A stretch of 47,554 nt of DNA from assembly GCA_016201865.1 (NCBI GenBank), contig JACQCA010000038.1:1-47554 (forward strand), in the 5' to 3' direction. Both the position numbers and the translations under genes were made by a program. This document shows, in pieces, positions 1 through 47,554 of this stretch. The DNA comes from Nitrospirota bacterium. Lineage in GTDB: Bacteria > Nitrospirota > Nitrospiria > JACQBZ01. Positions within the stretch are counted from its first letter, which is position 1, and each line of letters opens with the position of its first letter. The notes under the pieces were generated by a model. It did no database searches, had not been told where the DNA came from, and saw only the letters and a program-made list of their open reading frames with translations.

Positions 1-2043
1 GAATGCAGCGATCGCTTCATTCATTTGCCCTTTGCGACGATAGGCATCGCCAAGGCTATAATGGGCTTCGACAAGAGCAGGTCTTAGTTTGAGCGCGGCC
101 TGAAATTCTCGGATGGCTTCCTCCAATCGCCCGTGATCTTTATAGATTGCTCCCAGGTTGTAGTGGGTCTCGACAAGGTCTGGTTGTAACTTTAATGCCA
201 TCTGATACTCCTGGACGGCTTTTTCCATCTGCCTCAGATCTTCGTAAATCACGCCTAAATTGGTGTGAGCTCCGGCCGAATCCGGTTTGAATTTGAGTGC
301 CGTAAGATATTCTTGGACGGCATCCTCCAGGCGTCCCTGTTTTCGATAGGCCATTCCTAAGTTGACGTGGGCCTCGGCCGAATCCGGCTTTAGTTGTAAT
401 ATCATCTGATATTCTCGGAATGCCTCGTCCAAACGACCGAGATCTTTGTATGTCTCTGCCAAATCGCGATGTGCCGCAAGGTAATTTGGTTCAAGGTTTA
501 TAGCGATTTGAAACGCTTCCACAGCGTTTTCTAAGCGCTGCAAATCTTTATAGACCAGTCCCAAGTTATAATGAACCATGGCATAGTCTGGTTGTAACTT
601 TAATGCAGCCTGAAACTCCTGCATAGCTTTATCCAAACGCTTCTGTCGCCGATATAGATGCCCGAGATTATTATGTGCGATTGCCCCGGGGGGGTCATCT
701 CCCGTAGATACCGCCGCGGCTGCTTCCCAAAAGGTTAAAGGATTTTGCCACACGGCATTCCGGTTCCAGGTTATCCAGCCAAGCGCAATCACGAGAACAG
801 CCCATAAAAAGCCCGCTGAAACCCAAACGTTTCGGGTTGTCCACCCTATTCTTACCCGAAGCCGGTCAAGTCCATTGAGGATCAACACCCCAATGGCCAT
901 CAGAAACCCGATCGAGGGAGCGTAAACATACCGCTCCGCCGAAGGGGTGGCTGCCACATTCAGGAAAGCGAGCGGAATTGCTGGGGCCAGCAGAGCGACG
1001 GTCCACGCCAAGCCCCATCCAATCAGCCCGTGACGGCGAAGGATGGACCAGACTATTCCACCCACTAAGAAAATAAGTCCCAGACCGGATAAGATAAAAG
1101 CAAAGAGGGACTTCGGCAAGGTTGCGATAAAAGGGTTATGTGGAAAAGGGAAAATCATCAGCTTCAAATATAAGCCGGCGGCTCCAAGAACCGCGGGAAG
1201 AGGTGAAGATGCATTTCCCGATACGGAACTGCCCAGTGGTTGTGTGATGTTACTATGTGCGCGCATCCAGAAATAAAGGCCTAAAATTGCCAGTGGAATC
1301 AGAAACCGAATTCGGATGGTTGGTCTTGCATGTGAAGGAGTCGGCGGTTCAAAGAGGTAATCATACACTGGATATAGGAGGACCAATCCAACCGCCATCT
1401 CCTTGGTGAGAAGGGCAAAGAAAAAAAAGAGCATTGAAAGGCCGAAGGCCCACTCCTTACCGGTTCTGCGGAATCGGATGTATAAGAGAATGGAGAACAA
1501 AACAAAGGTGGTGCAGAAAACATCATTACGGCCAGCGATCCAAGCCACTGCCTCGGCATGAGCCGGATGGACGGCAAAAAGAGACGCGACAAGAATCGGG
1601 AGAAAGGTGTAAGGAGGCTTTTGATCTCTCACCAGCGTTTGGGTCAAGAGAAGAACAAGGGCGGTGTTTAAGAGATGGGCCAGCAGAACAGAGAGGTGGA
1701 ACCCGAAGAGGTTGCGCCCCCAGATCATAGAATCCAAGAGATAAGAAACCGACACGATGGGGCGATAATAAGGGGGAGCCTCCCTTGCGGCCGGCTCTGC
1801 TGTGGGATTTTGTAGAAATAGATTCCACCAGTGATCCGGTGGTCGGAGATTGTTGATGATGATGTCATCATCCCAGCCGAAGCCGTTATTCAGGACGTTG
1901 AAATTGACAATAAAAGATAGTAGAAGAACGATGAGAAGGGCCAGCAGCGGTCTGACTAAGAAGCTTTGATAGGTAGAAGCCGGTATCAGGGCGGATGAGA
2001 TCCCGTTTATCTGTTGTTCTTTCTTCCGGCTCGCCTTGCCCAT
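1..2043 (-). CDS. GT-C-like multi-TM protein with C-terminal TPRs (3' end outside window)
   Basis: An open minus-strand frame begins with ATG at 2043-2041 and runs off the window at base 1, giving 681 residues without a stop. The first roughly 440 residues are hydrophobic with many membrane segments. An early loop reads GWDDDIIINN, resembling the acidic first loop of GT-C glycosyltransferases. A later motif, HPAHAEAVAWIAGRND at about residues 157-172, is typical of the TMTC/TPR mannosyltransferase-like family. From about residue 450 there are six full and one partial 34-residue tetratricopeptide repeats (for example AHNNLGHLYRRQKRLDKAM). Family knowledge suggests a membrane protein with a periplasmic TPR scaffold, possibly transferring sugar from a lipid-linked donor. 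Substrate is unknown. Confident in architecture, not in activity. Confidence 0.8.
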   Translation of the reverse strand, partial: MGKASRKKEQQINGISSALIPASTYQSFLVRPLLALLIVLLLSFIVNFNVLNNGFGWDDDIIINNLRPPDHWWNLFLQNPTAEPAAREAPPYYRPIVSVSYLLDSMIWGRNLFGFHLSVLLAHLLNTALVLLLTQTLVRDQKPPYTFLPILVASLFAVHPAHAEAVAWIAGRNDVFCTTFVLFSILLYIRFRRTGKEWAFGLSMLFFFFALLTKEMAVGLVLLYPVYDYLFEPPTPSHARPTIRIRFLIPLAILGLYFWMRAHSNITQPLGSSVSGNASSPLPAVLGAAGLYLKLMIFPFPHNPFIATLPKSLFAFILSGLGLIFLVGGIVWSILRRHGLIGWGLAWTVALLAPAIPLAFLNVAATPSAERYVYAPSIGFLMAIGVLILNGLDRLRVRIGWTTRNVWVSAGFLWAVLVIALGWITWNRNAVWQNPLTFWEAAAAVSTGDDPPGAIAHNNLGHLYRRQKRLDKAMQEFQAALKLQPDYAMVHYNLGLVYKDLQRLENAVEAFQIAINLEPNYLAAHRDLAETYKDLGRLDEAFREYQMILQLKPDSAEAHVNLGMAYRKQGRLEDAVQEYLTALKFKPDSAGAHTNLGVIYEDLRQMEKAVQEYQMALKLQPDLVETHYNLGAIYKDHGRLEEAIREFQAALKLRPALVEAHYSLGDAYRRKGQMNEAIAAF

Positions 2044-2143
2044 GGCGGTTACTATATCAAACGGCCTGGGGGGGTGTAAAGCGACGGACTAAAACGGTTG
2101 GCCGATGTGTATGATGATAGAGATGATACCGGTGCTCTTTTTT

Positions 2144-3142
2144 CTACGACACGAGCGCGACGATGGTGTGATAGCCGCTTGCGCCGGCCGGGTAGGCCTG
2201 TTCGAGCTTGGCCGGTTGGATTTGTCCTCGCTTGTCCCAGGCGCGGACCATCAGGGTATAAGCTCCCGGCGATGGGATCTCCCAGTGGTATTTCCAGAGG
2301 ACCCATGTGTAGGGTGAAAGGGGCGGGTCTAAAGCGGTCGGGTTCCAGGTTTTGCCGCCGTCAGTGCTGAGCTCGACGCGGCTGATTCCGTCATAGCCGC
2401 CGAAGGCCAATCCTATGACCGTATGCTCGCGCCCTTTGATCTCCTGGTAATGGCCGGGATTGTCGATGCGGGAGATGATCCGGATCTCGCCTTTGTCCGT
2501 CCATCCCCGCTGCTGCCAGTAGCCTTTATAATCGTAATCCACCACCTCGATCTCGGTGATCCACTTGACATTCTTGATTCCATACAGCCCCGGCACGACG
2601 GCGCGAAGGGGATAACCGTGAGCTTGAGGCAGCGGCTCTCCATTCATCGTGTAGGCCAGCAGGACGTCGCCGTTCATGGCCCGTTCAAACGGGATGCTGT
2701 CGCTGTATCCGTCGGCGGCATGGAAGACGACATCAAACGCGGCCGGATCCGGAACGGCCTCTTCCAAAATAGATTTGAGCGGAATCCCGCGCCAGACGGC
2801 GTTGCTGATCGTATCCGCGCCGGGAAGCGTGTCGATGCAGATCAAGGTCGCGGCCATCTCCACGGACGGACGGCCGTAAAAATCGGCGAAGGTCATCCGC
2901 ATCGGTTTTTTGACCAGCCCGCCGATATAAAGAGACCAGCCGGCCAGGTCGATCGCGGGAAATCCGGCGTAGCTCACGATATAGAATTTATCGTTCGGCG
3001 TGATTAAGACGGTGTCGCGCGGCGGGACGGAGAAAAGGCGTTTCCAAAAAAACGTTCCGGCCTCAGCCGATGCGGACCAGCCGGCGGCCAGAGCGCCCAG
3101 GCCTGCGGATCGTAGAAACATGCGGCGGTTGAACTTGATCAT
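2144..3142 (-). CDS. Tat-exported sulfite-oxidase-family molybdopterin oxidoreductase
   Basis: 332 residues. The N-terminus NRRMFLRSAGLGALAAG is a twin-arginine signal, so the protein is folded in the cytoplasm and exported. The body matches the oxidoreductase molybdopterin-binding domain: the segment TLICIDTLPG carries the candidate Mo-ligating Cys, followed by ISNAVWRGIPLKSIL, and then HGYPLRAVVPGLYGIKNVKW. The last third, about residues 230-330, resembles the Mo-co dimerisation domain of sulfite oxidases (ELSTDGGKTWNP, WEIPSPGAYTLMVRAWDKRG). Length fits a periplasmic sulfite-oxidase-like enzyme rather than the shorter MsrP alone. No haem-binding partner or MsrQ-type membrane subunit is adjacent. 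It lies divergent to the pyr operon with its own promoter. The actual substrate (sulfite or another oxyanion or sulfoxide) cannot be read from the sequence. Confidence 0.85.
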   Translation of the reverse strand: MIKFNRRMFLRSAGLGALAAGWSASAEAGTFFWKRLFSVPPRDTVLITPNDKFYIVSYAGFPAIDLAGWSLYIGGLVKKPMRMTFADFYGRPSVEMAATLICIDTLPGADTISNAVWRGIPLKSILEEAVPDPAAFDVVFHAADGYSDSIPFERAMNGDVLLAYTMNGEPLPQAHGYPLRAVVPGLYGIKNVKWITEIEVVDYDYKGYWQQRGWTDKGEIRIISRIDNPGHYQEIKGREHTVIGLAFGGYDGISRVELSTDGGKTWNPTALDPPLSPYTWVLWKYHWEIPSPGAYTLMVRAWDKRGQIQPAKLEQAYPAGASGYHTIVALVS

Positions 3143-3165
3143 GATTGCACTCGAAGAATGGGTCT

Positions 3166-3194
3166 ATTATACTTGTCGACGTGCCGACTCGCAA
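3166..3194 (-). promoter_or_regulatory. Putative sigma70 promoter for the molybdoenzyme gene
   Basis: On the minus strand a perfect TATAAT (3171-3166) is preceded by TTGCGA (3194-3189) with a 17-bp spacer. Transcription would begin near 3159, about 17 nt before the start codon at 3142. The -35 box matches four of six consensus bases. Confidence 0.5.
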
Positions 3195-3220
3195 CTCCCA
3201 TTCCTACAAGTTCGAATGAC

Positions 3221-3250
3221 TTGACAGATAGGGCGGGACTGACGTATAGT
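3221..3250 (+). promoter_or_regulatory. sigma70 promoter of the pyr operon
   Basis: A perfect TTGACA (3221-3226) and TATAGT (3245-3250) are separated by 18 bp. The start point would fall near 3257, immediately before the PyrR-binding hairpin at 3258. That spacing is as expected for a leader read by PyrR from its very 5' end. Confidence 0.75.
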
Positions 3251-3257
3251 ACGCTCA

Positions 3258-3289
3258 CCTTTAAATCGGACCCGGTGAGGTCCGAAAGG
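3258..3289 (+). promoter_or_regulatory. PyrR-binding RNA hairpin (anti-antiterminator)
   Basis: The leader folds as lower stem CCTTT (3258-3262) with AAAGG (3285-3289), a 5' bulge AAAT (3263-3266), upper stem CGGACC (3267-3272) with GGTCCG (3279-3284), and a hexaloop CGGTGA (3273-3278). The hexaloop matches the CNGNGA consensus of known PyrR sites, and the purine-rich 5' bulge is also typical. GAAAGG at 3284-3289 is complementary to CCTTTC at 3324-3329 in the terminator, so an antiterminator and this hairpin are mutually exclusive. With UMP/UTP bound, PyrR should stabilise this hairpin, free the terminator and switch the operon off. Start of the encoded regulator is 88 bases downstream. Confidence 0.85.
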
Positions 3290-3320
3290 AGCTTAGGTGA
3301 AGATTTCTATCCGGACAGTT

Positions 3321-3363
3321 AAACCTTTCTTGCGTCATCCATCGGCGTGGGAAAGGTTTTTTT
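3321..3363 (+). terminator. Intrinsic attenuator terminator in the pyr leader
   Basis: AAACCTTTC (3321-3329) pairs perfectly with GAAAGGTTT (3351-3359), a 9-bp stem that runs into seven T residues (3357-3363). It lies between the PyrR-binding hairpin and the pyrR start codon, so it works as a regulated attenuator and not as the end of an upstream gene. The long loop (3330-3350) may contain further weak pairing. Confidence 0.8.
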
Positions 3364-3376
3364 GTGGCCAATCATC

Positions 3377-3925
3377 ATGAAATCCAACGAACGAATCGTT
3401 CTGGATGCCTTGGGAATCGGCCGAGCCTTAAGCCGGGTTGCCCATGAGATTATTGAACGAAACAAAGGCCTCGCCGATTTAACCCTGGTCGGAATCCGTA
3501 CGGGCGGGGTCCATCTGGCTCACCGGTTGGCCGGAAAACTGAAAGAGATCGAGGGTGCTGTTCTGCCGGTGGGCGCCTTGGATATTACGCTCTACCGGGA
3601 TGATCTTTCCAAAAAGTCCGAACAACCGGCGGTTCGAAGGACCGAGATCGGCTTTGATATTACGGATAAGAAGGTGATCCTGGTGGATGACGTTCTGTTC
3701 ACCGGCCGGACGATTCGTGCCGCGATGGATGAATTGATCGATTTCGGTCGGCCGCGGGAGATTCAATTGGCCGTCTTGATCGACCGGGGCCATCGCGAGC
3801 TGCCCATCCGCGCCAATTATGTCGGCAAGAGTCTGCCGACGGCGCCGGAGGAGAAAGTGGAAGTTTTACTTAAAGAAGAGGGCGAAGAGGATAGGGTTAT
3901 CATAGAAAATGCCATTAAAGACTAA
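3377..3925 (+). CDS. pyrR: PyrR bifunctional pyr attenuator / uracil phosphoribosyltransferase
   Basis: I place the start at ATG 3377, giving 182 residues, the usual PyrR length. A GTG at 3347 is in frame but lies in the terminator hairpin and would add a non-conserved leader peptide. The protein binds the RNA leader just upstream when UMP or UTP is high and aborts pyr transcription; many homologues also make UMP from uracil and PRPP. The PRPP loop [13 protein letters not shown] is at residues 100-112. [15 protein letters not shown] and [12 protein letters not shown] are family signatures, and [18 protein letters not shown] follows near the C-terminus. The gene overlaps pyrB by 17 bases, implying translational coupling. 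No strong Shine-Dalgarno sequence is visible between the terminator and the start. Confidence 0.95.
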
Positions 3926-4865
3926 GGACCTCATCAGCATCAAGGATCTGGATCGGGACGAGCTTAGACTTATCCTGGATACGGCCGAATCTTTTAAAGA
4001 GGTCGGGACGCGCGAGATCAAGAAAGTGCCGACACTGCGCGGGAAAACCGTGGTGAATCTCTTCTTTGAGCCCAGCACGCGGACGCGGACCTCGTTCGAG
4101 CTTGCGGCCAAACGTCTTTCGGCCGATCTGGTCAATATTTCGGCCTCCGGCAGCAGCGCGGCGAAAGGAGAGACTCTTTTGGATACGGCGCGGAACATCG
4201 AGGCGATGCAGGCCGATCTGATCATCGTCCGCCACCCGTGCGCCGGCGCGCCGCTACTTTTGGCCCGAAAGATGACGAGCGCCGTGATCAATGCCGGGGA
4301 CGGGGCGCATGAACATCCCACGCAGGCCCTTCTGGATCTGTTTACGATCCGCGAGCGGAAGAAAACATTCGAGGGCCTCACGGTCGTGATCGTCGGCGAT
4401 ATCCTCCACAGCCGCGTGGCCCGATCCGACATCCATGCCTTGCGCATGGTCGGCGCGACCGTCCGCGTCGTGGGGCCGCCGACGATGATTCCCCGGGAGA
4501 TCACGGATTGGGGCGCGGAGGTGTTCTACCGATTCGACGAGGCCCTTAAAGGCGCGGATGTGATTATAATCCTGCGGCTTCAATTGGAGCGTCAGGGGAG
4601 GTCGCTGTATCCGACCTTTCGCGAATACTCGAATCTTTACGGCCTGACGCCCCGACGGCTGGCGCTGGCCAAGGACGATGCGATGGTGATGCATCCCGGA
4701 CCGATCAACCGCGGGGTCGAGATCAGTCCCGATGTGGCGGACGGGCTGTCCTCCGTCATCCTGTCCCAGACCACCAACGGGGTGGCGGTCCGCATGGCGG
4801 TGCTGTATCTATTATCTGTGGGGGCCCGTGCGGATGAGGCGGGGCCCGGGAGCGACGAAAAATGA
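3909..4865 (+). CDS. pyrB: Aspartate carbamoyltransferase catalytic chain
   Basis: 318 residues, normal for ATCase catalytic chains. It condenses carbamoyl phosphate with aspartate to give N-carbamoyl-aspartate, the committed step of pyrimidine synthesis, in the cytoplasm. The carbamoyl-phosphate signature [13 protein letters not shown] lies at about residues 52-64, HPTQALLD begins at residue 136, and [11 protein letters not shown] lies in the C-terminal aspartate domain. No pyrI regulatory chain occurs nearby, so control probably comes from the PyrR leader. It overlaps pyrR by 17 bases and pyrC by four (ATGA-type junction). A C-terminal tail of about 15 residues ([14 protein letters not shown]) looks unstructured. 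Confidence 0.97.
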
Positions 4866-6163
4866 ACCTGTTGATTCGCAACGGCCGGCTCATTGATCCG
4901 GCCCACCGGCGGGATGAAGTGACGGATGTCTTGATCGAAGACGGAAAGGTCAGCCGGATCGGGAAGTCCTTGAAGACCGACCTGCCCAAATCCGAGATCC
5001 AGGTGCTCGACGGGACGGGCCAATGGGTGGTGCCGGGATTCGTGGATCTTCATGTTCATCTGCGCGAGCCGGGCTTTGAATATAAGGAAACGATTAAGAC
5101 CGGAACCGAAGCGGCCGCGGCCGGCGGTTTCACCTCGGTCTGCTGCATGCCGAACACGGATCCGGTCAACGACAACCAGGCCGTGACCCGGTTCATCCTC
5201 GATAAGGCCCGGCGGGAGGGCGTGGTCCATGTCTTCCCCATCGGCGCGATCACGAAGGGATCGAAGGGCGAAGAGCTCTCCGAGATCGGGGAGCTGGTCG
5301 AGGCGGGGTGCGTCGCGATTACGGACGACGGAAAGCCGGTGATGAACAGCGAGGTGATGCGCCGGGCGATGGAGTATGCCTTGGCCTTCGATCTGCCGGT
5401 GATCGACCATTGCGAGGACGCGCATCTCATGGAAGGCGGCGTGATGAACGAAGGGGTCGTCTCAATGGAACTGGGCCTCAAAGGGATCCCGGCAGCGGCC
5501 GAGGAAGTCATGGTCGCGCGCAACCTGATCCTGGCCGAACGGACCGGCTCCCGTCTCCACCTAGCCCATATCAGCACCTCGGGCTCGGTCCGAATGATCC
5601 GGGAGGCGAAGGCCCGCGGGGTGCGCGTCACGGCCGAGACCTGCCCGCATTATTTCAGCCTGACGGAAGAGGCGGTTCGGGGCTACAATACCGATGCCAA
5701 GATGAATCCGCCGCTTCGAACCCGCCAGGACCGCGACGCGATCAAGCAGGGCCTGGCCGACGGCACGCTGGATGTGATCGCGACGGATCACGCGCCGCAT
5801 ACGGAGGACGAAAAAAACCGCGAGTTCGATCTGGCCCCGTTCGGGATCGTCGGTCTTGAGACGGCGCTTCCCTTGACGCTGATGTTGGTGGAGGAAGGCG
5901 TGCTGACGCTGGACGAGGCCGTGGCCAAGCTGACGATTCATCCCGCGCGGGTGATGCGGTTGAATTCCGGCCAGCTCGGGATCGGGGCGGACGCCGATCT
6001 CTGCCTGATCGATCCCGACGCTCAATGGGCGGCGGACCCCCGAAAATTTCATTCGAAAAGCAAGAACTCGCCTTTCGGCGGATGGCGAATGAAAGGGCTT
6101 GTGGCGATGACGGTTGTAAGCGGCCGCGTCGTCTACTCCCGGGAGACGAGCCGGGTCGTATGA
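4862..6163 (+). CDS. pyrC: Dihydroorotase, class I
   Basis: 433 residues, typical of class I dihydroorotase. It cyclises carbamoyl-aspartate to dihydroorotate. The metal-binding motif [10 protein letters not shown] is at residues 62-71 (His64 and His66). AITDDGKPV near residue 150 carries the Asp that bridges metals in class I enzymes. Further ligands are expected in DHCED and LAHISTS, and the catalytic Asp in ATDHAPHT near residue 305. The C-terminal strand [11 protein letters not shown] is conserved in the family. The ATG overlaps the pyrB stop, and the stop overlaps the next ATG. In several bacteria this type pairs physically with PyrB, which fits the adjacency. Confidence 0.96.
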
Positions 6164-6663
6164 AGATCATCGCGTCCTTTTTTATCTGGCTGGAGCTCTT
6201 GGGACTGGGTGTCTGGATCGGCGGGATGGTGATTTTGGGTGCCGTGGTCGCGCCCACCGTGTTCAATGCCGTAAAGCCGGTTGAAATGGCAGGCGATGCG
6301 ATGAGCCTGGTATTCCACCGGTTTAACGGCGAATGGGTGTTTGTCTGCATCGGCCTGGTGGTTCTGGGTTTCGTCGGGAAATGGCTGACCGCCCCGCCGC
6401 AGGGAATGCGGATGAGAATCGAGGCCGCCCTCATCATCGTGCTGGTTCTGTCGGGACTGTACATCGGAGCGATTCTGGGACCGAGAATGCAGACGCTCCG
6501 CCAGATCACCCTGACCGATCGTTCCAATGGCATGGCGGTTGCGGAATTTGATCATAAACACAAACGGTCGGTGCAGTTGTTTTCGGTCAACATCCTGCTG
6601 GGGCTGGCCGTCTTATGGATGAATTCCCGGCCCTCCAGCGGTTCAAATCGTAAGGAGACGTAA
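6160..6663 (+). CDS. DUF4149-like small membrane protein
   Basis: 167 residues from the ATG at 6160, which overlaps the pyrC stop as ATGA. The frame is open further upstream inside pyrC, but that extension would be pyrC shadow. Four hydrophobic segments are visible (about residues 3-30, 55-75, 82-105, 135-155). Conserved-looking features are [20 protein letters not shown] in the first segment and a polar stretch with [10 protein letters not shown] before the last. This resembles DUF4149 proteins, which have no assigned function. The stop TAA shares its last base with the carA ATG at 6663, so it is locked into the operon. A role in pyrimidine synthesis is not evident. Confidence 0.75.
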
Positions 6664-7808
6664 TGGGCGCGACCGGACATGATCATTCGGCTCGGAAGGC
6701 GATCCTGGCTCTGGCCGACGGCCGCGTGTTTAAAGGGTACGGCTTCGGCGCCGAGGGCGAAGGCGTCGGGGAGGTGGTCTTCAACACCTCGATGACGGGC
6801 TATCAGGAAATCCTGACCGATCCGTCCTATTGCGGTCAGCTCGTGACGATGACCTACCCGCTCATCGGAAATACCGGTGTCAATGAGGAGGATGTCGAAT
6901 CCTCGAAGCCGTTTCTGTCCGGCTTCATCGTCCGTGAATACAGCGATCATCCCAGCAACTGGCGTCAGACCGGCGACCTGAATTCTTTTTTGAAACGGCA
7001 TCGGATCGTCGGGATCCAAGGGATTGATACCCGCGCACTGACCAAACATATCCGGGATGTCGGCGCTCAAACGGGAATCATCTCGACCGTCGAATTGGAT
7101 GAAAAGCGGCTTGTGAAACGGGCGGCCGAGGCGCCCGGCCTCATCGGCCGCGACCTTGTGAGGGAAGTCACCTGCGAAAAGCCGTACGACTGGACGGAAG
7201 GATGTTGGCAATCTCAAATATCAAATTTCAAATCTCAGACTTCAAAATCCCTCAAAGTGGTCGTGTATGACTTCGGCGTGAAACGAAACATTCTCCGCCG
7301 TTTGACGGATGCGGGATGTTTCGTTACGGTCATCCCGGCGAGGACTCCGGCCTCGGATGTATTGAAGATGAATCCGGACGGTATCTTATTGTCCAACGGG
7401 CCGGGTGATCCGGAAGCCGTTTCCTATGCCGTTGAGGCTACCCGGTTTCTCATCGGGAAAAAGCCGATCTTCGGGATCTGCCTGGGCCATCAGATCCTGG
7501 GCCTGGCCATGAACGGCAAAACCTACAAGTTGAAATTCGGCCATCACGGGGCGAATCAACCGGTCATGGATCTGACGACGGGCCAGGTCGAGATCACGGC
7601 CCAGAACCACGGATTCGCCGTGGACGTGGACTCGATCGGTTACGAGATGGAGCTGACCCATATCAATCTCAATGACCGCACGGTGGAGGGGATGCGCCAC
7701 CGGAAGCTCCCGATCTTTTCGATCCAGTACCATCCGGAGGCCTCGCCGGGCCCGCACGACGCACGGTATCTGTTCGGCCGATTTGCGGAGATGATGAGAG
7801 ATGGGTGA
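6663..7808 (+). CDS. carA: Carbamoyl-phosphate synthase small (glutaminase) subunit
   Basis: 381 residues. It hydrolyses glutamine and channels ammonia to CarB for carbamoyl phosphate. The N-terminal CPSase_sm_chain domain has [18 protein letters not shown], and [15 protein letters not shown] follows near residue 120. The C-terminal class I glutamine amidotransferase contains the nucleophile Cys273 in [11 protein letters not shown] plus His357 and Glu359 in QYHPEASPG, so the triad is intact. The linker between domains holds a low-complexity in-frame insertion (residues about 183-196) derived from an AAATCTCAAATTTC-type repeat. The gene overlaps sppA by eight bases. Activity should be unaffected because the insertion sits in the interdomain linker. 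Confidence 0.96.
7209..7252 (+). repeat. A/T-rich CAAATCT-type tandem-like repeat inserted in the carA linker
   Basis: The DNA is built from degenerate units of the form (T)CAAAT(C/T)T(C): ATCTCAAATATCAAATTTC then AAATCTCAGACTTCAAAATC. It is strikingly A/T-rich inside a G/C-rich gene. Translation is [14 protein letters not shown], a peptide style I associate with spreading in-frame repeats in several bacterial phyla. It separates WTEGCW from [13 protein letters not shown], which are normally joined by a short linker in CarA. Confidence 0.6.
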
Positions 7809-8757
7809 AAAGGCGCGCTACCTTTTGTTGATGCTTTTGCTATCCGGCTGCATCGTGAATGTCAGTCTTCTTCCAACTGTCGAGCCCCTGAAGGAAAAAC
7901 GGGTGGCCGGGACCGGCAAGGACAAGATCGTGCTGATGGATCTATCGGGGGTCATCTCGGAGGAAGAGAAAGGCACGGCGCTTGTTTCGGAGCCGAATCC
8001 GGTTGCGCGGATCAAGGAGGAGTTGCAATTGGCCTCGAAGGATCCAAGCGTGAAGGCCGTGGTGCTCCGGATCAACAGCCCCGGCGGGACGGTGACGGCC
8101 TCGGACCTGATCCATCATGAACTGGAGACGTTCAAAAAGCAGACCGGCAAGAAGGTGATCGCCAGCATTATGGATCTGGGCGCATCGGGCGGATATTACG
8201 TGGCGGCGGCGGCCGACAAGATCGTGGCCCATCCCACCACCGTGACCGGCAGCATCGGCGTGATCATGCTGAGCGTGAATGTGGAAGGCCTGCTCGAAAA
8301 GATCGGCGTGAGCGGCACGGCGATCAAGTCGGGCGATAAAAAAGATATGGGCTCTCCATTGCGGCCGATGACGCCGGAAGAGCGGCAGCTTTTTCAGGGC
8401 GTGATCAATGCGATGTATGAGCGTTTTGTTGCTGTCGTCGCGGCTGGCCGAAAAAATTTGACCATGGATCAGGTCAAGAAAGCCGCTGACGGCCGGATCT
8501 ATACCGCGCAACAGGCCTTGGAACTGGGGCTGATCGACACGATCGGATACCTGGACGATGCGATCGAGCTGGCCAAGACCGAGTCGGGATTGCGCGAGGC
8601 CGGCGTCGTGATCTATTTCCGGCCGGGGGCGTATAAGGACAATATCTATTCTCAGACGCCGGCCGGCGCGCCGCAGACCGTGAATATCGTCAATCTGGAT
8701 CTGCGCGCCTTCGTCCAGTCCGGCGTCCCGCGGTTCATGTACTTGTGGAGTCCGTGA
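7801..8757 (+). CDS. sppA: SppA-type signal peptide peptidase (S49), probable lipoprotein
   Basis: 318 residues, the short single-domain form. The N-terminus ends in the lipobox LLSGC (Cys17), so it is likely a lipid-anchored enzyme at the outer face of the inner membrane that degrades leftover signal peptides. [17 protein letters not shown] is the conserved ClpP-like fold motif. The candidate nucleophile is Ser129 in [17 protein letters not shown], and the general base is probably Lys181 in [27 protein letters not shown] lies between them. The gene overlaps carA by eight bases and ends four bases before carB. Its position between the two carbamoyl-phosphate synthase subunits is unexpected. 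Confidence 0.9.
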
Positions 8758-8761
8758 GGCC

Positions 8762-11700
8762 ATGCCCAAACGAACGGACATCAAAAAAATCCTCCTCATC
8801 GGCTCCGGGCCGATCGTGATCGGCCAGGGCTGCGAGTTCGATTATTCCGGTACCCAGGCCTGCAAGGCGCTCAAGGAAGAGGGTTATCAGGTCGTGCTGG
8901 TCAATTCCAATCCGGCCACGATCATGACGGATCCGGAACTGGCCGACCGGACCTATATCGAACCGATCATTCCGGAAATCGTCGAGAAGATCATCGAGGC
9001 CGAGCGGCCGGACGCTCTTTTGCCGACGATGGGAGGCCAGACGGCTTTAAATCTGGCGCTGGTGCTTTGCGAGAACGGCGTGCTGGATCGGTACAAGGTC
9101 GAGCTGATCGGGGCTCGGTATGAATCCATCCGCAAGGCCGAGAACCGCGAGGCCTTCAAAACGGCGATACGGTCGATCGGTCTCAAAGTACCCGAAAGCG
9201 GTTATGCCCGAAGTCGGGAAGAGGCCGCGGCGATTGTGGAGCGGATCGGTTTTCCGGCCATCATCCGGCCGTCCTTCACCTTGGGAGGCACCGGCGGAAA
9301 CGTTGCCTATAATCAAGAGGAGTTCCTGGACCACGTGGACTGGGGCTTGAACGCCAGCCCCACGCATGAGGTCCTGATCGAACAGTCCGTCATCGGCTGG
9401 AAGGAATATGAACTGGAAGTGATGCGGGACCTGAAAGACAACGTTGTGATCGTCTGCCCGATCGAAAATTTCGATCCCATGGGGATCCATACCGGCGACA
9501 GCATCACAGTGGCGCCGGCCCAGACACTGACCGACAAGGAATACCAGATCATGCGCGACGCCTCGATCGCGATCATCCGCGAGATCGGGGTGGACACGGG
9601 CGGTTCCAATATCCAGTTCGCCCTGAATCCCGAGAACGGCGAGATGGCCGTGATCGAGATGAACCCGCGGGTCTCCCGCAGCTCCGCGCTGGCCTCGAAG
9701 GCGACCGGCTTCCCGATTGCCAAGATCGCGGCCAAGCTGGCGATCGGCTATACGCTGGACGAGATCCCGAACGACATCACGAAGGTCACGCCGGCCAGCT
9801 TCGAGCCGACGATCGATTACGTCGTGGTCAAGTTTCCGCGATTCGCCTTCGAGAAATTTCCGCAGGCGGACGCCACGCTGACGACCCAGATGAAATCGGT
9901 CGGCGAGGCGATGGCGATCGGGCGGACCTTTAAAGAGGCGCTTCAGAAGGCGATCCGTTCTTTGGAGATCGACCGCTTCGGCCTGGAGCAGTATCATCAT
10001 CGCGTCAAGCCGAGGGGGGACAACGGCGAGACGGACCGGGATCGGATCCGATCCAAAATCATGCCGCCCGGATGGGACCGGCTCTGGTCCGTCGCCGACG
10101 GGCTGCGCCTGGGCCTTTCGATCGACGAGATTCATCAGCTGACGCGGATCGACCGATGGTTCCTGCACCAGATTCAGGACCTCGTCGCGATGGAGGAGGA
10201 GATCTCGCATGATCTGGCCGTGGCCCATATCCATCACGAGCTTCCGCCGCCGTCGACGCCGGAATTGATCCGGCGGGCCAAACAGGCCGGCTTTTCGGAC
10301 GCGCATCTTTCGGAGCTGATCGGCGTGGACGAGGACGAGTTCCGTCAGATCCGAAAGGATTTCGGCGTCACGGTTACCTATAACCGGGTCGATACCTGCG
10401 GCGCCGAATTCACGGCCCACACGCCGTATCTCTATTCCACGTATGAGTCCGAATGCGACTCCCGACCGACTCAAAATAAGAAGATCATGATCCTGGGGGG
10501 CGGACCGAACCGGATCGGGCAGGGGATCGAGTTCGACTACTGCTGCGTTCACGGCGCCATGGCCCTCAAGGAACTGGGCTATGAGACCCTCATGGTCAAC
10601 TGCAATCCGGAGACGGTGAGCACCGACTACGACATCTCGGACCGGCTCTATTTCGAGCCGTTGACGAAAGAGGATGTGCTGAACATCGTCGATACAGAGC
10701 AACCGTACGGCGTCGTCGTCCAGTTCGGGGGACAGACGCCCTTGAAACTCGCCGTGCCGCTGGAGTCGGCCGGCGTCCGGATCCTGGGCACCTCGCCGGA
10801 CTCGATCGATCTGGCCGAAGACCGCCAGCGGTTCAAAGAACTTTTGGACCGTCTTCATCTCAAGCAGCCCCAAAGCGGAACGGCCCGTTCACCGGAAGAG
10901 GCGAAAAAGATCGCGCTTGAGATTACCTATCCGGTCATGGTCCGTCCGTCCTATGTCTTGGGGGGGCGGGCGATGGAGATCGTCTACGATGAGAAGAGCC
11001 TTCACGACTATATGACTTCGGCCGTGAAGGCCTCCCCGAAGCATCCCGTTCTGATCGACAAATATCTCGAAGACGCCAGCGAGGTGGACGTGGACGCGAT
11101 CGCGGACGGCGCGGATGTCGTGATCGGCGGCATTATGGAACACATTGAGGAGGCGGGCGTCCATTCCGGGGATTCGGCCTGCTCGCTTCCGCCCTACTCG
11201 CTCGACGCCGTGATCATCCGGCAGATTCGGGAGCAGACCCATACCCTGGCCCGCGAATTGGGCGTGATCGGCCTGATGAACGTCCAGTTCGCCGTCAAGG
11301 ACGGAACGGTTTATGTCTTAGAGGTCAACCCAAGAGCGTCCCGCACCGTGCCGTTCGTCAGCAAGGCGATCGGCGTCCCCCTCGCCAAGCTGGCGATGAA
11401 GGTGATGTGCGGCCAGACGCTTAAAGACCTGGGCTTGACTCGGGAGCCTTCGATTCCCTATATTGTTGTGAAAGAGGCGGTTTTCCCGTTCAATAAATTT
11501 CCGGGCGTGGACACGATATTGGGACCGGAGATGAAATCGACCGGCGAGGTGATGGGGATCGATTCCGATTTCGGCTCGGCCTTCGCCAAGTCTCAGGCGG
11601 CGGCCGGCGCGATGCTGCCGTTGTCCGGAAAGGTTTTCATCAGCGTCAAGGACAAGGATAAGGCGGCCGTCGCGGCCGTCGCCCGGCGCTTGGCCGATCT

Positions 11701-12034
11701 GGGTTTCACGATCATCGCCACGAGCGGGACGGCCCAATACCTTGAGGAACACGGCGTCGCTTCCGAGCGCGTCAACAAGGTGCAGGAAGGGAGGCCGCAT
11801 ATCGTGGATCATCTGAAGAATAAGGAGATCGCGTTGGTGATCAATACCGTCGGCGATAAGAAGTCCCAGGCCGATTCCTATTCGATTCGACGCACGGCCT
11901 TGACCTATTTCGTTCCCTACTTCACCACACTGGCCGAGGCAAAGGCCGCGGTGCGGGGAATCGAGGCGGTCTTAAAACAAGGGTTCGGCATTAAACCGCT
12001 GCAGGCCTATCACCGTGAGATCCGGTCGGAGTAA
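8762..12034 (+). CDS. carB: Carbamoyl-phosphate synthase large subunit
   Basis: 1090 residues, close to the usual length of about 1070. It makes carbamoyl phosphate from bicarbonate, ammonia from CarA and two ATP. Two homologous halves are visible. The first starts [23 protein letters not shown] and carries an ATP-grasp domain with [12 protein letters not shown] and [19 protein letters not shown]. The second starts [23 protein letters not shown] with [16 protein letters not shown] and [21 protein letters not shown]-terminal MGS-like domain (from about residue 950, [20 protein letters not shown]) usually binds UMP or other allosteric effectors. Product feeds pyrB and arginine synthesis. Confidence 0.98.
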
Positions 12035-12040
12035 GAAAGA

Positions 12041-12514
12041 ATGAGACGGGCGCCCATCACCAAGAAAGGTTTTGAACAGCTCCGAGATGAGCTTGACCGT
12101 TTGAAAAAGGTGGAACGCCGGAATGTGATTCAGGCGATCTCCGAGGCCCGCGCCCACGGCGACTTGAGCGAGAACGCCGAGTACCACGCGGCGAAGGAAC
12201 GTCAGTCTTTCGTGGAAGGGCGCATCAAGGAGCTGGAAACAAAAATGGCCAACGCCGAGATTATCGAGACCGGCCGGTTGACGGCCGAAAAAGTCGTGTT
12301 CGGATCAACCGTGGTGCTCTTAGACGGCGACGGCCGGACTAAAAAGAAGTATACCCTGGTCGGCCAGGACGAATCCGATCTTAAAAACAGCCGGATCTCG
12401 GTCACGTCTCCGGTCGGCCGCGCGCTGATCGGACATAAGGTCGGGGACGAGGTCACGATCACGACGCCGGCTAAAACCGTTCAGTATGAGATCCTCGAGA
12501 TCTCCATTGAATAA
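12041..12514 (+). CDS. greA: Transcription elongation factor GreA
   Basis: 157 residues, the standard GreA length. It enters the RNA polymerase secondary channel and stimulates cleavage of backtracked RNA. The N-terminal coiled coil carries the tip motif HGDLSENAEYHAAKERQSF, with the catalytic acidic residues Asp41 and Glu44 at the same numbers as in E. coli. The C-terminal FKBP-like domain ends with SPVGRALIGHKVGDEV. The gene starts six bases after carB and overlaps the following gene by 29 bases. Being in the pyr transcription unit would place it downstream of the PyrR attenuator unless an internal promoter exists. Confidence 0.96.
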   Translation: MRRAPITKKGFEQLRDELDRLKKVERRNVIQAISEARAHGDLSENAEYHAAKERQSFVEGRIKELETKMANAEIIETGRLTAEKVVFGSTVVLLDGDGRTKKKYTLVGQDESDLKNSRISVTSPVGRALIGHKVGDEVTITTPAKTVQYEILEISIE

Positions 12515-13607
12515 ATCCCTCCAAAAAGCGCTGGCCCGAGAACTTCATCCGACCTATGATGTCCGTAAATCGTATGAATGGAACTACCGGAACGGTCCCC
12601 TCTTTAAGGGGCCGTATCCGCCTCCGCGAAAAATCCGGAAGCGCGTCCGCCTTCTTGATTTCGAGCTGAACTCTCCTCTCGGCATCGCCGCCGGCCCGTT
12701 GCTGAACTCGGACTGGATCCGGGTTTATGCCAAACTGGGCTTCGATCTTCTGTCCTACAAAACGGTGCGGACCCGAAGCCGGTCCAGCAACCCGAAACCG
12801 AACTGCGTGTTTGTGGAGACCCGAGGGCCGCTGACGGACGATCGCTTGAACGAAACACTTCAAACGAAGTCCCGCCCGCCGACCCGTCTCCGCGAGATCA
12901 GCATCACAAACTCGTTTGGGGTGCCTTCCCGGAATCCGTCCGTCTGGCAGGAGGACGTGCAACGGGCAAAACGTTATCTCGACAAAGGGCAGGTCCTCAT
13001 CGTCAGCACGCTGGGAAGCGCGGAATATTATCCGGACACGCCTTCTTTTATAAAAGATTTCGCTCAATCGGCCGCGAAGGCCCGCGAGGCGGGCGCCGAC
13101 ATTGTTGAACTGGATCTATCCTGCCCGAACAGCAATGCGGCCGAAGGGATGATCTATCTGGATCCAAACTTTTCCGGCGCGATCTCAAAGGCCGCCAAGG
13201 CCGAACTGGGCGCCGTCCCGCTGTTCATCAAGCTGGGAAATTTTTGGAAGCGGGAGCAGTTCGAATCGGTCGTCAAGGCGAATGCGCCGCATGTCAATGG
13301 CATCATCGGGATCAATACGGTCAAGATGACCGTGCTGGATGAGAATATGAACCCGGCCATTCCCGGCCGTCCTCAAAGCGGGGTCTGCGGCGCCGGAATC
13401 AAGCCGAGCGGGCTTCAGTTCGTCCGCTGGCTTTACGAAACGCGGAAGATGAATCGGTACGATTTCGTGATCATCGGCGTGGGCGGCATCATGACGCCGG
13501 ACGATATAGGTGAGTTTCTGTCGATCGGAATAGACGCCGTCGAGGTCGCGACGGCCGCGATGTGGGATCCGTACTTGGCGTACCGTTATTATCGAAGTCA
13601 CTCCTGA
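12486..13607 (+). CDS. pyrD: Dihydroorotate dehydrogenase-like FMN protein
   Basis: 373 residues from the ATG at 12486, overlapping greA by 29 bases; a later start would shorten a poorly conserved N-terminus. An FMN-dependent TIM barrel is indicated by SPLGIAAGPLLNSDWIRVYAK, SITNSFGVPS, IVELDLSCPNSNAAEG and the phosphate-binding region IIGVGGIMTPDDI. Cys213 in LSCPN is the class 1 catalytic base; class 2 membrane enzymes have Ser. The roughly 50-residue N-terminal extension (HPTYDVRKSYEWNYRNGP) is unusual for class 1. No pyrK electron-transfer subunit is in the window. By context it supplies the orotate-forming step, but sequence divergence leaves room for another substrate. Confidence 0.65.
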   Translation: MRSSRSPLNKSLQKALARELHPTYDVRKSYEWNYRNGPLFKGPYPPPRKIRKRVRLLDFELNSPLGIAAGPLLNSDWIRVYAKLGFDLLSYKTVRTRSRSSNPKPNCVFVETRGPLTDDRLNETLQTKSRPPTRLREISITNSFGVPSRNPSVWQEDVQRAKRYLDKGQVLIVSTLGSAEYYPDTPSFIKDFAQSAAKAREAGADIVELDLSCPNSNAAEGMIYLDPNFSGAISKAAKAELGAVPLFIKLGNFWKREQFESVVKANAPHVNGIIGINTVKMTVLDENMNPAIPGRPQSGVCGAGIKPSGLQFVRWLYETRKMNRYDFVIIGVGGIMTPDDIGEFLSIGIDAVEVATAAMWDPYLAYRYYRSHS

Positions 13608-13625
13608 CAGCGTTGTCTCTCAAAA

Positions 13626-14426
13626 ATGCCAACCGCTCTGATCACCTTGCTGACCGATTTCGGCGGCCGCGACCCTTTTGTGGCCGCCATGAAGGGAGTG
13701 ATCCTGAGCATTCGACCCAAGGCGACAATCGTCGACCTCACGCATGAGATTCCGCCACACGGGATTTGCGAGGCCGCCTTTACGCTTAAATCCGTCTACC
13801 GCTATTTTCCGAAGGGAACGATCCATGTTGTGGTTGTAGACCCTGGCGTCGGCGGATCACGGAGACCGCTGCTGGCGGTGAATCGCCGGGGGCGCTTTAT
13901 TGCGCCGGACAACGGCGTACTCAGTTACATTTACCGTGACGAACCATCCACTCAGGTATATCAACTCAACGCACAAAAATACCGTCTTAAAACCTACAGT
14001 CCCACTTTTGACGGCCGGGACCTCTTTGCGCCGGCGGCTGCATGGTTGTCGAAGAGCATTGCCCCTGAAAAAATAGGCCGAAGGGTGACGGATTATATCC
14101 GTTTCCCAATTCCGGAGGCTCGACGGTTGAAGAAGGGACGCTTAGAAGGGCAGGTGATCCACATCGACCGTTTCGGCAATCTGATTACGAATATCACGCG
14201 GATGGATATCGAGCCGTGGTTGTCCGCCGGTAAGATGCCCGCCATTACAATCAAGGGACGGACGATCAAAGGGCTCAAACCCTTTTACTCACAAGCCGCC
14301 CCCGGGAAACTCTCCGCCCTTATCAACAACGATGACCACCTTGAAATTTTCTGCTACCGATCCAGCGCGCAGTTGATTCTCAAGAACTCCAACGACGAGC
14401 CCGTGACCATTTCCTGGGAGCCGTGA
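13626..14426 (+). CDS. SAM hydroxide adenosyltransferase (DUF62 family)
   Basis: 266 residues matching the chlorinase/fluorinase-like DUF62 family. Most bacterial members hydrolyse S-adenosylmethionine to adenosine and methionine. The start LITLLTDFGGRDPFVAAMKG, the motif TIVDLTHEIPPHGI, VDPGVGGSRRPLLA and APDNGVLSYIY are family hallmarks. DGRDLFAPAAAWLS and the C-terminal HIDRFGNLITNI follow. Nothing indicates halogenase function: the family default in non-marine, non-actinobacterial genomes is hydrolysis, and no halometabolite genes are near. It starts 19 bases after the DHOD-like gene and ends five bases before the Wzi-like gene. Confidence 0.85.
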   Translation: MPTALITLLTDFGGRDPFVAAMKGVILSIRPKATIVDLTHEIPPHGICEAAFTLKSVYRYFPKGTIHVVVVDPGVGGSRRPLLAVNRRGRFIAPDNGVLSYIYRDEPSTQVYQLNAQKYRLKTYSPTFDGRDLFAPAAAWLSKSIAPEKIGRRVTDYIRFPIPEARRLKKGRLEGQVIHIDRFGNLITNITRMDIEPWLSAGKMPAITIKGRTIKGLKPFYSQAAPGKLSALINNDDHLEIFCYRSSAQLILKNSNDEPVTISWEP

Positions 14427-14430
14427 TTCC

Positions 14431-16035
14431 GTGACAGGACGATTCGGACTCAAAGCTGCGGCCGCGCTTTTCTATCTCTTGACCGTTTTTGCGCCGGCCG
14501 GCCTGCCGACAGGCACGGCGCTGGCGGCAAACAACCTCGTGAATCTCCCGGCGCATCACTGGGTTTATGATGCGCTGGCGCGTTTGACGCGCGCCGGCCT
14601 GATCTCGGACGGTTTTCTTTCGATCCAACCGATCCGCCGGGATGAGGCGGCCCGGCTCACGGCCGAAGCCCTGGCCAACCGGGCCCGCCTAAGACGGGAA
14701 GCGCCGCCGGAATCATCATCGAGGTTTGACTGGACGGATGAGCTTTTGCGCCGACTCGAAAAAGAGTTTCGAGAGGAGCTTCAAGGCGAAACGGAGTCGC
14801 CTCTTTTTCATGGGCGAGCGGCGGATACGATCGAGGCCGAGACGGTCTTTGCGGGCCTGAACGGTCGGTCGAAACAGCCCCTTGAAAACAGGGGGGGGCG
14901 ATCCGTCTCGGAGGGCTTAAATGGGAAGGTATCATGGCGTGGATGGGTTCAGTCGGATGAAGGACTGGCCGTGACATTGGGTCTGGATGCCTCGGCAAGA
15001 GATTCGGACGCGGACCTGATCTTAAATGAAGGTTCGCTCAAGCTGAGCCGGTTCGGGCTTGATCTTGAAGCGGGCCGGGATCGGCAATGGTGGGGGCCGG
15101 GCGAGCACGGAGCCTTGATCCTGTCCGACAACGCTCCGCCCATGGACCTGATCCGGATCGGCAATGCCCATCCGTCCCGGTTGCCGTTTGCGTTGCGTTA
15201 TCTCGGCGACTGGAAATGGGCCGTCTTTGTCGCCCGGCTGGAGCATGACCGCGACCATCCCCGCGCCAAGTTGGGCGGTGCGCGACTGGCCTGGGCGCCG
15301 ACGGGGTGGCTTGAATTGGGCGCGTCACGCAGCGTGCTCTTCGGCGGCCACGGCGCTACGCATTTCGGTCTCCAGGATTTTCCTCAGTTGTTGCTCGGTT
15401 CAGGTCAGGATAATCAGGATCCGCAGGCTCGTTATGTGAACAACGACAACCTGGCGGCATGGGATGTAACCGTTTACCTTCCGTTCATCCGCTCTGTCTT
15501 TCCAGAGATACGCGGCGTCAAGCTTTATCTGGAATACGGCGGAGAGGATAACACATGGCATGAGTTCTTGGGGGTCCGGTACAAAGGACTGATGAACATC
15601 GCTCAGCTCATGGGGATGGCGATATCGCTTCCCAAGGCGGATCTTCAATTTGAATACGCCAACAACGTAGACGATGTCAGTGATTGGTACGTACACTGGT
15701 TCTATACCTCAGGCTATACTTTTAAAGGCTATACAATCGGCCACGAAATGGGCAGCGACGCGGACGATCTTTCGGCGCGGGCTACGGTTTATCTCAGCCC
15801 TGAAGTTCGCCTTGTCACGCTGTTGGAGCGGGAGCGGGCCGGGTTTCTCGATCATCCGAATCATCTGAAAATCATCTACGCCGGCCAGGTCGGGATGGGC
15901 TACTCCCTCCTGCCGGACTGGGAGGTGTCCGTAGAATACCGCTACGAACATGTCGTCCATCCCGAGTTCGCAGCGGGTGATGAGGCCGCCGCGCATCTGT
16001 TGGGCGCGCGTCTTGAGTTCCACGGGATACCCTAA
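14431..16035 (+). CDS. Wzi-like capsule assembly outer-membrane protein
   Basis: 534 residues from a GTG start. A signal peptide runs to about residue 33 (FAPAGLPTGTALA, then ANN). The following segment NLPAHHWVYDALARLTRAGLI resembles an SLH-like leader often seen in this family. The body carries Wzi-family hallmarks such as LDLEAGRDRQWWGPGEHGAL and alternating amphipathic strands, consistent with an outer-membrane beta barrel. E. coli Wzi binds exported capsule to the cell surface. It begins five bases after the SAM hydrolase gene, at the end of the pyr run, but functionally belongs with the exporter genes that start at 16134. Confidence 0.75.
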   Translation: MTGRFGLKAAAALFYLLTVFAPAGLPTGTALAANNLVNLPAHHWVYDALARLTRAGLISDGFLSIQPIRRDEAARLTAEALANRARLRREAPPESSSRFDWTDELLRRLEKEFREELQGETESPLFHGRAADTIEAETVFAGLNGRSKQPLENRGGRSVSEGLNGKVSWRGWVQSDEGLAVTLGLDASARDSDADLILNEGSLKLSRFGLDLEAGRDRQWWGPGEHGALILSDNAPPMDLIRIGNAHPSRLPFALRYLGDWKWAVFVARLEHDRDHPRAKLGGARLAWAPTGWLELGASRSVLFGGHGATHFGLQDFPQLLLGSGQDNQDPQARYVNNDNLAAWDVTVYLPFIRSVFPEIRGVKLYLEYGGEDNTWHEFLGVRYKGLMNIAQLMGMAISLPKADLQFEYANNVDDVSDWYVHWFYTSGYTFKGYTIGHEMGSDADDLSARATVYLSPEVRLVTLLERERAGFLDHPNHLKIIYAGQVGMGYSLLPDWEVSVEYRYEHVVHPEFAAGDEAAAHLLGARLEFHGIP

Positions 16036-16059
16036 GCATAAAATAACCGCTTCATTTCC

Positions 16060-16088
16060 TTGACAAGTCATCTTGACCTGAATATGAT
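16060..16088 (+). promoter_or_regulatory. sigma70 promoter of the polysaccharide export genes
   Basis: A perfect TTGACA (16060-16065) is followed after exactly 17 bp by TATGAT (16083-16088). Predicted transcription start is near 16095. That would make the upstream GTG at 16098 almost leaderless and favours ATG 16134 as the real start of the exporter gene. Confidence 0.7.
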
Positions 16089-16133
16089 ACAACCTTTGTG
16101 AAAGCGGATTCATGGTTAAAGCGGGGCGAGGCA

Positions 16134-18329
16134 ATGATCTTGAAAGCGCTCGTCATAGCGATTCTATCCATAGCGGCGATGAGTCTGCCCGCGGCGTCTT
16201 TGGCTCAAGAAAGCGGTCTGTCCGCGCCGTCGGCGCCGGGTCCATCCACCCCAACCCCTTCAGTCCCTTCTCTCGAATCGCTCAGCCCTCAACAGATTCA
16301 GAAAGGAAAAGAGATGTTGCAGCCGCCGGTCGCGCAAACGAAAGCGGCCGAGACGCCCGCGACGGGCGGATCACTCCCGGCGCCTCCGAAACAGACGCTT
16401 TCCGCTTTTGAGGCCTATATCCAGGGGAAGCTCTCGCAGACCATTTCGACCGACATTAAACAGTTCGGGTATGATCTTTTTGAGCGCCCTCCCACGACCT
16501 TCGCTCCGGTCGAGATCGTTCCGGTCGGGCCGGGCTATCTTTTAGGACCGGGAGACGAGATCCGGATCACCGTCTGGGGGAAAGTCAATGCCGAATATCC
16601 AACGGTGATCGACCGGGAAGGGAAGATCAGCCTGCCGCAGATCGGCATTCTCCATCTGTCCGGATTGACGTTCTCGGAAGCGAAAACCTTTTTGGAAAAA
16701 GAGTTCAGCCGCTACTACCAGCCCTCGGAAGTGAAAATGAATGTCAGCATGGGCCGCCTCCGATCGATCCAGGTTTTTGTGGTCGGCAACGTCCGGAACC
16801 CCGGCAGTTACACGCTGTCTTCACTTTCAACCCTCATCAATGCCCTTTTTGCGGCCGGCGGCCCGAGCAAGATCGGGACCCTGCGGGATATTCAGGTCAA
16901 GCGAAACGGAGAGACCATTATCCATTTCGACCTGTATGATTTTCTCCTGAAAGGCGACAAGACCCAAGATATAAGATTGATGCCGGAAGACGTGATATTC
17001 ATCCCGCCGGTAGGACTGCTTGTCGGCATCGCCGGAAATATCAAGAACCCCGCCATTTATGAATTAAAAGGTGAAGCAAGGCTTCTCGATCTGATCGATA
17101 TGGCAGGAGGTCTGACCGCCTCTGCCTTTAAAGGAAGGGTGCAGGTTCATAGAATAGAGGAACATCAATTTAGAGCCATTTTTGAAGGAGACTTAATTGA
17201 TGTCGAAAAAGATTCAAAAAAGAGTTTCGTCCTCAAGGACGGCGACTTCGTAAAGGTCTTTTCTGTTGTCGAGACGAAAAATACGGTCATCATTGCCGGA
17301 GCCGTAGCCGATCCGGGGGAGTACGGAATAGCGCCTGAGACGACGAAAGTCGCCGATGTGATTTTGAGGGCCGGCGGCCTGGTCTATTATGCCTCCAACC
17401 TGGCTGAGCTGACAAGGATAAAGGTCACCCAGACGGGCCCTGAGACGGAGAGGTTTGTGATCGATCTTTCAAAAGCCATGATGGGGGATCCGGCGCATAA
17501 TATTCCATTGGAAATCAATGACTACCTTTTGGTTAAGACGATCCCTGAATGGGAGCTTTACAGAACCGTGAGCATAAAGGGTGAGGTGAAGTTTCCAGGG
17601 ATTTACACGACCAAGAAAGGGGAGACACTGTCATCCTTAATTGAGCGGGCAGGAGGATTGACGGACAAGGCCTATCTCAAAGGGGTGATCTTTACACGGG
17701 AGTCCGTGAAAGAACTTCAGCAGAGACAGCTCGATGAGGCGATCGATCGTCTGGAGCAGCAGATTCTCTCCCAGTCGGCCGGGAAGATCGAAGCTGCTCT
17801 TTCGTCGGAGGATGTCGTGCTCCAGAAGGCGGCGATAGAGCAGCGGCGCGCGCTCATCACTAAAATGAGGGCGGCGAAGGCTAAAGGCAGGATCAGCATC
17901 CGATTGGATGTTCCGGAAAAACTCAGGAGCTCACCGTCCGATCTCGTCTTGGAAGAGGGCGATGCGCTGGTGATTCCCGAGAAGCCTCAACAGGTTCAGG
18001 TGCTGGGCTCCGTCTACAACCAGACCGCGTTTATCTTCGATCGCAAAGCCACGGTCTCCGGCTATTTAAAGAAGGCCGGCGGCGCAACGCGGGACGCGGA
18101 TGAAGCGCAGCTTTATGTTCTCAAGATCGACGGCACGGCCGTCAGCGAGCGCGAAGATAGCGGTTTTCTGGGATTCGGAGGGGTCCGATCTTCCTATCTC
18201 GATCCGGGCGATACCATCGTGGTCCCGGAAAAGATCGAGCGGGTCGCCTGGCTGAAGGACATCAAGGACATCACCCAGATCCTCTTCCAGATCGCGGCGA
18301 CGGCCGCGATCGTGATTAAAGTATTTTAG
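16134..18329 (+). CDS. Wza-like SLBB polysaccharide export protein
   Basis: 731 residues from ATG 16134, chosen because a signal peptide begins there (MILKALVIAILSIAAMSLPA, cleavage near SLA-QES) and GCGAGG lies just upstream; the GTG at 16098 adds 12 polar residues. After a Pro/Ser-rich linker comes the polysaccharide export (Poly_export) domain GYLLGPGDEIRITVWGKVNAEYP near residue 130. Several SLBB domains follow, marked by repeated VFVVGNVRNPGSYTL, VGIAGNIKNPAIYEL, VIIAGAVADPGEYGI, VSIKGEVKFPGIYTT and VQVLGSVYNQTAFIF. It should form an outer-membrane or periplasm-spanning channel for polysaccharide. The C-terminal hydrophobic end (ILFQIAATAAIVIKVF) resembles the membrane anchor of long SLBB exporters. 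Confidence 0.9.
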   Translation: MILKALVIAILSIAAMSLPAASLAQESGLSAPSAPGPSTPTPSVPSLESLSPQQIQKGKEMLQPPVAQTKAAETPATGGSLPAPPKQTLSAFEAYIQGKLSQTISTDIKQFGYDLFERPPTTFAPVEIVPVGPGYLLGPGDEIRITVWGKVNAEYPTVIDREGKISLPQIGILHLSGLTFSEAKTFLEKEFSRYYQPSEVKMNVSMGRLRSIQVFVVGNVRNPGSYTLSSLSTLINALFAAGGPSKIGTLRDIQVKRNGETIIHFDLYDFLLKGDKTQDIRLMPEDVIFIPPVGLLVGIAGNIKNPAIYELKGEARLLDLIDMAGGLTASAFKGRVQVHRIEEHQFRAIFEGDLIDVEKDSKKSFVLKDGDFVKVFSVVETKNTVIIAGAVADPGEYGIAPETTKVADVILRAGGLVYYASNLAELTRIKVTQTGPETERFVIDLSKAMMGDPAHNIPLEINDYLLVKTIPEWELYRTVSIKGEVKFPGIYTTKKGETLSSLIERAGGLTDKAYLKGVIFTRESVKELQQRQLDEAIDRLEQQILSQSAGKIEAALSSEDVVLQKAAIEQRRALITKMRAAKAKGRISIRLDVPEKLRSSPSDLVLEEGDALVIPEKPQQVQVLGSVYNQTAFIFDRKATVSGYLKKAGGATRDADEAQLYVLKIDGTAVSEREDSGFLGFGGVRSSYLDPGDTIVVPEKIERVAWLKDIKDITQILFQIAATAAIVIKVF

Positions 18330-18336
18330 CGGACCC

Positions 18337-19515
18337 ATGAACCCGAGTCCACAACAGAACCCGCTGGATGACGAAATCAACCTTCTTGACTATTGGAAGG
18401 TCCTGGTCAAGCGGCGCAAGATGATCGGACAAATTGTCGCGGCCGCCTTTATCATGTCGGTTATCGTCAGCCTTCTTCTTCCGAAAATCTACGCCTCCAC
18501 GGCAAGCATCCTTCCGCCACAGCAAGAGGGCTCCTTCAGCTCGGCCATGGTTTCCCAATTACCGGGAGGCTCGGGCGGCGGCTTCTTAGGGATGAAATCG
18601 CCCGCCGATTTATGGGTGGGGATATTAAAGAGCGGGACGGTCCGGGATGCGATCATCGCCCGTTTCGACCTGATGAAGATTTTTAAAGTAAAAAATAGAG
18701 AGGATGCTCAAAAAAAATTAGACCAGCATGTCCGGATCATGAAGTCGAAGGAGGATATCATCTCGATTACGGTCGAGGATCGAGATCCGAGAAGGACGGC
18801 GGAAACGGCCAATGCCTTTGTGGAGGAGTTGGACCGAATCAATAAGGGAATTGTGATGACATCCGGCCGTCGAATGCGGGTTTTTGTTGAAGAGCGACTC
18901 AAGGAGGCCAAGGAGGAGTTGAGGAAAACAGAGGACGCGGTCAGAGCCTTTCAGGAGAAAAACCGTGCCGTGAAGTTGGATGATCAATCCAAGGCGATTA
19001 TCGAGGCGATCGGCAATGTGAAGGGCCAACTGATGGCCAAGGAGGTCGAACTCCAGACGATGCTTTCGTATGCGACCTCCACCAATCCCCAGGCTGAGAT
19101 ATTAAAAACGCAGGTGGAGGAGTTGAAGGAACGACTGCGGGAGATGGAGGAGGGGAAAAGAATTCCGGACAATCATTCCCCCAAAGACATCTTTATTCCG
19201 ACGGCTCAGATCCCGGACCTGGCGCTGCAGTTTGCCCGGCTGGTGAGGGAAGCGAAGGTCCAAGAGACGTTGTACGGTTTATTAACCCAGCAATATGAGA
19301 TGGCACGAATTCAGGAGGCCAAGGACAGCCCGACGGTGCAGGTGCTGGACACGGCCAAGGTACCGGAGAGAAGGTCCAAGCCTAAGCGGACCTCGATAGT
19401 GTTGTTGTCCACCGTGACGGCCGCATTTCTGGCCGTATTTATCGCTTTCTTTGTAGAGTATATCGAGAAACTAAGAACTCCGATAGAAACGGCCGAGAAG
19501 ACGGTCCGGTCATGA
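18337..19515 (+). CDS. Wzz/GumC-like chain-length determinant protein
   Basis: 392 residues, inner-membrane polysaccharide co-polymerase. The N-terminal Wzz domain starts INLLDYWKVLVKRRKM with a membrane segment at about residues 30-52 and the typical YASTASILPP after it. The middle (about 170-300) is strongly helical and charged, a predicted coiled coil (EERLKEAKEELRKTEDAVRAF). A proline-rich PERRSKPKRTSI precedes the second membrane segment near residues 350-372. There is no C-terminal Walker kinase domain, so this is not a full BY-kinase. It lies eight bases after the exporter and its stop overlaps cysQ (ATGA). Confidence 0.88.
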   Translation: MNPSPQQNPLDDEINLLDYWKVLVKRRKMIGQIVAAAFIMSVIVSLLLPKIYASTASILPPQQEGSFSSAMVSQLPGGSGGGFLGMKSPADLWVGILKSGTVRDAIIARFDLMKIFKVKNREDAQKKLDQHVRIMKSKEDIISITVEDRDPRRTAETANAFVEELDRINKGIVMTSGRRMRVFVEERLKEAKEELRKTEDAVRAFQEKNRAVKLDDQSKAIIEAIGNVKGQLMAKEVELQTMLSYATSTNPQAEILKTQVEELKERLREMEEGKRIPDNHSPKDIFIPTAQIPDLALQFARLVREAKVQETLYGLLTQQYEMARIQEAKDSPTVQVLDTAKVPERRSKPKRTSIVLLSTVTAAFLAVFIAFFVEYIEKLRTPIETAEKTVRS

Positions 19516-20327
19516 AGGTGGCGGCGGATAAAAGAATGCTTCGCGACGCGGTCGCCCTGGCCGAGAAAGCCGGCGCGGCGATCATGGCCGTCTATACCGG
19601 AGGCGATATCGGCACGACGTACAAGAAGGACAATTCTCCATTGACCCGTGCCGATACGGCGTCCCATCAGGTTATTCTGGATGGGCTTCAGAAGATGAGT
19701 CCGGCCCGGCCGGTGCTGTCCGAAGAGTCAGACGCCGTGCCGTATGAAGTCCGTCGCTCATGGGAGAGTTTTTGGCTGGTGGATCCGCTCGACGGGACCA
19801 AGGAGTTCATCAAGGGAAACGGCGAATTCACGGTGAATATCGCCTTGATCGAGGATCGAACGGCGGTCCTGGGGGTGGTGCATGCGCCCACGCTGGGCGT
19901 CACCTATTACGCCATGAAAGGCCGTGGCGCCTTTAAGCAGACGAGAGAGACGACGACTCAGATTCGGACCGGAGATTATCGTCGAGGGAACCTGAGAATC
20001 GTCGCCAGCCGGTCGAACGGCGGCGAGATCCTGGAGTCGTTTCTCCGGAAGATCGGGACGGCCGAATGCGTCCGGATCGGCAGCTCGCTCAAATTCTGTT
20101 GGGTCGCCGAAGGGGCGGCTCATCTCTATCCGCGATTTGGACCGACGATGGAATGGGACACGGCGGCGGCGCAATGCGTCGTCGAGGCGGCCGGGGGAAG
20201 CGTGACCGATCTGGAGGGAAAATCGTTGCATTACAACAAGGCGGATCTTGTGAATCCCGATTTCATCGTCAGCGGTTCGCCTGCATTTCACTGGAAACAA
20301 TATCTTCATCCGGAGGAGGCTCGATAG
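19512..20327 (+). CDS. cysQ: CysQ-like 3'(2'),5'-bisphosphate nucleotidase
   Basis: 271 residues of the inositol-monophosphatase superfamily. The metal-binding motif [17 protein letters not shown] begins near residue 90, and the second signature [16 protein letters not shown] is near residue 215. [12 protein letters not shown] and the KEF after DGT favour CysQ over inositol monophosphatase. CysQ degrades PAP formed in sulfate assimilation and sulfation. Presence in a polysaccharide export operon could mean sulfated polymer, but no sulfotransferase is visible. It overlaps the Wzz-like gene by four bases and lies five bases before the epimerase gene. Confidence 0.85.
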
Positions 20328-20332
20328 AGCCT

Positions 20333-21343
20333 ATGAATATTCTCATCACCGGCGTGGCCGGATTTATCGGTTCGGCCCTGGCCGTCCGACTGCTTGAGCG
20401 AGGCGACACGGTCTACGGCATCGACAATATGAATGCCTACTACGATGTCGAGCTGAAGGAGGCCCGTCTCGCCCGGTTCCGCCGTCATCCCGGTTTTACC
20501 TTCGAGAAACTCGACGTGGCGGATCGAACGGCGATGGCGGAAACGTTTCAAAAAAACCGTTTCGATGTCGTGACGCATCTCGCGGCCCAGGCCGGCGTGC
20601 GTTATTCGATTGAGAATCCTAACGCGTATATCGATGCGAACCTCGTCGGGTTCGGAACCATTCTGGAGGGCTGCCGTCACGCGAAAACGGGCCATCTCGT
20701 CTTTGCCTCCACCAGCTCGGTGTATGGAGCGAACACCAAATTGCCGTTTTCCGAGCATGACAACGTGGATCATCCCGTTTCCCTGTATGCCGCCACCAAA
20801 AAGGCCAACGAGCTGATGGCCCACAGCTATGCCCATCTCTACGGCCTGCACTGCACCGGCCTTCGTTTTTTCACCGTCTACGGTCCCTGGGGGCGCCCGG
20901 ACATGGCGCTGTTTAAATTCACGAAGGGGATTATTGAAGGAACGCCGATCCCGGTTTTTAACAACGGCAAAATGGTCCGGGACTTTACCTATATCGACGA
21001 CATCGTGGAAGGGGTCATCCGGGTGATGGATCGGCCGGCTCGAACCAATGCGACCTGGAGCGGCGACGCGCCGGATCCGGCAAGCAGCCGCGCGCCGTAC
21101 CGGATCTACAATATCGGCAATAACCGGCCGGTGGAACTGATGCGTTACATTCAAGTGCTCGAAGAGCGCCTCGGGAAAAAGGCCGTCATCGAAATGCTGC
21201 CGATGCAGCCGGGCGATGTCCCCGCTACAACGGCCGACATCAGGGAACTGGATCAGGCCATCGGCTTCAAGCCGAAGACACCCGTCGAGGTTGGAATCAA
21301 GCAGTTTGTGGAATGGTACAAGTCGTATTATCGGATTGTGTGA
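20333..21343 (+). CDS. UDP-glucuronate 4-epimerase-type NAD-dependent epimerase
   Basis: 336 residues from ATG 20333; the frame is open farther upstream but only as shadow of cysQ. It is an extended SDR: GVAGFIG (residues 7-13) binds NAD, and catalytic Tyr152 and Lys156 lie in [11 protein letters not shown]. The signatures [46 protein letters not shown] and [13 protein letters not shown] are those of UDP-glucuronate 4-epimerases, which make UDP-galacturonic acid. No UDP-glucose 6-dehydrogenase is seen here, so the substrate must come from elsewhere in the genome. Last gene of the 16.1 kb unit. Confidence 0.88.
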
Positions 21344-21405
21344 CGAAGATGATATAGCTAAAAACCGGACATTTTTATTTTGGCTTGACAAGCGTGCATG
21401 AATCA

Positions 21406-21433
21406 TGGACAATCGCTTTCGATTTGCTATACT
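21406..21433 (+). promoter_or_regulatory. Putative extended -10 promoter for the polysaccharide locus
   Basis: TGGACA (21406-21411), a 16-bp spacer and TATACT (21428-21433) preceded by TGC form an extended -10 promoter. An overlapping alternative is TTGACA (21385-21390) with GACAAT (21408-21413), 17 bp apart. Either would give a leader of about 350-380 nt before the NusG-like gene. Confidence 0.5.
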
Positions 21434-21474
21434 CGTAAACAATGGGATCTCCTTGGACGGCAAAGCCGAAATGA

Positions 21475-21773
21475 GAACAAGTAACGACGGCGATTAAACG
21501 GGACCGTCCTCGTCGGGTTATTCTCTTTGGCTTGTAGGCAACGGGCAAGTGAGCGAGACCAGCGATTTAGACCTTTTGATCATCAAGAGGGCGCCGATGT
21601 CTTTCTACGAACGGCTTCGTGAGATTGCCTTGTCTTGTCCATGGGTCGTCAGAGCGGATTTCCTTGCCTACACTCCCAACGAACTCGATCAGACCGTCAA
21701 AAAAATAAAGTTTCTCCGGCTAAAAGATCGAAGCAACGACCCCGAAATTACGAGCGGGATGAAGTTGACTTAA
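21475..21773 (+). pseudogene. Frameshifted MNT-type nucleotidyltransferase remnant
   Basis: Two frames together reconstruct a minimal nucleotidyltransferase. Frame A (21475-21531) reads EQVTTAIKRDRPRRVILFG and then hits a TAG. Frame B, from about 21540, continues NGQVSETSDLDLLIIKRAPM and on to a stop at 21773. The intact family reads VILFGS.A.G....SDLDLLI, so the Gly-Ser part of the active-site motif is destroyed by a frameshift around 21531-21548. A GTG at 21549 could start a 74-residue product, but it would lack the GS motif. No HEPN partner is adjacent. Likely a dead toxin-antitoxin-type or orphan gene between the promoter and the antiterminator gene. Confidence 0.6.
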
Positions 21774-21795
21774 TCGTCGAAGGGAGTCGTTTGAT

Positions 21796-22344
21796 TTGAG
21801 AGTTGTAAGTGAAAGGGCGAAGCTATATCTTGAGGAGGTCGACTCCTCTAATGATGGGGTTTGTTGGTACGCTCTTTGGACCCGGTCACGTCATGAAAAA
21901 CATGTCCGTGATCAGCTCAACGGAAAAGGGATCGAGCCGCTTCTCCCCCTGGTACGGCGAGTGAGCCACTGGAAAGACCGGAAAAAAGAGGTTGAACTCC
22001 CCCTCTTTCCAGGTTATTGCTTTGCCCGTTTTGCCTGGAAAGATCATCTTGCCGTTGTAAGAGCCCCCGGCGTGGTGCAGGTTATCGGTAGTTCCGGCAA
22101 ACCCGAACCTATTCCGGATCACGAAATCGAAACGATCAAAAAACTCATGACCCACATCCTTCCCTATGACTCCCATCCCTATCTTCGGGAAGGGATGCGG
22201 GTGCGTGTGATCCGCGGCCCGCTCGAGGGAGTAGAAGGGATTCTCACCCGGAAAGGGCGGCACCATCGGGTGGTGATCGGCATCCAACTGATTCGACAGG
22301 CCGCCGTGGTTGAGGTGGAATCGGCGGATGTAACTCCATTGTAA
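21796..22344 (+). CDS. NusG/RfaH-like locus-specific transcription antiterminator
   Basis: 182 residues from a TTG start, supported by GAAGGGAG ending eight bases upstream. The NGN domain reads WYALWTRSRHEKHVRDQLNGKG near residue 22, then LPLFPGYCFARF and VRAPGVVQVIG. A KOW domain near the C-terminus reads EGMRVRVIRGPLEGVEGILTRK. Such NusG paralogues (RfaH, UpxY, LoaP types) act on long polysaccharide operons by suppressing pausing and Rho termination. Being the first intact gene after the promoter, it probably promotes transcription of the genes that follow. I found no convincing ops sequence in the leader. Confidence 0.85.
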   Translation: MRVVSERAKLYLEEVDSSNDGVCWYALWTRSRHEKHVRDQLNGKGIEPLLPLVRRVSHWKDRKKEVELPLFPGYCFARFAWKDHLAVVRAPGVVQVIGSSGKPEPIPDHEIETIKKLMTHILPYDSHPYLREGMRVRVIRGPLEGVEGILTRKGRHHRVVIGIQLIRQAAVVEVESADVTPL

Positions 22345-22355
22345 GGGGGTCTCGC

Positions 22356-23678
22356 ATGATGAATCCTCAGGATGCTTTGCTCAATAAGATCTACAGCCAC
22401 GCTGCCACTGTAGGGGTCATTGGCCTGGGTTATGTGGGTCTTCCGCTGGTGCTGCGCTGCGTGGAGGAAGGTTTTACGGTTCTCGGGTTTGACACGGATG
22501 AAACCAAGGTCAGCAAGCTCCTTTCAGGCGTAAGTTATATTGGGCACATTGCTTCAGATTCAATCCGCTCGATCGTGGCAAGAAAACGGTTTACGGCCAC
22601 TACCGACTTTTCGAAACTTTCAACCGCGGACTGTGTTTTGATCTGCGTGCCCACCCCGCTGACCCCTCACCGGGAACCGGATCTGAGCTATGTGCTTAAT
22701 ACCTTACAAGCGATTGCGAAGTCTTTGAGAGCCGGCCAGCTCGTTGCACTTGAGAGCACCACCTATCCCGGCACCACGGAGGAGGTGGTGCGGCCGATCC
22801 TGGAGGATAAGGGACTCAAAGCAGGAGCTGACTTTTTCCTGGTCTTCTCACCCGAACGGGAGGATCCGGGGAATGGGAAATTTCCCTATAAGACGATTCC
22901 AAAAGTCCTGGGTGGGATGACCCCGAACTGTCTTAAGATCGGAGAAGCCTTTTATGCACAGTTGGTTCAGAAGGTCGTCCCGGTCTCCTCCACCCGCGTG
23001 GCCGAGATGACCAAGCTTCTCGAGAACATCTACCGGAGCGTGAATATCGCCCTGGTCAATGAAATGAAGATCCTGTGCGACCGGATGGGGATCAACCTGT
23101 GGGAGGTGATTGATGCCGCTGCTACGAAGCCCTATGGTTTTACACCTTTCTACCCGGGTCCCGGCCTGGGCGGACATTGCATTCCGATTGATCCGTTCTA
23201 TCTTACCTGGAAGGCGAGACAGTACGACGTCACCACCCGCTTCATCGAGCTGGCGGGAGAGGTCAATACCGCCATGCCTTACTATGTTGTGTCCAAAGTA
23301 GTGGATGCTCTGAATCAGAGAGGCAAAAGCATCAAAGAAGCCCGGATCCTTGTGCTGGGAGTGGCTTATAAAAAAGATGTGGATGACAAACGGGAATCCC
23401 CGGGTCTGAAGATCATCGAGCTGCTGATGTCGAAGGGAGCAGACGTCTCGTATAACGATTCCCACGTTCCATCGTTTGAGGGACTGCGCCATTACGACTT
23501 TGCCATGCAGTCCGTGCCGCTGACTGAAGAAAAGCTCGGGCAGATGGATGCCATGGTGATCGTAACGGATCATTCCAGTTATGACTACCAATGGATTGTA
23601 GATCATGCAGCCCTGGTAATTGATACCCGAAACGCTACGAAGCATGTTATTAACGGAAGGGCGAAGATTATCAGATGA
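22356..23678 (+). CDS. wbpA: UDP-N-acetylglucosamine 6-dehydrogenase (WbpA type)
   Basis: 440 residues of the UDP-sugar dehydrogenase family. The NAD motif is [20 protein letters not shown] near residues 20-40, and the catalytic Cys275 is in [36 protein letters not shown] and [16 protein letters not shown] distinguish the WbpA/WbpO group, which oxidises UDP-GlcNAc (or GalNAc) to the uronic acid, from UDP-glucose dehydrogenase. It starts 12 bases after the antiterminator and its stop overlaps the next gene. With the following two genes it forms the UDP-2,3-diacetamido-glucuronic acid pathway, first step. Confidence 0.9.
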
Positions 23679-25270
23679 ATGAGAACATGAGAGAGAAACA
23701 TCCGTCCGTTCCACAGGTGGCTGTGATTGGCACCGGGTACTGGGGGAAGAATCTGGTTAGGAACTTCTATGACTTGCGCGTGCTTGTAGGGATTTGCGAT
23801 AGCGACGAAAGCAAACTTCACACATTTAAAAAACAATATCCTGAGTGCCTGTCATTCAAATCCTATGAACAAGTATTAAAGAACAATGCCATCAGAGCGT
23901 TGGCGATTGCTACCCCAGCCGAAACCCATGGCGATCTTGTGCGACGGGCACTCTTAGCCGGTAAGGACGTGTTTGTCGAGAAGCCCCTCTGCCTGTCCAT
24001 CGAGGAAGGGCAGGAGCTTGTGACCCTGGCCAAAGAAAGAGGTTGTGTTTTAATGGTAGGGCATCTCCTCTGGTATCACCCTGCCATTCTCAAACTTAAA
24101 GAGCTCATTTATGCCGGAGAATTAGGCCGCATTCAGTATATCTATTCTAGCCGTCTTAACTTAGGAAAAATCAGGCGAGAGGAGAATATCCTTTGGTCCT
24201 TTGCACCTCATGATATCTCGGTGATCTTGGGCCTGCTTGGCGAGATTCCGGATGGCGTACAGGCCCAAGGTGGCAATTATCTCCATGAGAAGATTGCCGA
24301 TGTCACCGTCACTCTCCTCCGCTTTCCGTCTGGAGTTAAGGCCCATCTCTTTGTTTCATGGCTCCACCCCTTTAAAGAGCAAAGGTTGATCGTAGTGGGG
24401 GACCGCAAGATGGCGGTTTTTGATGATGTAGAGAAAAAGGATAAACTGCTCCTCTATCCCCACTGTATTGACTGGAAAAATCACATCCCCGTTGCGAACA
24501 AGGCGGAAGCTCAACCTGTTCCGTTGGAAGCTGAAGAACCGCTCAGGGCCGAATGCCTTCATTTTCTTGAATGCATCCGAACTCGTAATCGCCCCACGAC
24601 GGATGGCGAAGAAGGTCTTCGGGTTCTCACGGTCCTCCAACAATGCCAGGAGGCGTTAGAGTTCAAGCCTCATCGTAGGCCAGTTACTCAGGCTCGGGCG
24701 ACACGAGACTGTTTCGCCCATGAATCTGCTTTTATTGATAACGGGGTCGAGATCGGTGAAGGCACAAGCATCTGGCATGTGTCCCACATCCTGAAAGGCT
24801 CGCGGATCGGGAAGAACTGCAAGATCGGGCAGAACGTGGTGATCGGACCTAATGTCACCGTCGGAAACGGTGTCAAAATCCAGAATAATGTCTCGGTCTA
24901 CGAAGGGATTACGCTCGAAGATCATGTCTTCTGCGGACCGTCCATGGTATTCACGAATGTGATCAATCCTCGCAGCGAGATCCCCCGGATGCAAGAATTG
25001 AAGCCCACATGGGTGAAGCGAGGCGCCACGCTCGGGGCAAACTGTACAATCCTCTGCGGAATCAACATTGGGCAGTACGCCTTTATCGGGGCTGGTGCAG
25101 TGGTGACGAAAGATGTGCCGGACTATGCGCTCGTAGTGGGGAACCCGGCCCGTATAACCGGTTGGATTTGCAAGTGTGGCGCGAAACTCGAGGTGAATGG
25201 CGGCGAAGCTGATTGCCTCACTTGCGGAAAACACTACAAGAAAGATGACGATAGGGTGAGGCCTGTATGA
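23675..25270 (+). CDS. Fused WbpB-type 3-dehydrogenase and WbpD-type N-acetyltransferase
   Basis: 531 residues with two enzymes in one chain. Residues about 12-330 are a Gfo/Idh/MocA oxidoreductase: [20 protein letters not shown] binds NAD and [11 protein letters not shown] carries the Glu-Lys-Pro motif, corresponding to WbpB (oxidation at C3 of UDP-GlcNAcA). Residues about 350-500 are a left-handed beta-helix acetyltransferase with hexapeptide repeats ([21 protein letters not shown]), corresponding to WbpD (N-acetylation of the 3-amine). The C-terminus holds a CKC...CLTC pattern that looks like a small zinc ribbon. Overlaps both neighbours by four bases. In P. aeruginosa these are separate proteins; fusion would couple steps 2 and 4 around the aminotransferase. 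Confidence 0.88.
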
Positions 25271-26379
25271 GTGTTCCGCTACTTGATCTGAAGGCCCACC
25301 ACGAGCCGATTTACAAAGAGATCCTTGACGCCATTGAGCAGGTCATTCATAGCCAGGCATTTATCCTCGGTCCCGATGTCAAAAAACTGGAAGAACGGGT
25401 GGTTTCCTACTGCCAGACCCGGTTTGCGATAGGTGTCTCATCGGGAACCGACGCCCTTTTGGTTTCCCTCATGGCACTCGAGATCGGTCTAGGCGATGAG
25501 GTTATCACCACCCCTTATTCGTTCTTTGCCACCGCAGGGTCTATTACCAGGGTCGGGGCCAAGCCGGTCTTTGTGGATATTGACCCGGTGACCTATAACA
25601 TTGATCCAGGCAAGATCGAGAAGGCGATAACACCTAAGACAAAGGCGATCATTCCTGTGCATCTCTTTGGCCAGTGTGCCGACATGGAGCCGATTCTAAA
25701 AGTCGCCAAACAGCATAACATCAAAGTCGTCGAAGACGCTGCCCAGGCGATTGGAGCTGAGTATAAAGACGGCCGGAGAGCGGGCAGTATGGGCGACCTT
25801 GGATGCCTATCCTTCTTCCCGAGCAAGAATCTCGGTGCCATGGGTGACGGGGGAATGGTGGTCACGAACGACCCGGAGTTGGCTGAAAAGGTCCGCATCC
25901 TTCGGGTCCACGGCGGCAAGCCCAAGTACTATCATAAGCTCATTGGTGGCAACTTCCGGCTCGACGCGCTTCAAGCGGCGATTTTGCGGGTGAAGCTCCG
26001 ATACCTGGACGGGTGGTCAAAGACCCGGCGCGAAAACGCAGAGCGGTATCGCGCTCTTTTTGGCGAAACCGGTCTGACGGATCGCGTCATTCTGCCGAAG
26101 GACGTTCCGGGGCACATCTACAACCAGTTCGTGATCCGGGTGCCCGAGCGCGACAGGCTGCAGGCGTTCCTCAAAGAGGGCGAAATCGGAACGGAGGTGT
26201 ACTACCCCCTTCCTCTCCACCTGCAGGAGTGCTTCAAAGGCTTGGAATACTCCAAAGGCGACTTCCCCAACGCTGAGCAAGCCTCTGCCGACTCCCTGGC
26301 CATTCCGTCCTATCCCGAACTGGCCCCCGCACAGCAGGCGTACGTAGTCAAACAAGTTGAGGTCTTCTATAGCCGCTGA
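25267..26379 (+). CDS. wbpE: DegT/DnrJ/EryC1 aminotransferase (WbpE type)
   Basis: 370 residues. PLP aminotransferase with Schiff-base Lys187 in [21 protein letters not shown] and the Asp of [33 protein letters not shown] and [11 protein letters not shown] are typical sugar-aminotransferase features. By context it aminates UDP-2-acetamido-3-oxo-glucuronate, using glutamate, to give the 3-amino sugar that the WbpD half then acetylates. It overlaps the fusion gene by four bases and closes the WbpA-B/D-E cassette. No WbpI-type 2-epimerase follows, so the end product should be the gluco form UDP-GlcNAc(3NAc)A. Confidence 0.92.
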
Positions 26380-26403
26380 TCGGGATTCGAATTGCATTCA
26401 AAT

Positions 26404-26421
26404 CCGCAATTCGTATTGCGG
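26404..26421. repeat. Short perfect hairpin after wbpE
   Basis: CCGCAAT (26404-26410) and ATTGCGG (26415-26421) are perfect inverted repeats around a TCGT loop, 25 bases after the wbpE stop. No T run follows, so it is not a canonical terminator. The remaining spacer up to 26577 shows no other feature I recognise. Confidence 0.4.
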
Positions 26422-26577
26422 TGGATTCTACATCCAGTGGCCCGCGAGAAATAAGTTTCATAAGTGCGCTACGTGCCTTTTTCCATATTGGGGCCGGCTG
26501 AAACAACCGGATAAGCAAGAGATGGCTTGTACGAAGCACCACAGGCGCGTCGACGTGACGAGGCGCTGAAGCGGGGA

Positions 26578-27723
26578 ATGGGTGTCGCCACGCGTCCGTT
26601 GATCCCTCCAGCCTGCTCGCGCGTCGCCATCCTCATGTCGATCGCGAGTCCGTGGGCGCGCCTCATCGCGAGTCGTCTGTCAGCGCTCGGCTTGTCAGCG
26701 CACGTCGTGGATTTCCAGCCTTGGGGAAAGGGCGGCGGGTATCTGGATGCCCGCGATCCCTTCCAAGCCGAGAGCATCGGCGAGTTCCGAGCGACGGTCG
26801 CGAAGGTCCACAGCGTCCGCACACCGCGCTCGCTTCCCTTCCGCTTGGCGTATGCCGCCCAGCAGCTTCGCTCCTTCGTGCATCGCTGTCGCGCCGATCT
26901 GGTGCTGACACTGGGTGGTGGGAGCAATGCAGCGATCGCCTACTTGAGCGGCATAAGGCCCTATGTTGTATATACCGTTGGAAGTGATGTCCTCATGGCC
27001 GGTTGGCCTCAGCGACAGGTCGCCCGTTTCACGCTCGCGAGCGCAGCCGTGGTAGTCGCGAACGGCAAGAATCTAGCCGCGAGAACGCGGGACATTGCGG
27101 CTGATGCATCGGTGACTCCGTTGTATGAGGGAATCGATCTCGCGTTCTTCCGATTGGCGGAGCCGCGAGTGACGGCTCCTCGCCTTATTTGCAGTCGAGG
27201 CTTCCTGCCGGTCTATGACAATGCAACGATCATTCGCGCCTTGGGTTCGCTGCCCCACTTTCCCGCCGATCTGGATGTGTCTTTTCTCTCCTTTGGGCCA
27301 CTACTGTCGGAGTCGATTGCTCTGGCGGATGCGGTGATTGCGCGGGAGTGGCGAGATCAGGTGCGTTTTGTCGGTTGGGTTTCAGATGCGGGCATGCTCA
27401 AGGCACTCCACTCGGCGTCTTGCTACGTCTCCGCTTCTCTGTCCGACGGTACCTCCTCCTCCCTGCTGGAGGCGATGGCCTGTGGCCTGTTTCCCATCGT
27501 TTCTGACATTCCTGCCAACCGGGAGTGGATCGTCGACGGTGATAACGGGATGCTATTCCGGCCCGGTGATCACTTGGCGTTGGCCCGCTGCCTGGAGCGG
27601 GCGGTGGGCGAGCGTGCCTGGATGTCTTCTGCTCTCGAAACCAACCGTCGTCTCGTCGAGGAACGAGCCAATGTCGATACCAACATGCGGGCACTTTCTG
27701 ATCTATTGAGTTCCCTGTGCTGA
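26578..27723 (+). CDS. Glycosyltransferase family 4
   Basis: 381 residues from ATG 26578, which has GCGGGGA directly upstream; the frame is open from a TTG at 26527 but that part is not conserved-looking. The first Rossmann strand is VAILMSIASPWARLIA. LVLTLGGGSNAAIAYLSG and YTVGSDVLMAG lie in the N-terminal half. The C-terminal half has the nucleotide-sugar-binding GT4 pattern SDGTSSSLLEAMACGLFPIV with the conserved Glu. It should add one sugar to the lipid-linked repeat unit; donor and acceptor unknown. Codon usage looks different from the Wbp genes before it. Confidence 0.85.
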   Translation: MGVATRPLIPPACSRVAILMSIASPWARLIASRLSALGLSAHVVDFQPWGKGGGYLDARDPFQAESIGEFRATVAKVHSVRTPRSLPFRLAYAAQQLRSFVHRCRADLVLTLGGGSNAAIAYLSGIRPYVVYTVGSDVLMAGWPQRQVARFTLASAAVVVANGKNLAARTRDIAADASVTPLYEGIDLAFFRLAEPRVTAPRLICSRGFLPVYDNATIIRALGSLPHFPADLDVSFLSFGPLLSESIALADAVIAREWRDQVRFVGWVSDAGMLKALHSASCYVSASLSDGTSSSLLEAMACGLFPIVSDIPANREWIVDGDNGMLFRPGDHLALARCLERAVGERAWMSSALETNRRLVEERANVDTNMRALSDLLSSLC

Positions 27724-27760
27724 AGGGACTCAGCAGGCGCGCCGTTCTGTCGCCCCATCA

Positions 27761-29122
27761 GTGTCGCGGCGATCTGAGAGGACCGTCTTGCGGCTGATCA
27801 ACGTTGTCGGGTCGGTGTTCACAGGCCGCGTCGTGGCAGCGAGCACCTCCATGGCGACAGCTGTGCTGGTGTCACAGTTCATGGGACCGATCGGCAAGGG
27901 CGAGTTCGCGTTTTTGACCATGTCGGCAGGACTGCTGGCGCAAGTACTGGGCCTGCTGGCAGGCCCGGCAGTGGTGTATCTCCTCCCTCGCGGGAGTCGG
28001 CCGTCGATGGCGCTTGCTGGGTTCCTCTCGATCGGCGCTCTCGCCGTGCTCGGTTTTGCTGTGAGTTGGGTTGCGTCGTCGGCAGGCGTTCGACCCGCGT
28101 GGTGGTCGGTTGACCTTGGCCTTCTGGGCATAGTGGTCACGACCAGTTCCTATGCGGTTCTCCTCGTGTACGCCTCCGGTCGGGTGGTGTCGTCCGCATG
28201 GCTGACGGCGGCTCAGCCGGCTCTTCTACTTCTGCTCCTGCTCGCCGCCTACGGGAACGGCCGACAGGAACTGGATCTGCTGGTTCCGGCGCTGGCGCTG
28301 TCACACGCTCTTCCCGGCATTGTCGCCATGGCCATTCTTGCGGGTAGTCGGGCCCTGCAGGGCAGCCTCGGATGGCGCAGCGTTGCCAGTGCGGGTGGCA
28401 GTCTTGCGGCCTTCGGATTGATCGTACAGATCGCCAACTTGATGCAGTTCTTGAGCTATCGGGTGGACTTCTTCTTTGTGCGGCACTATCTGGGCGTGTC
28501 ATCGCTCGGCGTGTATTCGGTCGCCGTAAATGTCGCCGAGGCAATCTGGCTCGTTCCAACGGCGGTCGCGACCGTTCTCTTCTCGATGGTTGCGAATGCG
28601 CAGTCCTCGATCCGCATGCATGAGCACGTCGTGCAGAGCGCCAGGGCGTCGTTTGTGGTGGCTGCCGTACTTGTGATCATTGCCTGTTCGCTGCCGACGT
28701 CCTTGTGGTCGATTCTGTTCGGCGCCGGGTTCGATCGTGTGCGCTTCGCGTTGGTAGCCCTCAGCCCAGGGGTCACTGTCTTTGCGCCTGGCTCTGTCGT
28801 GGCCAGCTACTTCGCTGGCACCGGTCGCTTTCGCGTCAATGCAGGAGCATCCGCGGTTGGATTAGTCGTAGGCTTGGTCGGATATGCGCTGCTGGTTCCC
28901 CGTCTGGGTATCGTGGGCGCCGGTTTGGCATCGAGCGTGGCATACATCGCCACAGCCTGCGTCTTGCTGCGAGCCTTTGCGAAAGAGACAGGGATACCAG
29001 TCCGACCGCTTGATCTGCGCCGGCTGCTCGCGTCGATCATCTGGGTCGCAGCTCAAGGTGTTTCCGCGGGTCACAAGACCGAGGGTATCTCCCCTGCATC
29101 GCCAAAAGTGCGTGCGTGGTGA
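27761..29122 (+). CDS. Wzx-like polysaccharide flippase
   Basis: 453 residues from GTG 27761 (a TTG at 27788 is an alternative). The sequence is hydrophobic throughout with about 12 predicted membrane segments and only short charged loops. The start GSVFTGRVVAASTSMATAVLVSQFMGPIGKGEFAFL resembles the first two helices of polysaccharide transport (PST/MATE-like) proteins. LSYRVDFFFVRHYLGVSSLGVYSVAVNVAEAIW is the typical central signature. It would flip undecaprenyl-linked repeat units across the inner membrane. Placed between a GT4 and a Wzy-like gene, as in many O-antigen or capsule loci. Confidence 0.85.
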   Translation: MSRRSERTVLRLINVVGSVFTGRVVAASTSMATAVLVSQFMGPIGKGEFAFLTMSAGLLAQVLGLLAGPAVVYLLPRGSRPSMALAGFLSIGALAVLGFAVSWVASSAGVRPAWWSVDLGLLGIVVTTSSYAVLLVYASGRVVSSAWLTAAQPALLLLLLLAAYGNGRQELDLLVPALALSHALPGIVAMAILAGSRALQGSLGWRSVASAGGSLAAFGLIVQIANLMQFLSYRVDFFFVRHYLGVSSLGVYSVAVNVAEAIWLVPTAVATVLFSMVANAQSSIRMHEHVVQSARASFVVAAVLVIIACSLPTSLWSILFGAGFDRVRFALVALSPGVTVFAPGSVVASYFAGTGRFRVNAGASAVGLVVGLVGYALLVPRLGIVGAGLASSVAYIATACVLLRAFAKETGIPVRPLDLRRLLASIIWVAAQGVSAGHKTEGISPASPKVRAW

Positions 29123-29212
29123 GCCTCGCTCGTTGAGTGGTCGCGTTCTCCGAGAGCGATGGTCAAGCTTGGTGCATAACCGGACGCAGTCGCGTCAATA
29201 CACGACTTGATA

Positions 29213-30658
29213 ATGACTTCAGCCTCCTTACTCGTCGTCTTCTGCCTCTTCTTCATTGTGTCGGCTCGAACGCTGGCTCGTCGAGATGGCGTCTTCTTCG
29301 CATTCTACGCTGTCCTGTTCGTCTACACGTTTTTCACGCAAGTCGCGTGGATCGCGTACCCTGAAGCCTTCGGGACCCTCGTCCCCGGCGCTGCCCTGAT
29401 CAGTGACAGCACACTTCAGGCATATCAGGCCTTTGTTACTGCGTCCTTCGTCGGCCTGTTCTTCGTACTCTGGCGAGGGACTCACGGGCGGGTCGCTCTG
29501 CGCACGTACCAGGAGCCGAGTGATCCCTGGCGTTTTGCGTGCTTCATTCTCCTCGTGCTGCTCTATGATGCAATATTGGTGGGGATCCTGGTCCAGAACT
29601 ATGAGACCCTCAGCTACGAAACACCCGATGCTCTGAAGGGCCAAACTCTCTTCGCACGACCCTACAACCTATTTGGCGCTGTGTTCCTGGCGCTTTATGC
29701 CACCGCCGCTCGTGCCAAAGTGGGGAGCTTCCCACGCCGTGCCTGCCAATTCTTGATGGCGCTGACCGGGGGGATCTTCCTTGTCATCTCGGTTCGGGCG
29801 GGATCGCGGACAGGTATAGCTTCCACAATGATTGGGGTCGTGTGTTTCGAGGCCCTGTTAGCGGGTACCGCGCGACGCTTGCTCAGCGCCCGTCTGCTGA
29901 TCGGCGCGATCGGTATTTTTCTTCTACTGACGGCAGTCGCCACCTTCCGAGTAGAGGTCGAGGGGCCAATGAGCCTGAGCAGCCTCCGCGGCCGATTGTT
30001 ATCCGACCCTGGGTGGTTCGTGACGAATCGGCTCAATATCCAAGCGCTCGTTTTTGGCGACTACGCCGGGCCGTCGGTGGTCCTGCTGAGCTCGATGGCG
30101 GACGGGGTAGTGATTCCGGGCGACGCTGTACCAGCACTTCTTTTCGGCTGCCTGCCGTTCGGCGGCTTTTCCGGCTACCCGTCCCTTGGCTACATAGTCA
30201 GCCGCATCGTCGATACGTCATACACTGAGACCTGGCAAGGGTTTGGGTACTACATCCTGGTGGAGGGCTACAACGTGATGGGGTGGTTTGGCATTTTATA
30301 CAACGCCGTCGTCATCGGCTGTGCGCTGCGAGTCTCGCGCCGGTTCTGGAACACGCCGGACAGACTCTATCGGGCTTTCGTGGGCGCGCTTTTTGCGATG
30401 CAAGCTCTTCTGATCGTCCGAGGGCAGAGTTCGGAAATCATCCGCTCATGGTACTTGGTGATTCTACCGGGTCTCGTGTTGCTGTGGCTTGGGAATGGCC
30501 TGCGCGCAGACTGGCCCAGGCGTCAACGCGGGGGCGACTTAACCGTCACGGGCACGCTGGTCGCTACGTCCGCCGGCCGCACGAACTTGGCGACCCAGCC
30601 GGCCGCCGCTGAGTCCCGCATTTCACCCAAGCGCGCTTTCGGATTTGAGAAAACGTAG
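29213..30658 (+). CDS. Wzy-like polysaccharide polymerase
   Basis: 481 residues from ATG 29213 (an in-frame TTG lies six bases earlier). About 11-12 membrane segments are visible with a larger periplasmic loop around residues 235-350. That loop includes residues such as PVTNRL-like WFVTNRLNIQALVFGDY and GCLPFGGFSGYPSLGYIVS. Sequence similarity is low, as usual for Wzy, so the call rests on topology, on an Arg-containing loop (SVRAGSRTG, VRGQSSEIIRSWY) and on position next to Wzx. It should join repeat units in the periplasm, with the Wzz-like protein at 18337 controlling length. Confidence 0.7.
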   Translation: MTSASLLVVFCLFFIVSARTLARRDGVFFAFYAVLFVYTFFTQVAWIAYPEAFGTLVPGAALISDSTLQAYQAFVTASFVGLFFVLWRGTHGRVALRTYQEPSDPWRFACFILLVLLYDAILVGILVQNYETLSYETPDALKGQTLFARPYNLFGAVFLALYATAARAKVGSFPRRACQFLMALTGGIFLVISVRAGSRTGIASTMIGVVCFEALLAGTARRLLSARLLIGAIGIFLLLTAVATFRVEVEGPMSLSSLRGRLLSDPGWFVTNRLNIQALVFGDYAGPSVVLLSSMADGVVIPGDAVPALLFGCLPFGGFSGYPSLGYIVSRIVDTSYTETWQGFGYYILVEGYNVMGWFGILYNAVVIGCALRVSRRFWNTPDRLYRAFVGALFAMQALLIVRGQSSEIIRSWYLVILPGLVLLWLGNGLRADWPRRQRGGDLTVTGTLVATSAGRTNLATQPAAAESRISPKRAFGFEKT

Positions 30659-30708
30659 CTCACGGATAATATTTTGACGATGAACCTTCGAAGGGGAATA
30701 AACAAATA

Positions 30709-32484
30709 GTGTGCGGCATTTGCGGAATATTGAATTTTGACGGCGCGCCCGTCCGCCCGGAAGAAATAACGGCGATGAGTCGCGTTCTTGCGCATCGCGG
30801 TCCTGACGACGATGGCGTCCATCTCGACGGCGCGCTCGGGCTGGGGCATCGGCGGCTTTCGATCATCGACGTGGCACACGGGCATCAGCCGATGACCAAC
30901 GAAGATAATACGGTTTGGGTCGTCTTCAACGGCATGATCTACAATTACAAGCCGCTCGCAGATGCATTGGTTCGATCGGGACGGAAATTCGCGACGAACT
31001 GCGACACCGAAGTCCTTGTTCACGCATACGAAGAATGGGGCATCAAGATGCTCGAGCGGTTGAACGGACAGTTTGCTTTTGCCATCTGGGATGGCAAGCA
31101 GCTTTTCATGGCGCGCGATCGAATGGGAGAAAAACCGCTCTACTACGCCGTCGTGAACGAGACCTTTTATTTTGCATCCGAAATCAAAAGTCTCCTGGCG
31201 CATGTTCGCCCCCAACCCAACATCCCACCCGACTTTTTCGTTTTCGAAAACACGTTGACCGATGACACGCTCTTTCAAGGCATCAAAGAACTCCAGCCCG
31301 CGCATTATCTTTTGGTGAATGAACGCCGCGATCTCACGCCACGACGTTACTGGTCAATCTCAAACGAAGTGAATGAAGACCTAACCGAAGCCGAAGCCGT
31401 CCAACAGTTACGCGATTTAGTTTACGATGCCGTGACGATTCGCTTACAATCCGAAGTCCCGGTAGGAATGTATTTGTCGGGAGGCTTGGACTCTTCGATC
31501 ATTGCGTGCATCGCGAAACCGGGTTGCGTCTTTACAAGTTTCTACGCCGAGCCGGGCAAATTCGACGAGCGCGAAGCGGCGCGCGCGGTGGCACGTCAAA
31601 TCAGAACGGAGCAAATATTTGTGACACTCAAGCCGGAAGATGTCCCTTCGCTCTTCGAAAACATTATTTACCATCTCGATCAACCCATCTCCAGTTCGTC
31701 CACCATCACCAGTTTCAATCTGGCACACAATGCGCGGGAAATTGTCAAAGTCGTTTTGAATGGACAGGGCGCGGACGAATTATTCGGCGGCTACGGTCGC
31801 TATGTCCTGTTGCATCACGAAGTCGAACTGGGGCACCTGCCGTTCTTTGCGCAATACACTCCGATGGCTCGTCGCTTTTGGAATTCGAACATGTTCGGCG
31901 ACCCGGCGCTGCGCTATCTCGAATTGAACCAGCGCGTCTCGCCTCGTACTTCATTGCCGGCGGATACGGTCCGGCAATTATTTGCGTATCATTCCGACAT
32001 AGTTTCTCAAATGGGCTATACCGATGCCGCGATTACGCTCCAAGACTTGATCAAAATGGACGACCGCGGCTGCGCGCATGTCGGACTCGAAAGCCGCTCG
32101 CCGTTTCTCGATCATCGCATCGTCGAATTTGCTTTTCGTCTGCCGGCTCGTTTCAAAATTCGGTCAGGTGGTGCGACGAAATGGATCTTGCGCGAGGTCG
32201 CGCGCGAGTTCGTGCCGCTGGAAATCGTCGAGCGCAAGGACAAGATGGGGATGGTCAGCCCGATCGGTGTGTGGCTGCGGCGCGAATTGCGCTCGTGGAC
32301 CGAATCACTTGTCGCGTCGCTCCAAGCGCGCCGGCTCGATTTGCCGACTGAAAAACCGGAAGATAATGAGTACGACCGGCGTCTGCACGCGCTCATCAGC
32401 ATGGAACTATGGTTCCGCAGATTTATTGACCGAAGCGAATTGATTTCAACCAAGGAACAACATCAAGTCATTCAAAAAGTTTGA
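30709..32484 (+). CDS. asnB: AsnB-type glutamine-dependent amidotransferase
   Basis: 591 residues. A GTG start puts Cys2 of MCGICGILNFDG in the nucleophile position of a class II glutaminase domain, with LAHRGPDDDGV and the glutamine-loop region GLGHRRLSIID following. The synthetase domain contains the PP-loop SGGLDSS at residues 257-263 and GQGADELFGGY. It matches asparagine synthetase over its full length. In polysaccharide loci such proteins (for example WbpS) are thought to amidate uronic acids, which fits the aminouronic acid genes upstream. Aspartate to asparagine remains possible. Codon style (many CGCG runs) differs from both neighbours. Confidence 0.9.
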   Translation: MCGICGILNFDGAPVRPEEITAMSRVLAHRGPDDDGVHLDGALGLGHRRLSIIDVAHGHQPMTNEDNTVWVVFNGMIYNYKPLADALVRSGRKFATNCDTEVLVHAYEEWGIKMLERLNGQFAFAIWDGKQLFMARDRMGEKPLYYAVVNETFYFASEIKSLLAHVRPQPNIPPDFFVFENTLTDDTLFQGIKELQPAHYLLVNERRDLTPRRYWSISNEVNEDLTEAEAVQQLRDLVYDAVTIRLQSEVPVGMYLSGGLDSSIIACIAKPGCVFTSFYAEPGKFDEREAARAVARQIRTEQIFVTLKPEDVPSLFENIIYHLDQPISSSSTITSFNLAHNAREIVKVVLNGQGADELFGGYGRYVLLHHEVELGHLPFFAQYTPMARRFWNSNMFGDPALRYLELNQRVSPRTSLPADTVRQLFAYHSDIVSQMGYTDAAITLQDLIKMDDRGCAHVGLESRSPFLDHRIVEFAFRLPARFKIRSGGATKWILREVAREFVPLEIVERKDKMGMVSPIGVWLRRELRSWTESLVASLQARRLDLPTEKPEDNEYDRRLHALISMELWFRRFIDRSELISTKEQHQVIQKV

Positions 32485-32560
32485 TGATAAACAATCAAGA
32501 GGAGAAAAATAGGAAAAACATCCATTGCCCGAATTTACCGCGATTGGTTTTCCCAATCAC

Positions 32561-32586
32561 TATAATAATTTTACGGGAGGTGACGA
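32561..32586 (+). promoter_or_regulatory. Strong Shine-Dalgarno and possible -10 before the radical SAM gene
   Basis: TATAAT at 32561-32566 is followed by GGGAGGTGA shortly before the ATG at 32587. A small hairpin GATTGG/CCAATC (32542-32558) lies just upstream. No good -35 box sits at the right distance, so promoter activity is uncertain; the ribosome site is clear. Confidence 0.4.
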
Positions 32587-34074
32587 ATGAGAGACCCGAA
32601 AGTTCTTTTGATTTACCCGCCCCCCCGGTTATTGCCGATTGAGACTCCAAGACCAGACGGCTCGCTGGGCATGCTTTATCTGGCTGGAGCTTTAAGGCAG
32701 ATTGGGATTGAAGCGGATCTACTGGATACATCCATCGGCGGCCCCAAAGACACGCTAGAGGATACATTTTACCGAAACGTACAACTTGAGAACGGCCTGA
32801 CCCAGATTGGAATGTCGTGGGACAGAATCGCCGAGGCGGCGGCCGGTTATGACATTGTGGGGATACATTCCAACCACACTTCACAGACCAAAGCATCGTT
32901 CAAGGTGGCGGAGATTGTGAAGCGGGTGAATCCCAAGGCGCTGGTAATAGCCGGCGGAATAAGCGCCAGAGCGTTGTGGCAACGGTTCGTCGACCAGGGG
33001 ACATTTGATCTGATTTGCACCAGTGAGGGTGAGAGGACAATCCAGGAAATTGCCCAACGGTTCAGGCAAGGACAGCGTTACCAGGGAATTTGCGGCACGC
33101 TTGGCAATCCGCCACACTTTCATCAAAACCTCGATGAGCTTCCATTCCCAACTTGGGACAAGTTATTGCTTGATAAATACGAGCAGATAGCCGCACCTCA
33201 CGGGGTTGACTTGACCGGCCAGCAATACCGCTATCAGAATTTGATGACCTCGAGAGGTTGTCCGTTCCAATGCGCTTACTGTCATATCTCAAAGGAGAGA
33301 TTCAATAGAAGCGAGGAAATTGGCAACGTCGGCGCACTCCGGCTTAAATCCGTTGACAGGGTGCTTCAGGAGATTGAGGTGCTTCAATCTTTAGGAGTGA
33401 AGAAGATCTTTATTGAGGACGACTCTCTGTTGGCGAAGAAAGCGCGAATCATAAGCATCTTTAAGGCGATACAAGGCAAGGATCTGCTTATCGCCGATGT
33501 CAACGGAGTGAATCTCGTTCATCTGTTCAAGCGCACCGCAAACGGGCTGGAACCCGACAAAGAGTATCTTCAGCTTCTCTTTAGTGCCGGCCTACGCCAA
33601 ATCGTCTTCCCCGTAGAATCAGGCTCCCAGAGAGTGATAGATAAGTATGCGACGGGCAAACTGACTCTAGAAACCATGGACGTGATTAGCCTCATTCGGG
33701 TGGCGAAGTCCGTTGGGATGATCTGCCCAATCAACATAATGATCGGTTTCCCAGATGAAACCGAACAAGAAATGATGATGAGCATCGAGCTCTCAAAGAG
33801 ACTGATCGACGCAGGCACCGACTACGTGACCTTTTTCATTCCGATTCCCTTTCCGGGAAGCCAGCTTTACGACATCGCTATAGAGAACGGACATCTCCGT
33901 CCTGACTTTGACACCGACATAATGAATTACAAGAACGGGGTAATGGAAAACACCACCGTTCCGAAAGAGCGAATTGTAGCGCTTCGCGATTGGGCGTGGA
34001 CCACAGTCAATTCCAAAGAGCATATTGCCAAAAGGCTCCAAGAAAGCATGGGGGCCCGCTGGCAGGAAGTCTAA
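32587..34074 (+). CDS. Cobalamin-binding-domain radical SAM enzyme
   Basis: 495 residues. The N-terminal 150 residues look like a B12-binding Rossmann domain (KVLLIYPPPRLLPIETPRPDGSLGMLYLAGAL, then VIAGGISARALWQ), although no classical DxHxxG motif is present. The radical SAM core starts at the cluster motif CPFQCAYC (Cys225, Cys229, Cys232). FIEDDSLLAKKARI and FPVESGSQRVIDKYATGK are typical of the Elp3/MiaB/B12-rSAM fold, and MIGFPDETEQE is also conserved. Such enzymes in surface-glycan loci may methylate or rearrange unreactive carbons, but here substrate and reaction are unknown. A second gene for a methyltransferase-like protein follows after a strong hairpin. Confidence 0.85.
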   Translation: MRDPKVLLIYPPPRLLPIETPRPDGSLGMLYLAGALRQIGIEADLLDTSIGGPKDTLEDTFYRNVQLENGLTQIGMSWDRIAEAAAGYDIVGIHSNHTSQTKASFKVAEIVKRVNPKALVIAGGISARALWQRFVDQGTFDLICTSEGERTIQEIAQRFRQGQRYQGICGTLGNPPHFHQNLDELPFPTWDKLLLDKYEQIAAPHGVDLTGQQYRYQNLMTSRGCPFQCAYCHISKERFNRSEEIGNVGALRLKSVDRVLQEIEVLQSLGVKKIFIEDDSLLAKKARIISIFKAIQGKDLLIADVNGVNLVHLFKRTANGLEPDKEYLQLLFSAGLRQIVFPVESGSQRVIDKYATGKLTLETMDVISLIRVAKSVGMICPINIMIGFPDETEQEMMMSIELSKRLIDAGTDYVTFFIPIPFPGSQLYDIAIENGHLRPDFDTDIMNYKNGVMENTTVPKERIVALRDWAWTTVNSKEHIAKRLQESMGARWQEV

Positions 34075-34081
34075 CAAATTA

Positions 34082-34116
34082 AGGATTTTTTCGCGCGACA
34101 GCCGCGAAAAAATCCT
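34082..34116. repeat. 14-bp perfect inverted repeat downstream of the radical SAM gene
   Basis: AGGATTTTTTCGCG (34082-34095) and CGCGAAAAAATCCT (34103-34116) pair perfectly around a seven-base loop CGACAGC. It begins eight bases after the radical SAM stop. The T-run lies inside the stem and not after it, so ordinary Rho-independent termination is not predicted; it could be an mRNA-stabilising hairpin, a protein-binding site or an element end. Confidence 0.6.
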
Positions 34117-34158
34117 GGGTTGGACTAAATCCTGTGCCACGACGAAGGACGTTCGACG

Positions 34159-35097
34159 ATGCACTGGAAACTGAAAGCGGCCATACAAAATACCGTATCC
34201 CTGTTGCCCTCCTCTGCCGGGTATGCCGTGTATTACTGGATACAGCGGCACTTTGGCGGTCTGAGGCAGATGAACCCCGTGGGCGGGTTATCAGCAGGGA
34301 TCGAGATCTGGAAACGGATCGACAGGCACGGCTCCGACCCCGTCGGCAAGGTTTTTCTGGAAGTCGGAACGGGAAGAGCGCCCATCACACCTCTGTCCTA
34401 CTGGTTGATGGGGGCCGACAGGACCATTACCATCGATCTGAATCCCTATTTGCGGGCCGAGCTGGTCCGGGAAAGCCTTCAGTACATCGCGGACCATGAC
34501 GGGGAAGTGCGGCGGTTGTTCGGGGACTTCCTGGAAGCTCGAAGGCTGGATGAGCTGCTCGGTTTTCACCGCAAATACCCCTTTACGGTGGGCGCGTTCC
34601 TCGATCTGTGCCGCATCGATTATGTCGCGCCCGGCGATGCCGCTCAGACCCATTTGGCCGAGCGGAGCATCGACTTTCACACCTCGTACACCGTACTCGA
34701 ACACATACCGCCGCAGACAGTGCGTCGGATTCTCGCGGAGGGGATCCGCATCGTCGCCAAGGGTGGGTTGTTCATCCATAAAATAGACTACAGCGACCAC
34801 TTCTCGCATTCGGACAGGACCATACTCCCCGTCAATTTTCTTCAATACTCCGACGCCGAATGGGAACGCTATGCCGGCAACCGCTACATGTATATGAACA
34901 GGCTGAGGCATGACGACTACATCAGCCTGTTTCAGGATGCGGGACACAGCCTCCTGGCGGCCGAGTGCGAGGTATGCCCGCGGTCGCGCGAATCGATCAC
35001 AAGCGGGCGTCTGCGTCTGGATGGGCGCTTCTACGGCAAGTCGGAAGAGACGCTTGCCACCATAGGCTCCTGGATCGTGTCGCGGAAGGGCGAATGA
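34159..35097 (+). CDS. SAM-dependent methyltransferase-like protein
   Basis: 312 residues with a class I methyltransferase fold. Motif I is VFLEVGTGRAPITPLSYWL near residue 65, and the acidic end of strand 2 is TITIDLNPYL. A post-core segment FHTSYTVLEHIPPQTVRRIL matches the SAM-binding strand 4 region of Methyltransf_11/23 proteins. The insert between strands 2 and 4 (about 60 residues, IADHDGEVRRLFGDF to APGDAAQ) is longer than usual. Substrate unknown; could methylate a sugar or a lipid-linked intermediate. It follows the radical SAM gene across the inverted repeat. The 127-base gap after it shows nothing I recognise. Confidence 0.75.
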   Translation: MHWKLKAAIQNTVSLLPSSAGYAVYYWIQRHFGGLRQMNPVGGLSAGIEIWKRIDRHGSDPVGKVFLEVGTGRAPITPLSYWLMGADRTITIDLNPYLRAELVRESLQYIADHDGEVRRLFGDFLEARRLDELLGFHRKYPFTVGAFLDLCRIDYVAPGDAAQTHLAERSIDFHTSYTVLEHIPPQTVRRILAEGIRIVAKGGLFIHKIDYSDHFSHSDRTILPVNFLQYSDAEWERYAGNRYMYMNRLRHDDYISLFQDAGHSLLAAECEVCPRSRESITSGRLRLDGRFYGKSEETLATIGSWIVSRKGE

Positions 35098-35224
35098 AAG
35101 ACACAAGACGGACATTGCGCCGAGGATCCCCTGAAACAACGCGTTACGGGCGACGAACGGGTGTGTACGCCACTTGAGCTGGACTCTTCCGGCGCATCCG
35201 TAGCAAGAACCTCTTCAAACAAAA

Positions 35225-36355
35225 ATGAGAAGACTCAAGGTGTTGCTCGTAACACGCGTTGATCGGGTGGATATCGGCGGAGTCCAATTATCGACGTTGA
35301 TAATGGCAAATGCGCTTCAGAACGTTGGCCACCAAGTGTACGTCATGTGTAACTCCGATCACCCATTCGTTGATGAGTTTACGAAACAAGGGCTAACGGT
35401 GGTCTCTGCTCCTCTCGGGTTGAGTATCCTATCGCTGATCACAGATGTCGGCATACTCCGCCGATTCGTCGCACAAAATCCAATAGATATCGTTCATTTT
35501 CAATATGCCCGTTCCGCTTTCATGGCTCCTTTCTGCCGTGGTGCGCGCAAATCAGCAAAAGTGCGGACTGTATGGACGTGCAGGGGTATACAAAAACGCG
35601 CCTATTGGATAATGGGTCCGTTTGCGAACCGGTTTATTGATGTCGTCATTGGTAACTGTCAACAAGAGAGGGACAAATTGATCCAACGTGGTGTCTCTTC
35701 ACGCAAAGTGGCCTTTGCGTATAACCCACCCGCGATAGGAATTCCGGAAGACACAACCAAGGACTCTCGGTTACTCAAGGAGTTTAACATTGACTCGACC
35801 GCCCCAGTTATCGGCACGGCGTCCCGGTTGTCACCCGAAAGGGGGGTGAAGTATTTCATAGAAGCTGCCGCCAAGATCCTAGTACATAATTCGCACGTCA
35901 AGTTCGTAATTGCTGGTGGTGGGCCACTAGAACAGAAGCTGAAGGAATTGGCCGAAAGTCTCCAGATTAGCCAGCACATAAGATTCGTGGGCACTCGCAG
36001 AGATATGTCACGCGTGTATTCGATTTTAGACATTTTCGTTAACCCGATTCCAGCCGCCTATGGTGTAGCCGGAACTGGAAACACAACCGCCGAAGCGATG
36101 GTGTGTGCGCGGCCGGTAGTTACGACAGGCGCCGGCGGGATTGCAGAAATGGTTGTTGATGGTGTTACCGGGATTGTTGTGCCGTCCAGAGACTCCGATG
36201 CATTGGCAGCTGCCTGCCTGCGCTTGCTGAATGATAGAAAGCTGATGGAAGAAATGGGTAAGGCAGGACGCGCAAGGATTCTGAGCAAGTTTACGAGTCG
36301 TCATCTTGTTGAAGAGTTAGAGCGCTGTTACTCGCAAGCTCTGGCAGATGATTGA
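35225..36355 (+). CDS. Glycosyltransferase family 4
   Basis: 376 residues. N-terminal GT4 domain begins LKVLLVTRVDRVDIGGVQLST with the Gly-Gly loop typical of the family, and DIVHFQYARSAFMAPF follows. The C-terminal GT1 domain has PVIGTASRLSPERGVKYFIEAA, FVIAGGGPLEQKLKELAE and IRFVGTRRDM; the donor site is TTAEAMVCARPVVTTGAGGIAEMV with the conserved Glu. No Shine-Dalgarno sequence is evident before ATG 35225. Codon use is less G/C-biased than in the heptose genes that follow 12 bases later, which suggests separate origin. Linkage and sugar specificity cannot be read. Confidence 0.9.
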   Translation: MRRLKVLLVTRVDRVDIGGVQLSTLIMANALQNVGHQVYVMCNSDHPFVDEFTKQGLTVVSAPLGLSILSLITDVGILRRFVAQNPIDIVHFQYARSAFMAPFCRGARKSAKVRTVWTCRGIQKRAYWIMGPFANRFIDVVIGNCQQERDKLIQRGVSSRKVAFAYNPPAIGIPEDTTKDSRLLKEFNIDSTAPVIGTASRLSPERGVKYFIEAAAKILVHNSHVKFVIAGGGPLEQKLKELAESLQISQHIRFVGTRRDMSRVYSILDIFVNPIPAAYGVAGTGNTTAEAMVCARPVVTTGAGGIAEMVVDGVTGIVVPSRDSDALAAACLRLLNDRKLMEEMGKAGRARILSKFTSRHLVEELERCYSQALADD

Positions 36356-36367
36356 ACGGTCTAGCCA

Positions 36368-37348
36368 ATGATTATTACGCGCAGCCCGCTACGCATCACG
36401 CTCGGGGGCGGAGGCACGGACCTCCCGTCTTACTACCGCAAGCATGGCGGCTCTTTGATTACCGCGGCCATTGACAAGTATGTGTATGTCACGGTGATGC
36501 GGCCGTTCACGGAAGGGATCTACCTCAAGTATTCGAAGCTCGAGCAAGTCGAGACGGCCGACGACGTCCAGCACCCGATCATTCGCGAAGCGATTCGGAT
36601 GCTCGACTTCAGAACGCCGCAGCTGGAAATCACCTCCCTGGCCGACATTCCGGCCGGTACAGGCCTCGGATCGTCCGGCAGTTTCTCGACGGCCTTACTG
36701 AAGGCGCTGCACGTGCATCGCCGCCGGATGCTTCATGCCAGCGAACTGGCGGAGCTGGCGTGTGAGATCGAGATTGGCCGGCTGGGCGAACCCGTCGGCA
36801 AACAGGATCAGTACGCCGCTGCCTACGGCGGCGTGACCTGCTTCACCTTTAATCCTGATGACACCGTGAAGGTGTGTCCGCTGAACACGAAAATGCCTAC
36901 CCTGTTCGAACTCGAAGACAACCTGCTGCTTTTTTTTACCGGCTTCTCGCGGAACGCCAGTTCGATTCTCCAGGACCAGAAACACCGCACGGAGCGGTCT
37001 GACAGCGCGATGCTCGAGAACCTCCACTACGTCAAGGCACTTGGCCTGCGCTGCCTGGAGGCGATCGAGAGCGGCAAGCTGACGCTGTTCGGCGAGCTGA
37101 TGCACGAACACTGGGAGCGCAAGAAGCGCCGCTTCAGCGGCATGAGCAACCCTGACATTGACGCGTGGTACGAACTCGCTCGGAACAACGGCGCGATTGG
37201 CGGGAAGCTCGTGGGAGCCGGCGGCGGCGGCTTCCTGCTGTTTTACACGGAGGAACATCGCCGGTTGCGGGCGGCAATGGCCAAGGCCGGTCTCCAGGAA
37301 ATGCGCTTTAAGTTCGACTTTGAGGGCACGAAGGTGCTGTTCGGATGA
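36368..37348 (+). CDS. hddA: D-glycero-alpha-D-manno-heptose 7-phosphate kinase (HddA)
   Basis: 326 residues, GHMP kinase. The start MIITRSPLRITLGGGGTDLPSYY is the HddA/DmhA signature. The ATP motif PAGTGLGSSGSFSTALLKAL lies near residue 95, and GEPVGKQDQYAAAYGG and the C-terminal GKLVGAGGGGFLLFY complete the family pattern. It phosphorylates heptose 7-phosphate at C1 to the alpha-1,7-bisphosphate, the branch that leads to GDP-heptose. Its stop overlaps hddC by four bases, and it begins a five-gene overlapping block. Confidence 0.92.
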   Translation: MIITRSPLRITLGGGGTDLPSYYRKHGGSLITAAIDKYVYVTVMRPFTEGIYLKYSKLEQVETADDVQHPIIREAIRMLDFRTPQLEITSLADIPAGTGLGSSGSFSTALLKALHVHRRRMLHASELAELACEIEIGRLGEPVGKQDQYAAAYGGVTCFTFNPDDTVKVCPLNTKMPTLFELEDNLLLFFTGFSRNASSILQDQKHRTERSDSAMLENLHYVKALGLRCLEAIESGKLTLFGELMHEHWERKKRRFSGMSNPDIDAWYELARNNGAIGGKLVGAGGGGFLLFYTEEHRRLRAAMAKAGLQEMRFKFDFEGTKVLFG

Positions 37349-38055
37349 GTCTTCCAGTCGTCATTCTGGCCGGCGGCCTGGCGAGGCGGCTTCGGCCGAT
37401 GACGGAACGTCTGCCGAAGTCGCTCGCGGACGTCGCGGGTCAGCCGTTCGCTATACACCAGATCGAGTTGCTGCGCCGCCACGGGCTCACCGACATAACC
37501 TTCCTCGTCAGTCACTTGGGTGAGATGATCAGCGCCACGCTTGGCGACGGCGCGCGATGGGGTGTGCGGCTGCGCTACATCTTCGACGGTCACAAGCAAC
37601 TTGGTACGGGCGGCGCCATCAGCAGGGCGCTGCCGGAGTTGGACGATCCATTCTTTGTGATGTACGGCGACGCGTACTTAGAGTGTGACTATGGCGCGAT
37701 CGCACACGCCTTCCTCGCGAGCGGAAAGCGCGGCCTTGTGACGGTCTACCGCAATGAGGACCGGTTCGACCGGAGTAACATTCTGTTTGCCGACGGGCGG
37801 ATCGTTCGCTACGACAAACAGCACCGCACGCGCGAGATGCGCCACATCGACTACGGCCTGGCGGCTTTCCGGAAGTCCGCGTTTCGGGGACGAACTGAAG
37901 GCGAAGTGTTCGATCTCGCTGCGGTGTACGAGGATCTGCTCGCGCACGACGACTGCGTCGGATACGAAGTGCCAAATCGGCTTTACGAGATTGGTTCGGC
38001 GGAGGGACTCGAAGACCTGCGTGCCTACCTCGCTGCGAAAGGCACATCCGCATGA
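37345..38055 (+). CDS. hddC: Heptose 1-phosphate guanylyltransferase (HddC)
   Basis: 236 residues, nucleotidyltransferase fold. The signature VVILAGGLARRLRPMTERLPKSL is at residues 5-27, and the metal-binding Asp is in FFVMYGDAYLECD. Similar sequence types include glucose-1-phosphate and mannose-1-phosphate nucleotidyltransferases, so the heptose assignment rests on neighbours hddA, gmhA and gmhB. It would couple heptose 1-phosphate and GTP to GDP-D-glycero-alpha-D-manno-heptose. It overlaps both neighbours by four bases. Confidence 0.88.
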   Translation: MSLPVVILAGGLARRLRPMTERLPKSLADVAGQPFAIHQIELLRRHGLTDITFLVSHLGEMISATLGDGARWGVRLRYIFDGHKQLGTGGAISRALPELDDPFFVMYGDAYLECDYGAIAHAFLASGKRGLVTVYRNEDRFDRSNILFADGRIVRYDKQHRTREMRHIDYGLAAFRKSAFRGRTEGEVFDLAAVYEDLLAHDDCVGYEVPNRLYEIGSAEGLEDLRAYLAAKGTSA

Positions 38056-38687
38056 CGAGCTACGCTAAACAGTATCTTGAAGAAACGGCCCGGGTGGTTG
38101 CCCGCCTCGACGCAGCCGCAATCGAGAAGATGGCGACTCTGCTCGCGGACCTCCGTGCGCGCGGCGGCCGGCTGTTCTTCCTTGGCGTGGGCGGCAGCGC
38201 CGCGAACTGCTCGCACGCCGTGAACGATTTCAGGAAGATTGCCGGGATTGAGGCTTATACGCCCGTCGATAACGTGTCGGAGCTAACGGCCCGCACGAAC
38301 GACGAGGGATGGGAGCGAACGTTTTCTGCGTGGCTTGAGGGCAGCCGGCTACAGGCGAAGGACATGCTCTTCGTGTTCTCGGTCGGCGGCGGCAGCCTCG
38401 AGCACAACATTAGCCCGAACCTTGTGCGTGCGTTGCAGTACGCCCGGCAGGTGGGGGCGCAAGTCGTCGGGGTCGTAGGCCGCGACGGCGGATACACCGC
38501 GCAGGTTGCCGATGCGTGCGTGATCGTGCCGACGGTCAACCCGGTCAACATTACGCCGCACTCGGAGGCGTTCCAGGCCGTCGTGTGGCACCTGCTCGTC
38601 TCGCATCCGGCGCTCAAGGCCGCTCAGACCAAATGGGAATCGACGGGAAAAGCCGCCGCGCCGTCTTCCTCGATCGTGACGGAGTGA
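38052..38687 (+). CDS. gmhA: Sedoheptulose 7-phosphate isomerase (GmhA)
   Basis: 211 residues with a SIS domain. FFLGVGGSAANCSHAVNDFRKIAG is the GmhA-type phosphosugar-binding motif, and FVFSVGGGSLEHNISPNLV is the second. It converts sedoheptulose 7-phosphate to D-glycero-D-manno-heptose 7-phosphate, the entry to the pathway. It resembles the GmhA-like forms of GDP-heptose clusters, which often have NDFRK where the ADP-heptose type has AAE. The gene overlaps hddC by four bases and gmhB by about 55 bases. Confidence 0.9.
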   Translation: MTSYAKQYLEETARVVARLDAAAIEKMATLLADLRARGGRLFFLGVGGSAANCSHAVNDFRKIAGIEAYTPVDNVSELTARTNDEGWERTFSAWLEGSRLQAKDMLFVFSVGGGSLEHNISPNLVRALQYARQVGAQVVGVVGRDGGYTAQVADACVIVPTVNPVNITPHSEAFQAVVWHLLVSHPALKAAQTKWESTGKAAAPSSSIVTE

Positions 38688-39202
38688 TCAACCGGGCCGT
38701 CGTTCGGGACGGCAAACCCTATCCACCGGCTCGCGTTGAGGAACTCGACGTGCTGCCGGGTGTGGCGGTGGCGTTAGAGCGCCTGAAAGCCGCCGGGTAC
38801 CTGCTGATCGTCGTGACCAACCAGCCCGACGTCGCGCGAGGCACGCAGTCGCGGACCGTCGTGGAGGCGATTCACACCCGGCTGGCATCCTTGCTACCGA
38901 TCGACGAATTCCGCGTGTGCTATCATGACGACGGTGACGCGTGCGTGTGCCGAAAGCCGAAGCCGGGATTGATTCTCGACTCGGCGCGCGCTCATGGTGT
39001 GGACCTCCACGCGAGTGTCATGGTGGGTGACCGCTGGCGCGACGTCGAGGCGGGAGAACAGGCGGGCTGCGCGACGGTGTTTCTCGATCACGGATACGCG
39101 GAACGGAAGCCGCGGAAACCAGATGCCGTGTTCGGGTCGCTGCCGGAGGCGGCCGAATGGATTCTCGCTCGTCCATCAGGGGCAACCCATGAAGTCTGTT
39201 GA
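38633..39202 (+). CDS. gmhB: Heptose 1,7-bisphosphate phosphatase (GmhB)
   Basis: 189 residues from ATG 38633; a longer open frame exists upstream but is shadow of gmhA, and ATG 38633 starts just before the HAD core. HAD motif I is AVFLDRDGVINR, motif II is VVTNQPDVARG, and the zinc-loop pattern CYHDDGDACVCRKPKPG and motif IV MVGDRWRDVEAG match GmhB. It removes the C7 phosphate so HddC can act. The 55-base overlap with gmhA is unusually long, and the stop overlaps transaldolase by 14 bases, suggesting tight coupling. Confidence 0.88.
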   Translation: MGIDGKSRRAVFLDRDGVINRAVVRDGKPYPPARVEELDVLPGVAVALERLKAAGYLLIVVTNQPDVARGTQSRTVVEAIHTRLASLLPIDEFRVCYHDDGDACVCRKPKPGLILDSARAHGVDLHASVMVGDRWRDVEAGEQAGCATVFLDHGYAERKPRKPDAVFGSLPEAAEWILARPSGATHEVC

Positions 39203-39905
39203 CCAGCTCTCGGTGAAGATTTTCGCGGATGGAGCAGACCTGCCTGGCATGGTCGAAATGTACGGCAAGCCGTACATCAAGGGGTTCACGACGAACCCGA
39301 CACTGATGCGGAAGGCGGGGATCAGCGACTATTCGGCGTTCGCCAGACAGGTCCTGCAGGCGATTCCGGACAGGCCGATTTCTTTCGAGGTGTTCTCGGA
39401 CGAGTTCGGAGAGATGGAGCGCCAGGCGCGAGCGATCGCGAGCTGGGGCCAGAATGTGTACGTGAAGATCCCGGTGACGAACACGCGCCGCGAGTCGGCG
39501 TGCGATCTCGTCCGTCGGCTAGCCCACTCGGGTGTGAAGCTGAATATCACCGCGCTGCTGTCGCTCGGCCAGGTGCGTGACGTGGCGGAGGCGGTGGCTG
39601 GCGGCGCGCCCGCGTGCGTGTCGGTCTTTGCCGGCCGCGTGGCAGACACTGGGTACGATCCAGTCCCGCTGATGGCCGCAGCTGTCGAGATACTGCGGTC
39701 CGCGCCAGACGCAGAACTGATCTGGGCCAGCCCGCGTGAGCTCCTCAACATCTTTCAAGCCGACGCCATCGGCTGTCACATCATCACCGTGACGAACGAC
39801 ATTTTGAAGAAGCTGTCTCTGATCGGCCGGTCCTTGGACGAATATTCGCTCGATACGGTGAAGATGTTCTACAACGACGCGGCGCAGGCAGGCTTCACGC
39901 TTTAG
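39189..39905 (+). CDS. Transaldolase family protein
   Basis: 238 residues from ATG 39189; an open frame begins earlier but only as shadow of gmhB. It resembles small (TalC/FSA-like) transaldolases: IKGFTTNPTLMRKAGISDY near residue 31, Schiff-base Lys93 in VYVKIPVTNT, and VSVFAGRVADTGYDP. In the pentose phosphate pathway transaldolase moves a dihydroxyacetone unit and can make sedoheptulose 7-phosphate from fructose 6-phosphate and erythrose 4-phosphate. That is exactly the substrate of the adjacent gmhA, so it may feed the heptose pathway. FSA-type activity is an alternative. Confidence 0.88.
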   Translation: MKSVDQLSVKIFADGADLPGMVEMYGKPYIKGFTTNPTLMRKAGISDYSAFARQVLQAIPDRPISFEVFSDEFGEMERQARAIASWGQNVYVKIPVTNTRRESACDLVRRLAHSGVKLNITALLSLGQVRDVAEAVAGGAPACVSVFAGRVADTGYDPVPLMAAAVEILRSAPDAELIWASPRELLNIFQADAIGCHIITVTNDILKKLSLIGRSLDEYSLDTVKMFYNDAAQAGFTL

Positions 39906-40009
39906 CGTTTCGCCACGACTAGGCTCACGCGGGCTAATTCGGACAAGAGTGCCCCTTCATGTACATTTCACAGACATGCAAACAATCGAAGACGGGCATC
40001 TGGTCGTCT

Positions 40010-40027
40010 CCCGCATCCTGATGCGGG
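40010..40027. repeat. Perfect 8-bp hairpin upstream of the GT2 gene
   Basis: CCCGCATC (40010-40017) and GATGCGGG (40020-40027) flank a two-base CT. It lies in the 158-base gap between transaldolase and the GT2 gene, 36 bases before the GTG start. No T-run follows. It could be a weak terminator, a remnant or chance. Confidence 0.35.
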
Positions 40028-40063
40028 AACTGAGCAGCCGATGCAGGCTGGAGATGGGCAATA

Positions 40064-41113
40064 GTGTCTGACTTCCCACGTGAGGCTGTGCCGTCGGTGA
40101 CCGTGATCATCCCCACCCGCAACGAGGGGCGGTTCATCGCAGACTGCCTGGACTCGGTATTGACGGGTGAATATCCGGTCGATCGTCTCGAAATTCTAGT
40201 GATTGACGCGCTCAGTACCGACGAGACGCGCGATGTGATCAACACCCGGAAGGCGAGGGGTGTTCCGATCAGAATCCTCGACGATACCGACGGGAACCTA
40301 CCGAGGGCGCTAAACCTGGCGATCCGGGAGTCGCGGGGTGAAATCCTGATTCGCCTGGACGCGCATAACACGTATGCCAAAGACTATCTCCGTAGATGCG
40401 TGGGGCGTCTGGTCGCAGGCGAAGCGGAGATAGTCGGCGGAGTGTGGCACGCGGTGCCTCGCACGCCAGGCGCGTGGGGGCGGGCAGTTACGGCCGCGCT
40501 CAGCGAGCCCTTCGGTGTTGGCAATGCGCATTACCGAACCCGTAGGCTGACTCAGCCCACACTGGTCGACACGGTTCCGTACTTTGCCTGCCAGCGAGCA
40601 CTGTTTGATCGGTTCGGGTTTTTTGACGACAGCATTCCGGGAAGTGAGGACATGGTGTACAACTCTCACCTTCGAGAGTCGGGAGGTCGGATTCTTCTGG
40701 ATCCGGCCATCGAGAGTTGGTATCAGGCACGCACGGAGTTCGGGTCATTCGTCAAACACAACCTGCGCAATGGGTATTGGGCAATGCTTCCGCTGCACTG
40801 GGGTGTGCGTTTCCGAGCTCGACATTTCGCTCCGCTCGTGTTCGTCTCGGCGATGGCTGTGCTCGGGGTTATGTGGTTGTTGCAGCAGCGATTCGGGTGG
40901 CTCTTCGTCGTTGCGCTCGTCACGTACGTTCTGGTGGCGGCTGGAGTGGCGTTGCGGGCCGCCGTTCGTGAACGCGCGCCGATGCAGTTTGCGCTGATGC
41001 CGGTGGTCTTCTCTGTGCTGCACGTGTCGTATGGGATCGGAAGCGTGGCAGGTATCTGTGTTCTCATCTGGCGAATGTTCGGAACTGCCGTGCTGACGAG
41101 TCGGAAGTCGTGA
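40064..41113 (+). CDS. Glycosyltransferase family 2 with C-terminal membrane helices
   Basis: 349 residues from a GTG start. GT2 (GT-A) fold: VTVIIPTRNEGRFIADCLDSVL, then ILVIDALSTDETRDVI, and a DXD-like ILIRLDAHNTY. PGSEDMVYNSHLRESGG gives the catalytic-base region. After about residue 245 come three to four hydrophobic helices. The layout resembles ExoA-type enzymes that extend undecaprenyl-linked oligosaccharides at the inner membrane. Its stop overlaps a GTG that begins the next, broken gene. Confidence 0.85.
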   Translation: MSDFPREAVPSVTVIIPTRNEGRFIADCLDSVLTGEYPVDRLEILVIDALSTDETRDVINTRKARGVPIRILDDTDGNLPRALNLAIRESRGEILIRLDAHNTYAKDYLRRCVGRLVAGEAEIVGGVWHAVPRTPGAWGRAVTAALSEPFGVGNAHYRTRRLTQPTLVDTVPYFACQRALFDRFGFFDDSIPGSEDMVYNSHLRESGGRILLDPAIESWYQARTEFGSFVKHNLRNGYWAMLPLHWGVRFRARHFAPLVFVSAMAVLGVMWLLQQRFGWLFVVALVTYVLVAAGVALRAAVRERAPMQFALMPVVFSVLHVSYGIGSVAGICVLIWRMFGTAVLTSRKS

Positions 41114-41430
41114 GCGCGATGGCGACGGAATTCAGCGCCGACGAAGGGTCAGCAGAGAACGGTCGTGACCCGCGGGGAGGAGACCTCTGGCTGGTCTTGG
41201 TGTCACTCGTACGGTGGCCGCGGGCCATCGCGATCGCCGGTATAGTGGCGGCGTGTTCCAAACATGATCAGCTACGCTTGGTGAGCATTCCGAGTCGGCC
41301 GGAAGCTGCCAACGGAAGCGGACGTGATAATCGGAGTTTCGGTGCACCCGTTGGCTGCGCTGTCCGCGTATTTCCTGTCTCGTCATTTAAGATCAGCCTG
41401 GAAAGCAGAACATATCTTGGACAAGAATAA
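41110..41430 (+). pseudogene. Truncated Wzz-like N-terminal remnant
   Basis: A GTG at 41110 overlaps the GT2 stop and opens a 106-residue frame. Residues about 24-48 (GGDLWLVLVSLVRWPRAIAIAGIVAAC) look like the entry helix and first membrane segment of a Wzz/chain-length protein, but instead of continuing with a periplasmic domain the frame becomes featureless after about 41257. It is probably the 5' end of a gene cut by recombination. It might be expressed as a short peptide, but I see no support for function. Confidence 0.4.
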
Positions 41431-41457
41431 CATTGACGCAGCCCGGAATTACTTTAA

Positions 41458-41652
41458 GAAGGTGGAGATAATGAATTTTTCCACCTTGCCACGATTGCGG
41501 CTGTCCCATTTCACAACCTGCCAGTATTTGAGCCCATTCGACAAGGTTTGGAAACCATAGACCGAGTTTTGTTAAAACTTCCTTTTCTAAAATGGCAAGC
41601 GTGGATGGCTGTATTTGTCCTGTCCCAACCGAAGAAGACAGTTGCCCGTTAG
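41458..41652 (+). pseudogene. C-terminal fragment of a SAM methyltransferase
   Basis: Between two genes, a frame without start codon reads EGGDNEFFHLATIAAVPFHN, then LPVFEPIRQGLETIDRVLLK and LPFLKWQAWMAVFVLSQPKK, ending TVAR at a TAG (41650-41652). This resembles the end of class I methyltransferases found in glycan loci, where a helix plus RWQAW-VFVLSQP precedes the stop. The first 200 or so residues are missing, so it is a remnant. It begins directly after an in-frame TAA at 41455. Confidence 0.45.
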
Positions 41653-41666
41653 AGGAGCGGTCTGGC

Positions 41667-42335
41667 ATGCTGAAACGTATCTTCGATTTCCTGGGATCAT
41701 TCACTGGGCTGTTAGTGCTTTCTCCGATGTTTCTGTTCCTCGCTCTCATGGTCAAGCTTGAAGATGGAGGGCCAGTTTATTACAGAGGTGTTCGTGTGGG
41801 CCGGTATGGCCGACCTTTCCGAATCTTCAAGTTCCGAACGATGGTTGTAGACGCGGAAAAGCTGGGCGCCTCCTCCACACCGGGGGATGACCAACGGATT
41901 ACGAGAATGGGGAAGTTCTTGAGGCGGTACAAACTGGATGAATTGCCACAACTGATCAACGTGCTCAAGGGGGAGATGAGCTTTGTCGGCCCGCGGCCTC
42001 AGGTTTCCTGGGCTGTCAAGCTCTACAACGACGAAGAGAAAGCCCTCCTGACGGTGCGCCCGGGGATCACCGACTATGCGTCCATCAGGTTCAGTAATGA
42101 GGCTGATATCCTGTGGGGGAGCGCTGACCCCGATCGAGAATATCTGATCAAGATCGCGCCGGAGAAGGTCAGGCTGGGTCTGGAGTATGTCAGAAACCAC
42201 TCGCTGTGGGTGGATTTGAAGATCATCCTGGCTACTCTCTGGAGCTTGGTAGGAGGCGATCCCGCCAGAATTCTTGGGGCTCCAGAACGTTCGAGTGGCT
42301 CAGTCGATAACTCTCATCATCACGAGGGGGCATAA
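41667..42335 (+). CDS. Undecaprenyl-phosphate sugar phosphotransferase (PglC type)
   Basis: 222 residues from ATG 41667, nine bases after AGAGGAG; an in-frame ATG at 41592 lies in the remnant and is rejected. A single N-terminal re-entrant helix (RIFDFLGSFTGLLVLSPMF) is followed by the small monotopic phosphoglycosyl transferase domain: FRIFKFRTMVVDAEKLG, catalytic Asp91-Glu92 in YKLDELPQ, and KGEMSFVGPRP. It transfers a sugar 1-phosphate to undecaprenyl phosphate, starting the repeat unit. The only intact initiating enzyme in the window; substrate could be a UDP-HexNAc derivative. Confidence 0.93.
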   Translation: MLKRIFDFLGSFTGLLVLSPMFLFLALMVKLEDGGPVYYRGVRVGRYGRPFRIFKFRTMVVDAEKLGASSTPGDDQRITRMGKFLRRYKLDELPQLINVLKGEMSFVGPRPQVSWAVKLYNDEEKALLTVRPGITDYASIRFSNEADILWGSADPDREYLIKIAPEKVRLGLEYVRNHSLWVDLKIILATLWSLVGGDPARILGAPERSSGSVDNSHHHEGA

Positions 42336-42339
42336 GATC

Positions 42340-43074
42340 ATGAAACCCTTGCGGACCGGAATCGAGCAGCAAGTGGGCAAGAACATCGATCGCATCTTCA
42401 CTGATTGTTCTGATCCCGTTGAAATCAAGCTGGAGAATTTTCCAAAGTACGTGCGGCGGCAGCACCTGAAGCGCTTTCTCGCGCTCTACGAGATCTTCAA
42501 GCTCATTCTGCCTGTAAAAGGGTCCATCGTTGAGTGCGGTGTGTACCGTGGGTTTGGCTTGATGTCGTGGGCAAAGCTTAGCACCATACTGGAACCCGAA
42601 AATCTAACAAGACGTATCTACGGGTTCGATACCTTCGAGGGTTTTCCTTCTGCTCATGCCAAAGATCAGAGTGAGTATAAGAAAACGGAAGAGGGTGAAC
42701 TGGCATCCAGTTGTTATGATGAGTTGCTACAGCTAATTAAAGAATATGACTCCGACAGATTCCTCGGCCATATCGGAAAGGCAGAATTGATCCGGGGGGA
42801 TATGGTTAAGACAATTCCAGAGTTTATCGAAAAGCGCCAACACTTAGTGGTTAGTTTGCTCTTTTTAGATTGTGATTTGTATGAACCTACGAAAGCAGCT
42901 ATAGAGTACTTCCTTCCGAGAATGCCCAAAGGAGCGGTCATTGCCTTTGACGAGTTGGATAATCCAATTTGGCCTGGCGAAACTTCAGCTCTCCTTGATA
43001 CGGTGGGCGTTGGTAGGCTCAAGCTCCGAAGAATTGAGTGGGATCCGTATATATGTTACGCGGTTCTGGAATAA
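42340..43074 (+). CDS. TylF/MycF-type O-methyltransferase
   Basis: 244 residues from ATG 42340, chosen because GAGGGGG lies nine bases upstream; the frame opens earlier at 42274. The macrocin O-methyltransferase family motif is GSIVECGVYRGFGLMSWAKL, followed by YGFDTFEGFP. SLLFLDCDLYEPTKAAIEYFLPRMPKGAVIAFDEL carries the metal-binding acidic residues. Members methylate sugar hydroxyls in antibiotics and glycans. It would decorate a sugar of the polymer. The end lies 14 bases before the next ATG. Confidence 0.85.
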   Translation: MKPLRTGIEQQVGKNIDRIFTDCSDPVEIKLENFPKYVRRQHLKRFLALYEIFKLILPVKGSIVECGVYRGFGLMSWAKLSTILEPENLTRRIYGFDTFEGFPSAHAKDQSEYKKTEEGELASSCYDELLQLIKEYDSDRFLGHIGKAELIRGDMVKTIPEFIEKRQHLVVSLLFLDCDLYEPTKAAIEYFLPRMPKGAVIAFDELDNPIWPGETSALLDTVGVGRLKLRRIEWDPYICYAVLE

Positions 43075-43088
43075 AGAGGTTAAGGGGG

Positions 43089-43934
43089 ATGGGCGCGAGA
43101 AAAACAGGCATCGGTTCGGATATGCAGTGGAGTGAGGCTTTGGCCAAAAAAATTCGATGCCACGTCCTAAAAATGACACATCGGGCCAAAAGCGCTCATG
43201 TGGGCACCTCCCTTTCAATGGCCGACCTGCTGGCGGTGCTTTATGGTGGGGTGTTGCGTGTGGATCCCAGCAGCCCGGATTGGCCGGACCGAGATCGTTT
43301 CATTCTTAGCAAGGGGCATGGCTGTGCCAGCCTTTATGCCGTCCTTGCGGAGCGAGGTTTTTTCCCACTCGCCTGGTTGGATGATTTTTATCAGGACGGC
43401 TCGCACTTGGCTGGTCATGTCACGCATACGGGGGTCCCAGGGGTGGATGCCTCCACCGGTGCTTTGGGGCATGGTTTGTCTATTGGATGCGGTATGGCCC
43501 TGGCAGGCCAACGTGATTCGCAATCCTACAGAGTGTTCACCTTGTTGAGCGATGGGGAATGCGATGAGGGCTCAATCTGGGAGGCGGTCCTCTTTGCGCC
43601 TCATCACAGGCTGGATAATCTGGTGGCCATCGTGGATTACAACAAGATTCAGAGCCTCGGGACTGTCAAAGAAGTTCTCGACCTGGACCCTTTGGCAGTC
43701 AAATGGGAGTCTTTCGGCTGGGCCGTGCGGGAAATCGATGGGCACAATTTCGGGGAAATTGAGGATGCGCTGACAAACCTTCCTATCAGGACCGGGCAAC
43801 CGAGCTGCGTGATTGCCCATACCGTTAAGGGCAAAGGGGTGAGCGCCATGGAGAACAAACTCCTCTGGCACTATCGGTCTCCCGATGAAGAAGAGTTGCG
43901 TCAGGCGTTGGCAGAATTGGAATTATCGGAATGA
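43089..43934 (+). CDS. Transketolase N-terminal half (TPP-binding subunit)
   Basis: 281 residues from ATG 43089 with AAGAGG nine bases upstream; the frame opens earlier at 43038 inside the TylF gene. It covers the pyrophosphate-binding domain of transketolase: ILSKGHGCASLYAVLAERG, HVTHTGVPGVDASTGALGHGLSIGCGMALA and the TPP/Mg motif LLSDGECDEGSIWEAVLFA...IVDYN. Together with the next gene it makes one complete heteromeric transketolase, which moves two-carbon ketol units between sugars. Such split pairs occur in many genomes. In a glycan locus the likely uses are making sedoheptulose 7-phosphate or building a modified sugar. Confidence 0.93.
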   Translation: MGARKTGIGSDMQWSEALAKKIRCHVLKMTHRAKSAHVGTSLSMADLLAVLYGGVLRVDPSSPDWPDRDRFILSKGHGCASLYAVLAERGFFPLAWLDDFYQDGSHLAGHVTHTGVPGVDASTGALGHGLSIGCGMALAGQRDSQSYRVFTLLSDGECDEGSIWEAVLFAPHHRLDNLVAIVDYNKIQSLGTVKEVLDLDPLAVKWESFGWAVREIDGHNFGEIEDALTNLPIRTGQPSCVIAHTVKGKGVSAMENKLLWHYRSPDEEELRQALAELELSE

Positions 43935-44863
43935 GGACCGTATTCTTCCGGACATTGTTGGATTCCGCCGAGCGGAACGAGCGTATCAATCTAGTCGTCG
44001 GGGACCTCGGGTTCGGGGTGGTCGAGCCGTTTGCCGCAAAGTTCCCTAAGCGCTTTCTCAATGTAGGTGTGGCCGAACAGAATATGACCGGGATTGCCGC
44101 AGGGATGGCGCTAAGCGGTAAGATCGTATTCACCTATTCCATTGCAAACTTTCCGACCCTGCGGTGTTTGGAGCAGGTCCGGAACGATGTCTGCTACCAT
44201 AACGCCGATGTAAAAATCGTTGCGGTCGGCGGTGGTTTTGCCTATGGGTCGCTTGGAATGACCCATCATGCGACGGAGGATTTGGCCATCATGCGGGTCC
44301 TTCCGAGGATGGTTGTCGTGGCACCTGGGGATCCGATTGAGGCAGAGCACGCCACACGCGCGATCATCGGCCATCCCGGTCCATGTTACCTGAGGCTTGG
44401 TAGAGCAGGAGAGCGCGTCGTCCACCGGCCGGATGTTTCGTTTCAGATTGGCAAAGCGATTGTTACCCGCAATGGTAGCGACATCACATTGATCTCCACA
44501 GGTGGAATTTTGGAGACCACGCTTCGAGTGGCGGATCGATTGGCCGCGGATGGGATACAAACAAGGGTGTTGAGCATGCATACGATAAAGCCGCTGGATT
44601 CAGAAGCCGTGCTTGCGGCAGCACGAGAGACCCGGGCGATCGTCACCCTTGAAGAGCATAGTGTGCTCGGTGGGCTTGGAGGGGCAGTGGCTGAGATCCT
44701 GGCGGAATCCGGCATGTCGAATGTAACTTTTAAACGACTGGGGCTGCCTTCAGCCTTTGCTTCTTGTGTGGGCAGCCAGGAATATCTCAGAGCGGTCTAT
44801 GGGCTTTCGGAGGATGGGATTCTCAAATCGCTAAAACCGGTTCTGGATCTTGTCGGAAGTTAG
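43931..44863 (+). CDS. Transketolase C-terminal half
   Basis: 310 residues, overlapping the N-half by four bases. It holds the pyrimidine-binding domain, NLVVGDLGFGVVEPFAAKFP and NVGVAEQNMTGIAAGMALSG, with Glu49 as the TPP N1' activating residue. The C-terminal transketolase domain has DITLISTGGILETTLRVADRL and IVTLEEHSVLGGLGGAVAEI. Like many split forms it also resembles the matching part of DXP synthase, but the N-half lacks DXS features and has the transketolase pattern. The pair should form a heterotetramer in the cytoplasm. Confidence 0.93.
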   Translation: MRTVFFRTLLDSAERNERINLVVGDLGFGVVEPFAAKFPKRFLNVGVAEQNMTGIAAGMALSGKIVFTYSIANFPTLRCLEQVRNDVCYHNADVKIVAVGGGFAYGSLGMTHHATEDLAIMRVLPRMVVVAPGDPIEAEHATRAIIGHPGPCYLRLGRAGERVVHRPDVSFQIGKAIVTRNGSDITLISTGGILETTLRVADRLAADGIQTRVLSMHTIKPLDSEAVLAAARETRAIVTLEEHSVLGGLGGAVAEILAESGMSNVTFKRLGLPSAFASCVGSQEYLRAVYGLSEDGILKSLKPVLDLVGS

Positions 44864-44893
44864 TTTCGATAAGTCGATGGCGGGAGGAACGAC

Positions 44894-46006
44894 ATGAATT
44901 GGAAGGTTCGGTTCGTTGATTACCCTGCACAGTTCAGAGCGATGGAAAAGGAGATCATGGAGACCATCCGGACCGTTCTCTCCCAGGGGGATCTCATGCT
45001 TCGCCAGCAGTTGCGGGACTTTGAGGCCAATCTTGCAGCATTTGTGGGAACGCGCTATGCGGTAGGGACAAGCAATTGCACGGATGCGCTCCATCTTTCG
45101 TTGCGTGCTGCCGGTATCGGGCCGGGCGATGAGGTGATCACGGTCTCGCATACCTTCGTGGCCACCGTGGCGGCGATCCATCATGCGGGGGCCGTCCCGA
45201 TCCTAATCGATATCGGGGAAGACCATAATATGAACGTAGATCTTATCAAGCGAGCGATTACCCCCAGGACCAAGGCGATTCTTCCAGTCCATCTCAACGG
45301 CCGTCTCTGTAATATGAGCGCGGTGATGACCGTTGCCGAGGAACAAGGGCTTCTGGTCATCGAAGATTCTGCCCAGGCGCTGGGGGCCTCTATTAACGGC
45401 AAACGCGGGGGCGCCTTCGGTCTTGCCGGATGCTTCAGTTTTTATCCTGCAAAGATGCTGGGATCGTTCGGAGACGCCGGGGCGATGACAACGAATAGCA
45501 AAGAGATGGCCGAGAAGGTGATGTCCCTGCGCGACCACGGGCGCTCGGCCCCCGGCGAGGTGTCCGGGTGGTCATTCAATTGCCGTCTCGACAACTTGCA
45601 GGCGGCCCTTCTGGATTTAAAACTCAAGAGACTTCCCGCGTGGATCACCCATCGACGCGAGCTTGCGGCGCTCTATCACCGAAAACTATCCGGTCTCAAG
45701 CAGATTTACCTTCCGCCACACCCCACAAAAAACGGCCCTTACTTTGATGTTTTCCAGAATTACGAATTGGAGGCCGAGAACCGGGACCGTCTGGTGGCTC
45801 GCCTTAAAGAGAAGGGGATCGAAACGATGATTACCTGGGGCGGGAAAGGGGTGCACCAGTTCAAGTCGCTGGGTCTAGACCATTTCAACCTTCCACGAAC
45901 CGAACGCCTGTTCCAGGGCGTTCTCATGCTCCCGCTGACGACGGAAATGGCAAACGAGCAAATCGGGTACGTCGCCGACACGATCCGCGACTTCTACGGC
46001 GCATAG
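44894..46006 (+). CDS. DegT/DnrJ/EryC1 aminotransferase (second copy)
   Basis: 370 residues, ATG 44894 preceded by GGGAGG. PLP Lys187 lies in FSFYPAKMLGSFGDAGAMTTN, the Asp in VIEDSAQALGASINGKRGG, and the start YAVGTSNCTDALHLSLRAAG is typical for keto-sugar aminotransferases. It is clearly distinct from wbpE at 25267, sharing only family features. Following the two transketolase genes, it may aminate a keto sugar made by or related to the transketolase product; that is inference. Gap to the transketolase is 30 bases. Confidence 0.92.
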   Translation: MNWKVRFVDYPAQFRAMEKEIMETIRTVLSQGDLMLRQQLRDFEANLAAFVGTRYAVGTSNCTDALHLSLRAAGIGPGDEVITVSHTFVATVAAIHHAGAVPILIDIGEDHNMNVDLIKRAITPRTKAILPVHLNGRLCNMSAVMTVAEEQGLLVIEDSAQALGASINGKRGGAFGLAGCFSFYPAKMLGSFGDAGAMTTNSKEMAEKVMSLRDHGRSAPGEVSGWSFNCRLDNLQAALLDLKLKRLPAWITHRRELAALYHRKLSGLKQIYLPPHPTKNGPYFDVFQNYELEAENRDRLVARLKEKGIETMITWGGKGVHQFKSLGLDHFNLPRTERLFQGVLMLPLTTEMANEQIGYVADTIRDFYGA

Positions 46007-46046
46007 AAAAGTAGACCATGAATGCTAGTCGTCTTGTGAAACGCGC

Positions 46047-46826
46047 GTGAAAGAAGACTATTCAACGATCACAGAAACCCCTGGCATCGGTGCGAGTCAG
46101 GAACAGCTGTCCATGCTTTACACCCGGTACCGGTTCGCGGCCCCGCTATGCGAAGGAAAAGACATCCTGGAAGTGGCATGTGGCGCAGGGATGGGCCTGG
46201 GGTATCTGGCCCGATTCGCTAGGCGGGTGGCGGGCGGCGATATTGACGAGCAAAACCTACGGCTCGCCATCGAGCATTATCGCGGCAGGTCCAATATCGA
46301 GGTCCGAAAAATGGACGCCCACCGTCTGCCATTTGAGGACGGCAGTTTCGATGTGGTGCTGCTGTATGAGGCCATCTACTATCTTGAGCATCCGGAAAGA
46401 TTTCTCGAAGAATGCCGGCGGGTGCTTCGGGAAAAGGGCGCCGTGCTGATCTGCAGCGTGAACAAAGAATGGCCGGATTTCAACCCGAGCCCCTTCAGCA
46501 CCCGCTACTACTCAGCCGGGGAAATATCGGAGATGTTGGAAAGGCATCATTTTAAGGTCGATCTATACGGAGGGTTTCCCGCGGAAAAGGAATCGGTAAA
46601 GAGCGCCGCGGTATCGCTTCTCAAACGGACTGCCGTGACCCTTCGTCTCATCCCTAAGACGATGAAGGGCAAAGAGTTCCTGAAACGTGTCTTCTTTGGA
46701 AGGCTTGTTTCCTTGCCGCCCGAGGTCGTCGAAGGAATGGCCGGGGAGGCTTCGCTCAGTCCCATTTCTAATGACAGTCCTATTTCCGGGTACAAGGTGA
46801 TCTATGCCGTAGCCCGTCTTGACTGA
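46047..46826 (+). CDS. Class I SAM-dependent methyltransferase
   Basis: 259 residues from a GTG start, 40 bases after the aminotransferase gene. Methyltransf_11 fold: motif I DILEVACGAGMGLGYLAR near residue 38, acidic GGDIDEQNL, motif II VRKMDAHRLPFEDGSFDVVLLYEAIYYLEHPERFL and motif III RVLREKGAVLICSVN. The C-terminal 90 residues (SVKSAAVSLLKRTAVTLRLIP) are specific and perhaps bind substrate. Likely N- or O-methylation of the aminated sugar made by the preceding gene; inferred from order alone. Confidence 0.85.
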   Translation: MKEDYSTITETPGIGASQEQLSMLYTRYRFAAPLCEGKDILEVACGAGMGLGYLARFARRVAGGDIDEQNLRLAIEHYRGRSNIEVRKMDAHRLPFEDGSFDVVLLYEAIYYLEHPERFLEECRRVLREKGAVLICSVNKEWPDFNPSPFSTRYYSAGEISEMLERHHFKVDLYGGFPAEKESVKSAAVSLLKRTAVTLRLIPKTMKGKEFLKRVFFGRLVSLPPEVVEGMAGEASLSPISNDSPISGYKVIYAVARLD

Positions 46827-46871
46827 GTTAATGTTCCCCAAATTGTTCGGTATTCGTCTTAAAGAGGGTTC

Positions 46872-47435
46872 ATGCAGCGAACTTTGGAAAATCCGTTCGA
46901 TGAAAAAATAAAAAGCAACCGGCGTATTAAAAGGGTGTTCGATCTTGTCCTCTCATTAACTGTGCTGATTATTTCGTCCCCCCTTTGGGTTGTCGTTGCG
47001 ATCTTAGTCAAGGTGACTACTCCTGGTCCTGTTTTTATCGCGCAGGGACGGATCGGAAAAGGGTTCCTCCCTTCCAAACTTTGGAGGTTTCGTACGGTAG
47101 TGGGGGATCCCCTGAAAGCGGATTCGGATATCGCATCCGGGACCCATTTGAGGATTACAAAGATCGGATATCTCCTTCGCGCTTTCAAGTTGGACGGGCT
47201 TCCCCAACTGTTTAACATTCTCAAGGGAGAGGTGAGCCTGGTAGGGCCTCGCCCAGAAGATGATAAATATGTGGAGCTATTTCAAAAGGATTATCAGATC
47301 ATTCTAACAGTTCCACCGGGGATTACCGATCTTGCTTCCATCGAGTTTCGAGACGAATCCTCCCTACTCGCTCAATCGGACGATCCGGAAACCTGCTACA
47401 TCAATAAAGTATTGCCTAGGAGCCTGTCCGAGTAA
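46872..47435 (+). pseudogene. Truncated, catalytically altered sugar transferase
   Basis: 187 residues similar to the sugar transferase at 41667 but shortened and altered. Residues 21-43 form the membrane helix (RVFDLVLSLTVLIISSPLWV), and KGEVSLVGPRPE is retained. In place of the catalytic Asp-Glu the sequence reads FKLDGLPQ, Asp108-Gly109, so the second catalytic acid is missing. After YINKVLP the frame runs into RSLSE and stops. The paralogue continues there with about 45 more residues (EKVRLGLEYVRN...). The break coincides with the likely end of an insertion sequence at about 47420. Probably inactive. Confidence 0.7.
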
Positions 47436-47554
47436 TGGGCTTGTTTAATGTATTCATTTAGTGTATAGTCCTTCCGTCCCATTCTGACGAGAGGAGACCC
47501 CCATGAGCAAGACCTATCGGCCCTATGAACCGGATCAGGCATTCCTGCTGCCGC
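47420..47554 (+). mobile_element. Left end of an insertion sequence (IS1182-like, continues beyond window)
   Basis: Similarity to the sugar transferase ends near 47418, where GGAGCCTGTCCGAG begins, immediately after the tetranucleotide CTAG (47416-47419). A transposase start follows 80 bases later. The element continues past the window, so its other end and any target duplication cannot be checked. GAGAGGAGAC is a good ribosome site ahead of the transposase. Confidence 0.65.
47503..47554 (+). CDS. Transposase N-terminus (partial)
   Basis: ATG at 47503 opens a frame reading MSKTYRPYEPDQAFLLP at the end of the window. That opening is characteristic of IS1182-type DDE transposases, which begin with a KTYRPY(E/D)P(D/E)Q...LLPPSL motif. 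AGAGGAG lies about eight bases upstream. Only 17 full codons are visible, so the family is a recognition from the N-terminus alone. Confidence 0.7.
   Translation, partial: MSKTYRPYEPDQAFLLP

Follow-up and report, generated by a model that had tools for sequence, protein, structure and literature searches.

A bounded family of cobalamin-type radical SAM proteins in bacterial and phage glycan loci, with a near clade coupled to a heptose/octose activation module

A B12-type radical SAM protein (495 residues; 32587-34074, plus strand), encoded in an exopolysaccharide locus of a Nitrospirota MAG (G000, 2.47 Mb), probably adds a carbon to a C7 or C8 sugar. Coupling between its near clade and a heptose/octose activation module is well supported by the gene neighbourhoods, and so is the sharp boundary of the family to which it belongs. 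The locus was analysed in a window of 47,554 nucleotides, the whole stretch of DNA considered here; it is also present in a second genome (G313:C46) and in record VGXC01000046. In the literature that we searched, neither the family nor its link with a C7/C8-sugar module nor its occurrence in phages appears to have been described, and a search for radical SAM enzymes together with heptose and polysaccharide retrieved nothing relevant.

Domains, motifs and fold of the radical SAM protein

The open reading frame carries two Pfam domains. The radical SAM domain (PF04055, residues 221-402) scores 61.4 bits against a gathering threshold of 29.5, and the motif CPFQCAYC, read directly at 33259-33282 (plus strand), provides the cysteines C225, C229 and C232 of a CX3CX2C [4Fe-4S] site, invariant in an alignment of 45 sequences. 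Ahead of it lies a B12-binding-type Rossmann domain (residues 27-155; 32665-33051, plus strand), which matches PF02310 with 37.6 bits (gathering 32.1) and aligns with the corresponding domains of TokK and CysS. Judged by these signatures, the protein belongs to the radical SAM superfamily, in the class-1 cobalamin-dependent architecture where a Rossmann-type B12 domain occupies the N-terminus. The initial annotation had noticed both the cluster motif and a B12-like domain lacking DxHxxG, and it was right on the two counts: direct reading finds no DxHxxG anywhere in the protein. This absence is not unusual, because OxsB, TsrM and TokK bind base-off cobalamin without a histidine ligand, turning instead an Asn, Arg or Trp of the loop after strand 3 toward the cobalt (PMC13331322). 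In the window protein this loop reads S95-x-x-T98-x-Q100, within a pattern S-x-x-T-x-Q that extends across the family, and in a profile alignment the position of TokK Trp76 falls beside the invariant Gln100. The beta-hairpin that OxsB, TokK and TsrM share after strand 5 occurs in several relatives; the window protein has a shortened version of it and its phage relative L153 has none.

An AlphaFold model of the protein (pLDDT 91.9) has AprD4 (6fd2) as its top Foldseek match, with TM scores of 0.68/0.74, and its full-length matches include TsrM, OxsB and TokK. The family profile covers the cobalamin domains of TokK and CysS (profile positions 81-302 and 78-307, respectively), whereas it meets AprD4 over the radical SAM core alone (230-454).

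Scores were then set against the curated cut-off of each known family. The best curated profile, NF038361 (the Sden_1168 P-methyltransferase), is matched over almost the full length with 126.8 bits, for a cut-off of 575, and it ranks first for each of the five members of the family that were tested (119-160 bits); no protein above its cut-off was found in the phylum. HpnJ comes second, with 89 bits against 577.6. Further down are BchE (68.2 against 481.35), the AprD4 profile NF033070 (48.6 against 500), HpnR (37.5 against 650) and MiaB/RimO (26 against 355.3). By these profile scores the window protein is outside every curated family, including the hopanoid, BchE and MiaB groups.

Extent and carriers of the family

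Among 396 genomes of the phylum we saw only one close homologue, at 41% identity. Scanning genome contigs with the single protein returned no match; a profile built from two sequences recovered further members in genome and viral contigs, and a profile built from ten yielded 21 viral loci at 37-50% identity. Members of the family lie at 37-56% identity, and the next relatives do not exceed 31%; full-length homologues score 336-563 bits, the best outsider 166. In the tree, the stem of the family has a length of 1.05 and a support of 100/100. The near clade (support 100/99) joins the window protein with those of a Parcubacterium (L079), of the unclassified bin-482 (L073) and of a phage (L153). 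No further member was found in 380 genomes of the Parcubacterium's phylum, and the best match among INPHARED phages was partial, with only 24% identity. The wider family is carried, within glycan islands, by phages, Nitrospira, Azospirillum and Streptomyces; the member in Azospirillum lipoferum 4B is encoded by plasmid AZO_p6. Genes for a major head protein on L157 and L154 back the phage origin of the loci found there.

Some twenty IMG/VR contigs (L157-L177) have the gene within large glycan islands, in places near head protein genes, in the company of glycosyltransferases, epimerases, RfbC, DegT, carbamoyltransferase and AsnB-type proteins. In two Streptomyces (L077:8746-12825 and L078:9191-13661) its neighbours are a PhyH-type dioxygenase on one side and a carbamoyltransferase on the other, and the group may be an uncharacterised natural-product cluster. 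A second radical SAM protein lies near the B12-type one at L073:2078-3220 (SPASM-type), L175:8904-9995, L154:10042-10896 and L170:3987-5027.

The glycan locus and its heptose/octose module

The window locus encodes Wzi, a Poly_export/SLBB protein, a Wzz-like chain-length protein and a NusG-like protein, together with a UDP-sugar dehydrogenase, Gfo/Idh, DegT aminotransferases, glycosyltransferases and two initiating sugar transferases. The NusG-family protein (21796-22344) heads the glycan genes and is possibly an operon-specific antiterminator. The two initiating transferases, of the Bac_transf type (41592-42335 and 46872-47435), perhaps point to a pair of repeat-unit systems or to a fusion of loci.

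Directly upstream of the radical SAM gene is an AsnB-type glutamine amidotransferase (30709-32484, plus strand). Downstream, beyond a methyltransferase and a GT4 gene, five activities of a sugar-activation module are gathered in 36368-39905, all on the plus strand, in frames that overlap or almost abut. These are an HddA-like GHMP sugar kinase (36368-37348; NF049969, 168.5 bits, cut-off 600), whose nearest PDB entry, 3k85, is a heptose kinase; an HddC/MurU-like sugar-1-phosphate nucleotidyltransferase (37345-38055) and a GmhB-like HAD-IIIA phosphatase (38633-39202), both named after the curated profiles nearest to them; a SIS sugar-phosphate isomerase (38052-38687); and a short transaldolase (39189-39905), which passes TIGR02134 (transald_staph) with 341.8 bits for a cut-off of 281.95. 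Farther on, a split transketolase (43038-44863, plus strand; N half 43038-43934, C half 43931-44863) could supply the C7/C8 ketose phosphate.

The isomerase reaches only 54 bits with the GmhA profile TIGR00441 (cut-off 209.45), and because the same genome holds a second, better GmhA-like gene (189 bits) we regard it as a divergent paralogue. It has Asp and Gln at the aligned Glu and His positions of GmhA, which we take to be the catalytic pair. With its counterpart in the Parcubacterium (L079:16381-17004), 59% identical between phyla and with the same two replacements, it forms a divergent subfamily that may isomerise a different ketose phosphate.

The closest described routes to such sugars share most of these activities. 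The lincomycin octose is built by LmbR, N, P, K and O, the same five activities as in the window (PMC12945683), and the GDP-heptose route (GmhA, HddA, GmhB, HddC) has the window's activities minus the transaldolase, with a GmhA from which the window isomerase diverges at the positions just given. Neither route has a radical SAM enzyme.

Gene neighbourhoods across the family

The initial annotation had seen no obvious place for the protein in known sugar pathways; its near clade gives it one. Around the Parcubacterial gene are a GHMP kinase, the SIS isomerase, a transaldolase and a nucleotidyltransferase, and on the phage contig L153/L157 the gene is directly flanked by a transaldolase, a SIS isomerase, an epimerase and a GHMP kinase. 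The bin-482 locus, with just 543 bp of upstream sequence, has a HAD phosphatase. In a control set of 132 loci of other B12-type radical SAM proteins, neither SIS nor transaldolase genes occur (0/132 each), and GHMP genes occur in three. To be sure, complete flanks are available for no more than three of the loci with the module, and the isomerases and transaldolases of the phage and the Parcubacterium are unequally close to those of the window.

The rest of the family resides in glycan loci without the module, so that the substrate may be broader, or met later, as a glycan intermediate. Other neighbours recur. A carbamoyltransferase is near the gene in 10 of 29 family loci (1/132 controls); 11 of the 21 viral loci have a member of a 2OG-oxygenase-like family (0/132), and an AsnB-type amidotransferase occurs in the window and four viral loci (2/132). 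These counts are not independent, since many of the viral loci are close mutual relatives. A 215-residue family (L159:5060-5704, with relatives in ten other viral loci) usually adjoins the radical SAM gene; its match to TIGR04324, the 2OG-Fe(II) oxygenase of sporadic carbohydrate clusters, is weak (45 bits), and neither Pfam nor PHROG has a family that it matches.

The hairpin and the neighbouring methyltransferase

The gene that follows (34159-35097, plus strand) encodes a class I SAM methyltransferase of 312 residues, recognised by Methyltransf_11 (24.8 bits, gathering 21.2); its AlphaFold model has a helical insert at about residues 100-150, and fold searches retrieve generic class I methyltransferases only. 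Between the two genes stands a perfect hairpin of 13 bp (34083-34115, plus strand; folding z = -4.1), and a step in G+C content from 0.49 to 0.57 also separates them. The long insert and the hairpin, both pointed out at the outset, are thus real. A dispersed repeat was considered for the hairpin and rejected, as it is unique in the 2.47-Mb genome; so was a coding-strand terminator, no T-run following it on that strand (a scan found it terminator-like on the minus strand only).

The two genes had been proposed to act as a pair. None of the nine other neighbourhoods of the radical SAM gene contains the methyltransferase, nor does any of the seven other tested genomes that bear a radical SAM gene of the family. 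The sole close homologue of the methyltransferase (56%), in genome G322, occurs by itself in a housekeeping setting, with an aconitase-like gene on one side and genes of tRNA and isoprenoid metabolism on the other; no relative was found in viral contigs, and plasmids gave a single match at 25%. The pair is therefore accidental at the level of the family, and the methyltransferase is a neighbour unrelated to the radical SAM protein. The initial annotation had named two outcomes that would tell against it: lack of co-conservation is what we find, and grouping with a hopanoid, bacteriochlorophyll or tRNA enzyme is not, the scores lying far under the cut-offs. Its broader proposal, a B12-type radical SAM protein of a glycan locus, outside the curated families and plausibly performing undescribed sugar chemistry, holds.

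Proposed chemistry and its alternatives

The gene content suggests a path in which the radical SAM protein would act specifically on a rare seven- or eight-carbon sugar of the exopolysaccharide. Transketolase and transaldolase would produce a long ketose phosphate, which the SIS isomerase, GHMP kinase, HAD phosphatase and nucleotidyltransferase would convert to an NDP-sugar, as happens on the way to heptose (GmhA-HddA-GmhB-HddC) and to the lincomycin octose (LmbR-N-P-K-O). With SAM and cobalamin, a 5'-deoxyadenosyl radical would then remove hydrogen at an unactivated carbon of the sugar, and the methyl group of methylcobalamin would pass to that carbon, yielding a sugar with a C-methyl branch, in the manner of MoeK5, GenK and GenD1 on other sugars. 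C-methylation of sugar carbons by these three enzymes is on record (PMC8992657; PMC5461906). Compared by description only, they have the B12-type radical SAM architecture of the window protein and act on sugar carbons as well; they differ in belonging to antibiotic pathways and in acting on other sugars. Moenomycin biosynthesis involves amidation and carbamoylation, which parallels the AsnB and carbamoyltransferase neighbours of the family. To our knowledge, none of the three is associated with a heptose/octose module. Cobalamin-borne methyl transfer is favoured because the B12 domain passes its Pfam threshold, because the family profile reaches the cobalamin domains of TokK and CysS and only the core of AprD4, and because the nearest curated profiles are those of cobalamin enzymes. 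Two facts temper this preference: the nearest solved fold is that of a radical dehydratase that transfers no methyl group, and both the window protein and L153 have a degenerate hairpin after strand 5. Cobalamin binding, C-methylation and the exact substrate are what we infer, and we give a C-methylating or closely similar cobalamin enzyme acting on the module's sugar about an even chance; another radical modifier of the C7/C8 sugar, in place of a C-methyltransferase, is less likely.

Two competing readings also place the enzyme on a sugar. It could resemble AprD4, removing a hydroxyl group from the long sugar as a diol dehydratase or deoxygenase, with an NAD(P)H reductase to complete the reaction and cobalamin left unused. 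AprD4 does top the structural matches and works on a sugar with its reductase AprD3 (PMC5461906), and NAD-dependent epimerase/SDR genes are near the radical SAM gene in L079 and L153. Such genes are nevertheless common in the controls too (28/132), no reductase gene adjoins the window gene, AprD4 has a CX3CX3C motif (CPYPCRFYC) where the window protein has CX3CX2C, its N-domain is outside the family profile, and its curated profile is matched at a tenth or so of the cut-off; we consider this reading rather unlikely. A rearrangement of the HpnJ or OxsB kind, or other non-methylating chemistry such as ring contraction, carbocycle formation or epimerisation on the sugar, is in our view quite improbable. 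Non-methylating cobalamin radical SAM enzymes are known (PMC13331322), and HpnJ, the second-best profile, acts on an amino-sugar ring, turning BHT glucosamine into BHT cyclitol ether (PMC12583986). The score is far below the HpnJ cut-off, however, the annotated window genes include none for hopanoids, and nothing points positively to a rearrangement.

Two further readings fare worse. Joint action with the adjoining methyltransferase, be it in a single modification or upon a lipid carrier, would fit two adjacent genes on the same strand, 84 bp apart. It is contradicted at family level by the distribution of the methyltransferase, and the housekeeping setting of its homologue, the unique hairpin and the G+C step speak against it as well; a strain-specific link is possible, and we hold the reading as a whole to be very improbable. 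Methylation of phosphorus on a phosphinate, as by Sden_1168 or PhpK (NF038361, TIGR04479), would agree with the best curated match. That match is far from its cut-off, no PEP mutase scores above cut-off in the window's genome or in seven other genomes bearing the family, and the neighbourhoods are glycan loci, so that we find this hardly credible. C-methylation of the module's sugar is the reading that we retain.

Significance

Little is known of radical chemistry on the higher sugars of bacterial and phage glycans. The module narrows the candidate substrates to a short list, and the reaction of the family can therefore be tested directly in vitro. More boldly, and only tentatively, the family could be a phage-mobile set of cobalamin radical SAM enzymes that C-methylate or radically remodel an activated C7/C8 sugar, giving a branched higher sugar new to bacterial and phage glycans. 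The window protein appears to work like known sugar-acting radical enzymes, the new part being the family, its coupling to the module and its presence in phages. That near relatives lie on phage contigs, one of which also has a major head gene, suggests that enzymes for the radical modification of sugars are carried by phages, and such phage-borne modifiers bear on the variation of surface glycans in phages and their hosts.
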